Shown piece after piece: positions 1 through 64,000 of a stretch of 64,000 bases of DNA. The notes below the pieces were generated by a model. That model was not told where the DNA came from and made no database searches. It saw only the letters and a program-made list of their open reading frames with translations. The translations under genes were made by a program, and so were the position numbers. The stretch is from Nitzschia sp. pyKryTriq1 (lineage: Eukaryota; Bacillariophyta; Bacillariophyceae; Bacillariales; Bacillariaceae): assembly GCA_956465555.1 (NCBI GenBank), contig OY101115.1, positions 806,001 to 870,000 of the forward strand, written 5' to 3'. Each line of letters starts with the position of its first letter. The first letter of the stretch is position 1.

Positions 1-885
1 CAAAACTATGCGTCCATGCAAGAGCTGGAAGAGCAGCGATTACAACTTGACGCCGAACGACAAGCTCTTGACCAGCGAATTGCAGAGTTCGAAGCAGCAA
101 GGGGGTCACTATCGAAGCAAGGGGATGAAGTGAAACAAAGAGAGGCAGAAATAGAAAGTAGGATGCATGAAAAGGTAGCTGGACAACGAAAGAGCCTCGA
201 GACCGAAAAGCAGATGCTACAAGAGTCACGCGACGCATTGCAACAGCGGGAGAATCAGCTCAGAACAATACAGCTAGACCTAGAACGCCGCGAAAGAGAA
301 GCTACCGAGAAGAAGGCTGAGCTCGAGCGTAAGGTCCACGAGCTGGAAAGACAGGTGCAGGAGCAGTCGCATAACGCAGCACACAATGTCGATCGGGCAG
401 TCTCGCAGGTGCTGGACCATAGTATGCAGACGGAACGCAAATGGATGGAAGAGACCGCTGCAGCAGTGTTTGAACGAGAAGGGGATTTGAATCGACGCGA
501 GGCGTCGATTCGTCGAAGTGAAGAAGATATTCACAATCGAGAACGTAAGCTTGCGGAAGATTCTAAGGAAATCGGTCAATCTCAGCTTCGAGTCCGAAGA
601 TTGGCCGAACAGCTCCGTGAAAAGGAAGCCAGAGTACGTGAATCCGAGCGACACTTTGAGGTCGAACTTCGCAAATGCCAAGAGGCACAAGCCAGGGTCC
701 AACAAATGGCCCTGAGATTGAAGCAAAAGAACGAACAGATCAAAGAAGACTCAAAGCGCCTCGAGCGCCGCATGGCTGAGTGCGATGCCTTGGAACAGCA
801 GCTACAACAGTGGCAAGAAGAATTGGAAGATGGGGCTGCGGTCTTTCCACCACGGGAAGATGTGGGGGACCAGGTCTGGGGTTGA
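1..885 (+). CDS. Coiled-coil protein, C-terminal part
   Basis: The reading frame is open from the first base of the window and ends at TGA 883-885, so the N-terminus lies outside; the first internal Met is at base 16. The visible part, about 294 residues, is almost wholly charged and helical (Glu, Arg, Gln, Lys) with heptad-like spacing of Leu, Val and Ile, as in a long parallel coiled coil. No enzymatic motif, zinc finger or membrane segment is seen. A short acidic, non-helical tail rich in Gly, Asp and Pro ends the protein. A structural or scaffold role (cytoskeleton, centriole or Golgi tether) is possible, but coiled coils are too generic to name. It converges with the LRR gene on the other strand. 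Confidence 0.75.
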   Translation, partial: QNYASMQELEEQRLQLDAERQALDQRIAEFEAARGSLSKQGDEVKQREAEIESRMHEKVAGQRKSLETEKQMLQESRDALQQRENQLRTIQLDLERREREATEKKAELERKVHELERQVQEQSHNAAHNVDRAVSQVLDHSMQTERKWMEETAAAVFEREGDLNRREASIRRSEEDIHNRERKLAEDSKEIGQSQLRVRRLAEQLREKEARVRESERHFEVELRKCQEAQARVQQMALRLKQKNEQIKEDSKRLERRMAECDALEQQLQQWQEELEDGAAVFPPREDVGDQVWG

Positions 886-1026
886 CCTTTGTAGACAGAT
901 AGTCTACCTATAACAATTTTGTTGCTGTATTTGCCGTTTATTGCTTGGGACAAACTACTCCGGCTAGTACCTTTACCTTTAGTCGCTACTTCGTATAGTA
1001 CTGCGGTAGCGTAATCCAGCAGTCCT

Positions 1027-2535
1027 CTACCTTCGAAGCAATAAGGGAGCCTGTACCAAATGAAAAACAATGTCCGCGTGCGTGCAAACGCCGCGAGACT
1101 TGTCGCTGACGTCCTTCGCCCTTGCCAATACCAGCGGCCACAGCGCTGGATTAAAACTTGTGCGCTTCAGGATCCGCCTGCCAGCTTGGTTCAAGTAGCT
1201 ATAGAATTGTATCGATTCGTAAAAGCAGGTGTTGTAATCCATGTTCAGGATCGACATTTCGAAATTGCAACGGATAGCATTCAAAAGAGCGAAAGCACCT
1301 TCTCCTCCGAATGGGTTGCCAAACATGTATAGTTTTGTGAGAGCCGCGTGGTTCACTAGGTTCTCCGCTATCGCGATGGCACCGGCATCTCGAATATTGT
1401 TGGCTCTCAAATCAAGTTTTCGCAGCGAAGTATTGCCACGAAGTCCGCGGGCCAGCGTCTCTGCGTCCGAGTCATTCAACTTGTTGAAAGATAAAGCGAG
1501 TTCTTCTAACGATGTGTTTCCTGCTAAACTCGAAGAAATAAGCCCAATGTCCAGCTTTTTGGCTCGCTCAAATTGTTGGTAGCTAAGATCGAGAGAGAGG
1601 AGTCTGGTTCTCTGGTCGTCCGCTACTGGTTCTGCCAGTATCGAAGCTAGGACCGAGGCTCCTAAGGAGCCGCAATGATTGCGAAATATTTTGAGGTGTT
1701 GCAGTCGATGGTTTTTGGATAGACTCCCGGTGAGAAGAGCCATTTGTGTGTCTTCGAGCTCGCATCCTGGACACATGAAATTCAGCAGTGACTTGTTCTG
1801 TGAAAGCCCTCTGGCCAGACTCCGTACCCCGTCGTCGTCAAATCGACAGTAGCTGAACTCTAATGTTTCCAGTGAGCAGGTGATTGCAAGACCGTCTTCC
1901 AAAGCCCGGCCGGAACCTGTACCTCTCAAATCTTCCTCAAAGAGTTCCAACTTGGTCAACATGCGATTGAGCTGCAGATTGAGACCTAGAGCAGTGAATT
2001 CATGGTGGCCCATGAGACAGTTATTGATCCGTATATACTCGATCAAGGTCGGGGCAGAAAGTATTCTGACGCCTTCACCCCCACAAAAGTTGAAGTCTAC
2101 TTTCGCCCATTTTCGAGGCGTGGTACCGATCAAACTCAACAGCGCCGACGCGGCCTGCTCGTCAATCGTGACTCCGTGAAGGGAGACGTCCTTCAAGTTT
2201 GAGTTGCCTTTTGCGTGCTGCAAGAGGAGGATTATTTGATGTGATTCAAGACATGAGCCTTGGAGATAAAACTTGCCAATCTTCAAGCTCGTGAAGTCCT
2301 TGGATCCGCTTTGAAGCTTGATAATAGTGCCGTCAAGGTAGTCATCAACAGAGTTAAAGCCCCACGGAAGCGACATTTTTGGTTGGCTGGTCTGGATGGG
2401 TGAGTGCTGGGGCTCTGATACTCGTAGTCTTGAAAGGTCAGACCTGAATGGGCGTCTCGAGATGCTAGCAATGGAGGGATCAATGACCTGTCTCTGACGG
2501 TGTATCCTCGTCCGTGGTTCTTGGGTACTGGCCAT
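1027..2535 (-). CDS. Leucine-rich repeat protein, ribonuclease-inhibitor type
   Basis: Intronless. The proposed start is the ATG at 2535 (protein begins MASTQ, about 502 aa); an in-frame ATG at 2736 would add a Cys/Arg-rich stretch that looks like 5' leader. After a basic N-terminal 60 residues the protein carries a series of RNI-type LRRs of about 28 residues, clearest in the second half, where a Leu-x-x-Leu-x-Leu-x-x-Asn pattern is followed by 'GA-AIAENL' helices. Such repeats form a horseshoe that binds other proteins. There is no kinase, NB-ARC, F-box or membrane segment, so the partner is unknown. A perfect CRE-like palindrome lies 114 bases upstream of the chosen start. Intracellular location is inferred from the lack of a signal peptide. 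Confidence 0.75.
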   Translation of the reverse strand: MASTQEPRTRIHRQRQVIDPSIASISRRPFRSDLSRLRVSEPQHSPIQTSQPKMSLPWGFNSVDDYLDGTIIKLQSGSKDFTSLKIGKFYLQGSCLESHQIILLLQHAKGNSNLKDVSLHGVTIDEQAASALLSLIGTTPRKWAKVDFNFCGGEGVRILSAPTLIEYIRINNCLMGHHEFTALGLNLQLNRMLTKLELFEEDLRGTGSGRALEDGLAITCSLETLEFSYCRFDDDGVRSLARGLSQNKSLLNFMCPGCELEDTQMALLTGSLSKNHRLQHLKIFRNHCGSLGASVLASILAEPVADDQRTRLLSLDLSYQQFERAKKLDIGLISSSLAGNTSLEELALSFNKLNDSDAETLARGLRGNTSLRKLDLRANNIRDAGAIAIAENLVNHAALTKLYMFGNPFGGEGAFALLNAIRCNFEMSILNMDYNTCFYESIQFYSYLNQAGRRILKRTSFNPALWPLVLARAKDVSDKSRGVCTHADIVFHLVQAPLLLRR

Positions 2536-2648
2536 TGTCAGCTTGGTCTTGGGTGTTGTTCTATCTTTGGGATTTCTGCGAGAATTTATGTCGTCCTTCG
2601 AAGCGCAACGGAAACCCGTGACTGCATTGTATTGAATCTTGTTGTTCA

Positions 2649-2656
2649 TGACGTCA
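2649..2656. promoter_or_regulatory. CRE-like palindrome TGACGTCA
   Basis: A perfect 8-bp TGACGTCA lies 114 bases upstream of the proposed LRR start at 2535. In diatoms TGACGT-type elements are known bZIP targets in CO2/cAMP-responsive promoters. Placement in a promoter is seen; activity is inference, and such a site can occur by chance. The rest of 2536-2857 is AT-rich leader and spacer with nothing else recognised. Confidence 0.3.
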
Positions 2657-2857
2657 CCACAAGAACATGGAATTCTACGATACGAGGTCCACGAGCTCTG
2701 ACAAAAGGCAACAAGAAAAAAGTAAAAATGAAACAAAACTTCAAAAATTTATTATGTAGACTAGTAGCCAAACAACCCAAAACAAAAACAGTTCAATTTC
2801 TTCTCGACAGCGGTATAAAGACTGCCCCTTTGCTTTACCCGTGATTTCAATCCCACC

Positions 2858-4702
2858 CTACTGGTCTTCTCTTGTCACAGATAGACGCAGCCGGATGCGA
2901 TCTTGACGCGCCTTTGCTTCTTGAATGCGCTCCCAAATTTCTGACTGGGGCGGAGGTGGTGTGCGAATCATTTCTTCCTCTTGCTCCTTCTCATCCTCAT
3001 CTTGTGGTTGAATGTTGTCCTCCAAATCTTCATACTTATCAGCATCGTCGTCATCGTCGTCAAACATTAGAGGCGGTTTGGTCGGCAACGAAGCGACTCG
3101 TCGATAGGGCGAAGACGAATCGTTTGACCCGGAGAAATCCACATGCGTTGGAGACGTGGAAAGATCTGCGGGTGCCTTGATGTATTCGACCGTGTTGCTT
3201 TTCTTTGAAGAGGGGGATACGGTTGGTTTGCCTCCAATCCGAAAGGGCGACTTGGAATGAAAGGGAGAAGAAAGAATGGAAAATAAGCTTTTCTGGCTGA
3301 AATCGAGATTCTTGAAGTCGTTCTCGTCGAAGACATGAGTCGATCTCCGTTCTGCGCCGACATTCAACCCCCACTCTTCGTCGACATCTTCGCGACACTT
3401 AATGACCTCCTTGCGCATGACTTCCGTCACTGCCGACATGGGTTGACGCTCGGACAGGTCGGGACTCCAACCGCGAGTGAAGACGATGTGCAAGCTTCGT
3501 GGCCAGGTTGGATCGAGCTGGGGACGTTTGTGGGGTGCCTTCCAGACACGAGCTTGAAAACTCTTCATGCTGTAAAGTTCAAAGGGAGTTTTGAGCGCCA
3601 AAATCTCCCAAAGAAGCATACAGTAGGAATAGGAGTCACAGGACTCGTTATAGGCCTTGTCCAACGCGACTTCTGGGCTCATGTATCGAGGTGTACCGGT
3701 AGATCCCGTCATTTTCCAAGCTCCATCCTTGTTGGCTTGATTTTCTGGAGGCAACTCGCGTGCCAAGCCGAAATCAAAGATCTTTATAGTATCTCTAATG
3801 TCGAAACCAATGTTGTCACTCTTCAAATCTCGATGAATTATACGTCGCGAATGGAGATAGGCCAAGGCGGACGCAAGATCGTGTGCCGCAACGATTCGCT
3901 CTTGCCACAAGTTAGCGCGTTTGCGCCCCTTGCGATCCAAGATCATTTTTCCAATCATACACGAATTCCGTTTGACTTTTCGTCCCCATATCTTGAGCCT
4001 ATCTTCCAAGATATCATAGAGTCTATCCAAGACGAGAAAGTAGTCTTCGTGGCATCGTCCGCCCCTGGCAATCGCCCGCAATTTGACGATGTGAGGATGT
4101 TGGATACCTGAAAGAAGACGTGTCTCACTTTGCATATCCATGACGCCTTGGTAGTACAGTTTTGTGGGATCCTTCAAAATCTCGGCTCGTAGAATTTTCA
4201 TGGCATATCGGGCTTGTCCATTGTCCCTTTGGCAGTGCTTTCGCATGAAGGATCGTGCCGCTTCCTGTTTGCGAGCTGCAGCCTTGTTGTTAGCGGAACG
4301 ATGATTATCCTCCTCCTCGCTTTCGCTTTCATAAAAGTCTGGAAGGTCGTCATCTTCGCTCTCCACAAAGTTTTTGTCGTTGTTCCTCTGAAGAAACCAT
4401 TTCTTCCTTTGTGGCGTCGGCTTTGATACGTCAACCACTTTGCCCTTTTGATCCCTCCCATCGAGCCCCTTGATTTCATACACCATCCCAAAAAATCCCT
4501 TTCCCAGATATTTTCCTTTCACGACTTCCTCAAGTGAAAACTGAGGCAAATTTGAGGATAAATTCTCCAATTCAGAGTTTCGCCACTTTTCTTGGAGTAC
4601 TGTTGAAGCATGTTCATTGACTCGTTTTCGTAGTCGGGCGAGTTCAGCCGCCGACTTGGCTGGTGACGCTGGTGTCGGGTTAATACTAGAATGGTCGATC
4701 AT
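2858..4702 (-). CDS. Ser/Thr protein kinase (TKL-like) with a large N-lobe insert
   Basis: 614 aa, intronless, ATG at 4702. Kinase motifs in order: glycine loop GKGFFGMV near residues 67-74, catalytic Lys in YAMKIL at 169, HRDLKSDN from 290, DFG at 310-312, and GTPRYMSPE in the activation segment, followed by the usual D-S-Y-S helix F. All residues needed for phosphotransfer are present. HRDLKSDN together with the GTxRYMSPE form suggests the tyrosine-kinase-like group acting on Ser/Thr. The oddity is about 95 residues, very acidic and then basic, between the glycine loop and the catalytic Lys, where kinases normally have about 15. The C-terminal 170 residues are Ser/Pro/Asp-rich without a domain. 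No membrane segment, so a soluble kinase; substrate unknown. Confidence 0.9.
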   Translation of the reverse strand: MIDHSSINPTPASPAKSAAELARLRKRVNEHASTVLQEKWRNSELENLSSNLPQFSLEEVVKGKYLGKGFFGMVYEIKGLDGRDQKGKVVDVSKPTPQRKKWFLQRNNDKNFVESEDDDLPDFYESESEEEDNHRSANNKAAARKQEAARSFMRKHCQRDNGQARYAMKILRAEILKDPTKLYYQGVMDMQSETRLLSGIQHPHIVKLRAIARGGRCHEDYFLVLDRLYDILEDRLKIWGRKVKRNSCMIGKMILDRKGRKRANLWQERIVAAHDLASALAYLHSRRIIHRDLKSDNIGFDIRDTIKIFDFGLARELPPENQANKDGAWKMTGSTGTPRYMSPEVALDKAYNESCDSYSYCMLLWEILALKTPFELYSMKSFQARVWKAPHKRPQLDPTWPRSLHIVFTRGWSPDLSERQPMSAVTEVMRKEVIKCREDVDEEWGLNVGAERRSTHVFDENDFKNLDFSQKSLFSILSSPFHSKSPFRIGGKPTVSPSSKKSNTVEYIKAPADLSTSPTHVDFSGSNDSSSPYRRVASLPTKPPLMFDDDDDDADKYEDLEDNIQPQDEDEKEQEEEMIRTPPPPQSEIWERIQEAKARQDRIRLRLSVTREDQ

Positions 4703-6023
4703 TTGATGCCTGTTGCTTGATTTTATTTGACTGTTGCTATCAATGAAACTGTGATGCTCGTCCTAATTAATTGACTAGAGAGCGTTGCAGATGGCGATCA
4801 ATGGAGGTAGTTCTGTTTGTGGTGTGCGATAATGAGTTGGGTGGAGAAAGAGACAGGAAGAAGAATGCCTGGCAAAAAAAGAATGAGTGCACCTGAGATA
4901 TTCTTTTTCCTCTTTTTCATCTTCACAAGTGCGGCATTTGATAGCCAACCATGCCTTTACGACCTAATTAATTATTGCCCTATCAGCTTATGGTATGTGC
5001 CTTTAGTAATGCATTAAATAAAAACACAATTAACGAAATGCCATTGATAATTTGTGAACAAAGATATTATCTCCGCCGTAAATTCGGAAGTTGACCCGCC
5101 CACATGGCGAAAATTGAAGCGCTGGACGATGTACAGACAAATTCTACTACGGTACGGTGTACACGTCGCATGTACCAGTACCGTACAGTACCGTATTCGT
5201 ACGGGTGCAGTCTGGGTACAGTGTACAGGTACGTACAGTACCGCTATTGTGTACAGGAACATCCAAGGGTGCGGGGTCACCGCCTACTAACGTGGAACTC
5301 GCTTACGGGCACGCTTGGACAACTGCTCTTTCGCGCTAGCCACGCTCCGTGGCAAAGCCCGCTTGGCCCAGGCCAAGAACCGTGGGCCACGCTGCGAAGC
5401 AGACACCGCGGTTTCGATTTAACGCGCTTTTGAGTTCAGTGGAGGAAGGTGGAGCGCGCGTGATCGCTCGATCCTTGGATGTTCCAGTACCAGGTACAAA
5501 AGTACAGTACCGGTACAGATGTACCGTACAGAGACAGTATAGCATGTTGTTGTTTTACAATATTTTAGATTGCTGGTACTCGTAGATGTCGCGCGAAACG
5601 AAAATCTACTACCGGTAGAGAGTAGAGTACTAGTAGAGATACCTAGACGTCTCTGGTTGCCTGTTTTTGAATGCTACTACTGGTAGAGTGAGGAGTCGTC
5701 TACTGCTTTTTTCTTATGAGAGGACTTTTCGTAGTGCTTCGCTTAGTCTGCACTCCTACTAGTACAGAGACGAGAGGGTACGGTAGATTTGTTTTGGCAC
5801 AAATTGAACTAACTGCAACTAGCCTCTGCTTTCGCACAAAAGTCTCTAGTATAGATTGCGAGTGAGTAGCGACTCATCGTCGTATCCTCGCACTGACTCT
5901 TTATTTTTCTAAGGTAGGAGCAGCATAGTTAGTACTTCTACTCACTCACTCTGTACCGTACACTCACAAGCGAGAAGACGCACGAAATCCTTTCGAGAAG
6001 AGACGGCGTAACTGGTAGCCTTG
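4703..6023. other. Intergenic spacer rich in GTAC palindromes
   Basis: 1.3 kb between the kinase start and the end of the copper transporter. 4703-5030 is AT-rich, as expected of a kinase promoter. 5140-5260 and 5480-5540 are dense in GTAC, GTACCGGTAC and TACAGTAC words; 5600-5970 is rich in CTACTAGTAG and GAGA words. Small ORFs here have no codon pattern or homology I recognise. A possible inverted-repeat element at 5251-5490 is listed separately. Confidence 0.6.
5251..5490. mobile_element. Possible MITE with 18-bp inverted ends
   Basis: An 18-base sequence at 5251-5268 (GTACAGGAACATCCAAGG) is repeated in inverse orientation at 5473-5490 with one mismatch, enclosing about 200 bases. The interior is GC-richer than its surroundings and has no convincing ORF. 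Size and ends fit a non-autonomous inverted-repeat element. No clear target-site duplication is visible because both flanks are GTAC-rich, so a simple hairpin or a chance inversion remains possible. Confidence 0.35.
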
Positions 6024-6789
6024 CTATGCAATATCATTCGAGCTCATTTCATTTTGTGTGGTGGCGTTGCTTCCATCATTGCAGCATCCCTGCTCTTGTA
6101 AAACGGGGGTACTCTCTTCGTTTCTGGGAAGTAAAGGCTCCAGTGACGGTCCGGGCGAATCCGATTCGTCTTCCAAGAAAGCACAGCATGGATTTGACGA
6201 AGTAGCCGTGTTGCCACCAAAGTTGTAGTGCCCAATCATCAACCCTAATATCACTGATAACATCATTTCCCAAGCAAATGTCATGGTCGCCAACATGAGC
6301 ATGTATCCCGTAAATGCGTGCAACCCATGCAAACCCGTCTGCATCAATGTGTATTTAAAATGTTCGTCGGGATGAGAGCCCTGGGCCTTCTTTGACAGAT
6401 CGTGGCGAAGTCGAGAGATACCTTCCGTGCTGATTCCCAGTAATACGACACCCACCATGCCCACGAAGAATTTTCCTCTCGTATTCAGCGTCCAGCTCGA
6501 GAGAAAAAGATTGATACAGCTGCTTTCTCCTTTGAACGCCCATTGAAACCCTTCCATGTACCTAAAAGGAAATGAGGTCACACAAATGCAGCAACGAACA
6601 ACTAGGAACACTCCCATGCATGAGCGCAGTAATTCTTAAGAAGCGATACACGTACATTACCATGCCCATGTCACCGCTGCAGAAACCATTCGCGGCTGCC
6701 GTAGCACCGTGGTATGTTCCAGTCATTTCACTCAAAGCGGATGTGTCGGGGTGGAAGTGCATCGCTGCGACTGATCCTTCGCCATGCAT
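6024..6789 (-). CDS. Ctr-family copper transporter, two exons
   Basis: Two exons: 6789-6656 and 6561-6024, with a 94-base GTACGT...TAG intron; joining restores a Met-rich motif (MGMVMYMEGF) and gives about 223 aa. The Ctr signature is complete: an extracellular N-terminus with Met and His clusters, TM1 starting FQWAFKG, the MLMLATM (MxxxM) copper-selectivity motif in TM2, and GLMIG (GxxxG) packing motif in TM3. Family members form trimers that move Cu(I) into the cytosol, or out of a compartment. The cytosolic tail is acidic and carries two Cys-Cys pairs, which could pass copper on. The start at 6789 is the first ATG after an in-frame TAA at 6834-6832; an extra upstream exon cannot be excluded. 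Confidence 0.85.
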
Positions 6790-7598
6790 CACTTCACTGA
6801 AAACTTGTCTGGTATGCTGCTCCAACTGGTATTATGCTCCAACTGGTATTGTGCTGCTGCGCCAGACGAGTCGTCGTCGTCGCCTTCGTCACAGGTGGCT
6901 ACATTATGCCTACTCAAGCACTGTTCGGGTGCCGCCATGGTCGGACTTCAATGTTGTCGTGATAATCCGCTGCACGTTGAACTACAATAGTCGGGTTCTG
7001 GTCGGGTTTGTCGTCGCTGCGTCGAGTCGATCGAATCAATCAATCGAATAACAAGTCGCGTGCCGTGTGGTGTGAGGTGGCTAAGGTGCTCGCGCGCGCG
7101 GCTCTCCGATGGAGCTCGGAGAGTTTGCCTTGTTTTCGCTGCAAGTAAATACTGGATACAGGATACTGACATTGGTACCTGGTACTGTACTCATACTCTC
7201 TTTCCACCCTACTCTAGCTAGTAGAGAGAGACTAATCTGACTGAGAGTCGGTCTCGCTCTACTACTCTACGAGTACTCTCTACTACTAGAGTAGTAGTAG
7301 AGCTCGTCTTTACTCTCTCTCTCTCTCTCTCTAGTAGAGTAGATTATTAAAATATAGTAGTCTACTACTAGAGAAAGTCAAGGAGTCAGCCGTCGTATTG
7401 GAATAAAATTTTGGATTTGTACAGTACCAGATCTAAACCTCGAGTAGAGACCGTTTCATAGTTCAAGTACTGTGTTACCACCGGGTGATGCAATAGTTGA
7501 ACGTACGCACCTGTAGCATTGAACATCTTGTATTATTCTCGACTCCTCGCAGATTTTGGTCTAGAAGTAGTAGTGCGCAATCAGGATAAATAACATTC
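6790..7598. other. Intergenic spacer with CT/GA and CTAG palindrome tracts
   Basis: No gene seen. A 15-base word (TCCAACTGGTATTATGC-like) is directly duplicated at 6821-6850. 7160-7400 is a mosaic of GAGA, CTACTAGTAG and GTAC words with a (CT)n microsatellite at about 7312-7332. This is promoter-side DNA of the copper transporter, but no specific site can be supported. Confidence 0.55.
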
Positions 7599-7908
7599 TT
7601 AAGATATAAGATACAAGGCGGCAAATAATGATTTCGAAGTGGCGATCAAAGAATCCAGACCACCGTTCCACTCTTTGATGACTGTGTCATCAGTGTGCTT
7701 CAAATGTGTGTTCGGAAGCCCGGGTAGCATTACCAATACGATGAGTGAGGTATTGGCTCTGTTCGGGATCAACTCTTTTGCATCTCTGAATCTTCCAGTG
7801 TCATTGTTGTCAAAAACAATGGTAACCCAGAAAATGAGTCGAGCATATTTTTGTTGTCAGCATCGATAAGAGCACGCACAGCAATCAGTTTTGGAATACT
7901 GTGTGCTC
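7599..7908 (-). pseudogene. Unidentified coding remnant with a frameshift
   Basis: Directly after the stop of the serine protease, the same strand shows two overlapping protein-like frames. The first runs open from about 7907 and reads IPKLIAVRALIDADNKNML before losing sense near 7815; the second takes over at about 7814 (FDNNDTGRFRDAKELIP...) and reads to TAA at 7601-7599. Composition is protein-like, but I do not recognise the family. A one-base shift joins the two, suggesting a broken gene end; a missed short intron is an alternative. No start codon is evident. Confidence 0.3.
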
Positions 7909-7910
7909 TA

Positions 7911-10310
7911 TCATGGACTGCGATTTATTGGCGCTTGGCTTGGAACATAACTTGGAGCATCGCTCTGAAGAAACTCGGTTCTATTCACCAAGTCTCCAGT
8001 AGGGGCTGGTGTCGGCTCTTGTAGGTCATTTTCAAAATTTTCATCCAGAAGACCATCAATTGCGGCCTCAAAGTCTTCCTCAACCAAATTTTCACTTTCT
8101 TCAACAAGGCTATCGATATGATCTTCAATGTCAAACACGGTGGGTTTTGATGTTGGGAATCTTTCTCCACTTGGTTGTGCACTTTCATCTGTAGACGGTG
8201 CACTACTTGGTTGCAGAGTTCGGGGATCTGTCGGCTTTTTCGTCGGGCGTGGGCTTGGTATCTTGGTCGGCATCGATGATGGGACTCCAGTCGAAGCCGT
8301 AGGCTCAAGAGAAGGCGTTGAGGATGGCGACTGTGACTTCGCTACCGTAGGCTGTGGACTTGTACCCGTAGATGGTGCACTACTTGGCTGCATAGTTGGG
8401 GGAACTGTAGGCTTTTTCGTCGGGCGTGGGCTTGGTATCTTGGTTGGTGTCAAGGATGGGACTCCGGTCGCAGCCGAAGGCTCAACAGAAGACGTTGAGG
8501 ATGGTGACTGTGACTCCGCTACCGTAGGCTGTGGACTTGTACCCGTAGATGGTGCACTACTCGGCTGCATAGTTGGGGGAACTGTAGGCTTTTTCGTCGG
8601 GCGTGGGCTTGGTATCTTGGTCGGCATCGATGATGGGACTTCAGTCGGCTCAAGCATAGGAGACTGGGCGAGGGAAGAAGAAATAGATGGCAGGCGGCTC
8701 TTGGATGCACTAGGCTCCGCGCTTGGGACTCCAGTCGCAGCCGTAGGCTCAACAGAAGACGTTGAGGATGGTGACTGTGACTCCGCTACCGTAGGCTGTG
8801 GACTTGTACCCGTAGATGGTGCACTACTCGGCTGCATAGTTGGGGGAACGGTAGGCTTTTTCGTCGGGCGTGGGCTTGGAATCTTGGTTGGTGTCAAGGA
8901 TGGGACTTCAGTTGGCTCAAGCATAGGAGACTGGGCGAGGGAAGAGGAAAAAGATGGCAGGCGGCTCTTGGATGCACTAGGCTCTGCGCTTGTTTGTGGA
9001 CTTAATCCAACAGTACGATCGATCGACGAAACTGGGCTGGGCTTCATGGTGGGCGTTGCAGAAGGCTCAGTTGATGAGCTCTCACTTGACGAAATTGAGG
9101 GTTGCATTGATGGATCTGAACTTGGCATCCTTGACGGTTCCCCGGTTGGCTCGGAGCTGACGGTTTTACTTGGATAAGCCGATGGACCATAACTTGGGAC
9201 CAAAGATGGCAAGGCAGACGGAGGAATTGGGGTGGGTCGTGGGCTTGGTATGTTGGTTGGAGGTAGCGACGGGCTTGCGCTGAGGGAAGGCTGCAAAGTG
9301 GGCGATGGTGTGTCTAAGCATGCTGGAGGACTGTTGCTTGACATATCACAAATTTGATCCTGAATCCACCCATAGGCTCCGCTTATGAGGGAATATACCC
9401 CTGGTTTCTCTGCCCGAGCGCACCCTTCTCCAAAAGAAACGACTCCGACCTGAATAATGGTCCCGTCATTAGACTCCCAGACGAGCGGGCCGCCAGAGTC
9501 GCCATAGCATGCATCTTTCCCACCTTCCGTGGTGCCTGCACAAAGCATCGACTTTTCATCAATAAAGTTGTCAAAAATATCATTACAAGTTTCCGTATCA
9601 ACATGATTGACCACGACTTTCTGTAAAATCTCTGTGCCCCTTGGCGAGAAACCTTCCTCAAAGTCAAAGTATTCAGATTCTTCCATCGCCTGGAATGGGT
9701 TCCGAATAGAAATATTGTAAATATCAGCATCTTCGTAGGTGACTTCTATTCTAGGTTGTGTTGATCCAAAGCCCATGACCGTAACATTCTGCCCCTTGCC
9801 CAAGGCTTCACGTCCAGTATAAAGGAGCACCGGGGGTAGGTCAACCTCTTTATCAAGTTTCAGCACCATGAAATCGTATTTTAAAGATTTCGAGTCATAT
9901 AGGGGATGCACTCGCCGCTCGACTACTTTCCTTTCAACTGAGTTTACTGGGTCGCCTTCTTCGGTCCACTTTATGTACGCTCCAACAAGTACGTCGTTAC
10001 TGCCAATTGCCTCACAATGTGCTGCTGTCAGCAGGATATCGCCATGAATTAGCGATGCACCACAGCCTCGCCATTGAACAAAGAAAGGAAATTCTCCTGG
10101 CTCGGCCCATTCCCCTCCGATAATGCGATCGCCTAGATCCTCAACTTCATTATTGACGTCAATGTTGCCATTACCATGGCCATTCCCTAATTCATTGCCA
10201 TGGCCATTCCCAAATTCATTGCCATGGCCATTCCCAAAGCCAATCCTCTTTGAGTTTGAGTGTTTTGAGAACAATAAGCATACCACAACGGAAAGATTGA
10301 GCCCGTGCAT
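7911..10310 (-). CDS. Secreted trypsin-like serine protease with Pro/Ser/Thr repeat tail
   Basis: ATG at 10310 (the longer frame begins with TTG), 799 aa, no intron. Order: signal peptide (about 1-20), a GNGHGNEF-type tandem repeat, activation site RIIGG at about residue 62, then a complete S1 domain to about 325 with His in LLTAAHC, Asp in YDFMVLKLD and Ser in GDSGGP. The Asp six residues before the catalytic Ser predicts cleavage after Lys/Arg. The remaining 470 residues are Pro/Ser/Thr repeats with blocks such as PSPRPTKKPT, followed by an acidic stretch; such tails are probably O-glycosylated and cell-wall or matrix linked (inference). It is a paralogue of the protease at 11.4-12.8 kb. 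Confidence 0.9.
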   Translation of the reverse strand: MHGLNLSVVVCLLFSKHSNSKRIGFGNGHGNEFGNGHGNELGNGHGNGNIDVNNEVEDLGDRIIGGEWAEPGEFPFFVQWRGCGASLIHGDILLTAAHCEAIGSNDVLVGAYIKWTEEGDPVNSVERKVVERRVHPLYDSKSLKYDFMVLKLDKEVDLPPVLLYTGREALGKGQNVTVMGFGSTQPRIEVTYEDADIYNISIRNPFQAMEESEYFDFEEGFSPRGTEILQKVVVNHVDTETCNDIFDNFIDEKSMLCAGTTEGGKDACYGDSGGPLVWESNDGTIIQVGVVSFGEGCARAEKPGVYSLISGAYGWIQDQICDMSSNSPPACLDTPSPTLQPSLSASPSLPPTNIPSPRPTPIPPSALPSLVPSYGPSAYPSKTVSSEPTGEPSRMPSSDPSMQPSISSSESSSTEPSATPTMKPSPVSSIDRTVGLSPQTSAEPSASKSRLPSFSSSLAQSPMLEPTEVPSLTPTKIPSPRPTKKPTVPPTMQPSSAPSTGTSPQPTVAESQSPSSTSSVEPTAATGVPSAEPSASKSRLPSISSSLAQSPMLEPTEVPSSMPTKIPSPRPTKKPTVPPTMQPSSAPSTGTSPQPTVAESQSPSSTSSVEPSAATGVPSLTPTKIPSPRPTKKPTVPPTMQPSSAPSTGTSPQPTVAKSQSPSSTPSLEPTASTGVPSSMPTKIPSPRPTKKPTDPRTLQPSSAPSTDESAQPSGERFPTSKPTVFDIEDHIDSLVEESENLVEEDFEAAIDGLLDENFENDLQEPTPAPTGDLVNRTEFLQSDAPSYVPSQAPINRSP
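8190..9180 (-). repeat. Long tandem repeats encoding the protease tail
   Basis: Three to four near-identical blocks of roughly 130-250 bases, each encoding PSPRPTKKPT-VPPTMQPSSAPSTG-type sequence, with nested shorter units containing SASKSRLPS. Copies differ by few bases, so the array is young and probably length-variable between alleles. The opposite strand is also open across it. Confidence 0.8.
10171..10250 (-). repeat. 24-bp tandem repeats encoding GNGHGNEF
   Basis: About three 24-base units built on CCATGGCCATTCC (plus strand), encoding Gly-Asn-Gly-His-Gly-Asn octapeptides between the signal peptide and the S1 domain. Spaced His residues could bind metal (inference). Confidence 0.75.
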
Positions 10311-11411
10311 CGTCGCTTTCTTCAAAAAGCTCGACGCAACTTCTGTCGTAAAGATATACCGATAGGTTTACACCAGTTACAGTACCTAAGGTGTGATGGA
10401 AGCAAATAATAATAATACTTACTGTAGTGGTCGAGTGATGAGTGTGGTGAAAAAAAGATGAGCAAAAGGTGTGAAGAGGGGAAGAATTGATCAATCCGGC
10501 TGGCTCGGAAAGAGCCGTTTCAACTTTTTTACTCTTTGTCAACTGCCAATCACGTGCCATGCTGGCGCGCTGTTGGATAGACGTAGAACGTACCGGTACG
10601 ACGGCGTGCTTGGAGCGAGGAGTACGCGCGTGCACGTACGCAGACAGTAGACATTATTGGTTAGTTACCCCTTTTGCACGACTAAATTGACTATTACAGG
10701 AACGCAACTATACGAGTATGCACCACCTACTCTACTCTACTCTACCAGTACTAGAGAGCTAGCTGTACAATTGTACTATACTACCCTCTGCTCTCTCTTT
10801 TAGTAAAACCATAAAAGAATTTGCTAGCACTCTCTTGATTTGAGATGCAATTGTCTTCAATGCATCATCATCGTGGTCCAGGAGCCACTACTACATATGA
10901 CTCCAATGTCCTATACTACTTGTAAAATCGTGTACCGGTACAGAGCAACCTAGAGAGAGACGAGATGAGGGGGGAAAAGTGCTGTTGTTGCGTCGACGCC
11001 GCTACTTGTATGATCAAACATAAAGCGAGTGGCGAACACGAGGAAAGTACGTGGTTCACAAGAATCTTTCGAGTCGGAATAAAGTGTCAAATTTGACACT
11101 ACTACCTTTTTCACGCGCGTGGCAATCCATTACGATGTATTCCATCGATGTGATCAGATAGAGGTATGGTATTAATTGACCCCTCACCTACTAGCTAGGG
11201 AGCTAACAACCACAACTCCAAAGTTTGTACTTTCCGTTATAGCGACGCCGTGTGGCAGAAACAAATGGATCGGGTATAGAGCTCGTCTAATAACAGCTAG
11301 TACTAGATTACTGTCCAGCACATTCACCAGTATGGTAGAACTGTTTTCGGTTCATCAGGTCCTACCTATATCATTGCATCTTCGTTGAGGTCTTACAAGT
11401 CCCATATTATG
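10311..11411. other. Intergenic spacer between the two protease genes
   Basis: 1.1 kb with no gene seen. It holds a CACGTG box near 10551, GTACCGGTAC and CTAG words at 10585-10800 and 10925-10945, and otherwise mixed AT-rich sequence. The right end is the 3' flank of the second protease. Confidence 0.55.
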
Positions 11412-12777
11412 TTATGGTTGCTCCAGACGGCTCAAAAGGTGCCAGTTTCGTCGGTAAGGGCTTCGATTGTTCGTCTCTGTTGGCGATGGCTTATCTCCTT
11501 CCGTTGCCTCAGATGGTGAATATGAAGGTGTCATGGATGGCGTGTCCGAAGGCATGGCACTTAAACCATCCGAAGGGACGGGGGTCAACAAGTGAGTAGG
11601 GGAAGCTGAGGAGAAACGCATAGTTGGTGCGGGACTGCCAAGGAAAGCGCTCCTTTCACCAGACGTGCTAGGTGCTGGGGTTGGACCCAAACACGAAGAA
11701 GGAGGGTTGCTTGAAAGATCGCAAATTTGTTCATGGATCCACTCGGAGAATGCACTCACTCGAGTGTAAATCCCTGGTCTATTCGCACGAGCGCACCCGG
11801 CGCCGAAAGAAACAATTCCGACCTGCAACATCGATCCGTCGCTAGACTTCTGAAAAATTGGACCCCCACTATCACCGCTACATGCGTCTTTCCCACCTTT
11901 CACAATGCCCGCACAGAGCATCACGGTTTGGTTAATGAAGCCGTTGAACATATCTTCGCCGTTGCATACATCGTCAGGAATCGAAAGAATTTCTACTTCC
12001 TGAAGAACATCGTCATCATCTGCTCGGGAAGATGAATTGGAATCCCGAGCCCATACATCAATTCCCGGACCAGTTGACTCGTAGTCTGCGCGAGGATCAG
12101 TGGCACCTAGCCCGATGACGGTGAGGTTCTGAAAGCCAATCGGTATTGTGTCATTCTTGTTGAATTGTATCGGGGGAAGGGCGCTAGGCTTATTTAGCTT
12201 CAAAATAAGGAGGTCATTTTCGTATGTTTTTGTATTCCACCCATCATGCTGTCGCCGGTCTACTACAGTACGAACTTCAGAATTTACTGGGTCTTCTTGA
12301 ATTGTCCCCGATTTGTAGGCACCAACCAAGACGACATTGCTTGAGATCACATTGCACTGCAGGAAAACCATGTCAGAATCGAACGAAGGGAGTTCATGAA
12401 AGCAAAATGTTCAAATGTGTAACTTACATGGGCTGCAGTGAGCAGGATATCTTCCCTGTAAGTACACATCAATTTGTGACGGAAAATGTGAGTACATGCA
12501 TCTCAAAAGGGTTTGTCCTTTCTCGTTTGGGATCTTACCATATCAGTGACGCCCCGCATCCACTCCATTGCGCTAAACAAAGTACAATTGTAAGCTTAAG
12601 ACCAAACGGCAAGGAACAACGCAAAATGTCACCGTATTACGTACCAAAGAATCGATAATCTCCTGCTCGGGCATTGGATCCCCCGACAATTCGACCGCTG
12701 ACAGCACCCACTGAGACTGCAGCTTCAGCAAGAAGAACAGTCACAAGAAGTGACACAATGTTTCCGAATTCCTTCAT
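11412..12777 (-). CDS. Secreted trypsin-like serine protease, four exons
   Basis: Exons 12777-12645, 12572-12539 (34 bases), 12455-12428 (28 bases) and 12356-11412; introns of 72, 83 and 71 bases all obey GT-AG and restore frame, giving 379 aa. Exon 1 encodes a signal peptide and the activation site GRIVGGSN; exon 2 AQWSGCGASLI; exon 3 LLTAAH with the catalytic His; exon 4 the catalytic Asp (NDLLILKL), Ser (GDSGGP) and a short Pro/Ser/Thr tail. The Asp six residues before the Ser predicts trypsin specificity. It is clearly homologous to the intronless protease beside it, but its tail is only about 90 residues. Tandem duplication followed by divergence is likely. Confidence 0.9.
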
Positions 12778-13335
12778 CGCGACTAAATTATTTTTTGTTA
12801 CTGAAGGGAAATGCAATTAGTCAAAGGTGTGAGTTAGAGTTGTGGAGGAACAGCCGGTTCACTTCATTTTCGTTTTTGATCGGTCGGTTGATCCGAAAAA
12901 TTAGAATTTGCTTCCACTTCCCACACATCATGAAGAAAAAAATCCTGAATTGATGGTTCATCTCACAAAAATGTTCCTGGGGTGCGCGATGATACGTACC
13001 TGAACAGCACCGAAATTCAGCTGAAATAAAATTTCCAACGCCTTCCTGCGACATGGGCTATAATATGTTAATCAATGAAATCTAAAAGGAATGCTTTGAG
13101 GCTCTAATAATTTCAATTATTAAAAAAGCAAGGCAGTTCACGAAGAAGAATCATCATTATTGCTTTGGTACCGGTACTGGTAATGGCACCGCGCCAGTAC
13201 CAGTAGACCTCTCTCATCTCGCTACATACCGGCATATACCGGTACTGTATTGTACCGCGTACCGCACAACTTGTGAGAGAAAGAGGATCTTGCCCACCAC
13301 TTGGCCAACACTCATCCATCAGCTTGGACTTTCAC
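12778..13335. other. Intergenic spacer
   Basis: Promoter side of the second protease, AT-rich, with a run of GTACCGGTAC-type words at 13165-13265. No gene seen; small ORFs here are not convincing. Confidence 0.55.
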
Positions 13336-13502
13336 CTATTGCTTCGTCCAAAGATCATAGTAAATACCTTTCTTTTGAAGCAACTTGGAATGGGTGCCAT
13401 GCTCCACAACTCCACCATCATCTAGCACTGCGATTTTATCACAGTTCTTCACCGTCTTTAGATGATCATCTGAGGTGCAGAATCTCCAGGATGGCAGATC
13501 TG

Positions 13503-13543
13503 TTCTCCAGGGGATTCTCCAGGGGATTTTCCAGGGGATTCTC
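13503..13543. repeat. 12-bp tandem repeat (CTCCAGGGGATT)
   Basis: Three units with one substitution, lying inside the ABC transporter debris. Confidence 0.85.
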
Positions 13544-13607
13544 CATAGTCTCCTTAGAGATTCTCCTAGGAGAAAGGTCATATGTTCTTCCTTTACATCC
13601 AATTGCC

Positions 13608-13660
13608 GAATTCACCTGCCTGAATTCACCTGCCGAATTCACCTGCCAAACCCACCTGCC
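13608..13660. repeat. 13-bp tandem repeat (GAATTCACCTGCC)
   Basis: Three perfect units and a fourth diverged one (AAACCCACCTGCC), with one extra T between units 1 and 2. It sits between the two recognisable ABC segments. Confidence 0.85.
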
Positions 13661-13790
13661 TGAATTTGCGCAGAAAAATTCTCCAGACAAATTCTTCCAT
13701 CGGTCACAGTGCGATTCGTTGTTGAAAAGATGATCCACGGCTCCAAGAACCGTGCGAGCGGCGGTGGCATTATTTTTATCACCTTAGCAA

Positions 13791-14663
13791 GAAAGTTGCT
13801 ACGGATTTCACTTGTAGTTTATCTGATATATCTTTATCGAGTGTCATGCAAAAAAGCCAGAGAAAACTCAACATTTTGTCATAGAGTCAACACCGACCGA
13901 AGTCGACCTTCTCAACAAGAATTGCAATGGATGTTGTTGTTGCCGCCGCCGATTTCGCGCTTTCACCGCGGGAACAATGCTCTGGTGGCTTCTCAAGAGG
14001 AGCACAGAAAACTAAAGTTGTTAGAGCATTTGCTAATCAGAGTAGTCAAGTCTTTTCCATGTGCCCCGATTTATATATATAAAAAAATATAAATATTAGT
14101 GTATGTTTATTGAATATTTCGGGTATTTTCTACGAAATAATGTGTCATCCATACTGTAGATTCATCCATCCGTTGAGATGATGTCGCCAGTGCGAGCCAG
14201 CCCCGCCTTTTCGCACTAATCGTACGTAACAATCAATGGGTGGTGCTCGCGCCGGAAACGGGAACGCGGCAAAAAGATTCAGATGATGTTCTTCATTTTC
14301 CGGTTCTCCAGTTCGGTCGGCAGCAGTCCTAGAGTAGAGGTAGTTCGTACGCGCATTTTTTTTAACACGAGTGCTCGGAGTACCAGGTAGATGATTGATA
14401 TTCTACCTGGTAGTCTACCCACAGTACAGTGCAACGACAACATCATTCGGAAGAATTGCCGAGAAGTCGTCGTCGTCGTCGAGCAAGCGCCAGCGTCTCT
14501 ATCCATCTGTGATAGTTCAGTCTTGGACCTCAACACATCATCAAAAAGTCTGCGGTCGTCAAGGTAGAAAGACCCTACCACACTTACCAATTTTGCCAAC
14601 AAAAGTACTATTTCAACAACAACAACAACAGCAGCAGCAGCAGCAGCAACCTCACTGCGTACC
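13791..14663. other. Intergenic spacer and kinase leader
   Basis: No gene recognised. 14040-14160 is very AT-rich. The last 200 bases are probably the 5' leader of the double kinase and end in a (CAA)n(CAG)n tract at about 14614-14649, immediately before the start codon. Confidence 0.55.
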
Positions 14664-17008
14664 ATGACCACAGAGACCATAATTCAGCCGGGGACCACTT
14701 TGGAGGGCGAAGATGGCGCCACGCGCTACAAATTCGAGAACGACTATATCCTTGACACCCGACTGCGGAGCGGAAGCTACGGCATTGTGTACACCACTCG
14801 GCACAAGGGAACGAACGAAGAATACGCCGTCAAGGTGATCGACCGCACCAAACTGAAGAAAAAAGACGACGATGCCACGTTTCGCGAAGTCAACATTATG
14901 AAAGATCTGCGCAACGTGCCGAACATTGTCGGACTGATGGATTTCTACGTCGAGCCGGAAACCTTCTACGTCGTTCAAGTCTACGCCAGGGGCGGGGACG
15001 TCTTTGATAGACTCGCCCAACGGGTGAGTTACACGGAAAAGGATGTTCGAGACTTGGGAATTATTCTTTTGAAAACCATGAAGCAACTCCACCAAAGAAA
15101 AATCTGTCACCGCGATTTAAAACCAGAGAACTTGCTTTTGAAGGAGAAGGGCGACGACGCCCAAATTCTCGTGGCCGACTTTGGCTTTGCCAAGTACGTT
15201 CCGGAAGGGGGCTTGCAAACGCGCTGCGGGACGCCGGCCTTTGTTGCCCCAGAAATTCTCGTGGGCGACCGATACAATACACAAGCAGACATGTGGAGTT
15301 GCGGGTGCCTCCTGTACATGTTGATCGGTGGGTACCCTCCCTTTCAAGACGAGACACATCGGGGTCTCTTCCGAAAGATTCGGGCGGCTGACTTTACCTT
15401 TCATGATATTTACTGGTCCAATGTCAGTTTGCATGCCAAACAGCTCATTTCCAAGCTTTTGACAGTTGACCCGGAACTGCGATTAGATGCCGAGGCTTGT
15501 TTACGCACTACTTGGTTGGAAGTTCGAGAAGATCAACTGAGTGTTCGTGACTTGTCCGTTTCCATTAATGAGATTAAAAATTTCTCCGCCAAGCGCAAGC
15601 TCAAATCAGCCATCCACACCGTCATGTGGGGTGTCAGTACGGCCTTTGTCACAGAGAAGATCAGTGAACTGTTTCAACTTACAGACAAGAAAGAAAGCGA
15701 TAGCAAATCCATTGAGCTTGAAGATATTGCTGAAGATCAACAAATTGCGAAATTCTCTCTAGGAATGTCACATAAGAAGCGGTTCGAAGAGCTGTACGAC
15801 CTGGGAGACAAGATCCATTCCGGCTCCTTTGCGGTCGTCAAGGAATGCCGTAATCGACAATGGGATACAAAGTACGCGGTCAAGGTCATTAAGCGCGATG
15901 GAAAGACGGATGAGGCAACTCTCCATGAAGTCGCCATTATGAATCAGTTGGATCACGAACACATCGTCAAGGTCGTCGACTTTTTCGAAGAAGACGATTA
16001 TTATTACATTGTCATGGAACTTATGGCGGGTGGGGATGTTTTTGACAGAATCATTGCCAAGAATAATTATACCGAGGCAGACGCTCGTGATCTTGCCAAA
16101 CTTCTTTTGGATGCAGTCAACTACATGCACCAGGCTGGTATTGCACATCGTGACTTGAAGCCGCAAAATTTGCTGCTCAGGGTAAGTTCGTCGTTTCTTT
16201 ACTAGTGAATACATGTGTGTGTGTGTGTGTGTGTGTGTGCTTACCGCCACAAGCTGTCAAGTTCGAGAATGCTCACACCAATTTTGTTGTTGTTGTTGTT
16301 GTTGTTCCTGTCATGAACAGTCCAAAGATGATAACGCGACTATCAAAATTGCTGATTTTGGGTTTGCAAAGAGAGTGCACACTCCAAAATCGTTGACTTC
16401 GCGTTGCGGAACGGTAAGTGCCAGTCTAGAGTACTCGTAGAGGGGTCCACGGTCGACGATGAAAGGTCTTTACTCCGAGTCATCGTCCTCACAACTCTTG
16501 CTTATGTCTGCCCCACCAGCCAAGTTATGTAGCACCTGAAATTTTGAAGAATATTCCTTACGATCAATCTTGCGACATGTGGAGCGTCGGCGTGATTCTT
16601 TATGTTTTGTTATGTGGGTACACTCCATTCATGTCGGATGACCAAGACCAGATGTTTGAAAAGATCAAGCAAGGGCAGTGGGAGTTTGACCCAGAAGACT
16701 GGAAGCATGTGTCCCAGGAGGCGCAGGATCTCATCACACAGTTGCTAGAACCAAATGCAGACTTGAGAATGACCGCTGCAAGAGCTCTGCGGTCCAAATG
16801 GATCAATAAGGACGCCAAGGAACTTTCGACCAGAGATTTGTCGATGGGTGTCCTGAATATGAAAGAGCGTCGTCCACGACTACTTGACCTGGCCAAGGCA
16901 TTCATGGCGATCGGTGGTGCCACCACGAAGAGGCTAGGTAACCTCAACCCCATCAAGAGCGAAAACAACAGCAGCGGCTCCGATTCGGATTCTCACCAGC
17001 TACTCTGA
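14664..17008 (+). CDS. Protein with two tandem CaMK-like kinase domains
   Basis: Exons 14664-16181, 16321-16413 and 16520-17008 join in frame to 699 aa. Domain 1 (about 28-285) has catalytic Lys in YAVKVID, HRDLKPENLLL, DFGFAK and GTPAFVAPE. Domain 2 (about 375-635) has YAVKVIKRD, HRDLKPQNLLL, DFGFAKR and GTPSYVAPE. Both look catalytically complete and CaMK-group, like RSK/MSK-style double kinases, but the second domain also resembles the first, pointing to internal duplication. Glycine loops are reduced: the first Gly is Arg in domain 1 and His in domain 2, and the third Gly is Ala in domain 2. No EF hands or obvious autoinhibitory helix are seen. Both introns fall in the second kinase domain only. 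Confidence 0.9.
16214..16306. repeat. Intronic (GT)n and (GTT)n microsatellites
   Basis: A (TG)n run at about 16214-16239 and a (TTG)n run at about 16284-16306, both inside intron 1 of the double kinase (16182-16320). Confidence 0.85.
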
Positions 17009-17172
17009 GTTCCGATGCCCTTGTAAATTTTTTGATGTGTAGTCTAAAGTACCGAGTACCAGTATGTAAAAATATTATAAAATTAGCTTTACTGGAAGGC
17101 CTGACTGTAATCGAACTGGCTGACACAGTATAGTCGGTCCTTGCAGTACTCTGCGCATCTGCGATTGATGAT

Positions 17173-18564
17173 TCAGTGCCCCACCGCCAAACAATGTTGT
17201 GATAGCGACCGACTGTTTGAAAAGACACGACGGCACCTTGTACATCTCCACTCATTTCGCAATCGATCTTCGGAAAACAACCGTCGCTCTACTACATAAA
17301 ACTGCTCGAGTCCAGCATAATTCAGGAGATCGAAAAGAGCGTGCAACTCGTCCTGTGGCGATGCTCCTTCGGGCAATAAACACTTGCTTGTGGTAGCAGA
17401 AGCAGCAGCTTGACTACAGAATCCCAGCACCAGTCTCACCCAAGCTTCGGCTTGTTGGATATCTTGCACTCCTCCGTGCTGCCGAAATTCTATTGTGGAA
17501 GGGCGGGCCGGTTTGGCGAGATTGGTCAAATTCAATTTGCGGTAGCGATCTGGATTCATCCAACGCACTAAATCAGCCTTGGAGTTGATCCGTTGTATAC
17601 AATCCCATCGTTGTTGACTAGAGCGTTCTCCGAATGACAGTCGATTGGATTGGCAGTATTGATTAGTGTTGCGTCGGTTCGGGGGAACCAGCAAGTCAAA
17701 GGCGTTCTCGACGGAACAAAACGTTTGAGAAATTCGCCGCAACGCTGGTAAACTCTCTAGCGGACTCCCGCGTTCGGCATCGACATGGACATGAAATCCA
17801 CAACTGTTATTGGTGGCAATCCCTATACGCCGAATATGATCTAAAATCGTCCTGAACGACTGCAACCCTTCTTCTCCTTGCAGCACGGGCGACACCAGCT
17901 CACAGGTCAGATCACGGCTGGGTTGATTCTCAGAGATGCTCGCGTCAGTAACAATCTTCCAGTAGTCTGTCGTCTCATGCGTGTATCCACAATATCGAAC
18001 ATGGGGTGGACCCAACCGGTGCAAGTCACGAGCTATCGATTCGAGAGTAAATCCATCTCGCTTTCCATTGGGAATGAGCAACTCGAGTTCTACACCAAAT
18101 CGCAGGTTGGGGAGTTTTGAAAAGACCAAGACGTGGGCGGGAGGTTTGGATCCACAAGCCCCGCAGGCCGGCTCATAGGGGAGATTTGTGAAAGTACACT
18201 GATGGCAATCCCACGATCCTTGCGATTGCTCACGCAACTGGCTGGCGGACATGGCTTGAGATTCCGAAAGTGCCTGCGAAGTCAAAACGACTTCTGTATG
18301 ACGAGCCAGCTCTTTCGAGACGGCTAAGGCCGAAGCGAATTCATTTTCTTCATTACGCTCCTCCTGGGCTGATAGTTCTCGCGAGACGGCGAGTGCAGAC
18401 GCTAGCTCATTCTCCTCGATTTCTTTCTGTCGACGCACAGCTTCCGACTGAATGGATTGTTGGATCGCATTGGCTATTTCGGCTTCTACTTTTTCCTGAC
18501 GACTACGCTCAAGGGCTTCCTGTTCCGCCAAGATATATGCATAATCTATCTCATCGTCTTCCAT
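17173..18564 (-). CDS. Amidoligase-like enzyme with UIMs, NZF and C2H2 fingers
   Basis: 463 aa, intronless, ATG at 18564. Residues 1-110 are a charged helix with three ubiquitin-interacting-motif cores (Ala-x3-Ser at A33/S37, A57/S61, A79/S83, each after acidic residues). Residues 118-139 form a RanBP2/NZF finger (W118, C120, C123, C134, C137) with the Thr-Phe pair that marks ubiquitin-binding NZFs. Residues 155-400 match the COOH-NH2 ligase (putative amidoligase) fold: FGVELEL at 156, VTDAS near 205, CELVSP at 221, GFHVHVD at 256 and TIEFRQH at 357, the metal- and ATP-binding positions. C441, C444, H457 and H463 form a C2H2 finger at the very end. The family forms ATP-dependent amide bonds; here the target may be ubiquitinated protein (inference). 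Glutamate-cysteine ligase is the alternative but the size does not fit. Confidence 0.85.
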   Translation of the reverse strand: MEDDEIDYAYILAEQEALERSRQEKVEAEIANAIQQSIQSEAVRRQKEIEENELASALAVSRELSAQEERNEENEFASALAVSKELARHTEVVLTSQALSESQAMSASQLREQSQGSWDCHQCTFTNLPYEPACGACGSKPPAHVLVFSKLPNLRFGVELELLIPNGKRDGFTLESIARDLHRLGPPHVRYCGYTHETTDYWKIVTDASISENQPSRDLTCELVSPVLQGEEGLQSFRTILDHIRRIGIATNNSCGFHVHVDAERGSPLESLPALRRISQTFCSVENAFDLLVPPNRRNTNQYCQSNRLSFGERSSQQRWDCIQRINSKADLVRWMNPDRYRKLNLTNLAKPARPSTIEFRQHGGVQDIQQAEAWVRLVLGFCSQAAASATTSKCLLPEGASPQDELHALFDLLNYAGLEQFYVVERRLFSEDRLRNEWRCTRCRRVFSNSRSLSQHCLAVGH

Positions 18565-18973
18565 GTTTTAATCCTGCTGAAACCACCACTTTTGCTCCAT
18601 GTCATCATAGACGCAGCAACGCTCAAATCTCAAATTCTCATTTTGCCGTGTTCACAGGGTTGAGCGAGTCTCAATTTTTTGCGCGCGCGGGGGAATACAG
18701 TATGAATACTGCAAGCGTACTTCGTACCGGTATGTACTACTGTATTACGGCTGTCAGACCCCCTTATATTTTGGGGCCCCCAACTTGCGTGACTACAAAA
18801 TCCAAGCAGAAATCCACAATCCAAAAGCGACGACGATCTATGATGCATGTACTATGTAGTCTACGAGGAGTATGATGAAGAATGATGATGGGCGAAGATC
18901 GAAGATGCCAGGAAGAGATAGAAGTATACAGAGATAGATTGTATCACCCTCTTGCTGTCACAGATCCAACCCA
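18565..18973. promoter_or_regulatory. Shared divergent promoter region
   Basis: 409 bases between the divergent amidoligase and glutaredoxin starts. It contains one short GTACCGGTATGTAC word near 18725 and a purine-rich leader (18865-18930). No specific operator can be supported. Confidence 0.4.
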
Positions 18974-19431
18974 ATGACTTCAGTCGCTGAGTTACTGGCG
19001 AAACAAAGTCCAAAGCGACAGTCCGATGCAAAAAGAACTTCTCAAATCCATGAGCAATGTGCTGATTCACAAGATACCAGTAAGATGATTATACCAGAGA
19101 TCCAATCACTGATATTGTAGATTCGCATCCAATTATCGTGTTTTCCAAAGCATATTGTCCCTATTGTCGACAAGCCAAAATGGCCCTCCAAAGTGTCCCG
19201 AAGCTCGAATTTCAAGTGATCGAAATGGACGATGGGTGCCATGAGGGCTGGCAAGCACAGGTGGCTCAAGTCGCCAAGTCCGTCGGAGCAAAGGAAGTTG
19301 CAAACAACAATACCATGAGCGTACCCAAGATCTTTGTGAATCAGATATACGTAGGCGGGGCAGATGACCTCGCCGATATGTTTACGGACGGCCGACTTTC
19401 AGACATGCTAGGACGAGCGCTCTATCCTTGA
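18974..19431 (+). CDS. Dithiol glutaredoxin (CPYC)
   Basis: Exons 18974-19079 and 19121-19431, joined across a 41-base GTAAGA...TAG intron, give 138 aa. The intron is required: reading through hits a TAG. The join yields NSHPIIVFSKAYCPYC, the typical glutaredoxin beta strand and CPYC active site. Downstream MSVPKIFVNQIYVGG is the cis-Pro loop that binds glutathione, followed by the GGADDL motif. It reduces disulfides and glutathionylated proteins using glutathione. The N-terminal 38 residues are polar and without a clear signal, so cytosolic location is likely. The insert in the middle (KSVGAKEVANNN) is slightly longer than usual. Confidence 0.9.
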
Positions 19432-19571
19432 GACATGTACACAGGTACCGATCGAAGACTTTAGTAGAGTGGATATGGTATACCGGTAGTGTATAGTCGA
19501 TAGAACTGTGCGAAGTGATTCTGAAGTAGCTCATGCTAGGCACCTTGTAAAACGAAATTTGATTTCTATGT

Positions 19572-20549
19572 CTAGAAATCGGACCGGCCAGAACCTGCCT
19601 GCTCTGGCATGCTGTACATCAGAAAGTGAGCAACATCTCCACTTTCGGTCGACTCTACTTCCTCAGCTGTTATTACCAGTAGACCATCACCCTTAACCTC
19701 ACAGGCATCGTGCTTATCGAGGTATTGCCCATTCACCTGAATCCCACCTTCGATGCAAAGAAGGTAGGCTTGTCGGCCGGCAGGAAGGTTGATGGTCACC
19801 GATTTTCCCAATTCTAACTCTGATGCATATCCATCAACGCTCTGGTTGATTTTGACTGGGGTTACCACTTGTGTATCGTCAACGCTCGAAACTAAATGAT
19901 GCGCTTGATTCCGTCGGGCCTCTGTCGTAGTGCTTCCATCCATGGATCCATAGTTCGGTTCGAGCCCGCCAGACTTGGGAACGATCCAAGTTTGAATGAA
20001 TCGCAGAGGAGTGTCCCCAAGATTGTGTTCTGAATGTCTAACACCAGTACCAGCTGTCATAAATTGAATGGATCCTCGGCCAAGTGACTCTTTCGTCCCC
20101 ATGCTGTCTTGATGAGTCAACTTTCCGTGGACGACGTACGTCAAAATCTCCGCGTTACTGTGCCCGTGTGTGCCAAACCCACGGTGGGGCTGAACTAAAT
20201 CATCGTTCATGACTCTCAATACTCCAAAGTTGTTGTTGCCATTATTTGTGTATTCGGCGAATGAGAAATGAAATCTAGACTTGAGCCAGTTGGTGTTGGT
20301 CCATGACGGATCATTTTCCTCATTTTCCTTGTTGCCGAACCACCTTGGGTCTGGTTCTGAGACGTATAGTTTCGAGTTTGGGATCACTCTAACACTAGGC
20401 TCGACACCAGAAGCCTCACAAGAAGCCGTAGACGCAGTGGAGGTGGGGAAGCTAGTTGCAGGTAATGGGTGGGCAATACAAAAAACAGCTGTCAGGATAG
20501 CCCCGACGGTGTGAAGACGGCGTGTTTCAAGTGCTGGCTTAGCAACCAT
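19572..20549 (-). CDS. Pirin-family bicupin with presequence
   Basis: 325 aa, ATG at 20549. The N-terminal cupin holds the pirin metal site (GFGTHGHSNAEILTYV and RHSEHN, giving His, His, His and Glu ligands), followed by the second cupin, which has lost such ligands. This is closest to YhhW-type pirins, some of which oxidise quercetin; others act as iron-dependent redox sensors or transcription cofactors. Residues 12-34 are hydrophobic and end ATSFPTS, like a signal peptide followed by a diatom plastid Phe motif, so plastid or secretory location is predicted. It is convergent with the glutaredoxin gene (140 bases between stops). Substrate unknown. Confidence 0.85.
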   Translation of the reverse strand: MVAKPALETRRLHTVGAILTAVFCIAHPLPATSFPTSTASTASCEASGVEPSVRVIPNSKLYVSEPDPRWFGNKENEENDPSWTNTNWLKSRFHFSFAEYTNNGNNNFGVLRVMNDDLVQPHRGFGTHGHSNAEILTYVVHGKLTHQDSMGTKESLGRGSIQFMTAGTGVRHSEHNLGDTPLRFIQTWIVPKSGGLEPNYGSMDGSTTTEARRNQAHHLVSSVDDTQVVTPVKINQSVDGYASELELGKSVTINLPAGRQAYLLCIEGGIQVNGQYLDKHDACEVKGDGLLVITAEEVESTESGDVAHFLMYSMPEQAGSGRSDF

Positions 20550-21363
20550 GACGGTTTATTTGGAACGATATTGGATACTTTGAACACCCAATCAAACCAG
20601 TGTTGGAGCTTTTCAACTGCTTTATAAGATATTTTTGTCAAGTGCCAATCCAAGCATGAATAAGGCAACCCATCATCTTGGATGAGACGAGATACTAGGA
20701 GAAGACGAAATAATATTATTCTGCACAAAATACGAAACACATCATGGTGTTGTGTTGTTGGTCGTGGTTTCTCCAGAGAACCATACCCAACGGGTTTCTC
20801 GCACCTCTCTCCTCAGCCGGCCGCACTCCCCAAGCACGAAGTTATAGTCGATCTACTCGTCTTGGTCCTGTTGATCGTACGGGCTGCAAGCTGTAAGCCG
20901 CCTGCTTGCGAATTCGAATAGTGTACAGTACCGGAAGCTCTCTAGAGTAGGGTCTTTTCTCTAAATCATCTTTACCGGTACACTGTAGTCCTTCTGTACC
21001 TAGTACTCTCTTATTAGAGAGAGTGAGAGCTCTACTCTCTCTCTCTCTCTCTAGCTAGAGAGTATATCGTAAAGCAGCGAAAAAGTGCTCTGTCTAATTT
21101 AGTTGCTAACAGGTACCTGGTCGAGAGCAATTAATCGCTCTCTTGCGCCGGAAGACGATAGTAGCCACGCCAGTCAGTCCACCGATTGATTCAGTGGACT
21201 CTTTTCACCGTAAGGGAGAGAGTACAAGTACTGTAGTAGTACGAGCTAGAGAGATCTAGCAGAAAGGTTAAATGACAACAACTTCTTGTTCGAGGAATAT
21301 CTATTGTAGTATCTAATTTTATTAATTCAATAATGCACAAAGGTAAAGGGGCCCAAGATGTCC
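20550..21363. other. Intergenic spacer with GAGA and CTAG tracts
   Basis: No gene seen. 20920-21060 and 21215-21260 are rich in GTACCGGTAC, CTAGAG and (CT)n, with a (CT)n run at about 21033-21052. Confidence 0.55.
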
Positions 21364-23319
21364 CTACAGGTATCGGAGTCCTCCAGAGTAGTCTTCGATT
21401 TCGTTGTCCGATGCTTTCGAGTAAGCCTCAGGAGCATTCTCCAAGTTGAATGTATAGTTCGGTCGGATGTATCCATATTCATAGACAGGGTCATAATTGC
21501 TGGTCCACTTCTTATCATTGCAGTTTGGATCGCTGTCGGTGCAGCATTGGGTGCAGCATCGGCATTCGATCTCTGCTCGCTCGCCATTTTCACCGGGGTA
21601 GCAATCAGCAATGAAATGAGCTGGATTCACATTCTCGCTATCGCAAACAGCGTTGGCGTTGCCTGTGAGCGAGTTGCCATCCAACAACAGGACTGTAAGG
21701 TGGTGCATGTTTTGGAGTTGGGTCGGGATGGTTCCGGTGAGTTTGTTGCGATTCAACAGCAAATGGTCCAAGCTGCGGCAGAGACCAATCCAGGACGGAA
21801 TGGTTCCTGTCAACTCATTGGCATCCAGATCGAGGAGCTGCAAGTTTGTGAGCTCACCAATCCACTCAGGAATGGTACCAATCATGTTGTTGCTCTTCAT
21901 AGACAAGTCTTTAAGGTTGGTAAGCTTGCCGAGACCCATCATTTGCTGCGCTTCAAATTTATTACCGGAAGTCGCCAAGTATTGCAAGTTGGTCATCCCC
22001 GTGATGGTATCTGGGATCTTGCCCGCAAAATCATTGAAGGACAGGTCCAAGTGCTTGAGACTCTTCAAAAACGCGATGCGGTCGGGAATAGTACCGAAAA
22101 GTGCAGTATCGTGTGCGGCCAAATACTCCAGCTTGTTGTTCTCGAAAATTTCATCGGGGAAACTGCCAAACATTTGATTATTCCCGTGAATGTCCAAGAC
22201 TTGCAAGTTGGGGTGGTTAAGCAAGTCGACTGGAAGGCTGAGTTCCAAGGAATTGTTAGACACGTCCAATTCCATCAACTTCGGCCAGTTGAAGCTGTGA
22301 AGGTTTCCAGTCAAAGCGTTGTTTTCCAAGTAGAGAGCTTCAAGGTTGCTGAGTTTCTTCAATTTTTCAATGCTTCCTGTGAAACCATTGTTGCCATCGA
22401 GGCCCAAGATACGAAGGTCCGTCAAAGATTCAATGCTGTCGGGGATTTCTCCGTGCATTTTGTTGTCACCGAGTGCCAATGTGGTCAATGCCGTCATCTC
22501 GCCGATCCAGTTGGGGATGGTACCCATCATTCCGCTTTTCATGAGAGCAATGCTCTTCAGATTGGTCAACTTTCTGAGTGTGTCAGGAACAAATCCACCG
22601 ATTTGGTTGTAATGCATGTGCAAGACTTGGAGTTCCGACAAGTGCCCAATCTCCATGGGAATACCGCCTCCAACAAGGTTGTTCCAGGATAGGTCGACTT
22701 CGACAACATAGCCATCCTCGTTACATATGACACCTTGACGCACGGTCTTCCCAGCTTCCGTCTTGAAGTATTCGTTCCAGTCACAATGGTCAATGCCGGA
22801 AAGGAATTTGAGGTGAGAAGTCCATTGGGGACCGCCAAAGTGATAGTAGATAAGGGCCAAGACGTAACGTTCGACGAGTCTCTTAGCGTCAGCGTCATTT
22901 GTTCCTAACTGAAGCGTATCGCCGTCCGCAATGAAGGCGGTGGCCGAGTGGTGGGGAGAGCCAACTAGCCGGAGGTCCGGCAACGCCGAGATTTGGTTGC
23001 TGAAGAGGAAGTCTTCGATGAGTAGGGTGCGCCCGACGGGATTAGAGACGCCTTCCAATTTGTTGTCTCGCTTATTTCTGGTTGCCACAGCAACTCCGGT
23101 GATTGACAAAAGGAGAATCGTAAAGGCACCAGCGGCGTACATGAGTTTCCTCTTGGAGCTTCCATGGACTTGGATATTGTTGTTCGCCTTGTATTCCTCG
23201 ACGTTCGGGAGTTGGTCGTGTTGGACTTCAGCATCGTCGATTTCTTCAACGACGAAGGTATCGGGTCCAGGAGTATTTTCCTCCTGGTCATCAGAGGTGA
23301 AATTGCTGGAAGAAGTCAT
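21364..23319 (-). CDS. LRR type II membrane protein, diatom-type
   Basis: Proposed start ATG at 23319 (MTSSSNFTSDD, 651 aa); an in-frame ATG at 23439 would add 40 residues of leader-like sequence. An acidic cytosolic N-terminus of about 55 residues is followed by one membrane segment (about 59-80, LMYAAGAFTILLLSITGVAVAT) preceded by Lys/Arg, so the rest is outside. Then comes an LRR cap with Cys and a Trp-rich 'YHFGGPQWT' motif, and about 12-15 plant-type LRRs (Leu-x-x-Leu-x-Leu-x-x-Asn-x-Leu-x-Gly-x-Ile-Pro). A Cys-rich region (CRCCTQCC) closes the array. No kinase domain is present, so any signalling needs a partner. Adhesion or pattern recognition is plausible. Confidence 0.88.
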   Translation of the reverse strand: MTSSSNFTSDDQEENTPGPDTFVVEEIDDAEVQHDQLPNVEEYKANNNIQVHGSSKRKLMYAAGAFTILLLSITGVAVATRNKRDNKLEGVSNPVGRTLLIEDFLFSNQISALPDLRLVGSPHHSATAFIADGDTLQLGTNDADAKRLVERYVLALIYYHFGGPQWTSHLKFLSGIDHCDWNEYFKTEAGKTVRQGVICNEDGYVVEVDLSWNNLVGGGIPMEIGHLSELQVLHMHYNQIGGFVPDTLRKLTNLKSIALMKSGMMGTIPNWIGEMTALTTLALGDNKMHGEIPDSIESLTDLRILGLDGNNGFTGSIEKLKKLSNLEALYLENNALTGNLHSFNWPKLMELDVSNNSLELSLPVDLLNHPNLQVLDIHGNNQMFGSFPDEIFENNKLEYLAAHDTALFGTIPDRIAFLKSLKHLDLSFNDFAGKIPDTITGMTNLQYLATSGNKFEAQQMMGLGKLTNLKDLSMKSNNMIGTIPEWIGELTNLQLLDLDANELTGTIPSWIGLCRSLDHLLLNRNKLTGTIPTQLQNMHHLTVLLLDGNSLTGNANAVCDSENVNPAHFIADCYPGENGERAEIECRCCTQCCTDSDPNCNDKKWTSNYDPVYEYGYIRPNYTFNLENAPEAYSKASDNEIEDYSGGLRYL

Positions 23320-24367
23320 GATGATGTTTTCTGTTTTGCGATTGTTCAATTTGTGAGTTTGTGAGACAGATAAAAAATGATCCATATCCCTGTCGACAGA
23401 CCGCGGAGAAACACTTCTGGCACAAATCGATGTCTTCATTTAACGTAGTATTCTTCCGACAACGCTAAAACATTCTCCGAATTCCAAGCATAATGCCGTC
23501 AATGCCAAATTGAAATTCGACAAAAAATGACCGATGGCAGTTGATAGTTGTGCACTTGCCAGTTGTGATGGCCCGAGGAGGAGTCGCGAGTACAAGTAGT
23601 CATCACACTCGGATTAGTCAGCTTTGCGTTCCCGTTTCCCCCGGTCTGTCGGTCTTGTAACACTTCACTTTTTGTGCGCGCAGCGTCGTGCGTCGTGAGC
23701 TATTCGGGCGCTGCGTCTTAGTACCAGTACATACTTGTACTGTTACTGTACGGTACTCGTACCAGGTACTGTACGTACCTGGTACAGAAGGACGCTGGGT
23801 ACGGTACAAGTACTGTAACGGAACCGGTCTACCGTACAGTACCAGGTGTACTGGTACTGTACCGGTACGGTACCTGGTACGAGAGGTGTGTGTGGAGTTT
23901 GGGCCCGTCATTGGAAAGTCGACGTGTATGCTCTCGTAGAAATTCTACGTAAAACCCGTGTCACAGGTTTGCCTTGTAGGATTCGCCATCCGACGACGCA
24001 CACCACCAACACCTTGTGACGAGCAAATCAGCAAGCACCACATACGACGGTCATTGCTTACTTCTTTGCACGACGATCGGAAGCATCATCATCATCATCA
24101 TCATTTATCCTCGAACGAACGAACAGGTCGGTGAGTGGTCGAAAAGGAGGAGTCGTCTACGAAGTCTAGAGGACCACGTCGTCGTCGGCATTTTCAATTC
24201 CAACGACGAGATTTTTTGCACATCTATCCCTGGAGGTGTGCTTGTTGACTGATTCTTGTCGTCACTTACTCTGCCTTCTTTGAAACAATTTGCTTTGCAG
24301 TCGCAGCGCTCGGTGTTCTCTCTTTGAATTTGTTTTTCAAGTACAGTACCAGCATTGACAAATATAA
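23320..24367. promoter_or_regulatory. Divergent promoter region packed with GTAC palindromes
   Basis: Lies between the divergent LRR and carrier genes. By hand count about 21 GTAC tetramers fall within roughly 165 bases (23725-23888), many as GGTACC or ACCGGT. A (CAT)n microsatellite follows at about 24083-24104. The last 120 bases are probably the carrier's leader. No ORF in it is convincing. Confidence 0.5.
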
Positions 24368-25333
24368 ATGTCTCTCAAGTCCATGTCCATGTCTCTCTTC
24401 CCCGAGGACTACTTTGTGGTGAAAAAGTCGGGCCTCTCGCAATTCCAGGCCATGAGTGCCTACTTGGGAGGCTCGGCGTTCCAAACCATCATGGACAACC
24501 CCGTGACGGCCTACCGTCAGCTCGTGCAACAATATGCCAAGGGCCTGGACGGCAAGCCCGTCGACCCCAAGATTGCAAGTGCCGAGGCTCAAGCCGTCTT
24601 CAAGGCCCACCCCGTCTCTGCCTCCTTGTCTGGAGTCGGACCGCGATTGGTCGGCGTTGGATTCAAGCGAATCCCTAAATTTGGTGTTTTGCTTGGAATC
24701 TCCTTCTTTTTGGGCGAATCCGAGTCGCCCGGTTTCATTGCTGCCACTGGCGCCAGTATCTTGAGTGCCCCCTTCATCAACCCCATTCGAATGATCGAAA
24801 AGCAACAACGTGCTTACTTCAAACAAACTGGCGCCACCAAGCCCATCATGGAAATTCTACGAGAGTCGGCAGCCCAGCGCTTTGCCCCGCTCTTCCGTGG
24901 AACCGTCCCCCTTATGGGCCACTCGTTGGCTTCTGCCACGCTCGGTCTTGTCGGGCAACCCCGTCTGCAAAAGTACATCCAATCAGAGCTTGGAGAAAAA
25001 AGTGGCTTGGGTCGATCGGCCACTGGGCTCGTCGCTTCTGCCGTGGTCAGTCCCATCTATGTCGTCGTCACAAATCCTCTCTCTCGTTTGGAAGTTATCA
25101 TGCAAACATCCAAGATTTCCGGCAAGAGCATTTCTGTCGTTGAAGCCGTCAAGGAAATGATCCAAGATTCAGCTCAATTCGGTCTTCGTGGAATCTTCCG
25201 AGGACAGGGTATTGGTATTTTCAAGGCCGTCATCAGTTTGACACTCTTCCATGAAGGTCGTCACTTCATGCAAGATGCCTTCAAGCAATACAATATCGAC
25301 AATGGATACTTTGACCCCGCTACCGCCATGTAG
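24368..25333 (+). CDS. Mitochondrial carrier family-like protein
   Basis: 321 aa, intronless, ATG at 24368. Three related segments of about 100 residues can be seen, each with two hydrophobic helices. Signature motifs are degenerate: NPVTAYRQLVQQ, NPIRMIEKQQ and NPLSRLEVIMQ stand where the family has Px[D/E]xx[K/R]x[K/R]xQ, so the acidic residue of the matrix salt-bridge network is replaced in the repeats. GLRGIFRGQGIG matches the Gly-rich even-helix motif. Such proteins carry metabolites or nucleotides across mitochondrial or other organelle inner membranes; the substrate cannot be read here. The divergent motifs suggest a specialised or non-transporting member. Confidence 0.75.
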   Translation: MSLKSMSMSLFPEDYFVVKKSGLSQFQAMSAYLGGSAFQTIMDNPVTAYRQLVQQYAKGLDGKPVDPKIASAEAQAVFKAHPVSASLSGVGPRLVGVGFKRIPKFGVLLGISFFLGESESPGFIAATGASILSAPFINPIRMIEKQQRAYFKQTGATKPIMEILRESAAQRFAPLFRGTVPLMGHSLASATLGLVGQPRLQKYIQSELGEKSGLGRSATGLVASAVVSPIYVVVTNPLSRLEVIMQTSKISGKSISVVEAVKEMIQDSAQFGLRGIFRGQGIGIFKAVISLTLFHEGRHFMQDAFKQYNIDNGYFDPATAM

Positions 25334-26070
25334 GCAGTGTTCGTACAGTACCTACCTGTATGCGTGTGTGATTGCGGAACGCTATATTACTTGGATGAAT
25401 ATGTCCACATGCTGATTGTGCAAACTGTTGGAAAGGGACTGCATACAGAAGCAGGAGCACTCAATATTAATTTCTCATCTAGATCTTTTCACACCTCAAA
25501 AGAATGTTTGCATACTCTTGTTGTTACTCGTAGTCTACTATTGATTCTTCGTGGAGAGAAAAGGAATGCATTCCTCTCACACTTCATGAGATTGATGCGA
25601 TAAAGGAAAGATACAGTACCGGTACTGTACCAGTACGAACCGGTAGATCTCAAAAGTCGACGTCGGCTTGCCTGCCGCGCGGATGTATCCGTGCTGGCGG
25701 AGGACGAACAGACGCTGTTCGTGACTGCGGCGCGAGACTCACCACTCACTCATCTCGAGATGCAGGCTACGCGCATGCAACGCGGACGAGACGACCAGGC
25801 AGGAGTAATGCATACCGGTACAAGTACCGGTCCAGGAGACGACAATGACAATGGTAAAGAGTACCGGTACAAGTACCAGTACCTGTAGTTGTACTGTACG
25901 AGCACTCGTAACGATTACTCCTTTCATTTCTGTCCTCATAGCAATATACTGCTCTCCTCGATAGAGACCGCAGCTGTTCCAGAACATCCATAAAAGCTTG
26001 GTTTGGCTTTCGTGTCCATACGCACACCAACACTCTTTTATTCACATTCGTAGACTAGCCAAAAGCCACC
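25334..26070. other. Intergenic spacer with GTACCGGTAC words
   Basis: No gene seen. 25612-25650 and 25815-25900 are dense in GTACCGGTAC and TACCAGTAC. The last 60 bases are the leader of the small membrane protein. Confidence 0.55.
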
Positions 26071-26355
26071 ATGTTTCGTTGGATGTTCCATTGGGACTCC
26101 GACCTAAACTACAAATGGATTTCAACACTTTACAGTCTAGCCTGTGTAGCGTCGATAGCTCTGTATGGTCTCGAGAAATTTGGAAGTCAGCCTCAAAATA
26201 AATGGGTTGCTAATTTGAATGGGGTCTACATTGCATTTGCACCATATTTGCCGTGCTTACTGTGGGTGCTGCTTACGCAGGTTTTTCGACAGAAACAAAC
26301 AAGGCCAACGTCGTCGACGACCACTACAAGTAATGAGACCAAGAAAGAGCAGTAG
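26071..26355 (+). CDS. Small two-pass membrane protein
   Basis: 94 aa. The ATG sits in an ideal context (GCCACCATG). Two hydrophobic segments at about 19-36 and 51-68 are separated by a short polar loop, and the tail is Thr/Ser/Lys-rich. I do not recognise the family; its size and layout fit small ER or organelle membrane subunits. It lies between the carrier gene and the large PHD gene without shared features. The good start context and membrane pattern support a real gene, but no homology supports it. Confidence 0.55.
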   Translation: MFRWMFHWDSDLNYKWISTLYSLACVASIALYGLEKFGSQPQNKWVANLNGVYIAFAPYLPCLLWVLLTQVFRQKQTRPTSSTTTTSNETKKEQ

Positions 26356-26512
26356 TCATGCTAGTAGTAGTGTATATAATTTGGGTGATGTATCATTGTA
26401 CCCACGATTCTTCAGAAGTTTTTCACGGCTATGGGTCTTCGTCAGACGCCATGCCGCCAACCGGGTTGTCCAGGGTTACTTCTTCTTCGCCTCCTGGCGT
26501 ATTACCATCATC

Positions 26513-29500
26513 TTATGCCGGCCATGATGATTTGCTTGGATCCGCTGCTTCGACGTCCTCATTGGAGTCCTGAACATCGGCTGAACCATCAGGACCGTCT
26601 TCCTTTGTCTCCGACTTGGACTCACTCGTCTTCCGCGTCAGACGCGAAAGTGGAAGAGAATCCTCAGGATCATCGTCAGATCTGCCAGCTGATTTCTTGT
26701 CGGCCGATTCCATCGCGCTTCGAGTCGCCCTGCCTACAGCAGTGCGGGGTCTTTTACGTGTCTCCATATCGGCCTCCTCGTCCTCATTGGACGATGACGG
26801 CTCGTGAAAGGACTCATCGTCCACGAAATCCAACTCCTCGTCATCGTCTGTCTCGATAATAATCCTCCTTTTCTTGCTTGGCGGTCGTCCATGTCGTTTC
26901 TTCTTCTTCGCTCGATGCGGCGACTTCTTCTTTTCCTCTTTGGCACTCGAACGCTTGGGCCGCCCTGGCCCTTTCTTGGGTACACCAACAGAGCCGGTGG
27001 AGTCGAGATCTACTTCAGAGACACTATCGTCCGGCTCCTTTAAGGACTTTTCCTTTGCCAAGGAGTGTCTTGAGGATCGACGTCGTCCACCATCTTGATC
27101 ATCTAAATCTAAGCCAGCCGAAATCTTCCTTCGCTTGGGGGGAGGCCTGACGTCCCCATCCCTGCCCGAATCGTCATCTTCGCTGCTGCCATGATCGTAT
27201 GTTTTCGATTTGGCCGCATTCGAAGGGTCTAGGAAATTGGTGGCACGCCGCTTCCTTGTCCCGTCGCCTTCGATGATCGGAGAGTGCAAGCCAGCCAGCA
27301 TTCGCTTTCGTTTCGGCTTGCGCTCTTTTGAAGGCGTCTCTTCCACGGCCTCATCATCCGCATCGTCCTCATCGTACGTTTTCGAACTGCTGATGGTCGA
27401 AGGGCTAAGGAAACTCGTAGCTCGCCGCTTCCTTGTCCCGCCTACTTCGAGGATCGGAGAATGCAAGCCAGAAAGCATTCGCTTTCGAGTTGTCTTGCGC
27501 TTAGGAGTTTTGGTTTCGGCGTCCTCAGCAGTTGATTCGTCCACTTTCTCTGGAGACTCACCACCTGCCGCCTCAGCTGTAGATTCTTTCGCATCGGTAC
27601 TCTCTTGAATGGCTGCTTTATCGGCCGTAGATTCTTTCGTATAGGGCATCTCTTCAGTCGGTGCCTCATTTTCGCTCAAATTACGAACGATATAGGTGGA
27701 CTCAACAGTAGCAGCCATCTTACTGGTGTGCTCGTCCTCTTTCGAGACCTCAACGGGCGGTATCTTGTCGGTTTCCTCTGGAACCGCTGGATCAGCATTT
27801 TCCGATCTGTTGGTTTCTATCAACTCCCCTCCTGTGGTGTTTGTTTCTATTCCTTGTTCACTTTCATCCTCGTCTAAGTTGTTGGGATCAAAGACTTGTC
27901 CCCCCACCAACAAATAAGTCACAAGCTCTAGAGTTTTCGGAGGCCGACCTCGACCTGCCCTCTTTCGGAGTACACTCTCTGCGCTGTTCGCATTAAGTAA
28001 TGCTTGATATTCAATTTCAGCTTCCAAAAACGCAAGTCCTTTCTTCTTTTTCTTCGAGAAAAGTACTTTCGTCATTGATGGAGCCGGGGAGTTTTTGCGG
28101 ATGGGAGGTGGGGATGAAGCAGGAGTCCATACCCTGGACCTTGGTGCATCGCGTCCTCGTTTCTTTACAGCGGACGGAACCATGGCGGCAACGGAATCAT
28201 ATCGTGAAGAAGATGCCATAGATTGTTGTTCCTTCGTGGGTGGTCTACCAGGCTTTCTCACCTGAGCTGACGCCGGGCTCTTTTCTTTCTTTGTTGGCTT
28301 CGTGGCAGGCTTGCTGGCAACCGAGGGCTTACTGGACAAGGCTTCCTTGGGTAGTTCCTCGTCATCGCTCTCCGCTTCCTCTCCCGGCTTCATCTTCTTG
28401 AACTTGAAAACTTTCCGGGGTACTTTTTTGATGCAGTTGGGTGGATAGGGGCACTTCGACCCGTCTGGTAGGAGCTCTGGAAGAAGGAAGTCATCGGGTT
28501 CTTCGACTTTGTCTTCAAAGATCTGATCAGACTTTAGTGGTTGCTTTCCGGGCAACGGGCGTTGTCCGAGCTCGTACTTGGGAGTGTTGTCAGCTTGGTG
28601 GACGCAGAAATGGTCGTTCGCAACCTCTATCTTGTCCTCCCCAAAGCCCAAAAATTTCGACTTGGACCGGTATGCTCTCGAGAGCCAATCCACGCAGAAG
28701 GATATTTCATACCTCTTGAGAGGCCCGACCAAACTTCTCGTGTGGAGGATAGCGTTGAGTGCGCGACACAGCGATTCGTTGTCAAAACCATCCTCGGTGT
28801 CGTAAGCCCTATTCCTCAGTGCAGCTCCAAACGCAGCAAGGCGACAGCGCCTTGCGTCTTCTGCCCTGCTTTCTGGGGTGCTGTCAACGATCTTAAGTTG
28901 CTTTTTGGTCTTGTCTTTCTCTTTTTCTCCTGGTTCGATCAATGGCTCCCAGTTGGAGTCCCATTCAACCCATTGTTCAGCCCATCTCCATGCCCATCCT
29001 AGCATTCGCATAACATTCAATGCGTAATTTAGGCACCTGGAACCGTCATTGAACGTCATTACTGAGTCGGCCCTCGAGAAAGTCTTCCCTGCCCTCCTCT
29101 CCTCCATCATGATTAAATCTTCAACGATCGCACGCAAATTATACTCGAGTCCTCCGTGGAAGTAGCAATGCACTGTAGTGGAATATGGGTGGTGAGGCAC
29201 AGTTTGGTATGTACCGAGGGTTATTGCGTAGTTTTTGCGCCACACTTACCAAAAAATGAAGGGTCGCGTTCATCTTCATGCTGCACCTCCAATCCAGCTT
29301 GTCGAGCGCAAGTAATGTGGAATGCATATGGTTTACCTTTCTCCCCACGTGCGCGACAATTAGGGTCTCCGCATTTCGCTTTCAAACCTGTATTCATTCC
29401 GCACAAATTACATTTCGTGTTCGCCTTGATGTACCCCTTGCCATTCGACATGATTACATTAGAGCAATCCACCCGACGATTGGTGGCGTCAACTACCACA

Positions 29501-32500
29501 CCATGCTCCCCATGCCAACTGTGAAACGAGTGAGCGCAAAGTTTACAAATAATTTTTCCACTGGCATGATCGAAACTTACAATCCACAGGTGTAGTGAGT
29601 CCAAAGAATTTTAGCAAAAAGGGATTTGTTGAACTCCTTTGGGTTGTTCTTCCAATAAGGTTTTTTGCACACAGGCTTGGCCAAAGTCGGCAAGAGCAAT
29701 CCCGATTTTTGGTTACACAAGTGGCAGTGTGGGGTTTCATATTCTTCGTTGGCCTTCTTCTTTTCATGAACAAAGCGACACGAAAAGCAACGGAATCTCT
29801 TCTGCTCTGGGGTAACTTCTTCGCCTTCTTCCGAAATTCGACACGTGCAGCAAACTACTGAGCGGCAATCTGAGCATCGTGCCAAATTCTTGCCATCCTC
29901 CTCCAGGACCCAGCACACCTCGCATCGCATTCCAACAAATCTCTTTTGAAGCTCTTCCAAGAATTCCTTCTCATAGTCAGGATCGGCCAGTGCCCGTTGT
30001 CGCTCTTTCCCAGTTAGCTTGTTGAATGGCTTATGTGGTTCTGGTGGAGCCTCCGGCATGGGGTCATCTGGCAGCTCTTTGGCCATGTCAATTAGCAAAT
30101 CAAACGGCACTGGTTCTTTCGGGACCTGTTCGGGATCGAGTGTAGAATGTTCGGGACACATCAGAGTCCACGGGTTTGTTTCTACCGGACCCTCCACGTC
30201 TTCCCCATGCACCACCTCGCAGACGCCGACTGCTCTGGCGCAAGTGATGTGAAGGTATTTTTCACAGCCATCATGGCGACACTTTTGGTAGGCTCCTCGT
30301 TGGCCTTGACAGATTGCGCATCGAACGTCCTTGAGACGAAAGTGTTTCTTCAGCTCGGACGTGTCTTCTACCAAGTCCAGTTTGTCTTTGACAACAAACT
30401 GGAGGCCTTGCCATTTTGCACAAGCCATGTGGACCCACTTTGCCAATGCCGAATCAGGTTCAGTCTTTGAATTCTCAGATCGAATATATGCCCCCTTCTT
30501 TACAGGACATAATTCGCAACAAATGGGAAGAGGCGGCAGCGCGATGCGAGCGCCAGTACTACTCGTGCGATCCTCTTCCTTGCTCATCTTTTCGCGATTA
30601 AAGTATCGACATGCAATGCAGTAGTAGTCACCTTCCGGTATTTCGTCAATACCATAGCACATTTGGTGAACGGGGACGTCACATGCCTCGCAAAACAAAA
30701 TCTGGTTGTCTGGGGTGACTTCTCCATCATTGCAAATATTACAGACTGCATTCATGTCTTGTTCGCGTTGCTCTTGTTCCGCCAGATCCAACTCCTTGCG
30801 TCGAGAGATCAATTGTTCCATGCTTTTCAAAATGTGCCTCTCCTCAGCCCTTTTTTCACGGGCCTCTGGTTTCTCGTACTCCACTCTCTCCGCAACGACT
30901 TGAGACATGAGTGAACGTAGACTAGGTTCCAACGCTATTTCAGCCTGGACTAAAAGCTCCTGTTTCGCTTTGAGTTCTTGCAAAATCTCATCTTCGTCTT
31001 GTCCTGTCTCGTCTTTGGACTCGTCGGCAGGCAGCGGGAAACGTCGCAAAATGTCTAACGAAGGAAGACTCTGCCCTTCGGTCACAGCATCCAATACAAG
31101 TTCGTCCTCGTCCGCCTCTCCGTCTTCCTTCAAGACATGGATTTTGACCGAAGGATTGGCCGGGTCAGAGTTCCTCAGCGTGGCTCGGACGCTGACTACC
31201 ACTTCCCGCGACTTGCCAAATGCGCCAGTATAAATATTGGGATCTGCGTTGGTGAGAAGTGATCGTTTAGAGCGTTGGGACTCGGCGAATTGTGCATCAA
31301 AACAGGAGTTGGCTTCTTCGAGCAAGGGAAGTTTAACCAGCACTCGTTCTTGAAATGTCTTCACATCATTTTCCGCCTCCGGCGTTGCTGCGTCGTTTTG
31401 TTGCTGTTGCTGCATCTCCTTGCAACGTAATAGAGCGTATCGTGAGTTGCACTTTTTCAGGTCGCAAATCATGGGAACCCCACCTTGACCCGGCATATCC
31501 TCCAGTCCCTTGGGGAGTTGTACCATTCGAAAACAGCTTTGATTCGATACCAACGAATCCTCTGGGGCGTTGTTCCAGAGGCAATACCAAACATCAGCAG
31601 CACGAGCATGTTCCAATGCCAAGGCGACGAGAATCAAACGAATATTCTCATCCATTTCCACATCCGGGATCTCGATTGGTTCCATGGTCGGAGTAGGAGC
31701 AGGAGTAGCCTTGGTTTTCGAGGAGTCGTCGGTTGCCTGATAATCCACGGGTGTTTCCTTCGTGGCCTCCACGATTTCCAATGGAGATGGACCTGTCACA
31801 CTTACTTCCTCCACAGCCAATATTTCTTCCGTCGTTGTCCTAATCTTGCCGTCGTCTACTGTCAAGGAGGAGTCCATAGGCACAGTGGTGCTAGCAGTAT
31901 TCGTAATTGTTGTCGTTTCCGGTACCGGTACGACCTCTACTTCGGTTCCCGTCCTTTTGACCATTCCTTCGAGAACCATGATAAGTTCCGATTCCTTGTT
32001 TTCGATCATTTGGTACCACTGAAATTTGTAGTGTAGCATGGCCACTGGATACCCTTGATACGATGCCACGACTCCAAAGCTCTGCGTCGGAGGTGCCGTA
32101 TAGACCTTGTGGTCTTCCAGAGTCCATTGCGGCCTGGTCCTAATAGAAGCCGCAGCCGCAGCAACAGCAGGAGGAGTAGGGAAATTTCTGGTAGAAGTAG
32201 AAGCACCAGCAGCACCAGGAGTAGTATTTGTCCCCAAGCAAGACCAATCGGAAAAGGTCCACTTGTCCTTGTTGTACAATTCCAAAGATTGAGCAAGTTC
32301 CACCACTGACGTACGAATGGCGGCCCGATGAGGGTTCGTTGGCAGCAGCGGCGCCGCGAGTTTGGCCACCAATGCGGAGGTTCCCGATTTGCATTGGGCT
32401 TTGGAAAATCCTTGCTGGAGAAAATGGGCATATACGGGATCCATATAATCCAAAGTCCACTGATCGTCGGTATCTCCCAACAACAAGGACGATGATGGTA

Positions 32501-33833
32501 CTTTCTGCTTCTGCAAGTGCGGCTGTTGATAAAAGGAAGGACCCGCAGGAGGAATTTGTAAAAACACGTCTGTTTCGGGTGTCTTTTTCAAGAATGGCAG
32601 CGTGTCAATGTCGGGAAGAGGCGTGGGATAAGGAGGTCGTTTGGGAAAGAAGGTCGATTCTGATGATGATGATTCTTCGTTGTTGTTATTGTTGTCATCA
32701 TTGTCGTCGCCTTCCATGGAGGGGACGGGAATATCAAATCCCAAGAGCCGCCCCAAATACGAGAGTGGATAAGTATCCGGGCGATGAAATACCAAATCGG
32801 TCAAGGTAATGAGTTCGGATCCATGCACAGGTTCATTCTGACTGCTTTCCGAGGGGATTTCCAACAATGGATTGACAATTCGTAGGGGATCTTCCTCACT
32901 GACAATATGAATATTCGGTCCTCGATACGACGAGGACGACGCCGACGCTCCTCCTGCGTTGGAACCACCAGTGTTGTTGTTGCTGGGCTGTCCAAACGCT
33001 TTGCGAGGAGGAGGATGCTGACTCTTGGTATTTTTAGTACTAGTACTTTTGCCAGTAGTACTCTTGGCTCCCGTGGCGGATCCTCGTCGAGCGGCCACGC
33101 CACCACCAGTACTGCCAGGAGTGCTGTTTCGATTCGTCGAACCTGGCGGTCGGCCGCGGCCTCGTTTTTTCTTGGCAGGATTCTTGCCTTGGTGGCGCTG
33201 GTGGTGCATTGACGATGATGACGACTGCTGCTGCGGTTGCGTACCGCTCGTCGTATTTGGGGTTTCCATCACCACCGGCACGGATAGAGCCGTAGGAGGA
33301 GGGGTCGTCGTCTCCTTGCCACCCACACGAGCTTGCAAGCCTGAGGACGGAGGAAGACCCGCCGCCGCCACCACGCCAGTCTGAACGAAATGATTATTGG
33401 ATGCTGCCGAGGGATGACCTGCTGTTGCTTGTGGTGGTGGAACAGGAGCGTTTGAATGAAACGGACGAGCCGCCGCCATCTCATTCGAATAACGCCGTGC
33501 TGCTGATGTTGCTGGCGGTGGTCTACCTGCCGCATCCAGTGGGGCATGGTACGGGGCGTGCTGCGGAGGATTGTTTCCATACTCGTACCGGTAGGGTTGC
33601 GGGTGCGGTTGCGGCGGGTGTGTGGGTGGTGGATTACCGGGATAGGCACTACCCGACTGGTATCCGTACGGGTGGTGGTGCTGCTGGGAATGAGGATGAG
33701 GAGGCGGAGCAGCAGCACCATAGAAAGGAGGCTGAGGCGGTGGTGGTGGATGATGAGGATGCTGCCGAGTGGCACCCGGTGGCGGAATTAGATTTCCACG
33801 TCCCGACTTTTTCTTTCTACCTACGTGTGGCAT
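26513..33833 (-). CDS. Very large multi-PHD / extended-PHD chromatin protein
   Basis: Exons 33833-29581, 29518-29250 and 29172-26513 (introns 62 and 77 bases) join to about 2393 aa; both joins repair a zinc-binding domain. Residues 1-300 are Pro/His/Gln-rich with an AT-hook (RGRPP). A PHD finger starts near 1029 (CNIC...CEACDVPVHQMC), an extended PHD near 1104-1235, a third Cys-rich finger near 1301 (CEVC) and a second extended PHD near 1371-1510 that spans both introns. This order recalls BRPF/JADE/AF10-type histone readers. The C-terminal third has several further AT-hook-like motifs and a duplicated RKRML-GLHSPI block, then acidic and basic tracts. Predicted nuclear; probably reads histone H3 tails and tethers a complex. 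No catalytic domain recognised. Confidence 0.85.
27200..27500 (-). repeat. Duplicated block in the PHD protein
   Basis: Two copies about 65 codons apart encode RKRMLxGLHSPI followed by GTRKRRATxFLxPS and SKTYD. Conservation of spacing suggests a functional linear motif rather than low complexity. Confidence 0.7.
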
Positions 33834-34291
33834 GGTAGATGATTTCTGAAATAACGCAGTGTCTACTGTGAATGTAAAGCAGGGAAGAGCAAGAATGCAA
33901 CCATGAAGGACGGGTCAGTCATCAATGAAGCGGAGCCGTATCCATCATACCGGTGGTGATCATTGTCTTCGTTGTCTCATCTCTTTCATATCTCGCTCGT
34001 TGGATCGTTCTTCTTCGATCGTAGGTTTGGAATTGACGCATGGGCAGACGGACGAAAAGAGCGAGAAGTGTGCGAGCACGAGAGACGAGACGCCGTCGAC
34101 GAGCATTTTACGCGACAATCATTTTAACGCTTGCTTGTACGTTGTTACTCTACCTGGTACCGCGGTAAGCTGGATTGGGAATTTTGAAATCTAAATCTAC
34201 GATACGTAGAATGAATCAAATCAAAACGAAGAATTGCAGTGTACTATCGGAATCATTTCTCACTCGCTGGAGGCGATACGTACGCTCTCTT
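33834..34291. other. Intergenic spacer
   Basis: Promoter side of the PHD gene and 3' side of the PPR gene. No gene, no repeat array; one GGTACC near 34156. Confidence 0.5.
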
Positions 34292-36142
34292 CTACCGCCT
34301 AGCATTGCACACCCATTGAGGCGGGAGACTTGTTGCTTGAAACGTCCCCTTCCATCCAATATATTGGACTAGATCACCGGCCATTTCGCTCCATTCCTCG
34401 GCGTTCTGGCATGCTAGTTGAGCTTGTTGGACAACCACATGGTTCAGAAGACCCTTTTCGCAACAAAGCAAGAGGACCTTTCGTAAGATCAAATGTCGTT
34501 GCGGAGGGCCAGATATTAATCGCCGGGCAGCCTTGCAAAAGTGCACAAAAGTCGTTGATGTTGGGCCAATCGCAGAAGTGTCATCGGCGCCTAGCAATAT
34601 TGTATTTCGAAAGGTATCGGAAGCAATCCGAAATGATTTTGTCTTAAGTTCGTCGCTGCCAAAGGCGTTGGCGCATGCCATGAGTAAAGTATTCAGAGTG
34701 ATCGTATCAGGTCGGCAGAGGGGATCGGGATGGTTTGACATGAGTTTCATAAATTCGGCCGCTTTGAGAGCCTTATCGGCCCGGGGACTTCTTGCAAAGG
34801 CAAGGAGGACCGCATTATACTGAATTACAGACGGTCGGAGCCAGGCCTGTCCATCCTTGTAGTCTTTTTCCATTTCTTGCAATAAATCTCTGGCCTTTTC
34901 ACAAGCCTCCCAAGTTCCACTCTTCGCCAATGCGGTGAAAACGGATGTGTAAGTCCTGGCATTGGGCCCCATACCTTCCGACTCGAGCTCTTTCATTCGA
35001 TTCAACAACGCCAAAGCCCGCGTCGCTGCCTCGGGTTTGTCAACATTACTCAGCCTGGCCCAGCCATCCATTACAGCAGAAAAAGCCACCGTGCAAGGCT
35101 TCAAGTCGGTGTTGCCATTATTGTAGGCGACCATCATCTCATCTAGGATATCTTCGGCCTTTTGAGGGATACCCGATTTAGCGAGAGCTGACATGACAGC
35201 AGTGTATGTGAATCGATTGGGAACGAGCCCCCGAGCGGTCATGCGATCCAGGATCTTTTGGGCGCGAACCGATTGACCGGAACGGGCCCATGCTTGAATC
35301 ACTGTTGTATACGAATATACATCGGGATCCACATTGGAGTTTCCAGCGGCAGAGAGCTGTTCAATATGTTCCAGTAACTGCTGTGCTCGGCGGGCCGGCG
35401 AGAGATCCTCCGAGTTTGCCACTTGAGACCATGCAAAAATAACAGTATTGAAGCTGGTAGTATCCACTGCGACGTCACATCTTGGTGACATCATTTCTTT
35501 CAAGAGATTCTCGGCTTGCACGGCAGCACTAGGATCGGGGGAAACGCTAAAGGCATAGAGCAGACTGTTGAAAGTGACAATATCGGGATCGGGTAGGTCA
35601 TCCCGTTCTTGCATTTGCCGTAACAACTCTTCCGCTTGTGGATAATTGCCCGTCTTGGCAAAGGCGAGGATGACAGTATTGAGTGAAATCACGTCCACTT
35701 GAATTTCTTCTGTTTGATGAAGAAGCATATCTTGCAACAGTTCATAGGCTTTTTCGGGATTATTTTCTTCCTTCCACGCCTTGAGGACCGAGTTATATGA
35801 CACGGTATCAGGGGAGACTTCGTAGTATCCTTCTTGATACAATGCATGGATTCGTTGCAGCAACTCTTGGGCACGAGGGGCAGCCCCGCTCTGCGCCATG
35901 GCATCTAGATTTAAATTTAGCGAAATGAGAGGATTATTGCCCTCCGCCAAACTTTCTTTCCGACGATCATTGGCATTTCCATAATATATGGGAGGAGGAG
36001 GAGGCACGAGGCTGGAGACCTGGAGTCGAGAGGATGAAACCTCGCGAGATGCAGATGATTCGGGAGCAAGCGCGTGTACTTCATAACATCTTGGATGCGA
36101 AAGAACAAAGATATGAAACAAAAGCAAAATCACCCTCATCAT
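34292..36142 (-). CDS. Pentatricopeptide repeat protein, probably plastid
   Basis: Intronless. I place the start at ATG 36142 (MMRVILLLFHIF, 616 aa), because a hydrophobic signal ending in HALAPES follows at once, as in diatom plastid precursors; the in-frame ATG at 36301 has a good context and is the alternative. From about residue 80 on there are about 11-12 PPR units (for example TVSYNSVLKAW, TVILAFAKTGN, TYTAVMSALAKSG), each 35-38 residues and preceded by PD or VD. PPR proteins bind organellar RNA in a sequence-specific way for processing, stability or translation. No DYW, SMR or PRORP domain is seen, so the protein is P-class. It is divergent from the plastid PAM68 gene. Confidence 0.88.
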   Translation of the reverse strand: MMRVILLLFHIFVLSHPRCYEVHALAPESSASREVSSSRLQVSSLVPPPPPIYYGNANDRRKESLAEGNNPLISLNLNLDAMAQSGAAPRAQELLQRIHALYQEGYYEVSPDTVSYNSVLKAWKEENNPEKAYELLQDMLLHQTEEIQVDVISLNTVILAFAKTGNYPQAEELLRQMQERDDLPDPDIVTFNSLLYAFSVSPDPSAAVQAENLLKEMMSPRCDVAVDTTSFNTVIFAWSQVANSEDLSPARRAQQLLEHIEQLSAAGNSNVDPDVYSYTTVIQAWARSGQSVRAQKILDRMTARGLVPNRFTYTAVMSALAKSGIPQKAEDILDEMMVAYNNGNTDLKPCTVAFSAVMDGWARLSNVDKPEAATRALALLNRMKELESEGMGPNARTYTSVFTALAKSGTWEACEKARDLLQEMEKDYKDGQAWLRPSVIQYNAVLLAFARSPRADKALKAAEFMKLMSNHPDPLCRPDTITLNTLLMACANAFGSDELKTKSFRIASDTFRNTILLGADDTSAIGPTSTTFVHFCKAARRLISGPPQRHLILRKVLLLCCEKGLLNHVVVQQAQLACQNAEEWSEMAGDLVQYIGWKGTFQATSLPPQWVCNARR

Positions 36143-36603
36143 ACTTGAACGATAAGTCCCGATGCACAAGCACGATGATGGGAGGATGTAGTCCTTGGAA
36201 GAGTACTTGAACAATAGTGTCTCCAGCTCTTTGCATTGGACGCTTTCGCATCGGAACATCGATCGAACCGTTACAACAGAAAAAAGCAAAACAAAAGCCA
36301 TCTTGAAGCAGTTCAGAAGGACCCGGAAGTTCAAGCTAAAATCTAATTCAGTTCATTTTTGGCGCGCTGTCCGTGCTTGGCTCGTCATCGTTGCTTCCAG
36401 CTGTCACTCTTTTGCACTGTTCTTCCACCGCAGCGGTGTGACGACGAGATGACACGAACGAAGGAACTGAACTTGCTCTTTATTACTTTTGCAAGTTGCA
36501 GTTTGCAGTTTTGGCAGATAGTAGAGTGGAAGCTATTTCATTTTCTTAGCGAAGTCCTGTCCCATTTCTACTAGTTCTGTATAATCGATCCTTGTTCCGA
36601 AAA

Positions 36604-37573
36604 ATGCCTCGTGTTCTAGCTGTCGTTGTCGTCCTCTTGAGCGGGGCCGCTCGAGGATTCTTCGTTCCGAGGCAGAATCCATCACATTCGTTGGTACTGC
36701 AAGCCAAAGGATTTGGGACCAAGGACACTCCTTCTCCCAAGAAGAAACAGCAAGCACAACCAGTATCGTCACAATCATCGCCACCACCACCTCCTCCAGT
36801 TGTAGAAGCTGTTAATCCTTTCCCAGAGCGTGAAGAAGGAGACATGTCCCAAGGCAAGGCAGCCTTGGAACGAATGCGACGAGAAAGAGCCGAGAAACGG
36901 AATCAAGAATTGCTCAGAGTTAAGGAAGTACAGGAGGTTGATGCTATGTTGCGCGAAAGTCCCGAGGCTGCTGTCATTCCTGAAAAGGTTGCTCAACGAA
37001 TGGGAAAACGCATGCTGCCCTTTGTGGGTATTCCACTCTTCGGGACGCTAGGTAGCTTTGTTGGATTTTGGTACATGGCCACTTATCGCGATATGGAATT
37101 CCAGCCAGCGCTGGTAGCAACTGTCTCGGTTGCCCTGTTGGTTGTAGGATTATTGGTATGTTTGGTCGAAAGGAGGAGTCGAGGGTGGTGGATGGGCCAA
37201 GCGATTGTTTGAAATTCTGTCCTCTTTCAATCTTGTTGATTCATTTATCTCTCGTTCTTTTGCTCACATTATTTGCTCTCGTCGTCATCTCTCCCCCTAC
37301 TACTACTACTACTACTATTAGGGAATTACGTTTTCCATGATGAGTGCCTCGTGGGATCCGGATCGGGAGGGCAGTCTTTTGGGTTTGGATGAGTTTTCGA
37401 CGAACGTTGACAATATCAAAACGGGTCTTTCCCGATCGAGAGAAAATGCTATGCTGAGGGAGCGAATGGATGAATTTTCACCGGCCGAGCTTGCCAGTTT
37501 CGAAAGAAAAGAGGCTACCAAAGAGAAGCGTCAACAATCCTTTGGAGAGAAATTCGGAGATGAATTGGATTAA
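36604..37573 (+). CDS. PAM68: PAM68-like photosystem II assembly protein
   Basis: Exons 36604-37155 and 37322-37573 (intron 166 bases, with a (TAC)n tract) give 267 aa. The start ATG at 36604 opens a signal peptide (VLAVVVVLLSGAARG) followed by FFVPR, the diatom plastid transit motif. After a Pro-rich linker and a charged helix, IPEKVAQRMGKRMLPFVGIPLF starts the first membrane segment; a second follows and the conserved SASWDPDREGSLLG motif closes the domain. This is the DUF3464/PAM68 signature; the plant protein is a thylakoid factor in early photosystem II assembly. The intron splits the second membrane segment. The tail after the motif is longer than in plants and charged. Confidence 0.85.
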
Positions 37574-37862
37574 AAATGCGCAGCTATGAATATCAGTAGT
37601 GTACCGGTAGCGCGATAACGTTTTGCAATTCAAGAGTACCGTCAAACCTAACTTGGCACATTTCACCGGGCATTACATGACTTTTAGATACAGGTGCAAA
37701 CGCGGGTCTCTAGAGATGCCGGTATACTCCAAAAGACTAAAATGAGTAGTTTCTTGTTGTCTACTAGTGATGATTTATTTGTGCTCTATTACGTAGCGTT
37801 GTTTCGTTTCTATGTTGCGTCTATTGTTGTGTCCACCACCGGCCGTCAATCTACTCGGCCAA

Positions 37863-39236
37863 TTAGTCTTCTTTTGACTTTGAAAATAGCTTTTGGAAGT
37901 CGGCTACCTGCAAGGAATTCACAATGCAGGCAGACACAATTAATAATCCCCCAGTATAATCGTTCCATCCAAATTCTTCACCTAGCAGTACCGATGCGAA
38001 CGCGGCAGCCCACAACGGCTCGGAGGCTAGAATTACAGACGCTTCACCGGAAGGGACAGCTCCAAGAGCGAAGACTTCCAGGAAGAAGTTGAGACTGGTT
38101 GACAAAAGCCCTGTCCAGACGACTGCCATGGCAACCTCCCGCATGTTTGGATCGACCAACATGTTTGGCAAAGTCATGGACTCCCATCCTGGTGCAATTC
38201 CAATCCACCCATCCGATAGCGACCACAGCATGGCAACTAGGGCAGATGTAGCCACCATAACGGCAGTGATGGGTAGTGCCTTGGTGGGGTGCTTTTTCAT
38301 CATTTGTTCACTGAGAAAGAGACCAGTACCAAAGCCCATGGCTTGCAGGATCGCAAGTCCATCTCCCATGCCAATATTCCCGAGGGCATCGGATGAATCT
38401 GATCCACATAGCTCCAATACACCCACTCCCAGCATACACATTGCAGCCGAGATCCATGTTTGGGGTCTATCCTTCCAGCCCATGGGCGTTTTGTGCAAGA
38501 ACCACTCCAAGAATGGACACCAGATGACAGTCGCAGCTCCCAGGAAGGACACAGTAGCTGGCGAGGTATCTACCAGTGCCATAGATTGAGACACATACCC
38601 ACTGGCAGTGAAGCATCCAGCCAGTAGTGACATGCCAATGAGCTCACGAGGTAATTGACGAATAAAGGGACTCAAAGCAGCTGCCGCAAAGACCATTCGG
38701 GCGCTCGTGGCGGCACTAGCCGGTAGTGCCTGATCCATGATGCTGCCCAAAGGAAAGTTTGTCCCGTAAAGACAAGCCACCGCTGCCAACAAGAGTCGCG
38801 GACCCATGTACGAGCTCATCACTTTGTCCACAATCGCGGCGAATCCCTCTTTGGAAGGAGGTGAAGGCCCGCCTGTAGTCTCCAAATGGGCAAAGTCGTA
38901 CGATTGGAACTCGGTTATTGTTGTTGTTGTTGTTGCATTGCTGGATGAGAAGGACAGATCGCTTGGTCCAAGTGTCAAAGTGAGATCATCGGCATTAAAT
39001 GAGTTCGATACGGGCAAAGCCGTGCGAGTTTTCGAGCTTGAGAAGGAGTCACTATCACTCTCGTTCGGGTTATTTGTTGGCGAATAGGATAAAGCCGTCG
39101 GCAGACTTGGAGTATTGGTTGATAATCTACCTCTCACTTCTACTGGCGCTACATGTCGTACTGCAGTAAAGCTGGTAGCCGGTGTGCACAAGGCAGCTAG
39201 CACTAGCAAGTCTTTCTTGTAGTAGTATCCGATCAT
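37863..39236 (-). CDS. EamA/DMT-family transporter, plastid-type presequence
   Basis: 457 aa, intronless, ATG at 39236. The first 20 residues form a signal peptide ending ATSFTAV, a Phe-type plastid motif, and about 110 polar Ser/Thr/Asn-rich residues follow as transit region. From about 135 there are about ten membrane segments in two similar halves (EamA repeats), with a conserved Pro/Gly pattern (LGAATVIWCPFLEWFL, VILASEPLWAAAFASVLLGE). The end of the second half, ASEPLWAA with a later Glu, is typical of drug/metabolite transporters. Probable role: exchange of a small metabolite across a plastid membrane; the substrate is unknown. It converges with PAM68. Confidence 0.87.
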   Translation of the reverse strand: MIGYYYKKDLLVLAALCTPATSFTAVRHVAPVEVRGRLSTNTPSLPTALSYSPTNNPNESDSDSFSSSKTRTALPVSNSFNADDLTLTLGPSDLSFSSSNATTTTTITEFQSYDFAHLETTGGPSPPSKEGFAAIVDKVMSSYMGPRLLLAAVACLYGTNFPLGSIMDQALPASAATSARMVFAAAALSPFIRQLPRELIGMSLLAGCFTASGYVSQSMALVDTSPATVSFLGAATVIWCPFLEWFLHKTPMGWKDRPQTWISAAMCMLGVGVLELCGSDSSDALGNIGMGDGLAILQAMGFGTGLFLSEQMMKKHPTKALPITAVMVATSALVAMLWSLSDGWIGIAPGWESMTLPNMLVDPNMREVAMAVVWTGLLSTSLNFFLEVFALGAVPSGEASVILASEPLWAAAFASVLLGEEFGWNDYTGGLLIVSACIVNSLQVADFQKLFSKSKED

Positions 39237-39797
39237 ATTGTTGGTTTATTATCGTCCACAAAAATAATAATGTAAGCAGGGTCGGCGGATGGAAAGTGAG
39301 GCGAGAAAAGGCGGAAAGAGCCGAACCGTTGGGCACAAATCGCGGCGATGGCTAAAACAGATGGTGGTCGGAGTTGATCTTGCGATTTCCATCATCTCGT
39401 CGGCTTTCTGCATGCACCGCAAAAAGTATCTTTCAACGTGGTGGCGGCCTTTGATTGGCCGCAGCGGGGCGAACATGTGGAACGCATCTTCTCCGTGGAA
39501 AATACAGAAGACATACGTATTTGATTACTTGAAACAGTATATTATACATATTCTTAATCACTATTTATACATACATATGTGAAGAGGAAAGATGTTTAGT
39601 CGTGTGGATCGGTCGGCGTTTCTCCGATGTTCCATTTCAAAGATCCAAAAAAGCGTGCTTCGAAGCAGGAAAGAACGATTTTCTGGCTGATGAATTCCAA
39701 TTGACTTGCTCAAAACAATCGAACGACGATTTGCGTCAAGGGAAATAAAGAGTTAAATCGAACAATATTAAACAAGCACCCAAGTATTGGAATCAGC
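39237..39797. other. Divergent spacer, nothing recognised
   Basis: 561 bases between the transporter and FMN reductase starts. AT-rich at 39515-39590; no repeat array or gene found. Confidence 0.5.
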
Positions 39798-40725
39798 ATG
39801 GCGTCTACTGTCGCTTCTCTCACCGTCAAGGAGGTAAATTCAAAGAGTCGTCAGCTCGTGATGAAATTCGAAACTAGTAATGTTATGTGTTAATGTGCGA
39901 CGACCAGATAGTACACTCACGGTTCGATCATTTCATCCTCGTTCGCAGTTCTTCGCTAGCAAAGCAGCCCCCAAAATTGTATCCATATGTGGCAGCCAGC
40001 GAGTGGGGTCGTTCAACAAAATGCTTCATGACTATGCAGTTTCGGTCATGGAATCCAACGGTGCTATTGTTACCCCTATTGATTTGGAGGCCTTGAATCT
40101 TCCACTTTACAACCCGGAACTGGAAGCCAAGGCATTTCCCGCAAGTGCTCAGACTTTCAAAGACAAGTTGATTGAAGCAGGTAAGTAGATGAATGAATGA
40201 ACAAATATTTCCAAACTGCAGTAATTTCATATTGAATATGGCGTAATCTGAAACAATTGTTGACCTTTGCTACATCACTATGCATCAGATGGAATTTTCA
40301 TCGCATCTCCCGAGTATAACGGCTTGATGTCACCTCTGCTCTACAATTCTATTACTTGGGCAACGCGGGGTGAAGGTGATATGTACGCGGGCTTCAAAGG
40401 AAAATGTGCTTCCGTAATGGCAACAAGCCCGGGGCCAATGGGAGGTCTGAGAATGATTCGTTCGTTGCAACACATGCTTGCGGATATGGGTTCTGTCATT
40501 GTACCAGGAGCAAACGCCATTGGAAGTGCATTCGATGTGTTTGGTAAAGACGGCAAAATTAGCGACGAAGTTGCCATTGCCAAAATCGAGGCGACGTGTG
40601 GAAACTTAGTACATTTCTGTCGATACGAAGCCAATCGTGAGGCCGACTGTGCCATCTACCAAGAAATTAAGCATTTGACAACCATGGGAGAGTATGGACA
40701 GGTGGATATTCCTGACCGATACTAA
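39798..40725 (+). CDS. NADPH-dependent FMN reductase family protein
   Basis: Exons 39798-39833, 39949-40180 and 40289-40725 (introns 115 and 108 bases) join to 234 aa. The flavodoxin-like fold is shown by KIVSICGSQRVGSFNKML at the N-terminus (phosphate-binding loop for FMN) and SPEYNGLMSPLLYNSITW, the classical family motif near the flavin ring; both joins are in frame and the second falls just before this motif. Members reduce FMN, quinones, azo dyes or chromate with NAD(P)H. The first exon of 12 codons is short and carries no clear targeting signal. Likely a cytosolic quinone or flavin reductase in redox defence. Confidence 0.88.
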
Positions 40726-40849
40726 AATGCTGGCAGATACTGTATTAATCATATGGATTCCCGTTGCTTATGTAGTGGTGTATCCGAAAGAAAAGTGTAG
40801 AAGTGGCGATGCAGTCCGACACGTACGCAAGATACTTGTGCAGCCATTA

Positions 40850-41587
40850 TTATTCGATAGCTGATGTAGCATCGACCCAATCCACTTCCATCGAACATCC
40901 GCTAGCAATCATCATGTTGGCGACTGGACATCGAATTTCAGTCTGCTCCTTCAGTAGTTCTAGTTGATCAGCAGGCATTGGATCCTTACTACGAGTCTTC
41001 ACTCGAATAAGACCGGTAACACGATGTAATCGAGAGGGAATGGTAGGTGTCTCTTCAATAGGCAGCGAAAGAGCACCACGCTCGTCTCGGACGGCTTCGA
41101 TTTCTTCGAATTCCAACGAATCAATGAGGATTCGAGGTGACATTTGTCGACCCACAAAGAGAGCTGTCGCTTGGGTACAGCCCATCCAGGCTGCCAATAG
41201 AGTCTCGACAGGTTGTGGCGCCGTGTCGCCTCCGCCCATTTTCTTTGGTACGTCGGTACTCAGATTGTGGCCCGTATTCGTTTTGATTTCCACCTTGGAT
41301 CGGCGACCCACCCCATCGAGACGGTACTTCTTGGAGTACTGCTCTTTGTCTTGAGAAGAATCGTCGGGGACAGCAACATCAGTACCGCTTGCAGACGAAA
41401 AGAGAAGACACTTGCCTCGCTGAAACATGTCTCGTCGACTTGAGCCGAGGAGGTGTACTTGCACTACCGGACGATGAAGACTGCGCACCGCCGAAGAATA
41501 AACAGGCCAACTCATGACAGGTTTGTGGTGGTGCGATGAGCAAGAAAAGAAAGTGAACGCAACAAGAGATGAATGGTGTACAATCAT
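40850..41587 (-). CDS. OsmC/Ohr-family protein
   Basis: 245 aa, ATG at 41587. The OsmC fold is marked by GGGDTAPQPVETLLAAWMGC and by RCPVANMMIASGC, which place the two reactive Cys residues about 90 apart. The family reduces organic hydroperoxides (Ohr) or has thiol-dependent peroxidase activity (OsmC). The N-terminal 75 residues are Ser/Arg/His-rich with a hydrophobic start, likely an organelle presequence, probably mitochondrial. Convergent with the FMN reductase gene (124 bases). The family is bacterial in origin, so transfer at some early time is likely but shared by other algae. Confidence 0.85.
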   Translation of the reverse strand: MIVHHSSLVAFTFFSCSSHHHKPVMSWPVYSSAVRSLHRPVVQVHLLGSSRRDMFQRGKCLLFSSASGTDVAVPDDSSQDKEQYSKKYRLDGVGRRSKVEIKTNTGHNLSTDVPKKMGGGDTAPQPVETLLAAWMGCTQATALFVGRQMSPRILIDSLEFEEIEAVRDERGALSLPIEETPTIPSRLHRVTGLIRVKTRSKDPMPADQLELLKEQTEIRCPVANMMIASGCSMEVDWVDATSAIE

Positions 41588-42487
41588 TCTATGTCGACTT
41601 GGGGTCGCATGGAAAGGACTTTAACAAGAGCTTTGTTTCCTTGCTTGACCGGACTATTCTACCGGTACGCATTCCAATTCGGTTGCAACCAAAAACCAAA
41701 ATACCAAGGCGCCGCCGCTCTCCGCTCTCCGCCCATCAAAAATGAATGATGTCAAAAAAGGAGGATCTTTTCGAGAGATTTTTAGTCCAGGGAGTCGGAC
41801 CTGTTGCAGACTAACGGTACAGTACTACTACTCGTACCGGTACAGTACTACATACGTACGGCCCCCCTGTTTCGCAAGCAGGGCAGGCCTACCATCGCGA
41901 ATCTCTGCATGGACTCATGTACCCCGCCGTGCCACTACGTAGCAGACACCCATTAACGATACTGCGAGCGTGGCACACTTGCGCCTTCTGTACTTAACAT
42001 CAAAGGAAAACCCGCCGGGCCTCTGCTGGGATCGATATCCCGAACTAAGCAAGCCCCCCGGCTAGTAGTGAGATGACAGACGACGCTAAAATGAGCGGTA
42101 GACCAACCAGAGCAGCCTAGGTGCCCGCGAGCCTCTGCCGGGATTGGCATCCCATGCTGGGCAAGCTCAACGACACCGGAGGTAGTTAACAACAACAACA
42201 ACTACATACGTACATACCGGTACACGCACGACGTACGCACGCCGCCGCCCAGCGCGCGCGCGCCACGCCGCCGCACGCGACCGGCCAGCCGATCCACTTT
42301 GAAACTACATAGAGACGATCGACGATCGAAGATGATGGACCACAGCAACAACTTTCAAACTTAATGTTGCAAGCAAGATAGGGAAGGAAGAAGAAGGCTC
42401 TCAGGTGATTGTATTGCAGCCGCTCTCAAGGGAGAGTAGTCTCTGTACGTACAGTAGTAGTAGTGTACAAAAAGGAGCAGTGACGGG
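41588..42487. other. Intergenic spacer with a repeated hairpin
   Basis: 900 bases. GTACCGGTAC words lie at 41815-41860 and 42205-42230, (AAC)n at about 42187-42202, and a GC-rich CGCG tract at 42240-42280. A paired hairpin repeat is listed separately. The 82-codon frame on the minus strand over 41953-42201 crosses that repeat and is not accepted as a gene. Confidence 0.5.
42019..42167. repeat. Two diverged 37-bp copies with hairpin core
   Basis: Copies at 42019-42055 and 42131-42167 share 27 of 37 positions. Both contain GCCTCTGC, then a perfect 5-bp stem GGGAT-loop-ATCCC with a different four-base loop, then GCAAGC. The stem is kept while loop and flank vary, which is the pattern expected of a folded RNA or a protein-binding hairpin. 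No known RNA family was recognised. Confidence 0.55.
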
Positions 42488-44401
42488 ATGAATACCGTGC
42501 ATGAATCGCCCCACTCAGTCATGAAGAATGCCCCTGCTGCTGCTGCTGCTGCTGTTGTCAGCGCTGGTGGTAGCAGTAGTGCCAGTATGGATCCTTCGCC
42601 GCTTCGGCATCGGCCACTCTCTGTCCATTCATCAGTGCACTCTCCCACCCGCAAAGCGTCTCCGTCTCCAGGTCGCAGCAGTACTAAACTCCCTCCATTC
42701 CTGGGACATCCCGAGACGTTTCTGCCGCCCATTTTGGTAGCTCTGACCTGTGCCAAGGTGTTGCTCATGCCGACCTATCGATCGACCGATTTCGATGTTC
42801 ATCGCAACTGGCTGGCGATTACCCACAATTTGCCAATATCCGAGTGGTACTTTGATAATGTCAACGGCACTACCGTCCATACTCTGGATTACCCGCCAGC
42901 ATTTGCCTTTTTTGAATGGATTCTCGCCAACAATCCTCTGACGTCACGTCTCTTCCCTTCTAATTTTGAAACAACAACAACAACAAATTATTTCTATGAT
43001 CGGTGTCTCGACTTGCTTCCAGACGACGACAATACTCCCTCTCCTACGTGTGTTGTCTTTCAGAGAAGCACCGTCATTCTGAGCGATGTCGTGTTGTGGA
43101 TGGGAGCGTGGCTGGCATGTCGGGCCTTTCATCACGGACGACCAATTCATCATGCGACGCTTTGCTTTTTGTTGATTGTACTCAATCCGGGTCTCTTGTG
43201 GCTGGATCACATTCACTTTCAATACAACGGCATGTTGCTGGGGGTATTATTGGCATCACTGGGGTGTTTGATGCAAGGCAGCAATGTACATCCGTTAAGT
43301 TGGGCGTTTGATTTCTATCATTTGGCAGGGGCCGCTCTGTATGCGCTCCTAGTGAATTTGAAGCATTTGTACTTGCCACTGGCACCCGTGTACTTGGTGT
43401 ACATCTTTGGAAAGTATTGTTTTGTGGACGAGGGGCGGCGGTTCTCGATCCAAAAGTTCTTGGGTGTGGCAGTCGTCACAGCGAGTACGCTGATACTTCC
43501 TTGGGTGCCATTCTTGCTGCAAGAGCACCCGAAAGAGCAACTGCTACAAATCGTAGCACGGCTCTTTCCCTTTGGCAGAGGACTCGTACATGACTACTGG
43601 GCGGCCAATGTATGGGCGTTTTTCTCGTTGGCAGACAAAGTGGTGCGCTTTTTAGCGGCAAGAATACCCAGCAGCATGATGCCGATTCGACGACTGCCCG
43701 AACCGACACCCATGGTGTGCGCCACTTGCCTGTTGGTTTCAATTCTACCGGGTCTGGTGGTCATTTCCCGACGACGCAGCAAGACGAAGTTGTTGCAAGT
43801 GGTCGTATACACTTCCATGTGTTCCTTCATGTTGGCCTACCATGTTCATGAAAAGGCGATTTTGACGGCGCTGATACCCCTCACACTTCTGGTCGAAGAC
43901 CGAGGAGACCGGGATCGTGGACGAATGCACAACTTTTTGTTTTGGCAAGCGTCCTTGTGGGGACTGCTCGGACTCTTTCCTCTCTTGTTTCGTCCCACGG
44001 AACTTGTCTTCAAAGTCAGTTCTTATTTTGCGTATTTGGAAATGGCATCCTATCTCATGACCACACCTCCCATGTGGATTGTACAACAACAACAATTGTC
44101 CTCCGCCACTGTGGGAGTAGTCATTGGGATTTTGGAATTCTTGCCCAGTCATGGCAATAAATGGGAATTCTTACCGCTCCTGTTGACGTCAATTATATGT
44201 GCTCATGGACTGATTGGATGCTGGGTGTTTTCCATGTATCTGTTGGTGCACAATGAAAAGGGCATATTTCAAGCCAAAGCACCGACGACGACGAGCGCAA
44301 CGTCGCTCGACGGGGGTGCCAGTCTCGGTTGCGACGATGACGACGACGGCTCATGCCAAGCAACATTGATGGATGCTGCACACAGTATTGTGGCCACGTA
44401 G
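42488..44401 (+). CDS. ALG8: ALG8-type alpha-1,3-glucosyltransferase
   Basis: 637 aa, intronless, ATG at 42488. After about 75 residues of Ala/Ser/Pro-rich leader (Ala run from a CTG repeat) comes the ALG6/ALG8 multi-pass core with about 12 membrane segments. Diagnostic stretches are TDFDVHRNWLAITHNLPISEWY, TLDYPPAFAFFEW, HFQYNGMLLGVLLAS, LKHLYLPLAP and RLFPFGRGLVHDYWAANVWA; the last is characteristic of ALG8 rather than ALG6. The enzyme adds the second glucose from dolichyl-phosphate-glucose to the lipid-linked oligosaccharide in the ER lumen before N-glycosylation. A luminal loop of about 40 residues (Asn/Thr-rich, around 160) is longer than usual. The tail is acidic and variable. Confidence 0.93.
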   Translation: MNTVHESPHSVMKNAPAAAAAAVVSAGGSSSASMDPSPLRHRPLSVHSSVHSPTRKASPSPGRSSTKLPPFLGHPETFLPPILVALTCAKVLLMPTYRSTDFDVHRNWLAITHNLPISEWYFDNVNGTTVHTLDYPPAFAFFEWILANNPLTSRLFPSNFETTTTTNYFYDRCLDLLPDDDNTPSPTCVVFQRSTVILSDVVLWMGAWLACRAFHHGRPIHHATLCFLLIVLNPGLLWLDHIHFQYNGMLLGVLLASLGCLMQGSNVHPLSWAFDFYHLAGAALYALLVNLKHLYLPLAPVYLVYIFGKYCFVDEGRRFSIQKFLGVAVVTASTLILPWVPFLLQEHPKEQLLQIVARLFPFGRGLVHDYWAANVWAFFSLADKVVRFLAARIPSSMMPIRRLPEPTPMVCATCLLVSILPGLVVISRRRSKTKLLQVVVYTSMCSFMLAYHVHEKAILTALIPLTLLVEDRGDRDRGRMHNFLFWQASLWGLLGLFPLLFRPTELVFKVSSYFAYLEMASYLMTTPPMWIVQQQQLSSATVGVVIGILEFLPSHGNKWEFLPLLLTSIICAHGLIGCWVFSMYLLVHNEKGIFQAKAPTTTSATSLDGGASLGCDDDDDGSCQATLMDAAHSIVAT

Positions 44402-44546
44402 TTGATTGGGGTAAAACTCATACCTGGTACTGTAGGTAGTATAGTATATCTTGAGCTATGGCGCTATGTAAGAATGTGGCTATTGCCGTAGTGCTACTGG
44501 TAATGGCGTCCCCTTGGGTGCTGACTTACTCCAGTCGCTTCCTTAT

Positions 44547-47124
44547 TTAGAGTGGCTTTCCAATCGATTCCAAAATCTTGTTCAACGTTTTGGACGGATT
44601 CATGGCCTTGGTTACCTTCTCCTGATCAAGCAAGTAGTACCCGCCCAAGTCAACGGGTTCTCCCTGGCAAGTCTTGAATTCTTCGATGATATCTGGACGA
44701 GCCTTTGCCAACGCCTCAAACATGGGCTTGAAGGCAGGATCCTCTTGCGACAAAAAGTCAGCCCAGTACAAGGTCACGTAAAAGTTGGTGGCCCGATTAT
44801 CGATTTGATTGACCGCACGTGAAGGGGATCTTCGGTTTTCCAGAATACGACCGACAGCCTTGTTGAGGCATTCACCCAAGAGAGTCGCCTTGGCGTTTTT
44901 GGTGTTTTCTCCAAGTTGCTCAAAGGCAACAGCCAATGCAAGGTATTCTCCCAAACTATCCCATCGCAAGTGACCTTCCTTCACAAACTGCTCCACGTGC
45001 TTGGGAGCAGAACCACCGGCTCCCGTCTCATAAAGACCTCCACCCGCCAAGAGAGGAACAATCGACAACATCTTTGCCGAAGTACCAAGTTCCAAAATAG
45101 GGAACAGATCTGTCAAGTAGTCACGAAGAACATTTCCAGTCACTGAAATCGTATCCTTGCCAGCTGTCGCACGTTCCATCGTAACACGAATGGCATCCAC
45201 GGGCTTCATGATGGCAATATCCAAGCCCGACAAGTCGTAGTCGTTGAGGTAGGTATTGACCTTTTCAATGAGAGATCTATCATGGGCACGATTTTTGTCC
45301 AACCAAAAGATTACACGATCTCCAGTGGCCCGCCCACGAGAGACAGCCAATCGGACCCAATCGCGAATGGGTTCGTCTTTGGTTTGGCACATTCTCCAAA
45401 TGTCACCCTTTTCCACTCGATGTTCAAAATACACCTCGCCAGTATTCTTATCCGTTACGGTCATGGTACCCTCCTCTTGCATTTCAAACGTTTTATCGTG
45501 ACTTCCATATTCTTCCGCCTTGCGAGCCATGAGACCGACGTTGCTCACACTTCCCATGGTCGCGACATCAAACTGAAAAAGGGACGAACAAAATGGAGGG
45601 TGAGATCTTTTTGAAAGCAATCCAGGATACAGGAACATTTCAAAATTCAACAGGACGGACCTGACCGTTGGTTTTGACATAATTGATGCACTCTTGGTAA
45701 ATGGTAGAATAGCATCGATCCGGGATGACACACTTGCAGTCTTCTAGTTCATTGAGCTTGTTCCACATTTTCCCGGAATCACGAATTACGACGGGCATAC
45801 TGGCATCAATGATAATATCGTTGGGCGCGTGCAAATTGGTTATTCCCTTGTCAGAGTTGACCATGGCCAACCAGGGTTGATCTTCGTAGCAGGCATCAAA
45901 GTCGGCAATGATTTGGGCGGCAGTCTCTGCATCGAGTTTGGCCTTGACAACTTCAAAGATAGAAGCGAGTCCATTGTTGGGATTTGCACCGATTTCCTTA
46001 AGTTTGTCTCCATGTTTCGCAAAAGCATCTTTGAAATAGACACGAATACAAGCTCCAAACATGATGGGGTCCGAAACCTTCATCATGGTCGCCTTGAGAT
46101 GCAGACTGAACAAGATCTCGGTATCCTTGGCATCCTCAATTTCTTCTTCATAAAAGTCTTGCAACTGACGAACACTCATAAATGAAGCATCAATAACTTC
46201 TCCTGCCTCCAACGGGGTACTCTCCTTCAACACTTTGGGTTTTCCCCCCTTGGGGGTAAACTCAATGACGACGTCAGTCTCTGCTTTCATCGTCGCCGAT
46301 TGTTCCGATCCATAAAAATCTCCGCTCTTCATTGTGGCAACATGGGTACGACTGGCTCGGGACCACAATCCCATGCGATGAGGATTCTTTTGGGCATATG
46401 CCTTGACGGGAGGAGCGACTCGACGGTCGGAATTTCCTTCGCGGAGCACTGGATTGACTGCACTTCCCATGACCGAGGCATACCGGGCCTGGATTTCTCG
46501 GTCCGCGTCATCCTTGGGTTCCCTCGGGTACAAAGGGACATCATATCCCTTGGCGCGCAACTCGGCAATACAATCTTCTAGTTGGTTGAGGGGAGCACTA
46601 ATGTTTGGAAGCTTAATGATATTCGCTTCCGGAGTTTTTGCAAGCTCGCCCAAATACGCCAAGTTGTCAGGGACACGTTGGCTTTCCTTGAGCTTCTCAG
46701 GGAAGAGCGCCAAGACACGTCCAGAGACACTAATATCACAGGGAATCAAGTCAATGCCCGCCAATGATCCAATCTAAAAAAGAAAGGAAGAACGAAAAAA
46801 GAAAGCGTGAATATAGGACAACAAGAATGGGAATGAAATATTTTGCTTCTTGGTCTGTGCTGCTTCAAGACGCACCTTGGCGACTGCGGGGTACAGACTG
46901 TAGGTAGCTAGAGCCGGAGCTTCATCGGTTTCCGTGTAAATGATGCTTCCCTGTGCTCCCTGCAAAGGCGTGTGGGGATGGTGGGACGTAGGCGGGGGCG
47001 GCACAGTGACCGTCGACATCCAAAGGGGCAGTGGTTGACGACGAGACACGGCCAAGCGTGAGACTGGACCACCACCAACGACACGCCTGGAAAGAGCTGC
47101 CACGGCAACTCGGGTGAAAATCAT
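44547..47124 (-). CDS. Monomeric-type NADP isocitrate dehydrogenase, mitochondrial presequence
   Basis: Exons 47124-46876, 46773-45661 and 45572-44547 (introns 102 and 88 bases) join in phase to 795 aa; an in-frame ATG at 47256 would add 44. The core starts [21 protein letters not shown] and continues through [34 protein letters not shown] and [25 protein letters not shown] to a normal end, matching the about 740-residue monomeric (IDH-II) enzyme of bacteria and not the dimeric eukaryotic one. The join QFDVATMG restores that motif. It converts isocitrate to 2-oxoglutarate and CO2 with NADP. The first 40 residues (Arg/Val/Ala/Ser-rich, no acid) look like a mitochondrial presequence. Confidence 0.92.
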
Positions 47125-48014
47125 CTGGGGCAGAGTAACGTAAACAAAGGAGAGAGATATGCTAGAGTGGGATGACCGAGAGTCGACAATCTCACGGACG
47201 GATGTTGTGGTCGTTGGATTACACCTTGGAGATGCTCGAGCGAGGGAAGGTGTCATGTGCGTTTTCTTCTCCGCGATGATGGCCGTAACGATGGCCGATG
47301 GGGAAAGGATTGAGGATCCTTTTGCGCGGTGAAGACAAAAGGGTTCTCATTTTTATCGATCATTGGGTTATTATTTTTTGGAGTGAAGAACAACATGTGA
47401 ATGTCGCAGTTGCGGTTGAAGAAGGCTAAATATATCGCAAAAAGCGTTCTTTTGAATTTTCCGTGTGACCGGACAGACGATGATCCTGCAGACTGGCACC
47501 TGGCACAGACTGCATACACGTATGTACCGGTGTGTACCACCATATGCACAGTACTGTACGGGTACAGTACAGTACACGCACTGACAGACGTCCGAAAATC
47601 AGCAACTATGACTCAACTGACTCGATTTGAGTGAGTCAGCCATGCATGGTCAGCAAAGGGTTATTATTTGAGAGCGAGCGCAGGTTCTGCCGGCAGAAAA
47701 AATTTGGGGAAGCCCATCGACCATGACGATGAAGAGAGGAGTCAAGCATGGACGATGGAAGTTCCGAAGAAAACAAAGAAGATGAGCGTTGCCACGTTGT
47801 GAATGGATCATTCGAATAACTAAAACTCTTCCTTCTTGCTTGCCCAGTCAAGGCAAGGCTGCGGTGCGCTCGTACTCCTGCGCTGCTACCACTATCTCAT
47901 TTGCGAGGGCATGGAAGTGTAATAGTGAGTGAGAAAATAATCATCATCATCGTCATCAGCGGCATCTTGCAAGTAAGCCGCTTTGGGGAACACCACGAAA
48001 AAGGCAGCTGAAAC
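47125..48014. other. Divergent spacer, IDH and RING genes
   Basis: 890 bases. Contains GTAC-rich words at 47520-47580 (GTACCGGTGTGTACC, GTACAGTACAGTACAC). A CDS extension to 47256 is possible for the IDH. Nothing else recognised. Confidence 0.5.
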
Positions 48015-48957
48015 ATGTCGTCGCAACGGATCGTCACGGCAGTCGTGACCTTCTTTGCTGGGGTCGGCGTGATCATCGGTGTCGTCCTGGTTGTGTACGC
48101 CGTGTCCTATCTGGCAGATCGTTTCTCGTGCATGGGTGAGGGATCTCTGACAGAAGAAGAGTTCGAAGAGCGTCAAAACGCTTCCGAATTCACGATTCAA
48201 TCTGGTTTGGCAGGACTCTTGACCAACGAAAGGAACCAAATTTATCGGGCATTGTTTGACAAGCGATCATTTCCCTACCACAAGGCACCCACAGAAGATG
48301 AGAAAGTTACTGGCAAGGGTGAAAAGGCGGTGGATCTAGAGGCACAAACAACAGGTAATGAAACTGAAAAGGAATCGGTGGACAATCATGAAGATGATGA
48401 CGACAATGATGATGAGGCATCGGGAGAACTATCTGTTGACAATGTCAATGCTCCTACCTGCAGTATCTGTCTCAATGAATACCGTAAGTGTAGTGGCGGT
48501 TCTTTGCTTCTACAAGTAACTTTGTCTCGTTGTAGATATCCAGCCTAATTCTCACCCGACCTTCTTGATTCATCTCGACGTAGACAATGGAGACAAGGTG
48601 ATTGTAGGAACCGCCTGCTCCCACATGTTTCACTACGATTGTTGTATGCAATGGGTATACAAAGGAAATGATCACTGTCCGTATTGTCGTGAGAATATGA
48701 TCTCTGCCCAAGAATTTTGTGCCACTGCACTTGAGGTGGTTGGTGAAGAACGAGTCGGAAAGCTGAAGAAGATCAATCGAGATGCCGCACGCCGGGTGGC
48801 TGCACTCACTGCCTCTGGCACACGAACCATTCAGGATGTTGTACCGCCAGTAGGCCAGAGACCGATATCTGACGTAGACGATCCAGCTGAGGTATTAGTG
48901 ACAGCACCTAGCTCAGGCGAAGTGGAACCTACTACAACCTCACTGGAGGCGGAGTAA
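48015..48957 (+). CDS. Membrane-anchored RING-H2 E3 ubiquitin ligase
   Basis: Exons 48015-48483 and 48584-48957 (intron 100 bases) join to 280 aa; the intron lies inside the RING and the join is needed to complete it. One membrane segment (about 9-32) is followed by an acidic, low-complexity middle and then the RING: CSICLNEY, then CSHMFHYDCCMQW and CPYC, giving the C-H-H-C spacing of RING-H2. Such proteins recruit a ubiquitin-loaded E2 to membrane-proximal targets. The C-terminal tail is helical, then Thr/Ser/Glu-rich. Substrate unknown. Confidence 0.88.
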
Positions 48958-49138
48958 ACGTAACGTGAAATTTTCAATTTTGAGTGGTCATTTTCTTTGC
49001 GAAATTATGTTTTAATATAGTATGTGTACCCTTGTTATAGAGCAATTCGTTCCTACGTTCTAGCGCCATGCAAAGTCATGATTTCATTTCGTGAGTAACT
49101 GTTGTATTATCTTCCTCATTGTTGATCAACCACTATCG

Positions 49139-50929
49139 CTATCTTTTGTCCGTGTCATTCTCTTCAGCTTCAGCATCGCCATCCACAGTGCTGGCATCTC
49201 CATCGGACGAGGCCTCCTTGATGGTATCTCGTACAATACCGGTCAAATTGCGGCTCGATCCACCTCCCACGTAACCTGACAAATCCATGCTACCCATGCT
49301 TCCCATGGAGCCGGCCGAAAAGCGCGCAGAAACAGAATCCTGGTAGGCATTGCCGGCTTCCCAATCAATGGTGGCTTGCGAATCATGAAAGTTTTGCGAC
49401 ATTTGTTGCAAGTTGATACTAGAGCGGCGGTTTTGAGAAAAGGTATACTGTTGACGATCTTGTAGATCGGCTTCCTCCTCTTCTTCACTCGATTCAAAGT
49501 CATCCCAATCTTCTTCGCTCGAATCATCCGGATTTTGAGTAACCAGCCCAAGTCGCATGCGCTTGGCAATCTCGTTAGTGGACAGGGTCGCCAAGCTCAC
49601 GCTGTCCCGTCGATGGACATACTGGTTCTTGTAAGCCGGACTACGATTGATGACTTGTAGCTTTTCGCCATCCACCAGGATGCATCCCGCCAACGCTTGT
49701 GAACCTTGATTGTGATCTTTGGAGGTACTAAAGACGGTAAAGACGCGAGCACCCTTGCTGACGGCGACACCTTCCGCGTGGGCTTCGTGCGCCCGCATAA
49801 TATAGGAAAATCCTTGCTGTTGTAAAAAGTCTGTGACGGCCTTGTTCCCAAAGCAAATCGCACCACCGCCACGCAAGGATTCTCCAAATCCTGTTTCAGG
49901 ATCTACACTGTGCTGTTCTTGATCTTCCGAGGCTGGGTCGCTCCAAATACAGTCACTTGCGACTTGTTGATAAGCATCGTCTTCATGCTCGTACGGCGGG
50001 TTGATTCCGGCCACTTTGGGGACGTTTAGAATATCTTGGATGCGAGTCGTATCCCTGGCTACAGGGCGGGGAATCCCTCCATGCACACAAAAAATGTCTT
50101 GATCGACAACTCCGCACAAGGGAAGACGATCAAAGACTTGATTACACGCCTCCCAGATGCGGTATCCAATATCGTCTCCGAATCGAGAACGACACTGATA
50201 GATAAAGCTACGCTCACCGTAATGTTCTTCCCACCCATTGACATCGCGAGTTTCGTGATTGCCTCGCAACAAGTAGACTTTGTCGGGCAGCTGAAGTTTC
50301 ATAGCCAAGAGATAGGCTGTGACTTCCAAACAGGACATGCCTCGATCGACATAATCACCGAGGAACAAAAAGTTTCCTGCGGTCAGACCCATGCCCAGCC
50401 TCCAGATGTTATCACTAAAGAAATGCAAATCTTCGAGGTTGCCATGAATATCTCCGAAAATGTAGGCTGGACTCTGCAAGTAGACAACCCGCGGCTCCCG
50501 CTCCAAGACGTGTCGAACCTTCTGGCACAACTTGAAGAGATCCTTGGCAAACTGGTCACTATTCAAGTAATCCAAGTGAGAGGAAGGCGACTGAAACATG
50601 TCCAAAATACGAATCGCCAAGGGGTGGTTGGCATAATCATTTTCTACGGCGGGGAGGGCCGCCATGACCTGTTGGGTGCAAATGCTAGCGTTTCGCCCCA
50701 TGCGTTCCCGAGTGGGCCGCAGGACCGGACGCTCGTGGCGTCGACCAGTGCCAGTTTTATCCACCTGGTGGATGATTTGGGCGTCAGGGTTCATCTGGCG
50801 GCGTTTCGGAGTGGTGCGAGAGGCTTGAACCGCTGATTCCAACTGGTTGGTGAGCGACATGATTTTCTCCTGCAAGCGAGCGATTTCCTCATCTTTATCT
50901 TGAACGTCTTTGGCTACTAGTTCCGACAT
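49139..50929 (-). CDS. PPP-family Ser/Thr protein phosphatase
   Basis: 596 aa, ATG at 50929, intronless. Residues 8-35 form a coiled coil. The catalytic core has GDIHG (159-163), GDYVDRG (191-197) and GNHE (223-226), plus later VHGG and MRAHE, so all metal ligands are present. The end of the core reads [13 protein letters not shown] where the family usually has FSAPNY, so the loop contacted by inhibitors and regulators differs. A C-terminal extension of about 150 residues is acidic and Ser-rich, without EF hands or TPRs. It does not fit PP1, PP2A, PP2B or PP5 cleanly and is best called a protist-type PPP. Confidence 0.9.
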
Positions 50930-51810
50930 GATGTTGAATGACTATTACTTGTGCTCGTACCAGTACTTTCGCTACCGAAGAGTACAGTAGGCTATGTACT
51001 GTGACAACTTGGAGATCAAGATCTCTGGCCGTCGCACAAAACCTGTATACTAGAGGTGTATTAGGAGCACCGGCAAACCTTTCGGAGAAACCAAGTGTAG
51101 CACAAGCACTACTCTAGTAGACCCTTTGGTGCTTGTGCTGGTATTGATTTGTCTACTACTACTAGGGGCTGGTTGGTGGTAGAAACTTTGAACTGTCACC
51201 AGATGAACATTCGAAGATAAAGCAGTTGCCATCAGTCGCTGTTGGGCGGGAGACATTTTTCTCATCAGACACCACTCCATCAACAACGCGCAACAAGCAT
51301 CGTGCTGTTGTTATTTGTGGGCCAGCCGGCCGCCATGACACAAAGACCGCGTGACGCCACCAAACGCTCTGCTCTATCTGCGCCGCGCCGCTGCAGTACA
51401 AGTACGCAAACTCTCGCTCACCGCCCGCCACGCTACCTGGTACCGTTTGCTATGTACCTCTCACGCGACATCGGAACTAATTTAGCCCAAAAGCTGGCGT
51501 CACGCGTCACAACGAAAAATCTTTCAATTTCAAAGGTCGTGTGAGTCAATCCAAGAGAAACTTGATGCCGCTCTCTTTCGGCTTATTCATTCGGTGATGC
51601 AGCCGCTGCGCCGCGACAATGACACACGACACGCGACACCCAACAAAGACAACGACAACAAGAACAAAACCTTCTGACGGGTGCTTGTTGATCGATAACA
51701 CCCCGTATGCACTGTAATGTACAGAGCCATTGACGTCGATTCACCAATTCGTTGATTCTACCACGACGCTAAGCTGCTTAGCTGGTCCAAGAAATATTAT
51801 AAAAACAACA
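50930..51810. other. Divergent spacer, phosphatase and polymerase eta
   Basis: 880 bases with a few CTACTAG and GTAC words (50955-51000, 51100-51170). No gene recognised; the last 80 bases form the polymerase leader and are open in frame only from a TTG. Confidence 0.5.
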
Positions 51811-54042
51811 ATGCTGGCATCCTCGTTCCACCATCTTACTTCTGGCACATCCTCCTCTCCGCACAATCGCATTGTGTTGTTGTTTGATTTGGATTGCTTT
51901 TATGCCCAATGCGAACGAGTTCGTCTCGGCTTGCCCGAAGATGTCAGCTTGGCTCTCTTGCAATGGAATTCGGTTTTGGCTGTGACGTATCCGGCTCGTA
52001 AATTTGGAATTAAACGAGGGGATAGCTGGGACGAGGTTGCGGAAAAGTCGCAAAATACCTGCTGGGCGATTCATTTGCCAGTGCTGGAAGTGGTGGAAAC
52101 AACGACGAGCAATAAGACGACGACAACAAAACCAAAACCAATACAAAACCCTTATGCAAAACCTCTCAAGTCCACGATAACAGAAAACAATGATGCATCG
52201 GAAGAGAGCGCAAGCACCACCACGAATCATCAGCATGAAGACGTGGCCTCTTCTGAACCGCAAGAATCGTCATCATCATCGTCTGGTGTTACTAATGTGG
52301 AAGACGCCTACAATGAAATTTATAAACTTTCCCGTGAAGAACAGTTAGAATGTCAGAAACGAGAACGAGGGGTACGAAGGCTTCACAATGAAGGAAAGGC
52401 TTGTTTGGAACGATATCGACTGGCTTCGATGCGAATATTTTCCGTAGTGCTGGAGAGCTTGATGAAGCATTTAGGGGACAAGGAAAAGTTCATTTTGGAA
52501 CGGGCTTCAATTGATGAATTTTACCTTGACATAACGACGTACTGCTACGAATTCTGCACTTTGACGGCACAGGAAATGACGCACAAGACAGTGGCTGTAG
52601 GAGAGGGAAGCATTGATAACTTATCTTTGGTGAATACTGCTGCTCATACTGCCAGTGATTTGCAAAGTTTGGCACTGCAAAGGGCTTGTCAAGTTTCTCA
52701 CTGTATTCGGCAGGATGTCTTCGAGACGCTGGGTTTTACCATGTCGGCAGGAATTTGTACTAATAAAATGATGGCAAAGCTGGCGGCAACCTATGGGAAG
52801 CCGAAAGGGCAAGCAGTCTTGCACCCTCGAAACTTTCAACCCCTTCTGGAGACTACCAAGGTCCGCAAAGTCCGGCACTTTGGTGGTAAGCTCGGCAAAC
52901 AGGTTTTGAAAGTCTTGCAAGAGCAATCGATCAATCCAGCCTCCTTTGACGGTGATTCGGCTACCATGACTGACCTACAACAGATTCCACTTCCAATGTT
53001 ACAACAACATTTTTCGGAGGAGACTGCCAACTTTGTCTTTGAAGCCTGCAGGGGAGTCGATGGAGAGGCCGTCAAGGAAACAACTGGTGCTTTAATCAAG
53101 TCGATTACAGCATTCAAATCGTTTCCTGCAACGTCCCTTTTGCGAGACATCCAAAATTGGGTTACACTGATGGCGAATGAAATTGTTACTCGAGTCAGCA
53201 AAGATTCTGTGCGCAACCATCGATATCCCAAGACTTGCACTCTCAACTACACTTACTATGCAACCGACTCGGGCAAACGTCCCACCGGTGTCACATCCAC
53301 CCGAAGCTTTCGAAACTCCAAATCGATTCGTCTGAACTTCCCACACGAAAAGAACTCCCAGAAGGTTCAACATCTGGTTCAACAATCTCTGCAAAAGCTC
53401 TGTCCAATTTTGAAACAACACGCTCTGCGGGGAGTGGGACTGTCGGCCAGCAATTTCGAGATTCGTGGATGTCCACCAGAAGGCGTGAAAGGAATCACAA
53501 CATTCTTTGCCAAAAAGGAAGAAGAAGACATACTGAACGGCAGCTCTACCACGAATGGACAGGTTGAACCAACCACGAGCAATACATCCAAAAATTTTAC
53601 AAACAGAAAGCGGAAACAAGATATCGAGCAGTTCTTTTGTTCTCAATCGCAAAACGATCTGGTGAGAGACGGCGTGACAATCGATGACAAGTCGGTACCC
53701 GGGCCCTCACAAGAACAATTCCCAACAACACAGACGAACCAGATCACATCAAGCCACTGCAATGATCGGATACCGTCGAAGTCTGGATTTCAGCGATCCT
53801 ACCCAACACTTGCCACTCCACCAGCGTCACCTTACAATACGTCGTCCCAACAAAATCAAACGGACGAAGACCAAGAATTGGCGAAGAGACTTCAGGCTTC
53901 CTTCGATCGTGAAAACTACGTCCTTTCGGCTGCGAACCGATTTCGACCCGGTAGTGGTGCTTCGAGTAATATTTGTAGCAAAATCCAAAAGCCTGTCAAC
54001 AAGAAGGTGCGAAGAATCGACACCTTCTTTGGCAAGAAATAG
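51811..54042 (+). CDS. POLH: DNA polymerase eta (Y family)
   Basis: 743 aa, ATG at 51811 (MLASS). Catalytic Asp in FDLDCFYAQCE (about residue 26) and the ASIDEFYLDIT motif (Asp-Glu about 235) are the metal ligands of Y-family polymerases; ARKFGIKRG is the finger motif. A 100-residue Thr/Ser/Glu-rich insert splits the palm. The little finger ends about 560. The C-terminal region has three PCNA-binding-like motifs (GITTFFAKK, DIEQFFCSQ, RIDTFFGKK, the last at the very end) and an UIM-like helix (DEDQELAKRLQASF). It bypasses UV lesions such as cyclobutane dimers. The usual UBZ finger is not visible; the UIM-like helix may replace it. Confidence 0.9.
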   Translation: MLASSFHHLTSGTSSSPHNRIVLLFDLDCFYAQCERVRLGLPEDVSLALLQWNSVLAVTYPARKFGIKRGDSWDEVAEKSQNTCWAIHLPVLEVVETTTSNKTTTTKPKPIQNPYAKPLKSTITENNDASEESASTTTNHQHEDVASSEPQESSSSSSGVTNVEDAYNEIYKLSREEQLECQKRERGVRRLHNEGKACLERYRLASMRIFSVVLESLMKHLGDKEKFILERASIDEFYLDITTYCYEFCTLTAQEMTHKTVAVGEGSIDNLSLVNTAAHTASDLQSLALQRACQVSHCIRQDVFETLGFTMSAGICTNKMMAKLAATYGKPKGQAVLHPRNFQPLLETTKVRKVRHFGGKLGKQVLKVLQEQSINPASFDGDSATMTDLQQIPLPMLQQHFSEETANFVFEACRGVDGEAVKETTGALIKSITAFKSFPATSLLRDIQNWVTLMANEIVTRVSKDSVRNHRYPKTCTLNYTYYATDSGKRPTGVTSTRSFRNSKSIRLNFPHEKNSQKVQHLVQQSLQKLCPILKQHALRGVGLSASNFEIRGCPPEGVKGITTFFAKKEEEDILNGSSTTNGQVEPTTSNTSKNFTNRKRKQDIEQFFCSQSQNDLVRDGVTIDDKSVPGPSQEQFPTTQTNQITSSHCNDRIPSKSGFQRSYPTLATPPASPYNTSSQQNQTDEDQELAKRLQASFDRENYVLSAANRFRPGSGASSNICSKIQKPVNKKVRRIDTFFGKK

Positions 54043-55315
54043 GAGGATGAGGAAGACTTTTTACCAAGACTCCGTGAACAAGAGCGGTGACTGCTGCTCC
54101 TTCCATTGGTGCACTACGGCGATATGGAACTCCTACTTCTTACTTCTCCTCTTCTATTACGTAGATAGATTTGGACGATGATCTGTATTTAGATTGATGC
54201 CAAGTCTTCGCTCAACTCCGATATACTTTATACGTAGTCTAATGGTACATGCTTCTGTCATCTCTAGCTAGCTAGAGCATCTAGTCTCTCTACAGTCAGT
54301 ACTCTATCTATAGAGAGAGAGACAGAGATTGTCTACCGGTACTATCGATACTATTTAGTGCTGCTTTACGATACTAGTACTACGTACTGTAGTCTCCCTC
54401 TCTCTCTACCGGTAGAGAGCTACACGTACTTGTACCTGGTCCCATACTGGTACGCTGTACTCTATGTACCGGTACTGGGGAGGAGGTACTCGTACTCTCT
54501 GCCATACCGGTACATGCATACGCTCTCTACTCTACGATACTCTACTCTCTCCACTCTAGCTAGAGCTAGTAGAGTAGCTAGTCGAGAGTATGATAGAGAG
54601 GTACCGGGGTACCGGTATGATAGACAGGTAGGTCCCTACAGGTACCAGTACTTCAGGGATGAGAGGGGGGAGGGGACAGGAGAAGTGGTCGTACTGTAGT
54701 CAGTAGTCACACAGTACAAGTAGCAGAGTCAGGGGCTACGGGTATAAAACTACTAGGTACCGGTAGAGAGAGCCCCTGGTCGGTTACCTGGTACCAGTAT
54801 CGGTATGTACAGGTACAGCGTACCAGGTACCCCGGTACTGTACTGTGTCCCAAACCAGTACGGTAACTGTACCAGGTACCATAGTCATCGTCGACGACAC
54901 ACGCATGCACGCACGCACGCACGCACGCACACGAAAAGATGGCGAATTTTGTTGCCTCCACGTGGCCGATTATTATACGTCTTGTCAAACATTCGCCAAT
55001 TCTGCTGTCTGTTTGTCTGTTTGAATAGCTCCTTGCGGTTCTGATGCACGCACAGCCATCAAACTTGCTCAGGCCCACTCTGAAAGTCAAAAGTTCACGT
55101 TCGATGATGTCGTAGCGTGATGGGATTTCTCGGAACACGAACGCAAGAACGCACAAGAAGCAAGAAGATGAGTGGTAGAAGCAAGTGACGCATGACCCGA
55201 GAAAACATTGGTCGGAATCTAACATCACCTCATTCCATTCAAACCTCAGAGTTTATTGACCTGTGCAGCATTGAATGTTTGAAATCCCCCACAACCAAAC
55301 TTATTTCGATTCAAG
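54043..55315. other. Intergenic spacer with dense GTAC and CTAG palindromes
   Basis: 1.27 kb with no gene. 54260-54880 is a near-continuous mosaic of GTACCGGTAC, GGTACC, CTAGCTAG and GAGAG words. A (GCAC)n microsatellite lies at about 54907-54930. 55060-55315 is normal sequence and should hold the OvoA promoter and leader. Confidence 0.6.
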
Positions 55316-58304
55316 ATGATGCTATCAGCTCAAGCCGCCCGCATGGGTTGTGTTAATACAACTTTACGGCAGATAGGGAAATCTCGTCACAAGTTCTCGG
55401 CCGCAAAAATGGGTCGTCGCGAGGTTGTGTTCCGTTATGGTACAAGTATTCGTACGAATACTCAGAGGAACATCACCCTGCACACCCGTGCGGCTCTCGC
55501 CTCTGATGTTCGTCGTTGGAAGTCAACTATGGCTGCTTACGGAGACTCGGATGACGAGGAAACTTTCCACAAGTCTCATGGGCATGCGGAAGCTGCAAAG
55601 GTGCGCTCGGCATTTTCCCACGAGGAAACTTGGATGGTCAATCTCGGTCGCGATGATAACAACGAGTGGCTTCTCGGTCCTCGTGATCCCGATGAATGGT
55701 TCACTGGACTAAAGCCTACCTTGTGTCCTGGCACGGACACCAAGGGTGTTATCAGGTCGCTCCCCCTACCCAAGTTGGATGCGGTGACCCGAGAGGCTGC
55801 CAAGGATTATTTTGATAATTCTTGGACTCTATACGAAACGTTATTTGCTGGACTGAACGGGGAGGAATATTTTTATCGGTACGTGGGGATGTCGCTGATG
55901 ATCTTGATATTATTTGTTTGTTGTCGGAAGGAATTATTCTAATGTCTGATTCATTCAGTCCTCCTGTTCATGGACTTCGCCACCCTCAAATCTTCTATTA
56001 TGGGCACACGGCATGCCTTTACATAAACAAGTTACGCGTGAGTGGTGTCCTTAAAAAGCCGGTCCATGCATACTTTGAAAGTATCTTTGAAGTTGGAGTC
56101 GATGAGATGTTGTGGGATGATATGCATAAAAACGATATGGTGTGGCCTACGGTCAGGGAAGTTCATGAGTACCGTAAGCAAGTGTACGAAGTGGTTGTGG
56201 ACGCCATTATGAATCACCCCAGTTTGGACGACTCGAATGGCCCTGTCAAGGTGGACCAGTCTCACCCCATGTGGGCTCTGTTCATGGGATACGAACATGA
56301 GCGAATTCATCTCGAAACTAGTTCCGTTCTCTTCCGCGAAGCTCCTTACCATCTCGTTCAGACGCCCGAAAATTGGCCTCCCCTTCACCCCTCTGCGCAT
56401 AAGAAGAACAGCCCTTCTTCCAACCCTATTGAAGGTATTCACTACCCTTCCAATCGTATGATCCCAGTTAAGAGTGACACTGTCGACCTTGGAAAGCCCG
56501 CTGATTTTCCTTCGTTTGGTTGGGACAATGAGTATGGAGAAAGAAATGTCGACGTTCCAGACTTCCATGCCAGCGAACACATGATCACCAACGGTGAGTT
56601 TTACCAGTTCGTCAAAGAGGGGGGATATCGTTCAAAGGAATACTGGTGCAAGGATGGTTGGGCCTGGCGAAGCCATCGTAATATCAAATGGCCCTTCTTT
56701 TGGGAAGCTGATGGGCCAGCTGGTTCGCACGAGTACAAGCTTCGCACCATTTTTAAGGTCATCACTATGGCATGGGAATGGCCTGTGGATGTCACCTACT
56801 ACGAGGCCAAAGCATTCTGTCGATGGAAGGTAAGCAACTCATGCATTTTACTGTCGACATTGAAAAGACATGTTCGACTCACAACGATGCACTTTTACCC
56901 AATTCTTTACTACTGTAGACCGAACGAGATGGATCTCCGACCAGCAAGCCATATCGTCTTCTCACAGAGGCAGAACATCATACTATCCGCCACAAAGATC
57001 ACAACCTAGCTGCAGTTCGTAAGGATGTCTCGGCAGACAAGGTAATGGTTACTTCTGGGGAAGATTTCCCGGTTGGGAGCAGCGGAGCCAACTTGAATCT
57101 CGCATTCTCTTCACAAAGTCCTGTTGATCAATTCGAGCCATCTCAGACTGGTCATCGCGACACAACGGGCAATGCTTGGGAATGGACCGAGGATCATTTC
57201 AACCCATTGAAGGGCTTTGAGGTCCATCATGTCTACGATGACTTCTCCTCTCCGTGTTTTGATGGTAAACATTCGATGATTGTCGGAGGATCTTTCGTCA
57301 GTACTGGAGATGAAGCATCGGTATTTGCTCGCTTCCATTTCCGCCCTCATTTCCTCCAACATTCCGGTTTCCGTTTGGTTGCCTCGGACGACGATGCTCC
57401 TGCAACTCATTTGTATGCTGGTAACTTTGAAGGACAAGTGGCAGCGCGCGACGCTGCGAAAGCGGAGGGGGCGATTTTGACGGCCAACGAGCCAGAAAAT
57501 GTGTACGAGACTGACGATAGCCTACATATGTACCTCGGATTGCATTACCCCACCTCGGGTTCGGCCGAGGGTGTAGACCCCATCCTCGCTCATGCCAACA
57601 CACCCAGCCATGGCACGAGATTTCCTCAGCGTGTTGCCAAGCTTCTGATGTCTCTCAATCCAGAGACCACCAACAATCATGCGTTGGATATGGGTTGTGC
57701 CGTGGGTGGAGCTTCCTTTGAATTGGCCAAGACCTTCGATCATGTAGATGCGTTTGACTTTAGCGAGAACTTTGTTGACACCGCGAAGAAAATGCAGGCT
57801 CAAGAAGATATTCGTTTCCGTATCCCAGTGGAGGCTGAACTGTATGAGGAGGTGCGTGCCGTCCACGAGGACGGAGTCACGCCCCAAGCTTTATCCAAGG
57901 TCAACTTTTTCACTGGGGATGCATGCGACATCAAGACCATGGCGGAACGCGGCCAGATTGGAAGTTACGATGGTATCATCATGTCAAACCTGTTGTGTCG
58001 GCTTCCCGATCCCATGGCCTGCTTGAACGGACTCAACGGTATTGTAAACAAGGGTGGTGTCGTCGTCATGGTCACTCCCTTTAGCTGGTTGACTGAGTTC
58101 ACTCCACGAAGCAAGTGGCTTGGTGGATTTTACGATCCCGTCTCCAAGGAGGCTATTCGTTCCAAGGACGTCTTGAAGGAAGTGATGGAGGATCGTGGGT
58201 TCGAAAAGATTCACGAAGAGGAAGTTCCTTTGGTCATTCGCGAACACCAGCGAAAGTATCAGTACATCGTCAGCGAGGCCACCGGCTGGCGTAAGGTTGA
58301 ATAA
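55316..58304 (+). CDS. OVOA: OvoA: 5-histidylcysteine sulfoxide synthase and methyltransferase
   Basis: Exons 55316-55878, 55959-56829 and 56919-58304 (introns 80 and 89 bases) join to 939 aa. Residues 1-75 are basic with Ser/Thr (RRWKSTMAA), like a mitochondrial presequence. A DinB-like domain carries the iron ligands in YYGHTACL (H203) and HERIHLE (H301, H305), the OvoA HxxxHxE pattern. An FGE-sulfatase domain follows, and the C-terminus is a class I SAM methyltransferase (LDMGCAVGGASFELA). The enzyme joins Cys to His C5 with O2 and iron to give the sulfoxide, then methylates the imidazole on the way to ovothiol. A separate C-S lyase (OvoB) is needed and is not in the window. Confidence 0.93.
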
Positions 58305-59102
58305 GCCGCTGGTACGAGTACGCACAGTTTCAGGTACGGTAATATTATAGTAGATGTCTCATTTCATACATGCATGCTCGCTATTCATCTCAATAAAATA
58401 CTGTAGTGCACCATTTTAAAAAAAATCTAGAACACAATCTACAGTAGAAACGGCGCGCGCTGGCTCAAAACCTTATCTCAATCAAAAGTGATGCGAATAG
58501 AGAATAGTCTACCGGTACTGTACCAGCCACTAACTACAGTACTGTACTGTACTCGTACCAAAATTTTACGTCCCAAATCGGATGCTGGGCCCGTCTTCTA
58601 CGACACGTTCTTATTATTATTGTTATCACGTGAAAGCACGCGTAAAATGATTACCTGTTGGTATCATGAATAGTCACGTGAAAAGCACGCGTAAATCATA
58701 GCTGCTAAATGCTGCTTCTGCTTTCTGCTTTGTCGCGGCCTCTTCGCTACGCTATTCTACTCTTTTCTACCAGCACTCTACGCTCTACGCTCTACTACTA
58801 CTCGCACCGGTAGAGAGAGAAATAGAATACTCCCTACTACTACTCTCTCTACTCTACTCTCTACTACTAGAGTAGTAGATCTCTACCGAGAAGGAGCTGT
58901 CTACTCTACTAGTAGAGACTAGAACTACGTTGAGTAGTAACATCTCGAATTGTGTCGCCTCGTCGACATCCTTGTCTACTAGACCCGTTGGTACTACAAC
59001 CACCGACCACCGACCGCAACAACACAACAACTATCGCAACAATAAAACTTGAGACTTTCATAACGACAAAAAGAGCGAAAGTGCAAGGGGTAATGAATCA
59101 TC
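58305..59102. other. Spacer between OvoA and its methyltransferase copy
   Basis: 798 bases. Contains a 26-bp direct repeat with CACGTG (listed separately), a GTAC cluster at 58508-58560, and CTACTAG/GAGA tracts at 58790-58925. No gene seen. Confidence 0.55.
58626..58699. promoter_or_regulatory. Repeated G-box element (CACGTG plus ACGCGT)
   Basis: TCACGTGAAAGCACGCGTAA at 58626-58645 is repeated at 58674-58694 with one inserted A, so CACGTG occurs at 58627-58632 and 58675-58680, 48 bases apart. CACGTG is a bHLH/bZIP-type binding core. Two copies in phase by about 4.6 turns upstream of the methyltransferase start suggest a regulatory module (inference). Confidence 0.45.
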
Positions 59103-59981
59103 ATGAGCAGCCAACAAGCAGTGCAAGAGAGCAAAGTGCATTCTTCCGTCAAGAAGGAGGAGGAAAACAATGTCTACGAAAATGATGCCAATCGAAACAT
59201 GTACTTGAATCTCCACTATCCGAGCTCGGGCCAAACCGAAAAAGTCGATCCCATTTTGCCCCATCCACACATGCCGACCCATGGACTTCGTTTTCCCCAA
59301 CGCGTTGCTGAACTGTTGATAAGACTCGAACCAAAAGGATGGAAATCCGCCTTGGATATTGGATGTGCTGTAGGGGGCTCTTCGTTTGCTCTGGCCCAGG
59401 CATTTAAACATGTCGACGCCTTTGACTACAGTCATTCTTTTATCGATCTGGCTAATCGAATGAAAGCTCACGAGAAGTTGTCTTTTCAAATACCCATCGA
59501 AGCAGACATCCACGAATCTGTAGTGGCCGTGCACGAGCCAGGTATCACGGAAGATATTACTTCCCGAGTCGATTTCTTTGTCGGCGATGCCTGTCAACTT
59601 TTCAAGATGAAAAACGAAAAGTTGATAAAAGAAGGATACGATGGTGTCTTGCTATCAAATTTACTATGTCGACTTCCCGATCCTCAGGCGTGTCTGGCAG
59701 CTCTCGCAGGAATCGTTAATCCCGGGGGAGTGGTAGTTATGGTAACTCCATTCAGTTGGTTGGAGCAATTCACCCCGCGTCAGAATTGGCTAGGCGGGTA
59801 TTACGAATCCAACACCAAAGTACCGATTAAATCGAAAGACGAGCTCCAACGGATCATGGAAGCTGCCGGATTTGAGTTGATCCACGAGGAACAAGTTCCG
59901 CTCGTCATCCGGGAACACCAACGCAAATTTCAGTATATTATCAGTGAAGCTACGGGATGGAGAAAACTCACTGAAGGATAA
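59103..59981 (+). CDS. Stand-alone OvoA-type methyltransferase (domain duplicate)
   Basis: 292 aa, intronless, ATG at 59103. The whole protein from about residue 25 aligns with the C-terminal methyltransferase domain of the OvoA just upstream: YLNLHYPSSG, LDIGCAVGGSSFALA, FSWLEQFTPR, PLVIREHQRKFQYIISEATGWRK are shared almost residue for residue, and the SAM-binding Gly motif and following acid are intact. No DinB or sulfoxide-synthase part is present. It may methylate the sulfoxide or 5-thiohistidine independently, or act on another imidazole (inference). It starts about 800 bases after the OvoA stop on the same strand. Short N-terminal Ser/Gln/Lys-rich leader without clear targeting signal. 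Confidence 0.9.
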   Translation: MSSQQAVQESKVHSSVKKEEENNVYENDANRNMYLNLHYPSSGQTEKVDPILPHPHMPTHGLRFPQRVAELLIRLEPKGWKSALDIGCAVGGSSFALAQAFKHVDAFDYSHSFIDLANRMKAHEKLSFQIPIEADIHESVVAVHEPGITEDITSRVDFFVGDACQLFKMKNEKLIKEGYDGVLLSNLLCRLPDPQACLAALAGIVNPGGVVVMVTPFSWLEQFTPRQNWLGGYYESNTKVPIKSKDELQRIMEAAGFELIHEEQVPLVIREHQRKFQYIISEATGWRKLTEG

Positions 59982-59999
59982 GGTCAAGGTCGTATTTCT

Positions 60000-60926
60000 T
60001 CAGCCGCATAGCACCTGCACATATCCTGTTGTTCCAAACACTTCTCGATTTTCCACGTCCAAGCGATCCGCCAATTCCCACCCGTAAAATGGATCGAGGG
60101 CTCGATCCGTGGTGATCGCGACACAACCTCTCGAACACGCTTTGCTCAATAGATCGCTCCACTCAGGATCCAAAATTAAAGCGCCTAATTCAGGTGAAAA
60201 TTTTTTGGCTGGAAATGCTGTAGAATAGGCAAATACAATGTCCGCGTTGTGAAGAAGACTCAAATGTTTCTCTGCCGGTCCCAAATTCACAGATAGTGTA
60301 TTCGAAGGTCCATCCGAGGATGACTCCGTGGACAATATTCTTGCGTGGGCGCCCTCGTTCATATAGCCCAATGCTTTTTCATGAAGTAGATCCGCAATCT
60401 CTATGCCTTGGATATCCCATGATTGGCCGCCGCCATCAGACCCTCGTGTCATTGCCGAATAGATGACAAGGCGTCCACATCCAGATCCAAGATCAACCAT
60501 TGAGATTCTTTCTGCATCCTTTTTACGCTGTGGTAAATACTGTAAACCTAGATCGATCAACTCGTCCATACTCGTCAATGGAAATTCGGCGTAAGTCATG
60601 CTCAAACGGGGATCTGTGGGTTGGAGTGGACCGGAGTTTTCACCACCCAAACCTTGTGCATCACGACCCCAGCCTATGCGTTCACCGTAGTCCTCCTTGG
60701 GCATTAACACTTCGTCAATGATCGACTGTGCCTCTTCTCGGGAGTATGTTCTAGGAACAAATGCTGTCACAACGCTCTGGTCGGGAGATATTAGATAGAG
60801 GGTTGGAAGGCTCGGGCTTCGCGGAATAGAATTTCGCAGCATAAAGCTCTCCACCACCACCATGTTTCGTCGCAAAACGACCAGCAGTTGAAGGAATATT
60901 ATTCGGGGAATGGAGATTTCCATCAT
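60000..60926 (-). CDS. Class I methyltransferase-like protein with signal peptide
   Basis: 308 aa, ATG at 60926 (the upstream frame starts only at TTG). The first 30 residues are hydrophobic (RIIFLQLLVVLRR...VVVESF) and resemble a signal peptide followed by a Phe-type plastid motif. Then come MTYAEFPLTSMDELI and SMVDLGSGCGRLVIYSA, the SAM-binding motif I, followed by an acid in GIEIADLLHEKA. This looks like the small group of DOT1-like or plant plastid methyltransferases but the substrate is not readable. It converges with the OvoA duplicate (18 bases between stops), so the two transcripts overlap. It is not similar to the OvoA domain in its C-terminal half. Confidence 0.8.
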   Translation of the reverse strand: MMEISIPRIIFLQLLVVLRRNMVVVESFMLRNSIPRSPSLPTLYLISPDQSVVTAFVPRTYSREEAQSIIDEVLMPKEDYGERIGWGRDAQGLGGENSGPLQPTDPRLSMTYAEFPLTSMDELIDLGLQYLPQRKKDAERISMVDLGSGCGRLVIYSAMTRGSDGGGQSWDIQGIEIADLLHEKALGYMNEGAHARILSTESSSDGPSNTLSVNLGPAEKHLSLLHNADIVFAYSTAFPAKKFSPELGALILDPEWSDLLSKACSRGCVAITTDRALDPFYGWELADRLDVENREVFGTTGYVQVLCG

Positions 60927-61286
60927 CGATGAAGCTACGAATTCGGTGTATTTTGCAGTCGAGGGGGAAAGTATTATCGTTGTGAGTTTGAGAATGGGAT
61001 GTGCTCGATGTTGGACAATGGGGTTCAATGTTCAATTCGTTTGGCTGTATGTTGGCATCAAAATTAGGATTTTTTGTGATGGATGTCAGTGTCTGGCCGA
61101 AGTCCGTTTTCATTTTTGAGATTTGAGACGCGTTGTGACTTTTTGTCACACACACCTACCGCCACCTGCTTCCATCACCTTTCTTTCGAGACCCAGCGCA
61201 GAGCATCATCATCATCATCATCCATTCTGGTCCATCATCTTCCACATCTGATAATAGTACAAACCACTAAAACAGAAAGAAGTGCG
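60927..61286. promoter_or_regulatory. Divergent promoter region
   Basis: 360 bases between the methyltransferase and the GNAT-like gene. A short (CAT)n run lies at about 61206-61223. No specific site supported. Confidence 0.4.
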
Positions 61287-62021
61287 ATGAGAGGAATATC
61301 ACTAAAGCTGATCGTCTGCTCGAGTCTTTTCGGCCTGATCAGCGCTGCTTGGGTGGGCAGTCCATTATTGTCACTGCAGCGGGGTGTTTCGACGACGACA
61401 GCCAGATCCCTCCATCGAACATTGTTGTCGGCTACTCCTACCATTGAAGACAGTGAAACCAAAGCCCAACAGCCACTCTGGACAGCCAATGATGTTGCAC
61501 AGTTCGCGGAAGAAAGGGGTGTCATAATTTCCTTCACGACTTTGGGGCCAGGATACCGGGCAGTTGCTCGTGCCAAGCACGACGAAAGCATGATATTGGG
61601 TTACGTCGAAGGATTTATCAGGCCTGCAGGGCAAATTCTACATCTAGACAAAATGGAAGTCTTCAAGAAAATGGTGGAACGAGTCAAAGCTCAAAAGCCG
61701 GATGCGTTGAATTTCGGTGGTATCAGCTTTGCTATTGGCTTGCTGCTGGGCTACACGTGTTTGTTGTATGGAAAAGAAAAAGGGTGTAATTCATCAGAAT
61801 TCCTCGCCATTGACGATGAAGAATTTCAACACAAAAGGCTCGTTCGTTACTATACAAGAGTTGGGTTTCGTGTAGTCAAATATGTGGGTGATGATATCAC
61901 AGATGTGCCGGCTCGATTAGTCTGGGGAGGTTGCGGGACGCTCATGAAGGAAGATATTGATGTTTTGCTACGAAAGTGGGCAAATCTGCTGGAAGTGATG
62001 AAGACGAGAACAAAAACGTAA
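61287..62021 (+). CDS. GNAT-like conserved protein with organelle presequence
   Basis: 244 aa, ATG at 61287 (upstream frame from 61083 begins with GTG or TTG-type codon). A signal peptide (LKLIVCSSLFGLISAAW) precedes a Ser/Thr/Arg-rich transit-like stretch. The folded part has IISFTTLGPGYRAVARA and, after a membrane-like Gly-rich helix (FGGISFAIGLLLGYTCLL), the end block SSEFLAIDDEEFQHKRLVRYYTRVGFRVVKYVGDD, which resembles the C-terminal half of GNAT acetyltransferases, and PARLVWGGCGTLM. Related plastid proteins of unknown function occur in plants and algae. An acetyltransferase role is inferred; the acetyl-CoA loop is not clear. Confidence 0.7.
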   Translation: MRGISLKLIVCSSLFGLISAAWVGSPLLSLQRGVSTTTARSLHRTLLSATPTIEDSETKAQQPLWTANDVAQFAEERGVIISFTTLGPGYRAVARAKHDESMILGYVEGFIRPAGQILHLDKMEVFKKMVERVKAQKPDALNFGGISFAIGLLLGYTCLLYGKEKGCNSSEFLAIDDEEFQHKRLVRYYTRVGFRVVKYVGDDITDVPARLVWGGCGTLMKEDIDVLLRKWANLLEVMKTRTKT

Positions 62022-62131
62022 AATGGACCGTATAAAATTTTCTTCTAATACAGCTTGACGCTGAACCAATGCTCCTTGTACCGGTAGATCTTTAACTCTT
62101 GACACCAAACAAACCTGAATCTTCCATGACT

Positions 62132-64000
62132 CTACCTTTTTCGCTTCGAAAAGATGCTCTGTACGTCCTTCATCATATTGTATGCCGAGGATGGAGCGGC
62201 TCGTCGGGCCAACATTTCGGGTACGCCTGGGGAGAATAAATGTGTCACATTCGTCAACTCACAGACTGAATGATCGGCGTTCGCTGGTCGAAACAGTAAG
62301 ACACCTAGCAGCATTTCGCTTCGGATCGTATTTGCGGCTGGAGACTTGTGCTCCCCACTGTTATCCTCAAAGACACTACGAATGACTGTCATGTAGGATC
62401 CAGGGGCCGAAGTGAGCGGTTTTGAGTAGGATAAACTCAGCGTTTCAATCGCCGTAGGAAGCAATTTTAGCTTGTTCAATGCTTTGACCATCTTACAATC
62501 TCCTGCAAAGCCGAAGAGACTCATCTCTTCAGTGGTGTCGAGTCCCTCTTGTATCTTGACTAGGTCCTGACGGCCCTGGCTCAACTTGTTATATTCCTTG
62601 ATCCGCGAAGAATCCATCATATACTCCACAAGTTCTCTTGGGGACGTATCAATCAGGCATCTTGCCTTGACGACGGGCCAGTCGCTTCCAAAACCAGTAT
62701 GCCCAATGTCTCCCGTCCAAACAAGAATATCGTGGCCATGAGGAGCGTTCCAGGGCGAAACTGGCCACTCGTCAAGTCGATTGTCTTCGAGTGAAGTAGT
62801 CTTATACTTGGCAAGAACACGCTCTGTATCTTTCGTAGGCTTGAACCGATTCGATTCATCAACTGCGATGCGATAGCCGAGCTTACACAAATTTTTCAGT
62901 ATGGGGGTAATGTTGTTGTCGACAAATATCAATCCATTTGGCTTCGATAGCTTGTTGGGTTCCCCTGAGACGGAGAGAGATCGTTCACGGGCAAGATCTT
63001 CCTCAGGAATATCTAAATCATCGGCACGCATGAAGGAATCAAGTCGCCCCACACACGGGTCAGTAGATGCACGCGGACGTAGGGGCTTGGCACTCGATGG
63101 TTCGAGTTGAACCAATTCGTTAGTTTCTGTGCCGAGAGGTCTGTTATCAAGACTTGAGTCGGCACTGAGATCGCTAGTCTGAGACTGGAATACACGAAAA
63201 TCTGCACGCGTCGTAGTGTCCGGACTCGATGAACTATCCCCCTGCATTTGCTGAATGGATTCGATGAGAGCTTGAGATGCCCGTAGTGCATCCATCTGAA
63301 GTCGGCTCAGCTGTGCCTTGGTATCATCGAGCTCCTTCAGGTCGCGTCGTAACCGGTGTTCCGTTAAAACCAAGGCCTTTTGAAGCTTAAGGATTTCATT
63401 TTGAGCTTCGCCAACACGCTGGTAAATCGTATTTGCCCGTGCCTTTGTTGCTTCGGCTTCCAAGTGAACTTCTTCGAGATGCGCCTGGTGGTTCGCGAGA
63501 CGTAAATTCTGTTCCTGTATCCAGTCTAATGCCTCGTTGTTTTGCGACGACCTAGTAGGACGAGCTTTAAATGGAGAGATTCCTTCACCATTCCAACTTC
63601 CTCTTCGGCTTCTACGCTGTTCCTTTCTCACTCGCCGCTCTTCAATTTTGCCTCTGACTTTGTGGATTAATCGACCACCGCTTGGTCTCCATCGTCGGTT
63701 GCCTTGATTTTCAGAATTTGCTGCGTCCTCTTGCGATGGTTCCCCAGTTGCCGGGGGTGCCAAAGCTTCCAGAATAGTAGGATCACTAGATATCGCTCCC
63801 AGTGACCTCGAGCGTGACAACGATAGTCCAGGATGTCTTGGCGCATTTCCGCTTTGATCTGAAGGTTGACCATCGATCGGAACATGATCTAGACGTGATG
63901 GAAACAAATCCAAAGCCGCCAATTCTTCATCTGAGAGTTGTGTGACATTGGAAGTGGTTGCACTCGTCGTCGCTACTGGGCTGGGTAAATAAGGGACAAA
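62132..64000 (-). CDS. START-like lipid-transfer domain protein, partial
   Basis: The frame is open to the right edge of the window, so the N-terminus is missing; the visible part is 622 residues and ends at 62132. Order: a basic Ser/Arg-rich region, a coiled coil of about 90 residues (EEVHLEAEATKA...), a Ser/Thr-rich linker, then a C-terminal domain of about 220 residues with WPVVKARCLIDTSPRELVEYMMDSSRIKEYNKL, and a closing THLFSPGVPEMLARRAAPSSAYNMM. The layout of strands and last helix fits the START/StAR fold that binds a lipid in a closed cavity. Membrane tethering through the coiled coil is possible. The START call rests on pattern reading, not on a search. Confidence 0.75.
   Translation of the reverse strand, partial: FVPYLPSPVATTSATTSNVTQLSDEELAALDLFPSRLDHVPIDGQPSDQSGNAPRHPGLSLSRSRSLGAISSDPTILEALAPPATGEPSQEDAANSENQGNRRWRPSGGRLIHKVRGKIEERRVRKEQRRSRRGSWNGEGISPFKARPTRSSQNNEALDWIQEQNLRLANHQAHLEEVHLEAEATKARANTIYQRVGEAQNEILKLQKALVLTEHRLRRDLKELDDTKAQLSRLQMDALRASQALIESIQQMQGDSSSSPDTTTRADFRVFQSQTSDLSADSSLDNRPLGTETNELVQLEPSSAKPLRPRASTDPCVGRLDSFMRADDLDIPEEDLARERSLSVSGEPNKLSKPNGLIFVDNNITPILKNLCKLGYRIAVDESNRFKPTKDTERVLAKYKTTSLEDNRLDEWPVSPWNAPHGHDILVWTGDIGHTGFGSDWPVVKARCLIDTSPRELVEYMMDSSRIKEYNKLSQGRQDLVKIQEGLDTTEEMSLFGFAGDCKMVKALNKLKLLPTAIETLSLSYSKPLTSAPGSYMTVIRSVFEDNSGEHKSPAANTIRSEMLLGVLLFRPANADHSVCELTNVTHLFSPGVPEMLARRAAPSSAYNMMKDVQSIFSKRKR

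Follow-up and report, generated by a model that had tools for sequence, protein, structure and literature searches.

The window (the whole stretch of 64,000 nucleotides that we analysed) comes from the diatom Nitzschia sp. pyKryTriq1, whose genome has 40.65 Mb and 20 contigs. Its reverse strand holds an uninterrupted open reading frame (ORF) of 463 codons and a stop. The preliminary description, made from the letters alone, had read this frame as an amidoligase joined to three UIMs, an NZF finger and a terminal C2H2 finger. The frame and the named motifs are present, and the architecture is real and shared with diatom relatives (Table 1). The two closest relatives are 467 and 464 aa long and cover the frame fully, at 83% and 80% identity. 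Because these relatives match the frame in length and cover all of it, a missing exon is not indicated. The intact frame and the same-length relatives also rule out a pseudogene or a split gene.

Scanned flanking ORFs encode a two-domain protein kinase, a glutaredoxin, a pirin, an LRR protein and a trypsin-like protein. None has an evident link to the amidoligase gene, and we dropped the genome neighbourhood as a functional clue. The kinase gene (14664-17008, forward strand) carries a tandem pair of kinase domains, the second of which resumes past a probable intron. It is convergent with the amidoligase gene, with a stop-to-stop gap of about 165 bases. At 23618-23939, ORFs with repetitive translations overlap on both strands, apparently over short GTAC-like repeats; this stretch looks non-coding.

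Table 1. Features of the amidoligase gene in the window, and its two paralogues in the same genome.
Feature	Coordinates	Strand	Basis
Whole ORF, UIM-NZF-amidoligase-C2H2, 463 aa	17173..18564	-	ORF call and nearest relatives
UIM core 1, residues 26-42	18439..18489	-	Pattern; S37 column is Ser in 108/108
UIM core 2, residues 50-66	18367..18417	-	Pattern; weakly conserved, A57 column is Ala in 23/94
UIM core 3, residues 72-88	18301..18351	-	Pattern; A79 83/111, S83 92/111
Continuous predicted helix carrying the UIM cores, residues 8-113	18226..18543	-	DSSP on AlphaFold2 model
NZF / RanBP2-type C4 zinc finger, residues 116-142	18139..18219	-	Pfam, alignment columns, profile matches
Amidoligase_2 (PF12224) domain, residues 153-381, catalytic motifs intact	17422..18108	-	Pfam, alignment, fold
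C-terminal C2H2 finger, residues 439-463	17176..17250	-	Pfam, alignment columns
YEATS-amidoligase paralogue L001, same genome	L001:1054-2412	+	Pfam
YEATS-amidoligase paralogue L003, same genome	L003:1351-2763	-	Pfam, model of P0121

A conserved amidoligase core

A missing match to the amidoligase profile had been set beforehand as an outcome that would refute the first reading. The match is strong: Pfam finds Amidoligase_2 (PF12224) at E 2.8e-34, with 119.5 bits against a cut-off of 22, and the same domain at E<=10 in all 74 family members scanned. The COOH-NH2 ligase superfamily to which this domain belongs was reportedly described by Iyer and colleagues in 2009. We know of no PF12224 enzyme with biochemical proof of its activity.

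Loss of E-x-E or H-x-H in orthologues, the second danger to that reading, is not seen. In the alignment of the best 120 relatives E159 and E161 are each kept in 117 of 118 rows, D207, S209 and E222 in 118 of 118, and H258, H260, R340, N345, E359 and R361 in 120 of 120. Thus the ligase motif set is intact, in columns that hardly vary within the family. The catalytic residues, E-x-E and H-x-H among them, are near-invariant in phage and bacterial relatives too.

The predicted fold is glutamine-synthetase-like (Foldseek, VIA), and in a viral fold search amidoligases of phages and giant viruses emerge as structural relatives. Over the whole chain, Foldseek TM-scores against GS-like ligases stay at a low TMq of about 0.3, and HMG-CoA reductases, which are unrelated, enter the list from E 0.013 on. 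The pupylation enzymes PafA and Dop share the GS-like fold, as a fold match only; they differ in that neither appears in the 60 listed of the 133 sequence matches to the family profile, and the diatom readers would suit ubiquitin, not Pup. PafA forms an isopeptide that joins a protein tag to lysine. Dop is a GS-fold enzyme that runs hydrolysis.

A Dop-like reverse reaction would make the diatom protein a hydrolase of isopeptides or side-chain amides on ubiquitin conjugates; as deubiquitinase or deamidase it would have a fold not known in that role. The top fold relatives (YbdK, 1tt4) are ligases, which argues for synthesis, though fold by itself is no guide to direction. Furthermore, ordinary deubiquitinase folds already exist. 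We consider hydrolysis very improbable.

The modules around the core

The family comprises 161 proteins at E<=0.01, our own included, of which the best 120 are listed. All organism names shown among these 120 are diatoms, and most entries carry none. The named genera include Mayamaea, Seminavis, Cylindrotheca, Ditylum, Thalassiosira, Corethron and Amphora; four of the named relatives span three classes of Bacillariophyta, which places the family in at least three diatom classes. By pattern, the best 120 hold the NZF finger in 113 cases, the C2H2 finger in 116, at least one strict UIM core in 94 and the catalytic motifs, loosely written, in 117. All four modules occur together in 91 of the 120, and some of the others are short. 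A precomputed RanBP-finger domain annotation accompanies 51 of the 120.

A wider eukaryotic search among proteins of 509-1620 aa gave 23 matches, each with PF12224; the best 120 already contained 22 of these, and no other architecture appeared. This search relies on shared 5-residue words, and even YEATS-type proteins of that length (see below) were not returned. Distant eukaryotic amidoligases, for example fungal ones, may therefore have escaped a word-based search, and non-diatom eukaryotes are poorly sampled. Among the listed titles and abstract openings of literature on amidoligases with ubiquitin, YEATS, diatoms or fungi we did not find the UIM/NZF-amidoligase architecture. Iyer et al. 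2009 lay outside that scope and may already mention eukaryotic fusions, so we do not claim the architecture as unpublished.

We define a strict UIM core as Phi-x-x-A-[LIVMA]-x-x-S with at least two acidic residues in the preceding four. The 463-aa protein has three such cores; when the residues of its N-terminus are shuffled, three or more arise with a probability of 0.0001 (20000 trials). For the family count we used 108 members, our own protein included: of the 120 listed, we set aside 7 that lack the NZF pattern and 5 that have fewer than 60 aa ahead of it. These members hold 157 cores against 2.96 +/- 1.79 (maximum 10) in 200 shuffles. At least one core is found in 94 of the 108 and none in the other 14. 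The excess is specific to the spacing of Ala and Ser: a distance of 4 yields the 157 cores, distances of 2, 3, 5, 6, 7 and 8 yield 6-33, and swapping A and S yields 3. Shuffles and spacing controls together rule out a chance origin.

The Pfam UIM models do not match the 463-aa protein at E<=10, in a scan whose HMMER filters remove most matches above E about 0.1. Among the 74 scanned members, UIM matches 9 and UIM_2 matches 10 at this threshold, weakly (best E 0.021 and 0.0019). Since Pfam gives no UIM match here, the UIM call leans on pattern and conservation. Successive cores are spaced by 24 and 22 residues, all on one predicted helix. With a turn of 100 degrees per residue, core 1 would point away from the face that cores 2 and 3 roughly have in common. 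The three Ala-x3-Ser cores with acidic flanks proposed at the outset are there, far above shuffled expectation and helical in the model.

Behind the helix, Pfam reports a RanBP-type finger (residues 115-140, E 0.0011; its 18.7 bits fall short of the cut-off of 27). All 74 scanned members have it at E<=10 (best 3.5e-9). The Trp and Cys columns of this W-x-C-x2-C-x3-N-x6-C-x2-C finger are invariant, in 113/113 or 114/114 aligned rows. The preliminary description had seen an NZF with a Thr-Phe pair that contacts ubiquitin. The finger and its Thr hold up (T124, Thr in 110 of 113), the Phe does not: the column of F125 is split between Phe (47), Leu (35) and Tyr (27) among 113 rows. At the third ubiquitin-contact position, A136, Ala is found in 64 of 114.

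A profile built from 74 members matches the solved fingers of RanBP2, Nup153, TAB2 (2e-5), YAF2, NPL4 (9e-5), HOIL-1, TRABID and HOIP. RanBP2 and Nup153 match about equally well, and the profile score leaves ubiquitin-binding and Ran-binding fingers inseparable. Ala at the third contact place (C-x-A-C) is what RanBP2 and Nup153 carry and lends no support to the ubiquitin type. In that case RNA, DNA or Ran might be what the fingers bind, and the enzyme would have chromatin or RNP proteins as targets, with no reading of ubiquitin. The terminal C2H2 finger fits such a role. It is present as first described: its Pfam match (residues 439-459, E 0.038) is below the cut-off, while its ligands and core (C441, C444, F448, H457, H463) are kept in 116 of 116 aligned rows. 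At E<=10, 28 of 74 members match zf-C2H2_jaz, a model of a finger said to bind dsRNA. Against this stands the Thr after the second Cys, where the listed fingers of RanBP2, Nup358 and Nup153 have Leu, Ser, Tyr or Cys; this difference favours the ubiquitin type. A nucleic-acid or nuclear-transport role also leaves the excess of UIM cores without explanation, and we think it distinctly unlikely.

Among ubiquitin receptors with UIM or NZF modules, TAB2, NPL4, HOIL-1 and TRABID resemble the diatom protein in motif and zinc-finger pattern. There the modules sit on a scaffold, an E3 or a deubiquitinase, whereas here they accompany an enzyme predicted to form amides.

A YEATS-carrying sister family and its relatives

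PF12224 has three matches in the genome: the gene in the window and two paralogues (Table 1). The two paralogues belong to a sister family with the same catalytic residues, in which an N-terminal YEATS-like domain replaces the UIM/NZF part. Pfam reports neither a RanBP nor a C2H2 finger in the two paralogues. L003 passes the YEATS cut-off (23.2 bits versus 22), and L001 stays below it (15.7; pYEATS 16.8 versus 26.9). P0121, a protein identical to the L003 frame over the aligned 97%, has a structure model (pLDDT 89.0) that matches the YEATS domains of Yaf9 (4e-7), GAS41, AF9 and YEATS2. The preliminary description gains from this a family setting: the protein belongs to a diatom family whose YEATS-carrying sister is represented in the genome as well and has one member with a RING.

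The YEATS type counts 403 proteins at E<=0.001, with the best 120 listed (P0121-P0240); the names shown are diatoms. Its presumed acyl-lysine cage is partly kept: F109 in 71 of 74 members, Y140 in 63 of 74, and Gly at position 106 in 60 of 73. We take these positions to be those of the AF9 cage, where AF9 presumably has His at the place of position 106. A CCxxC cysteine cluster lies within the last 80 residues of 107 of the best 120 members. The member with the RING, one of the best 120, is P0185, a transcriptome protein of 524 aa inside the YEATS-type clade, whose C-terminal RING-H2 matches zf-RING_2 at 1.8e-12. This RING is likely an E3 module and a second tie of the amidoligase group to the ubiquitin system.

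The sister family bears on a further reading, a metabolic ligase that makes free gamma-glutamyl or other small amides, with UIM and NZF governing its own ubiquitylation, turnover or location. Solved GS-like structural relatives are mostly metabolic (YbdK, GCL, GmaS, GS), and UIM proteins are frequently monoubiquitylated themselves. A sister family with a different reader of protein modifications points instead to substrate targeting, not self-regulation, and the number of conserved modules exceeds the needs of a degron. A metabolic ligase is unlikely in our judgement.

We placed both types in a quick tree of 127 rows, in which diatoms are the only eukaryotes and some branches are long. SH-aLRT support is 100 for the UIM type (14 rows), 99 for the YEATS type (14 rows) and 97 for their sister relation. 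With support of only 81-85, both group with the Bacteroidota rows, with 19 of the 20 rows labelled GGACT (gamma-glutamyl-cyclotransferase-like) and with 1 of the 38 labelled GATase. The labels stem from neighbouring genes among 108 prokaryotic and viral relatives: 24 have a GGACT-like ORF within 3 kb (22 viral, 2 on genome contigs), 41 are near a class II GATase-like ORF, and 3 loci are in both lists. Pfam named only two GGACT and one GATase seed ORFs, and the rest were assigned by iterated local profiles.

Cleavage of gamma-glutamyl amines is the reaction of GGACT enzymes, and this points to gamma-glutamyl chemistry in this branch of the tree; the GATase neighbours weigh against it. GGACT also has two matches in the diatom genome itself. 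Some residues (N348, R377) are constant in each of the two diatom sets, unlike in phages and bacteria; this may reflect a changed substrate common to both sets. Among the 108 prokaryotic and viral amidoligase ORFs, a search for the NZF and C2H2 patterns found neither, and in this the diatom enzyme, set among putative ubiquitin-reading modules, differs from a superfamily whose domain, motifs and fold it shares. The simplest history would start with a gene acquired from a phage or a bacterium, which was then duplicated and whose copies gained their readers independently.

Two loci deserve separate mention. A viral contig (L004:7533-9056) lines up an amidoligase gene, an ORF of 98 aa and a GGACT gene, an arrangement that suggests gamma-glutamyl chemistry. 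In an archaeal Nitrososphaeria MAG (L089:4833-6554, forward strand) a 573-aa amidoligase lies beside a GATase gene; its weak N-terminal zinc-ribbon match (E 0.012, below the cut-off) would be a zinc module on a non-diatom amidoligase.

A putative modifier of ubiquitylated proteins

The reading that we tentatively prefer, at somewhat short of an even chance, is an ATP- and metal-dependent GS-like carboxylate-amine ligase that is brought to ubiquitylated proteins and forms an amide on the conjugate. The UIM helix and the NZF finger would bind ubiquitylated proteins and so bring the ligase there. ATP would phosphorylate a glutamyl or other side-chain carboxylate, which an amine would then attack. 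The amide would be formed on the conjugate, and gamma-glutamyl-type chemistry is the likeliest candidate for it. Of the original proposal of an enzyme steered to ubiquitinated proteins to add an amide-linked tag, the steering remains the best reading of the conserved diatom architecture, and the tag as product is a conjecture. Because modified-lysine recognition would be the theme common to both sister families, we favour a reader-writer on ubiquitylated proteins, perhaps those of chromatin; a nuclear setting would fit.

A bolder and rather doubtful extension covers both families. Diatom reader-writer amidoligases, with UIM/NZF for ubiquitin and YEATS for acyl-lysine, would add a further amide-linked mark at or near modified lysines. 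This would be a second route of protein conjugation in a eukaryote, one that uses the GS fold and is independent of E1. To our knowledge, the proven case of GS-fold protein conjugation is bacterial pupylation.

If the extension is true, diatoms have a reader-writer chemistry comparable to bacterial pupylation, in which the YEATS-amidoligase fusion would tie a reader of acyl-lysine to amide ligation. A phage or bacterial enzyme class would have been turned into a ubiquitin- or chromatin-linked modifier in diatoms. The family offers a testable candidate for a novel modification of proteins in algae important for the ocean carbon cycle.
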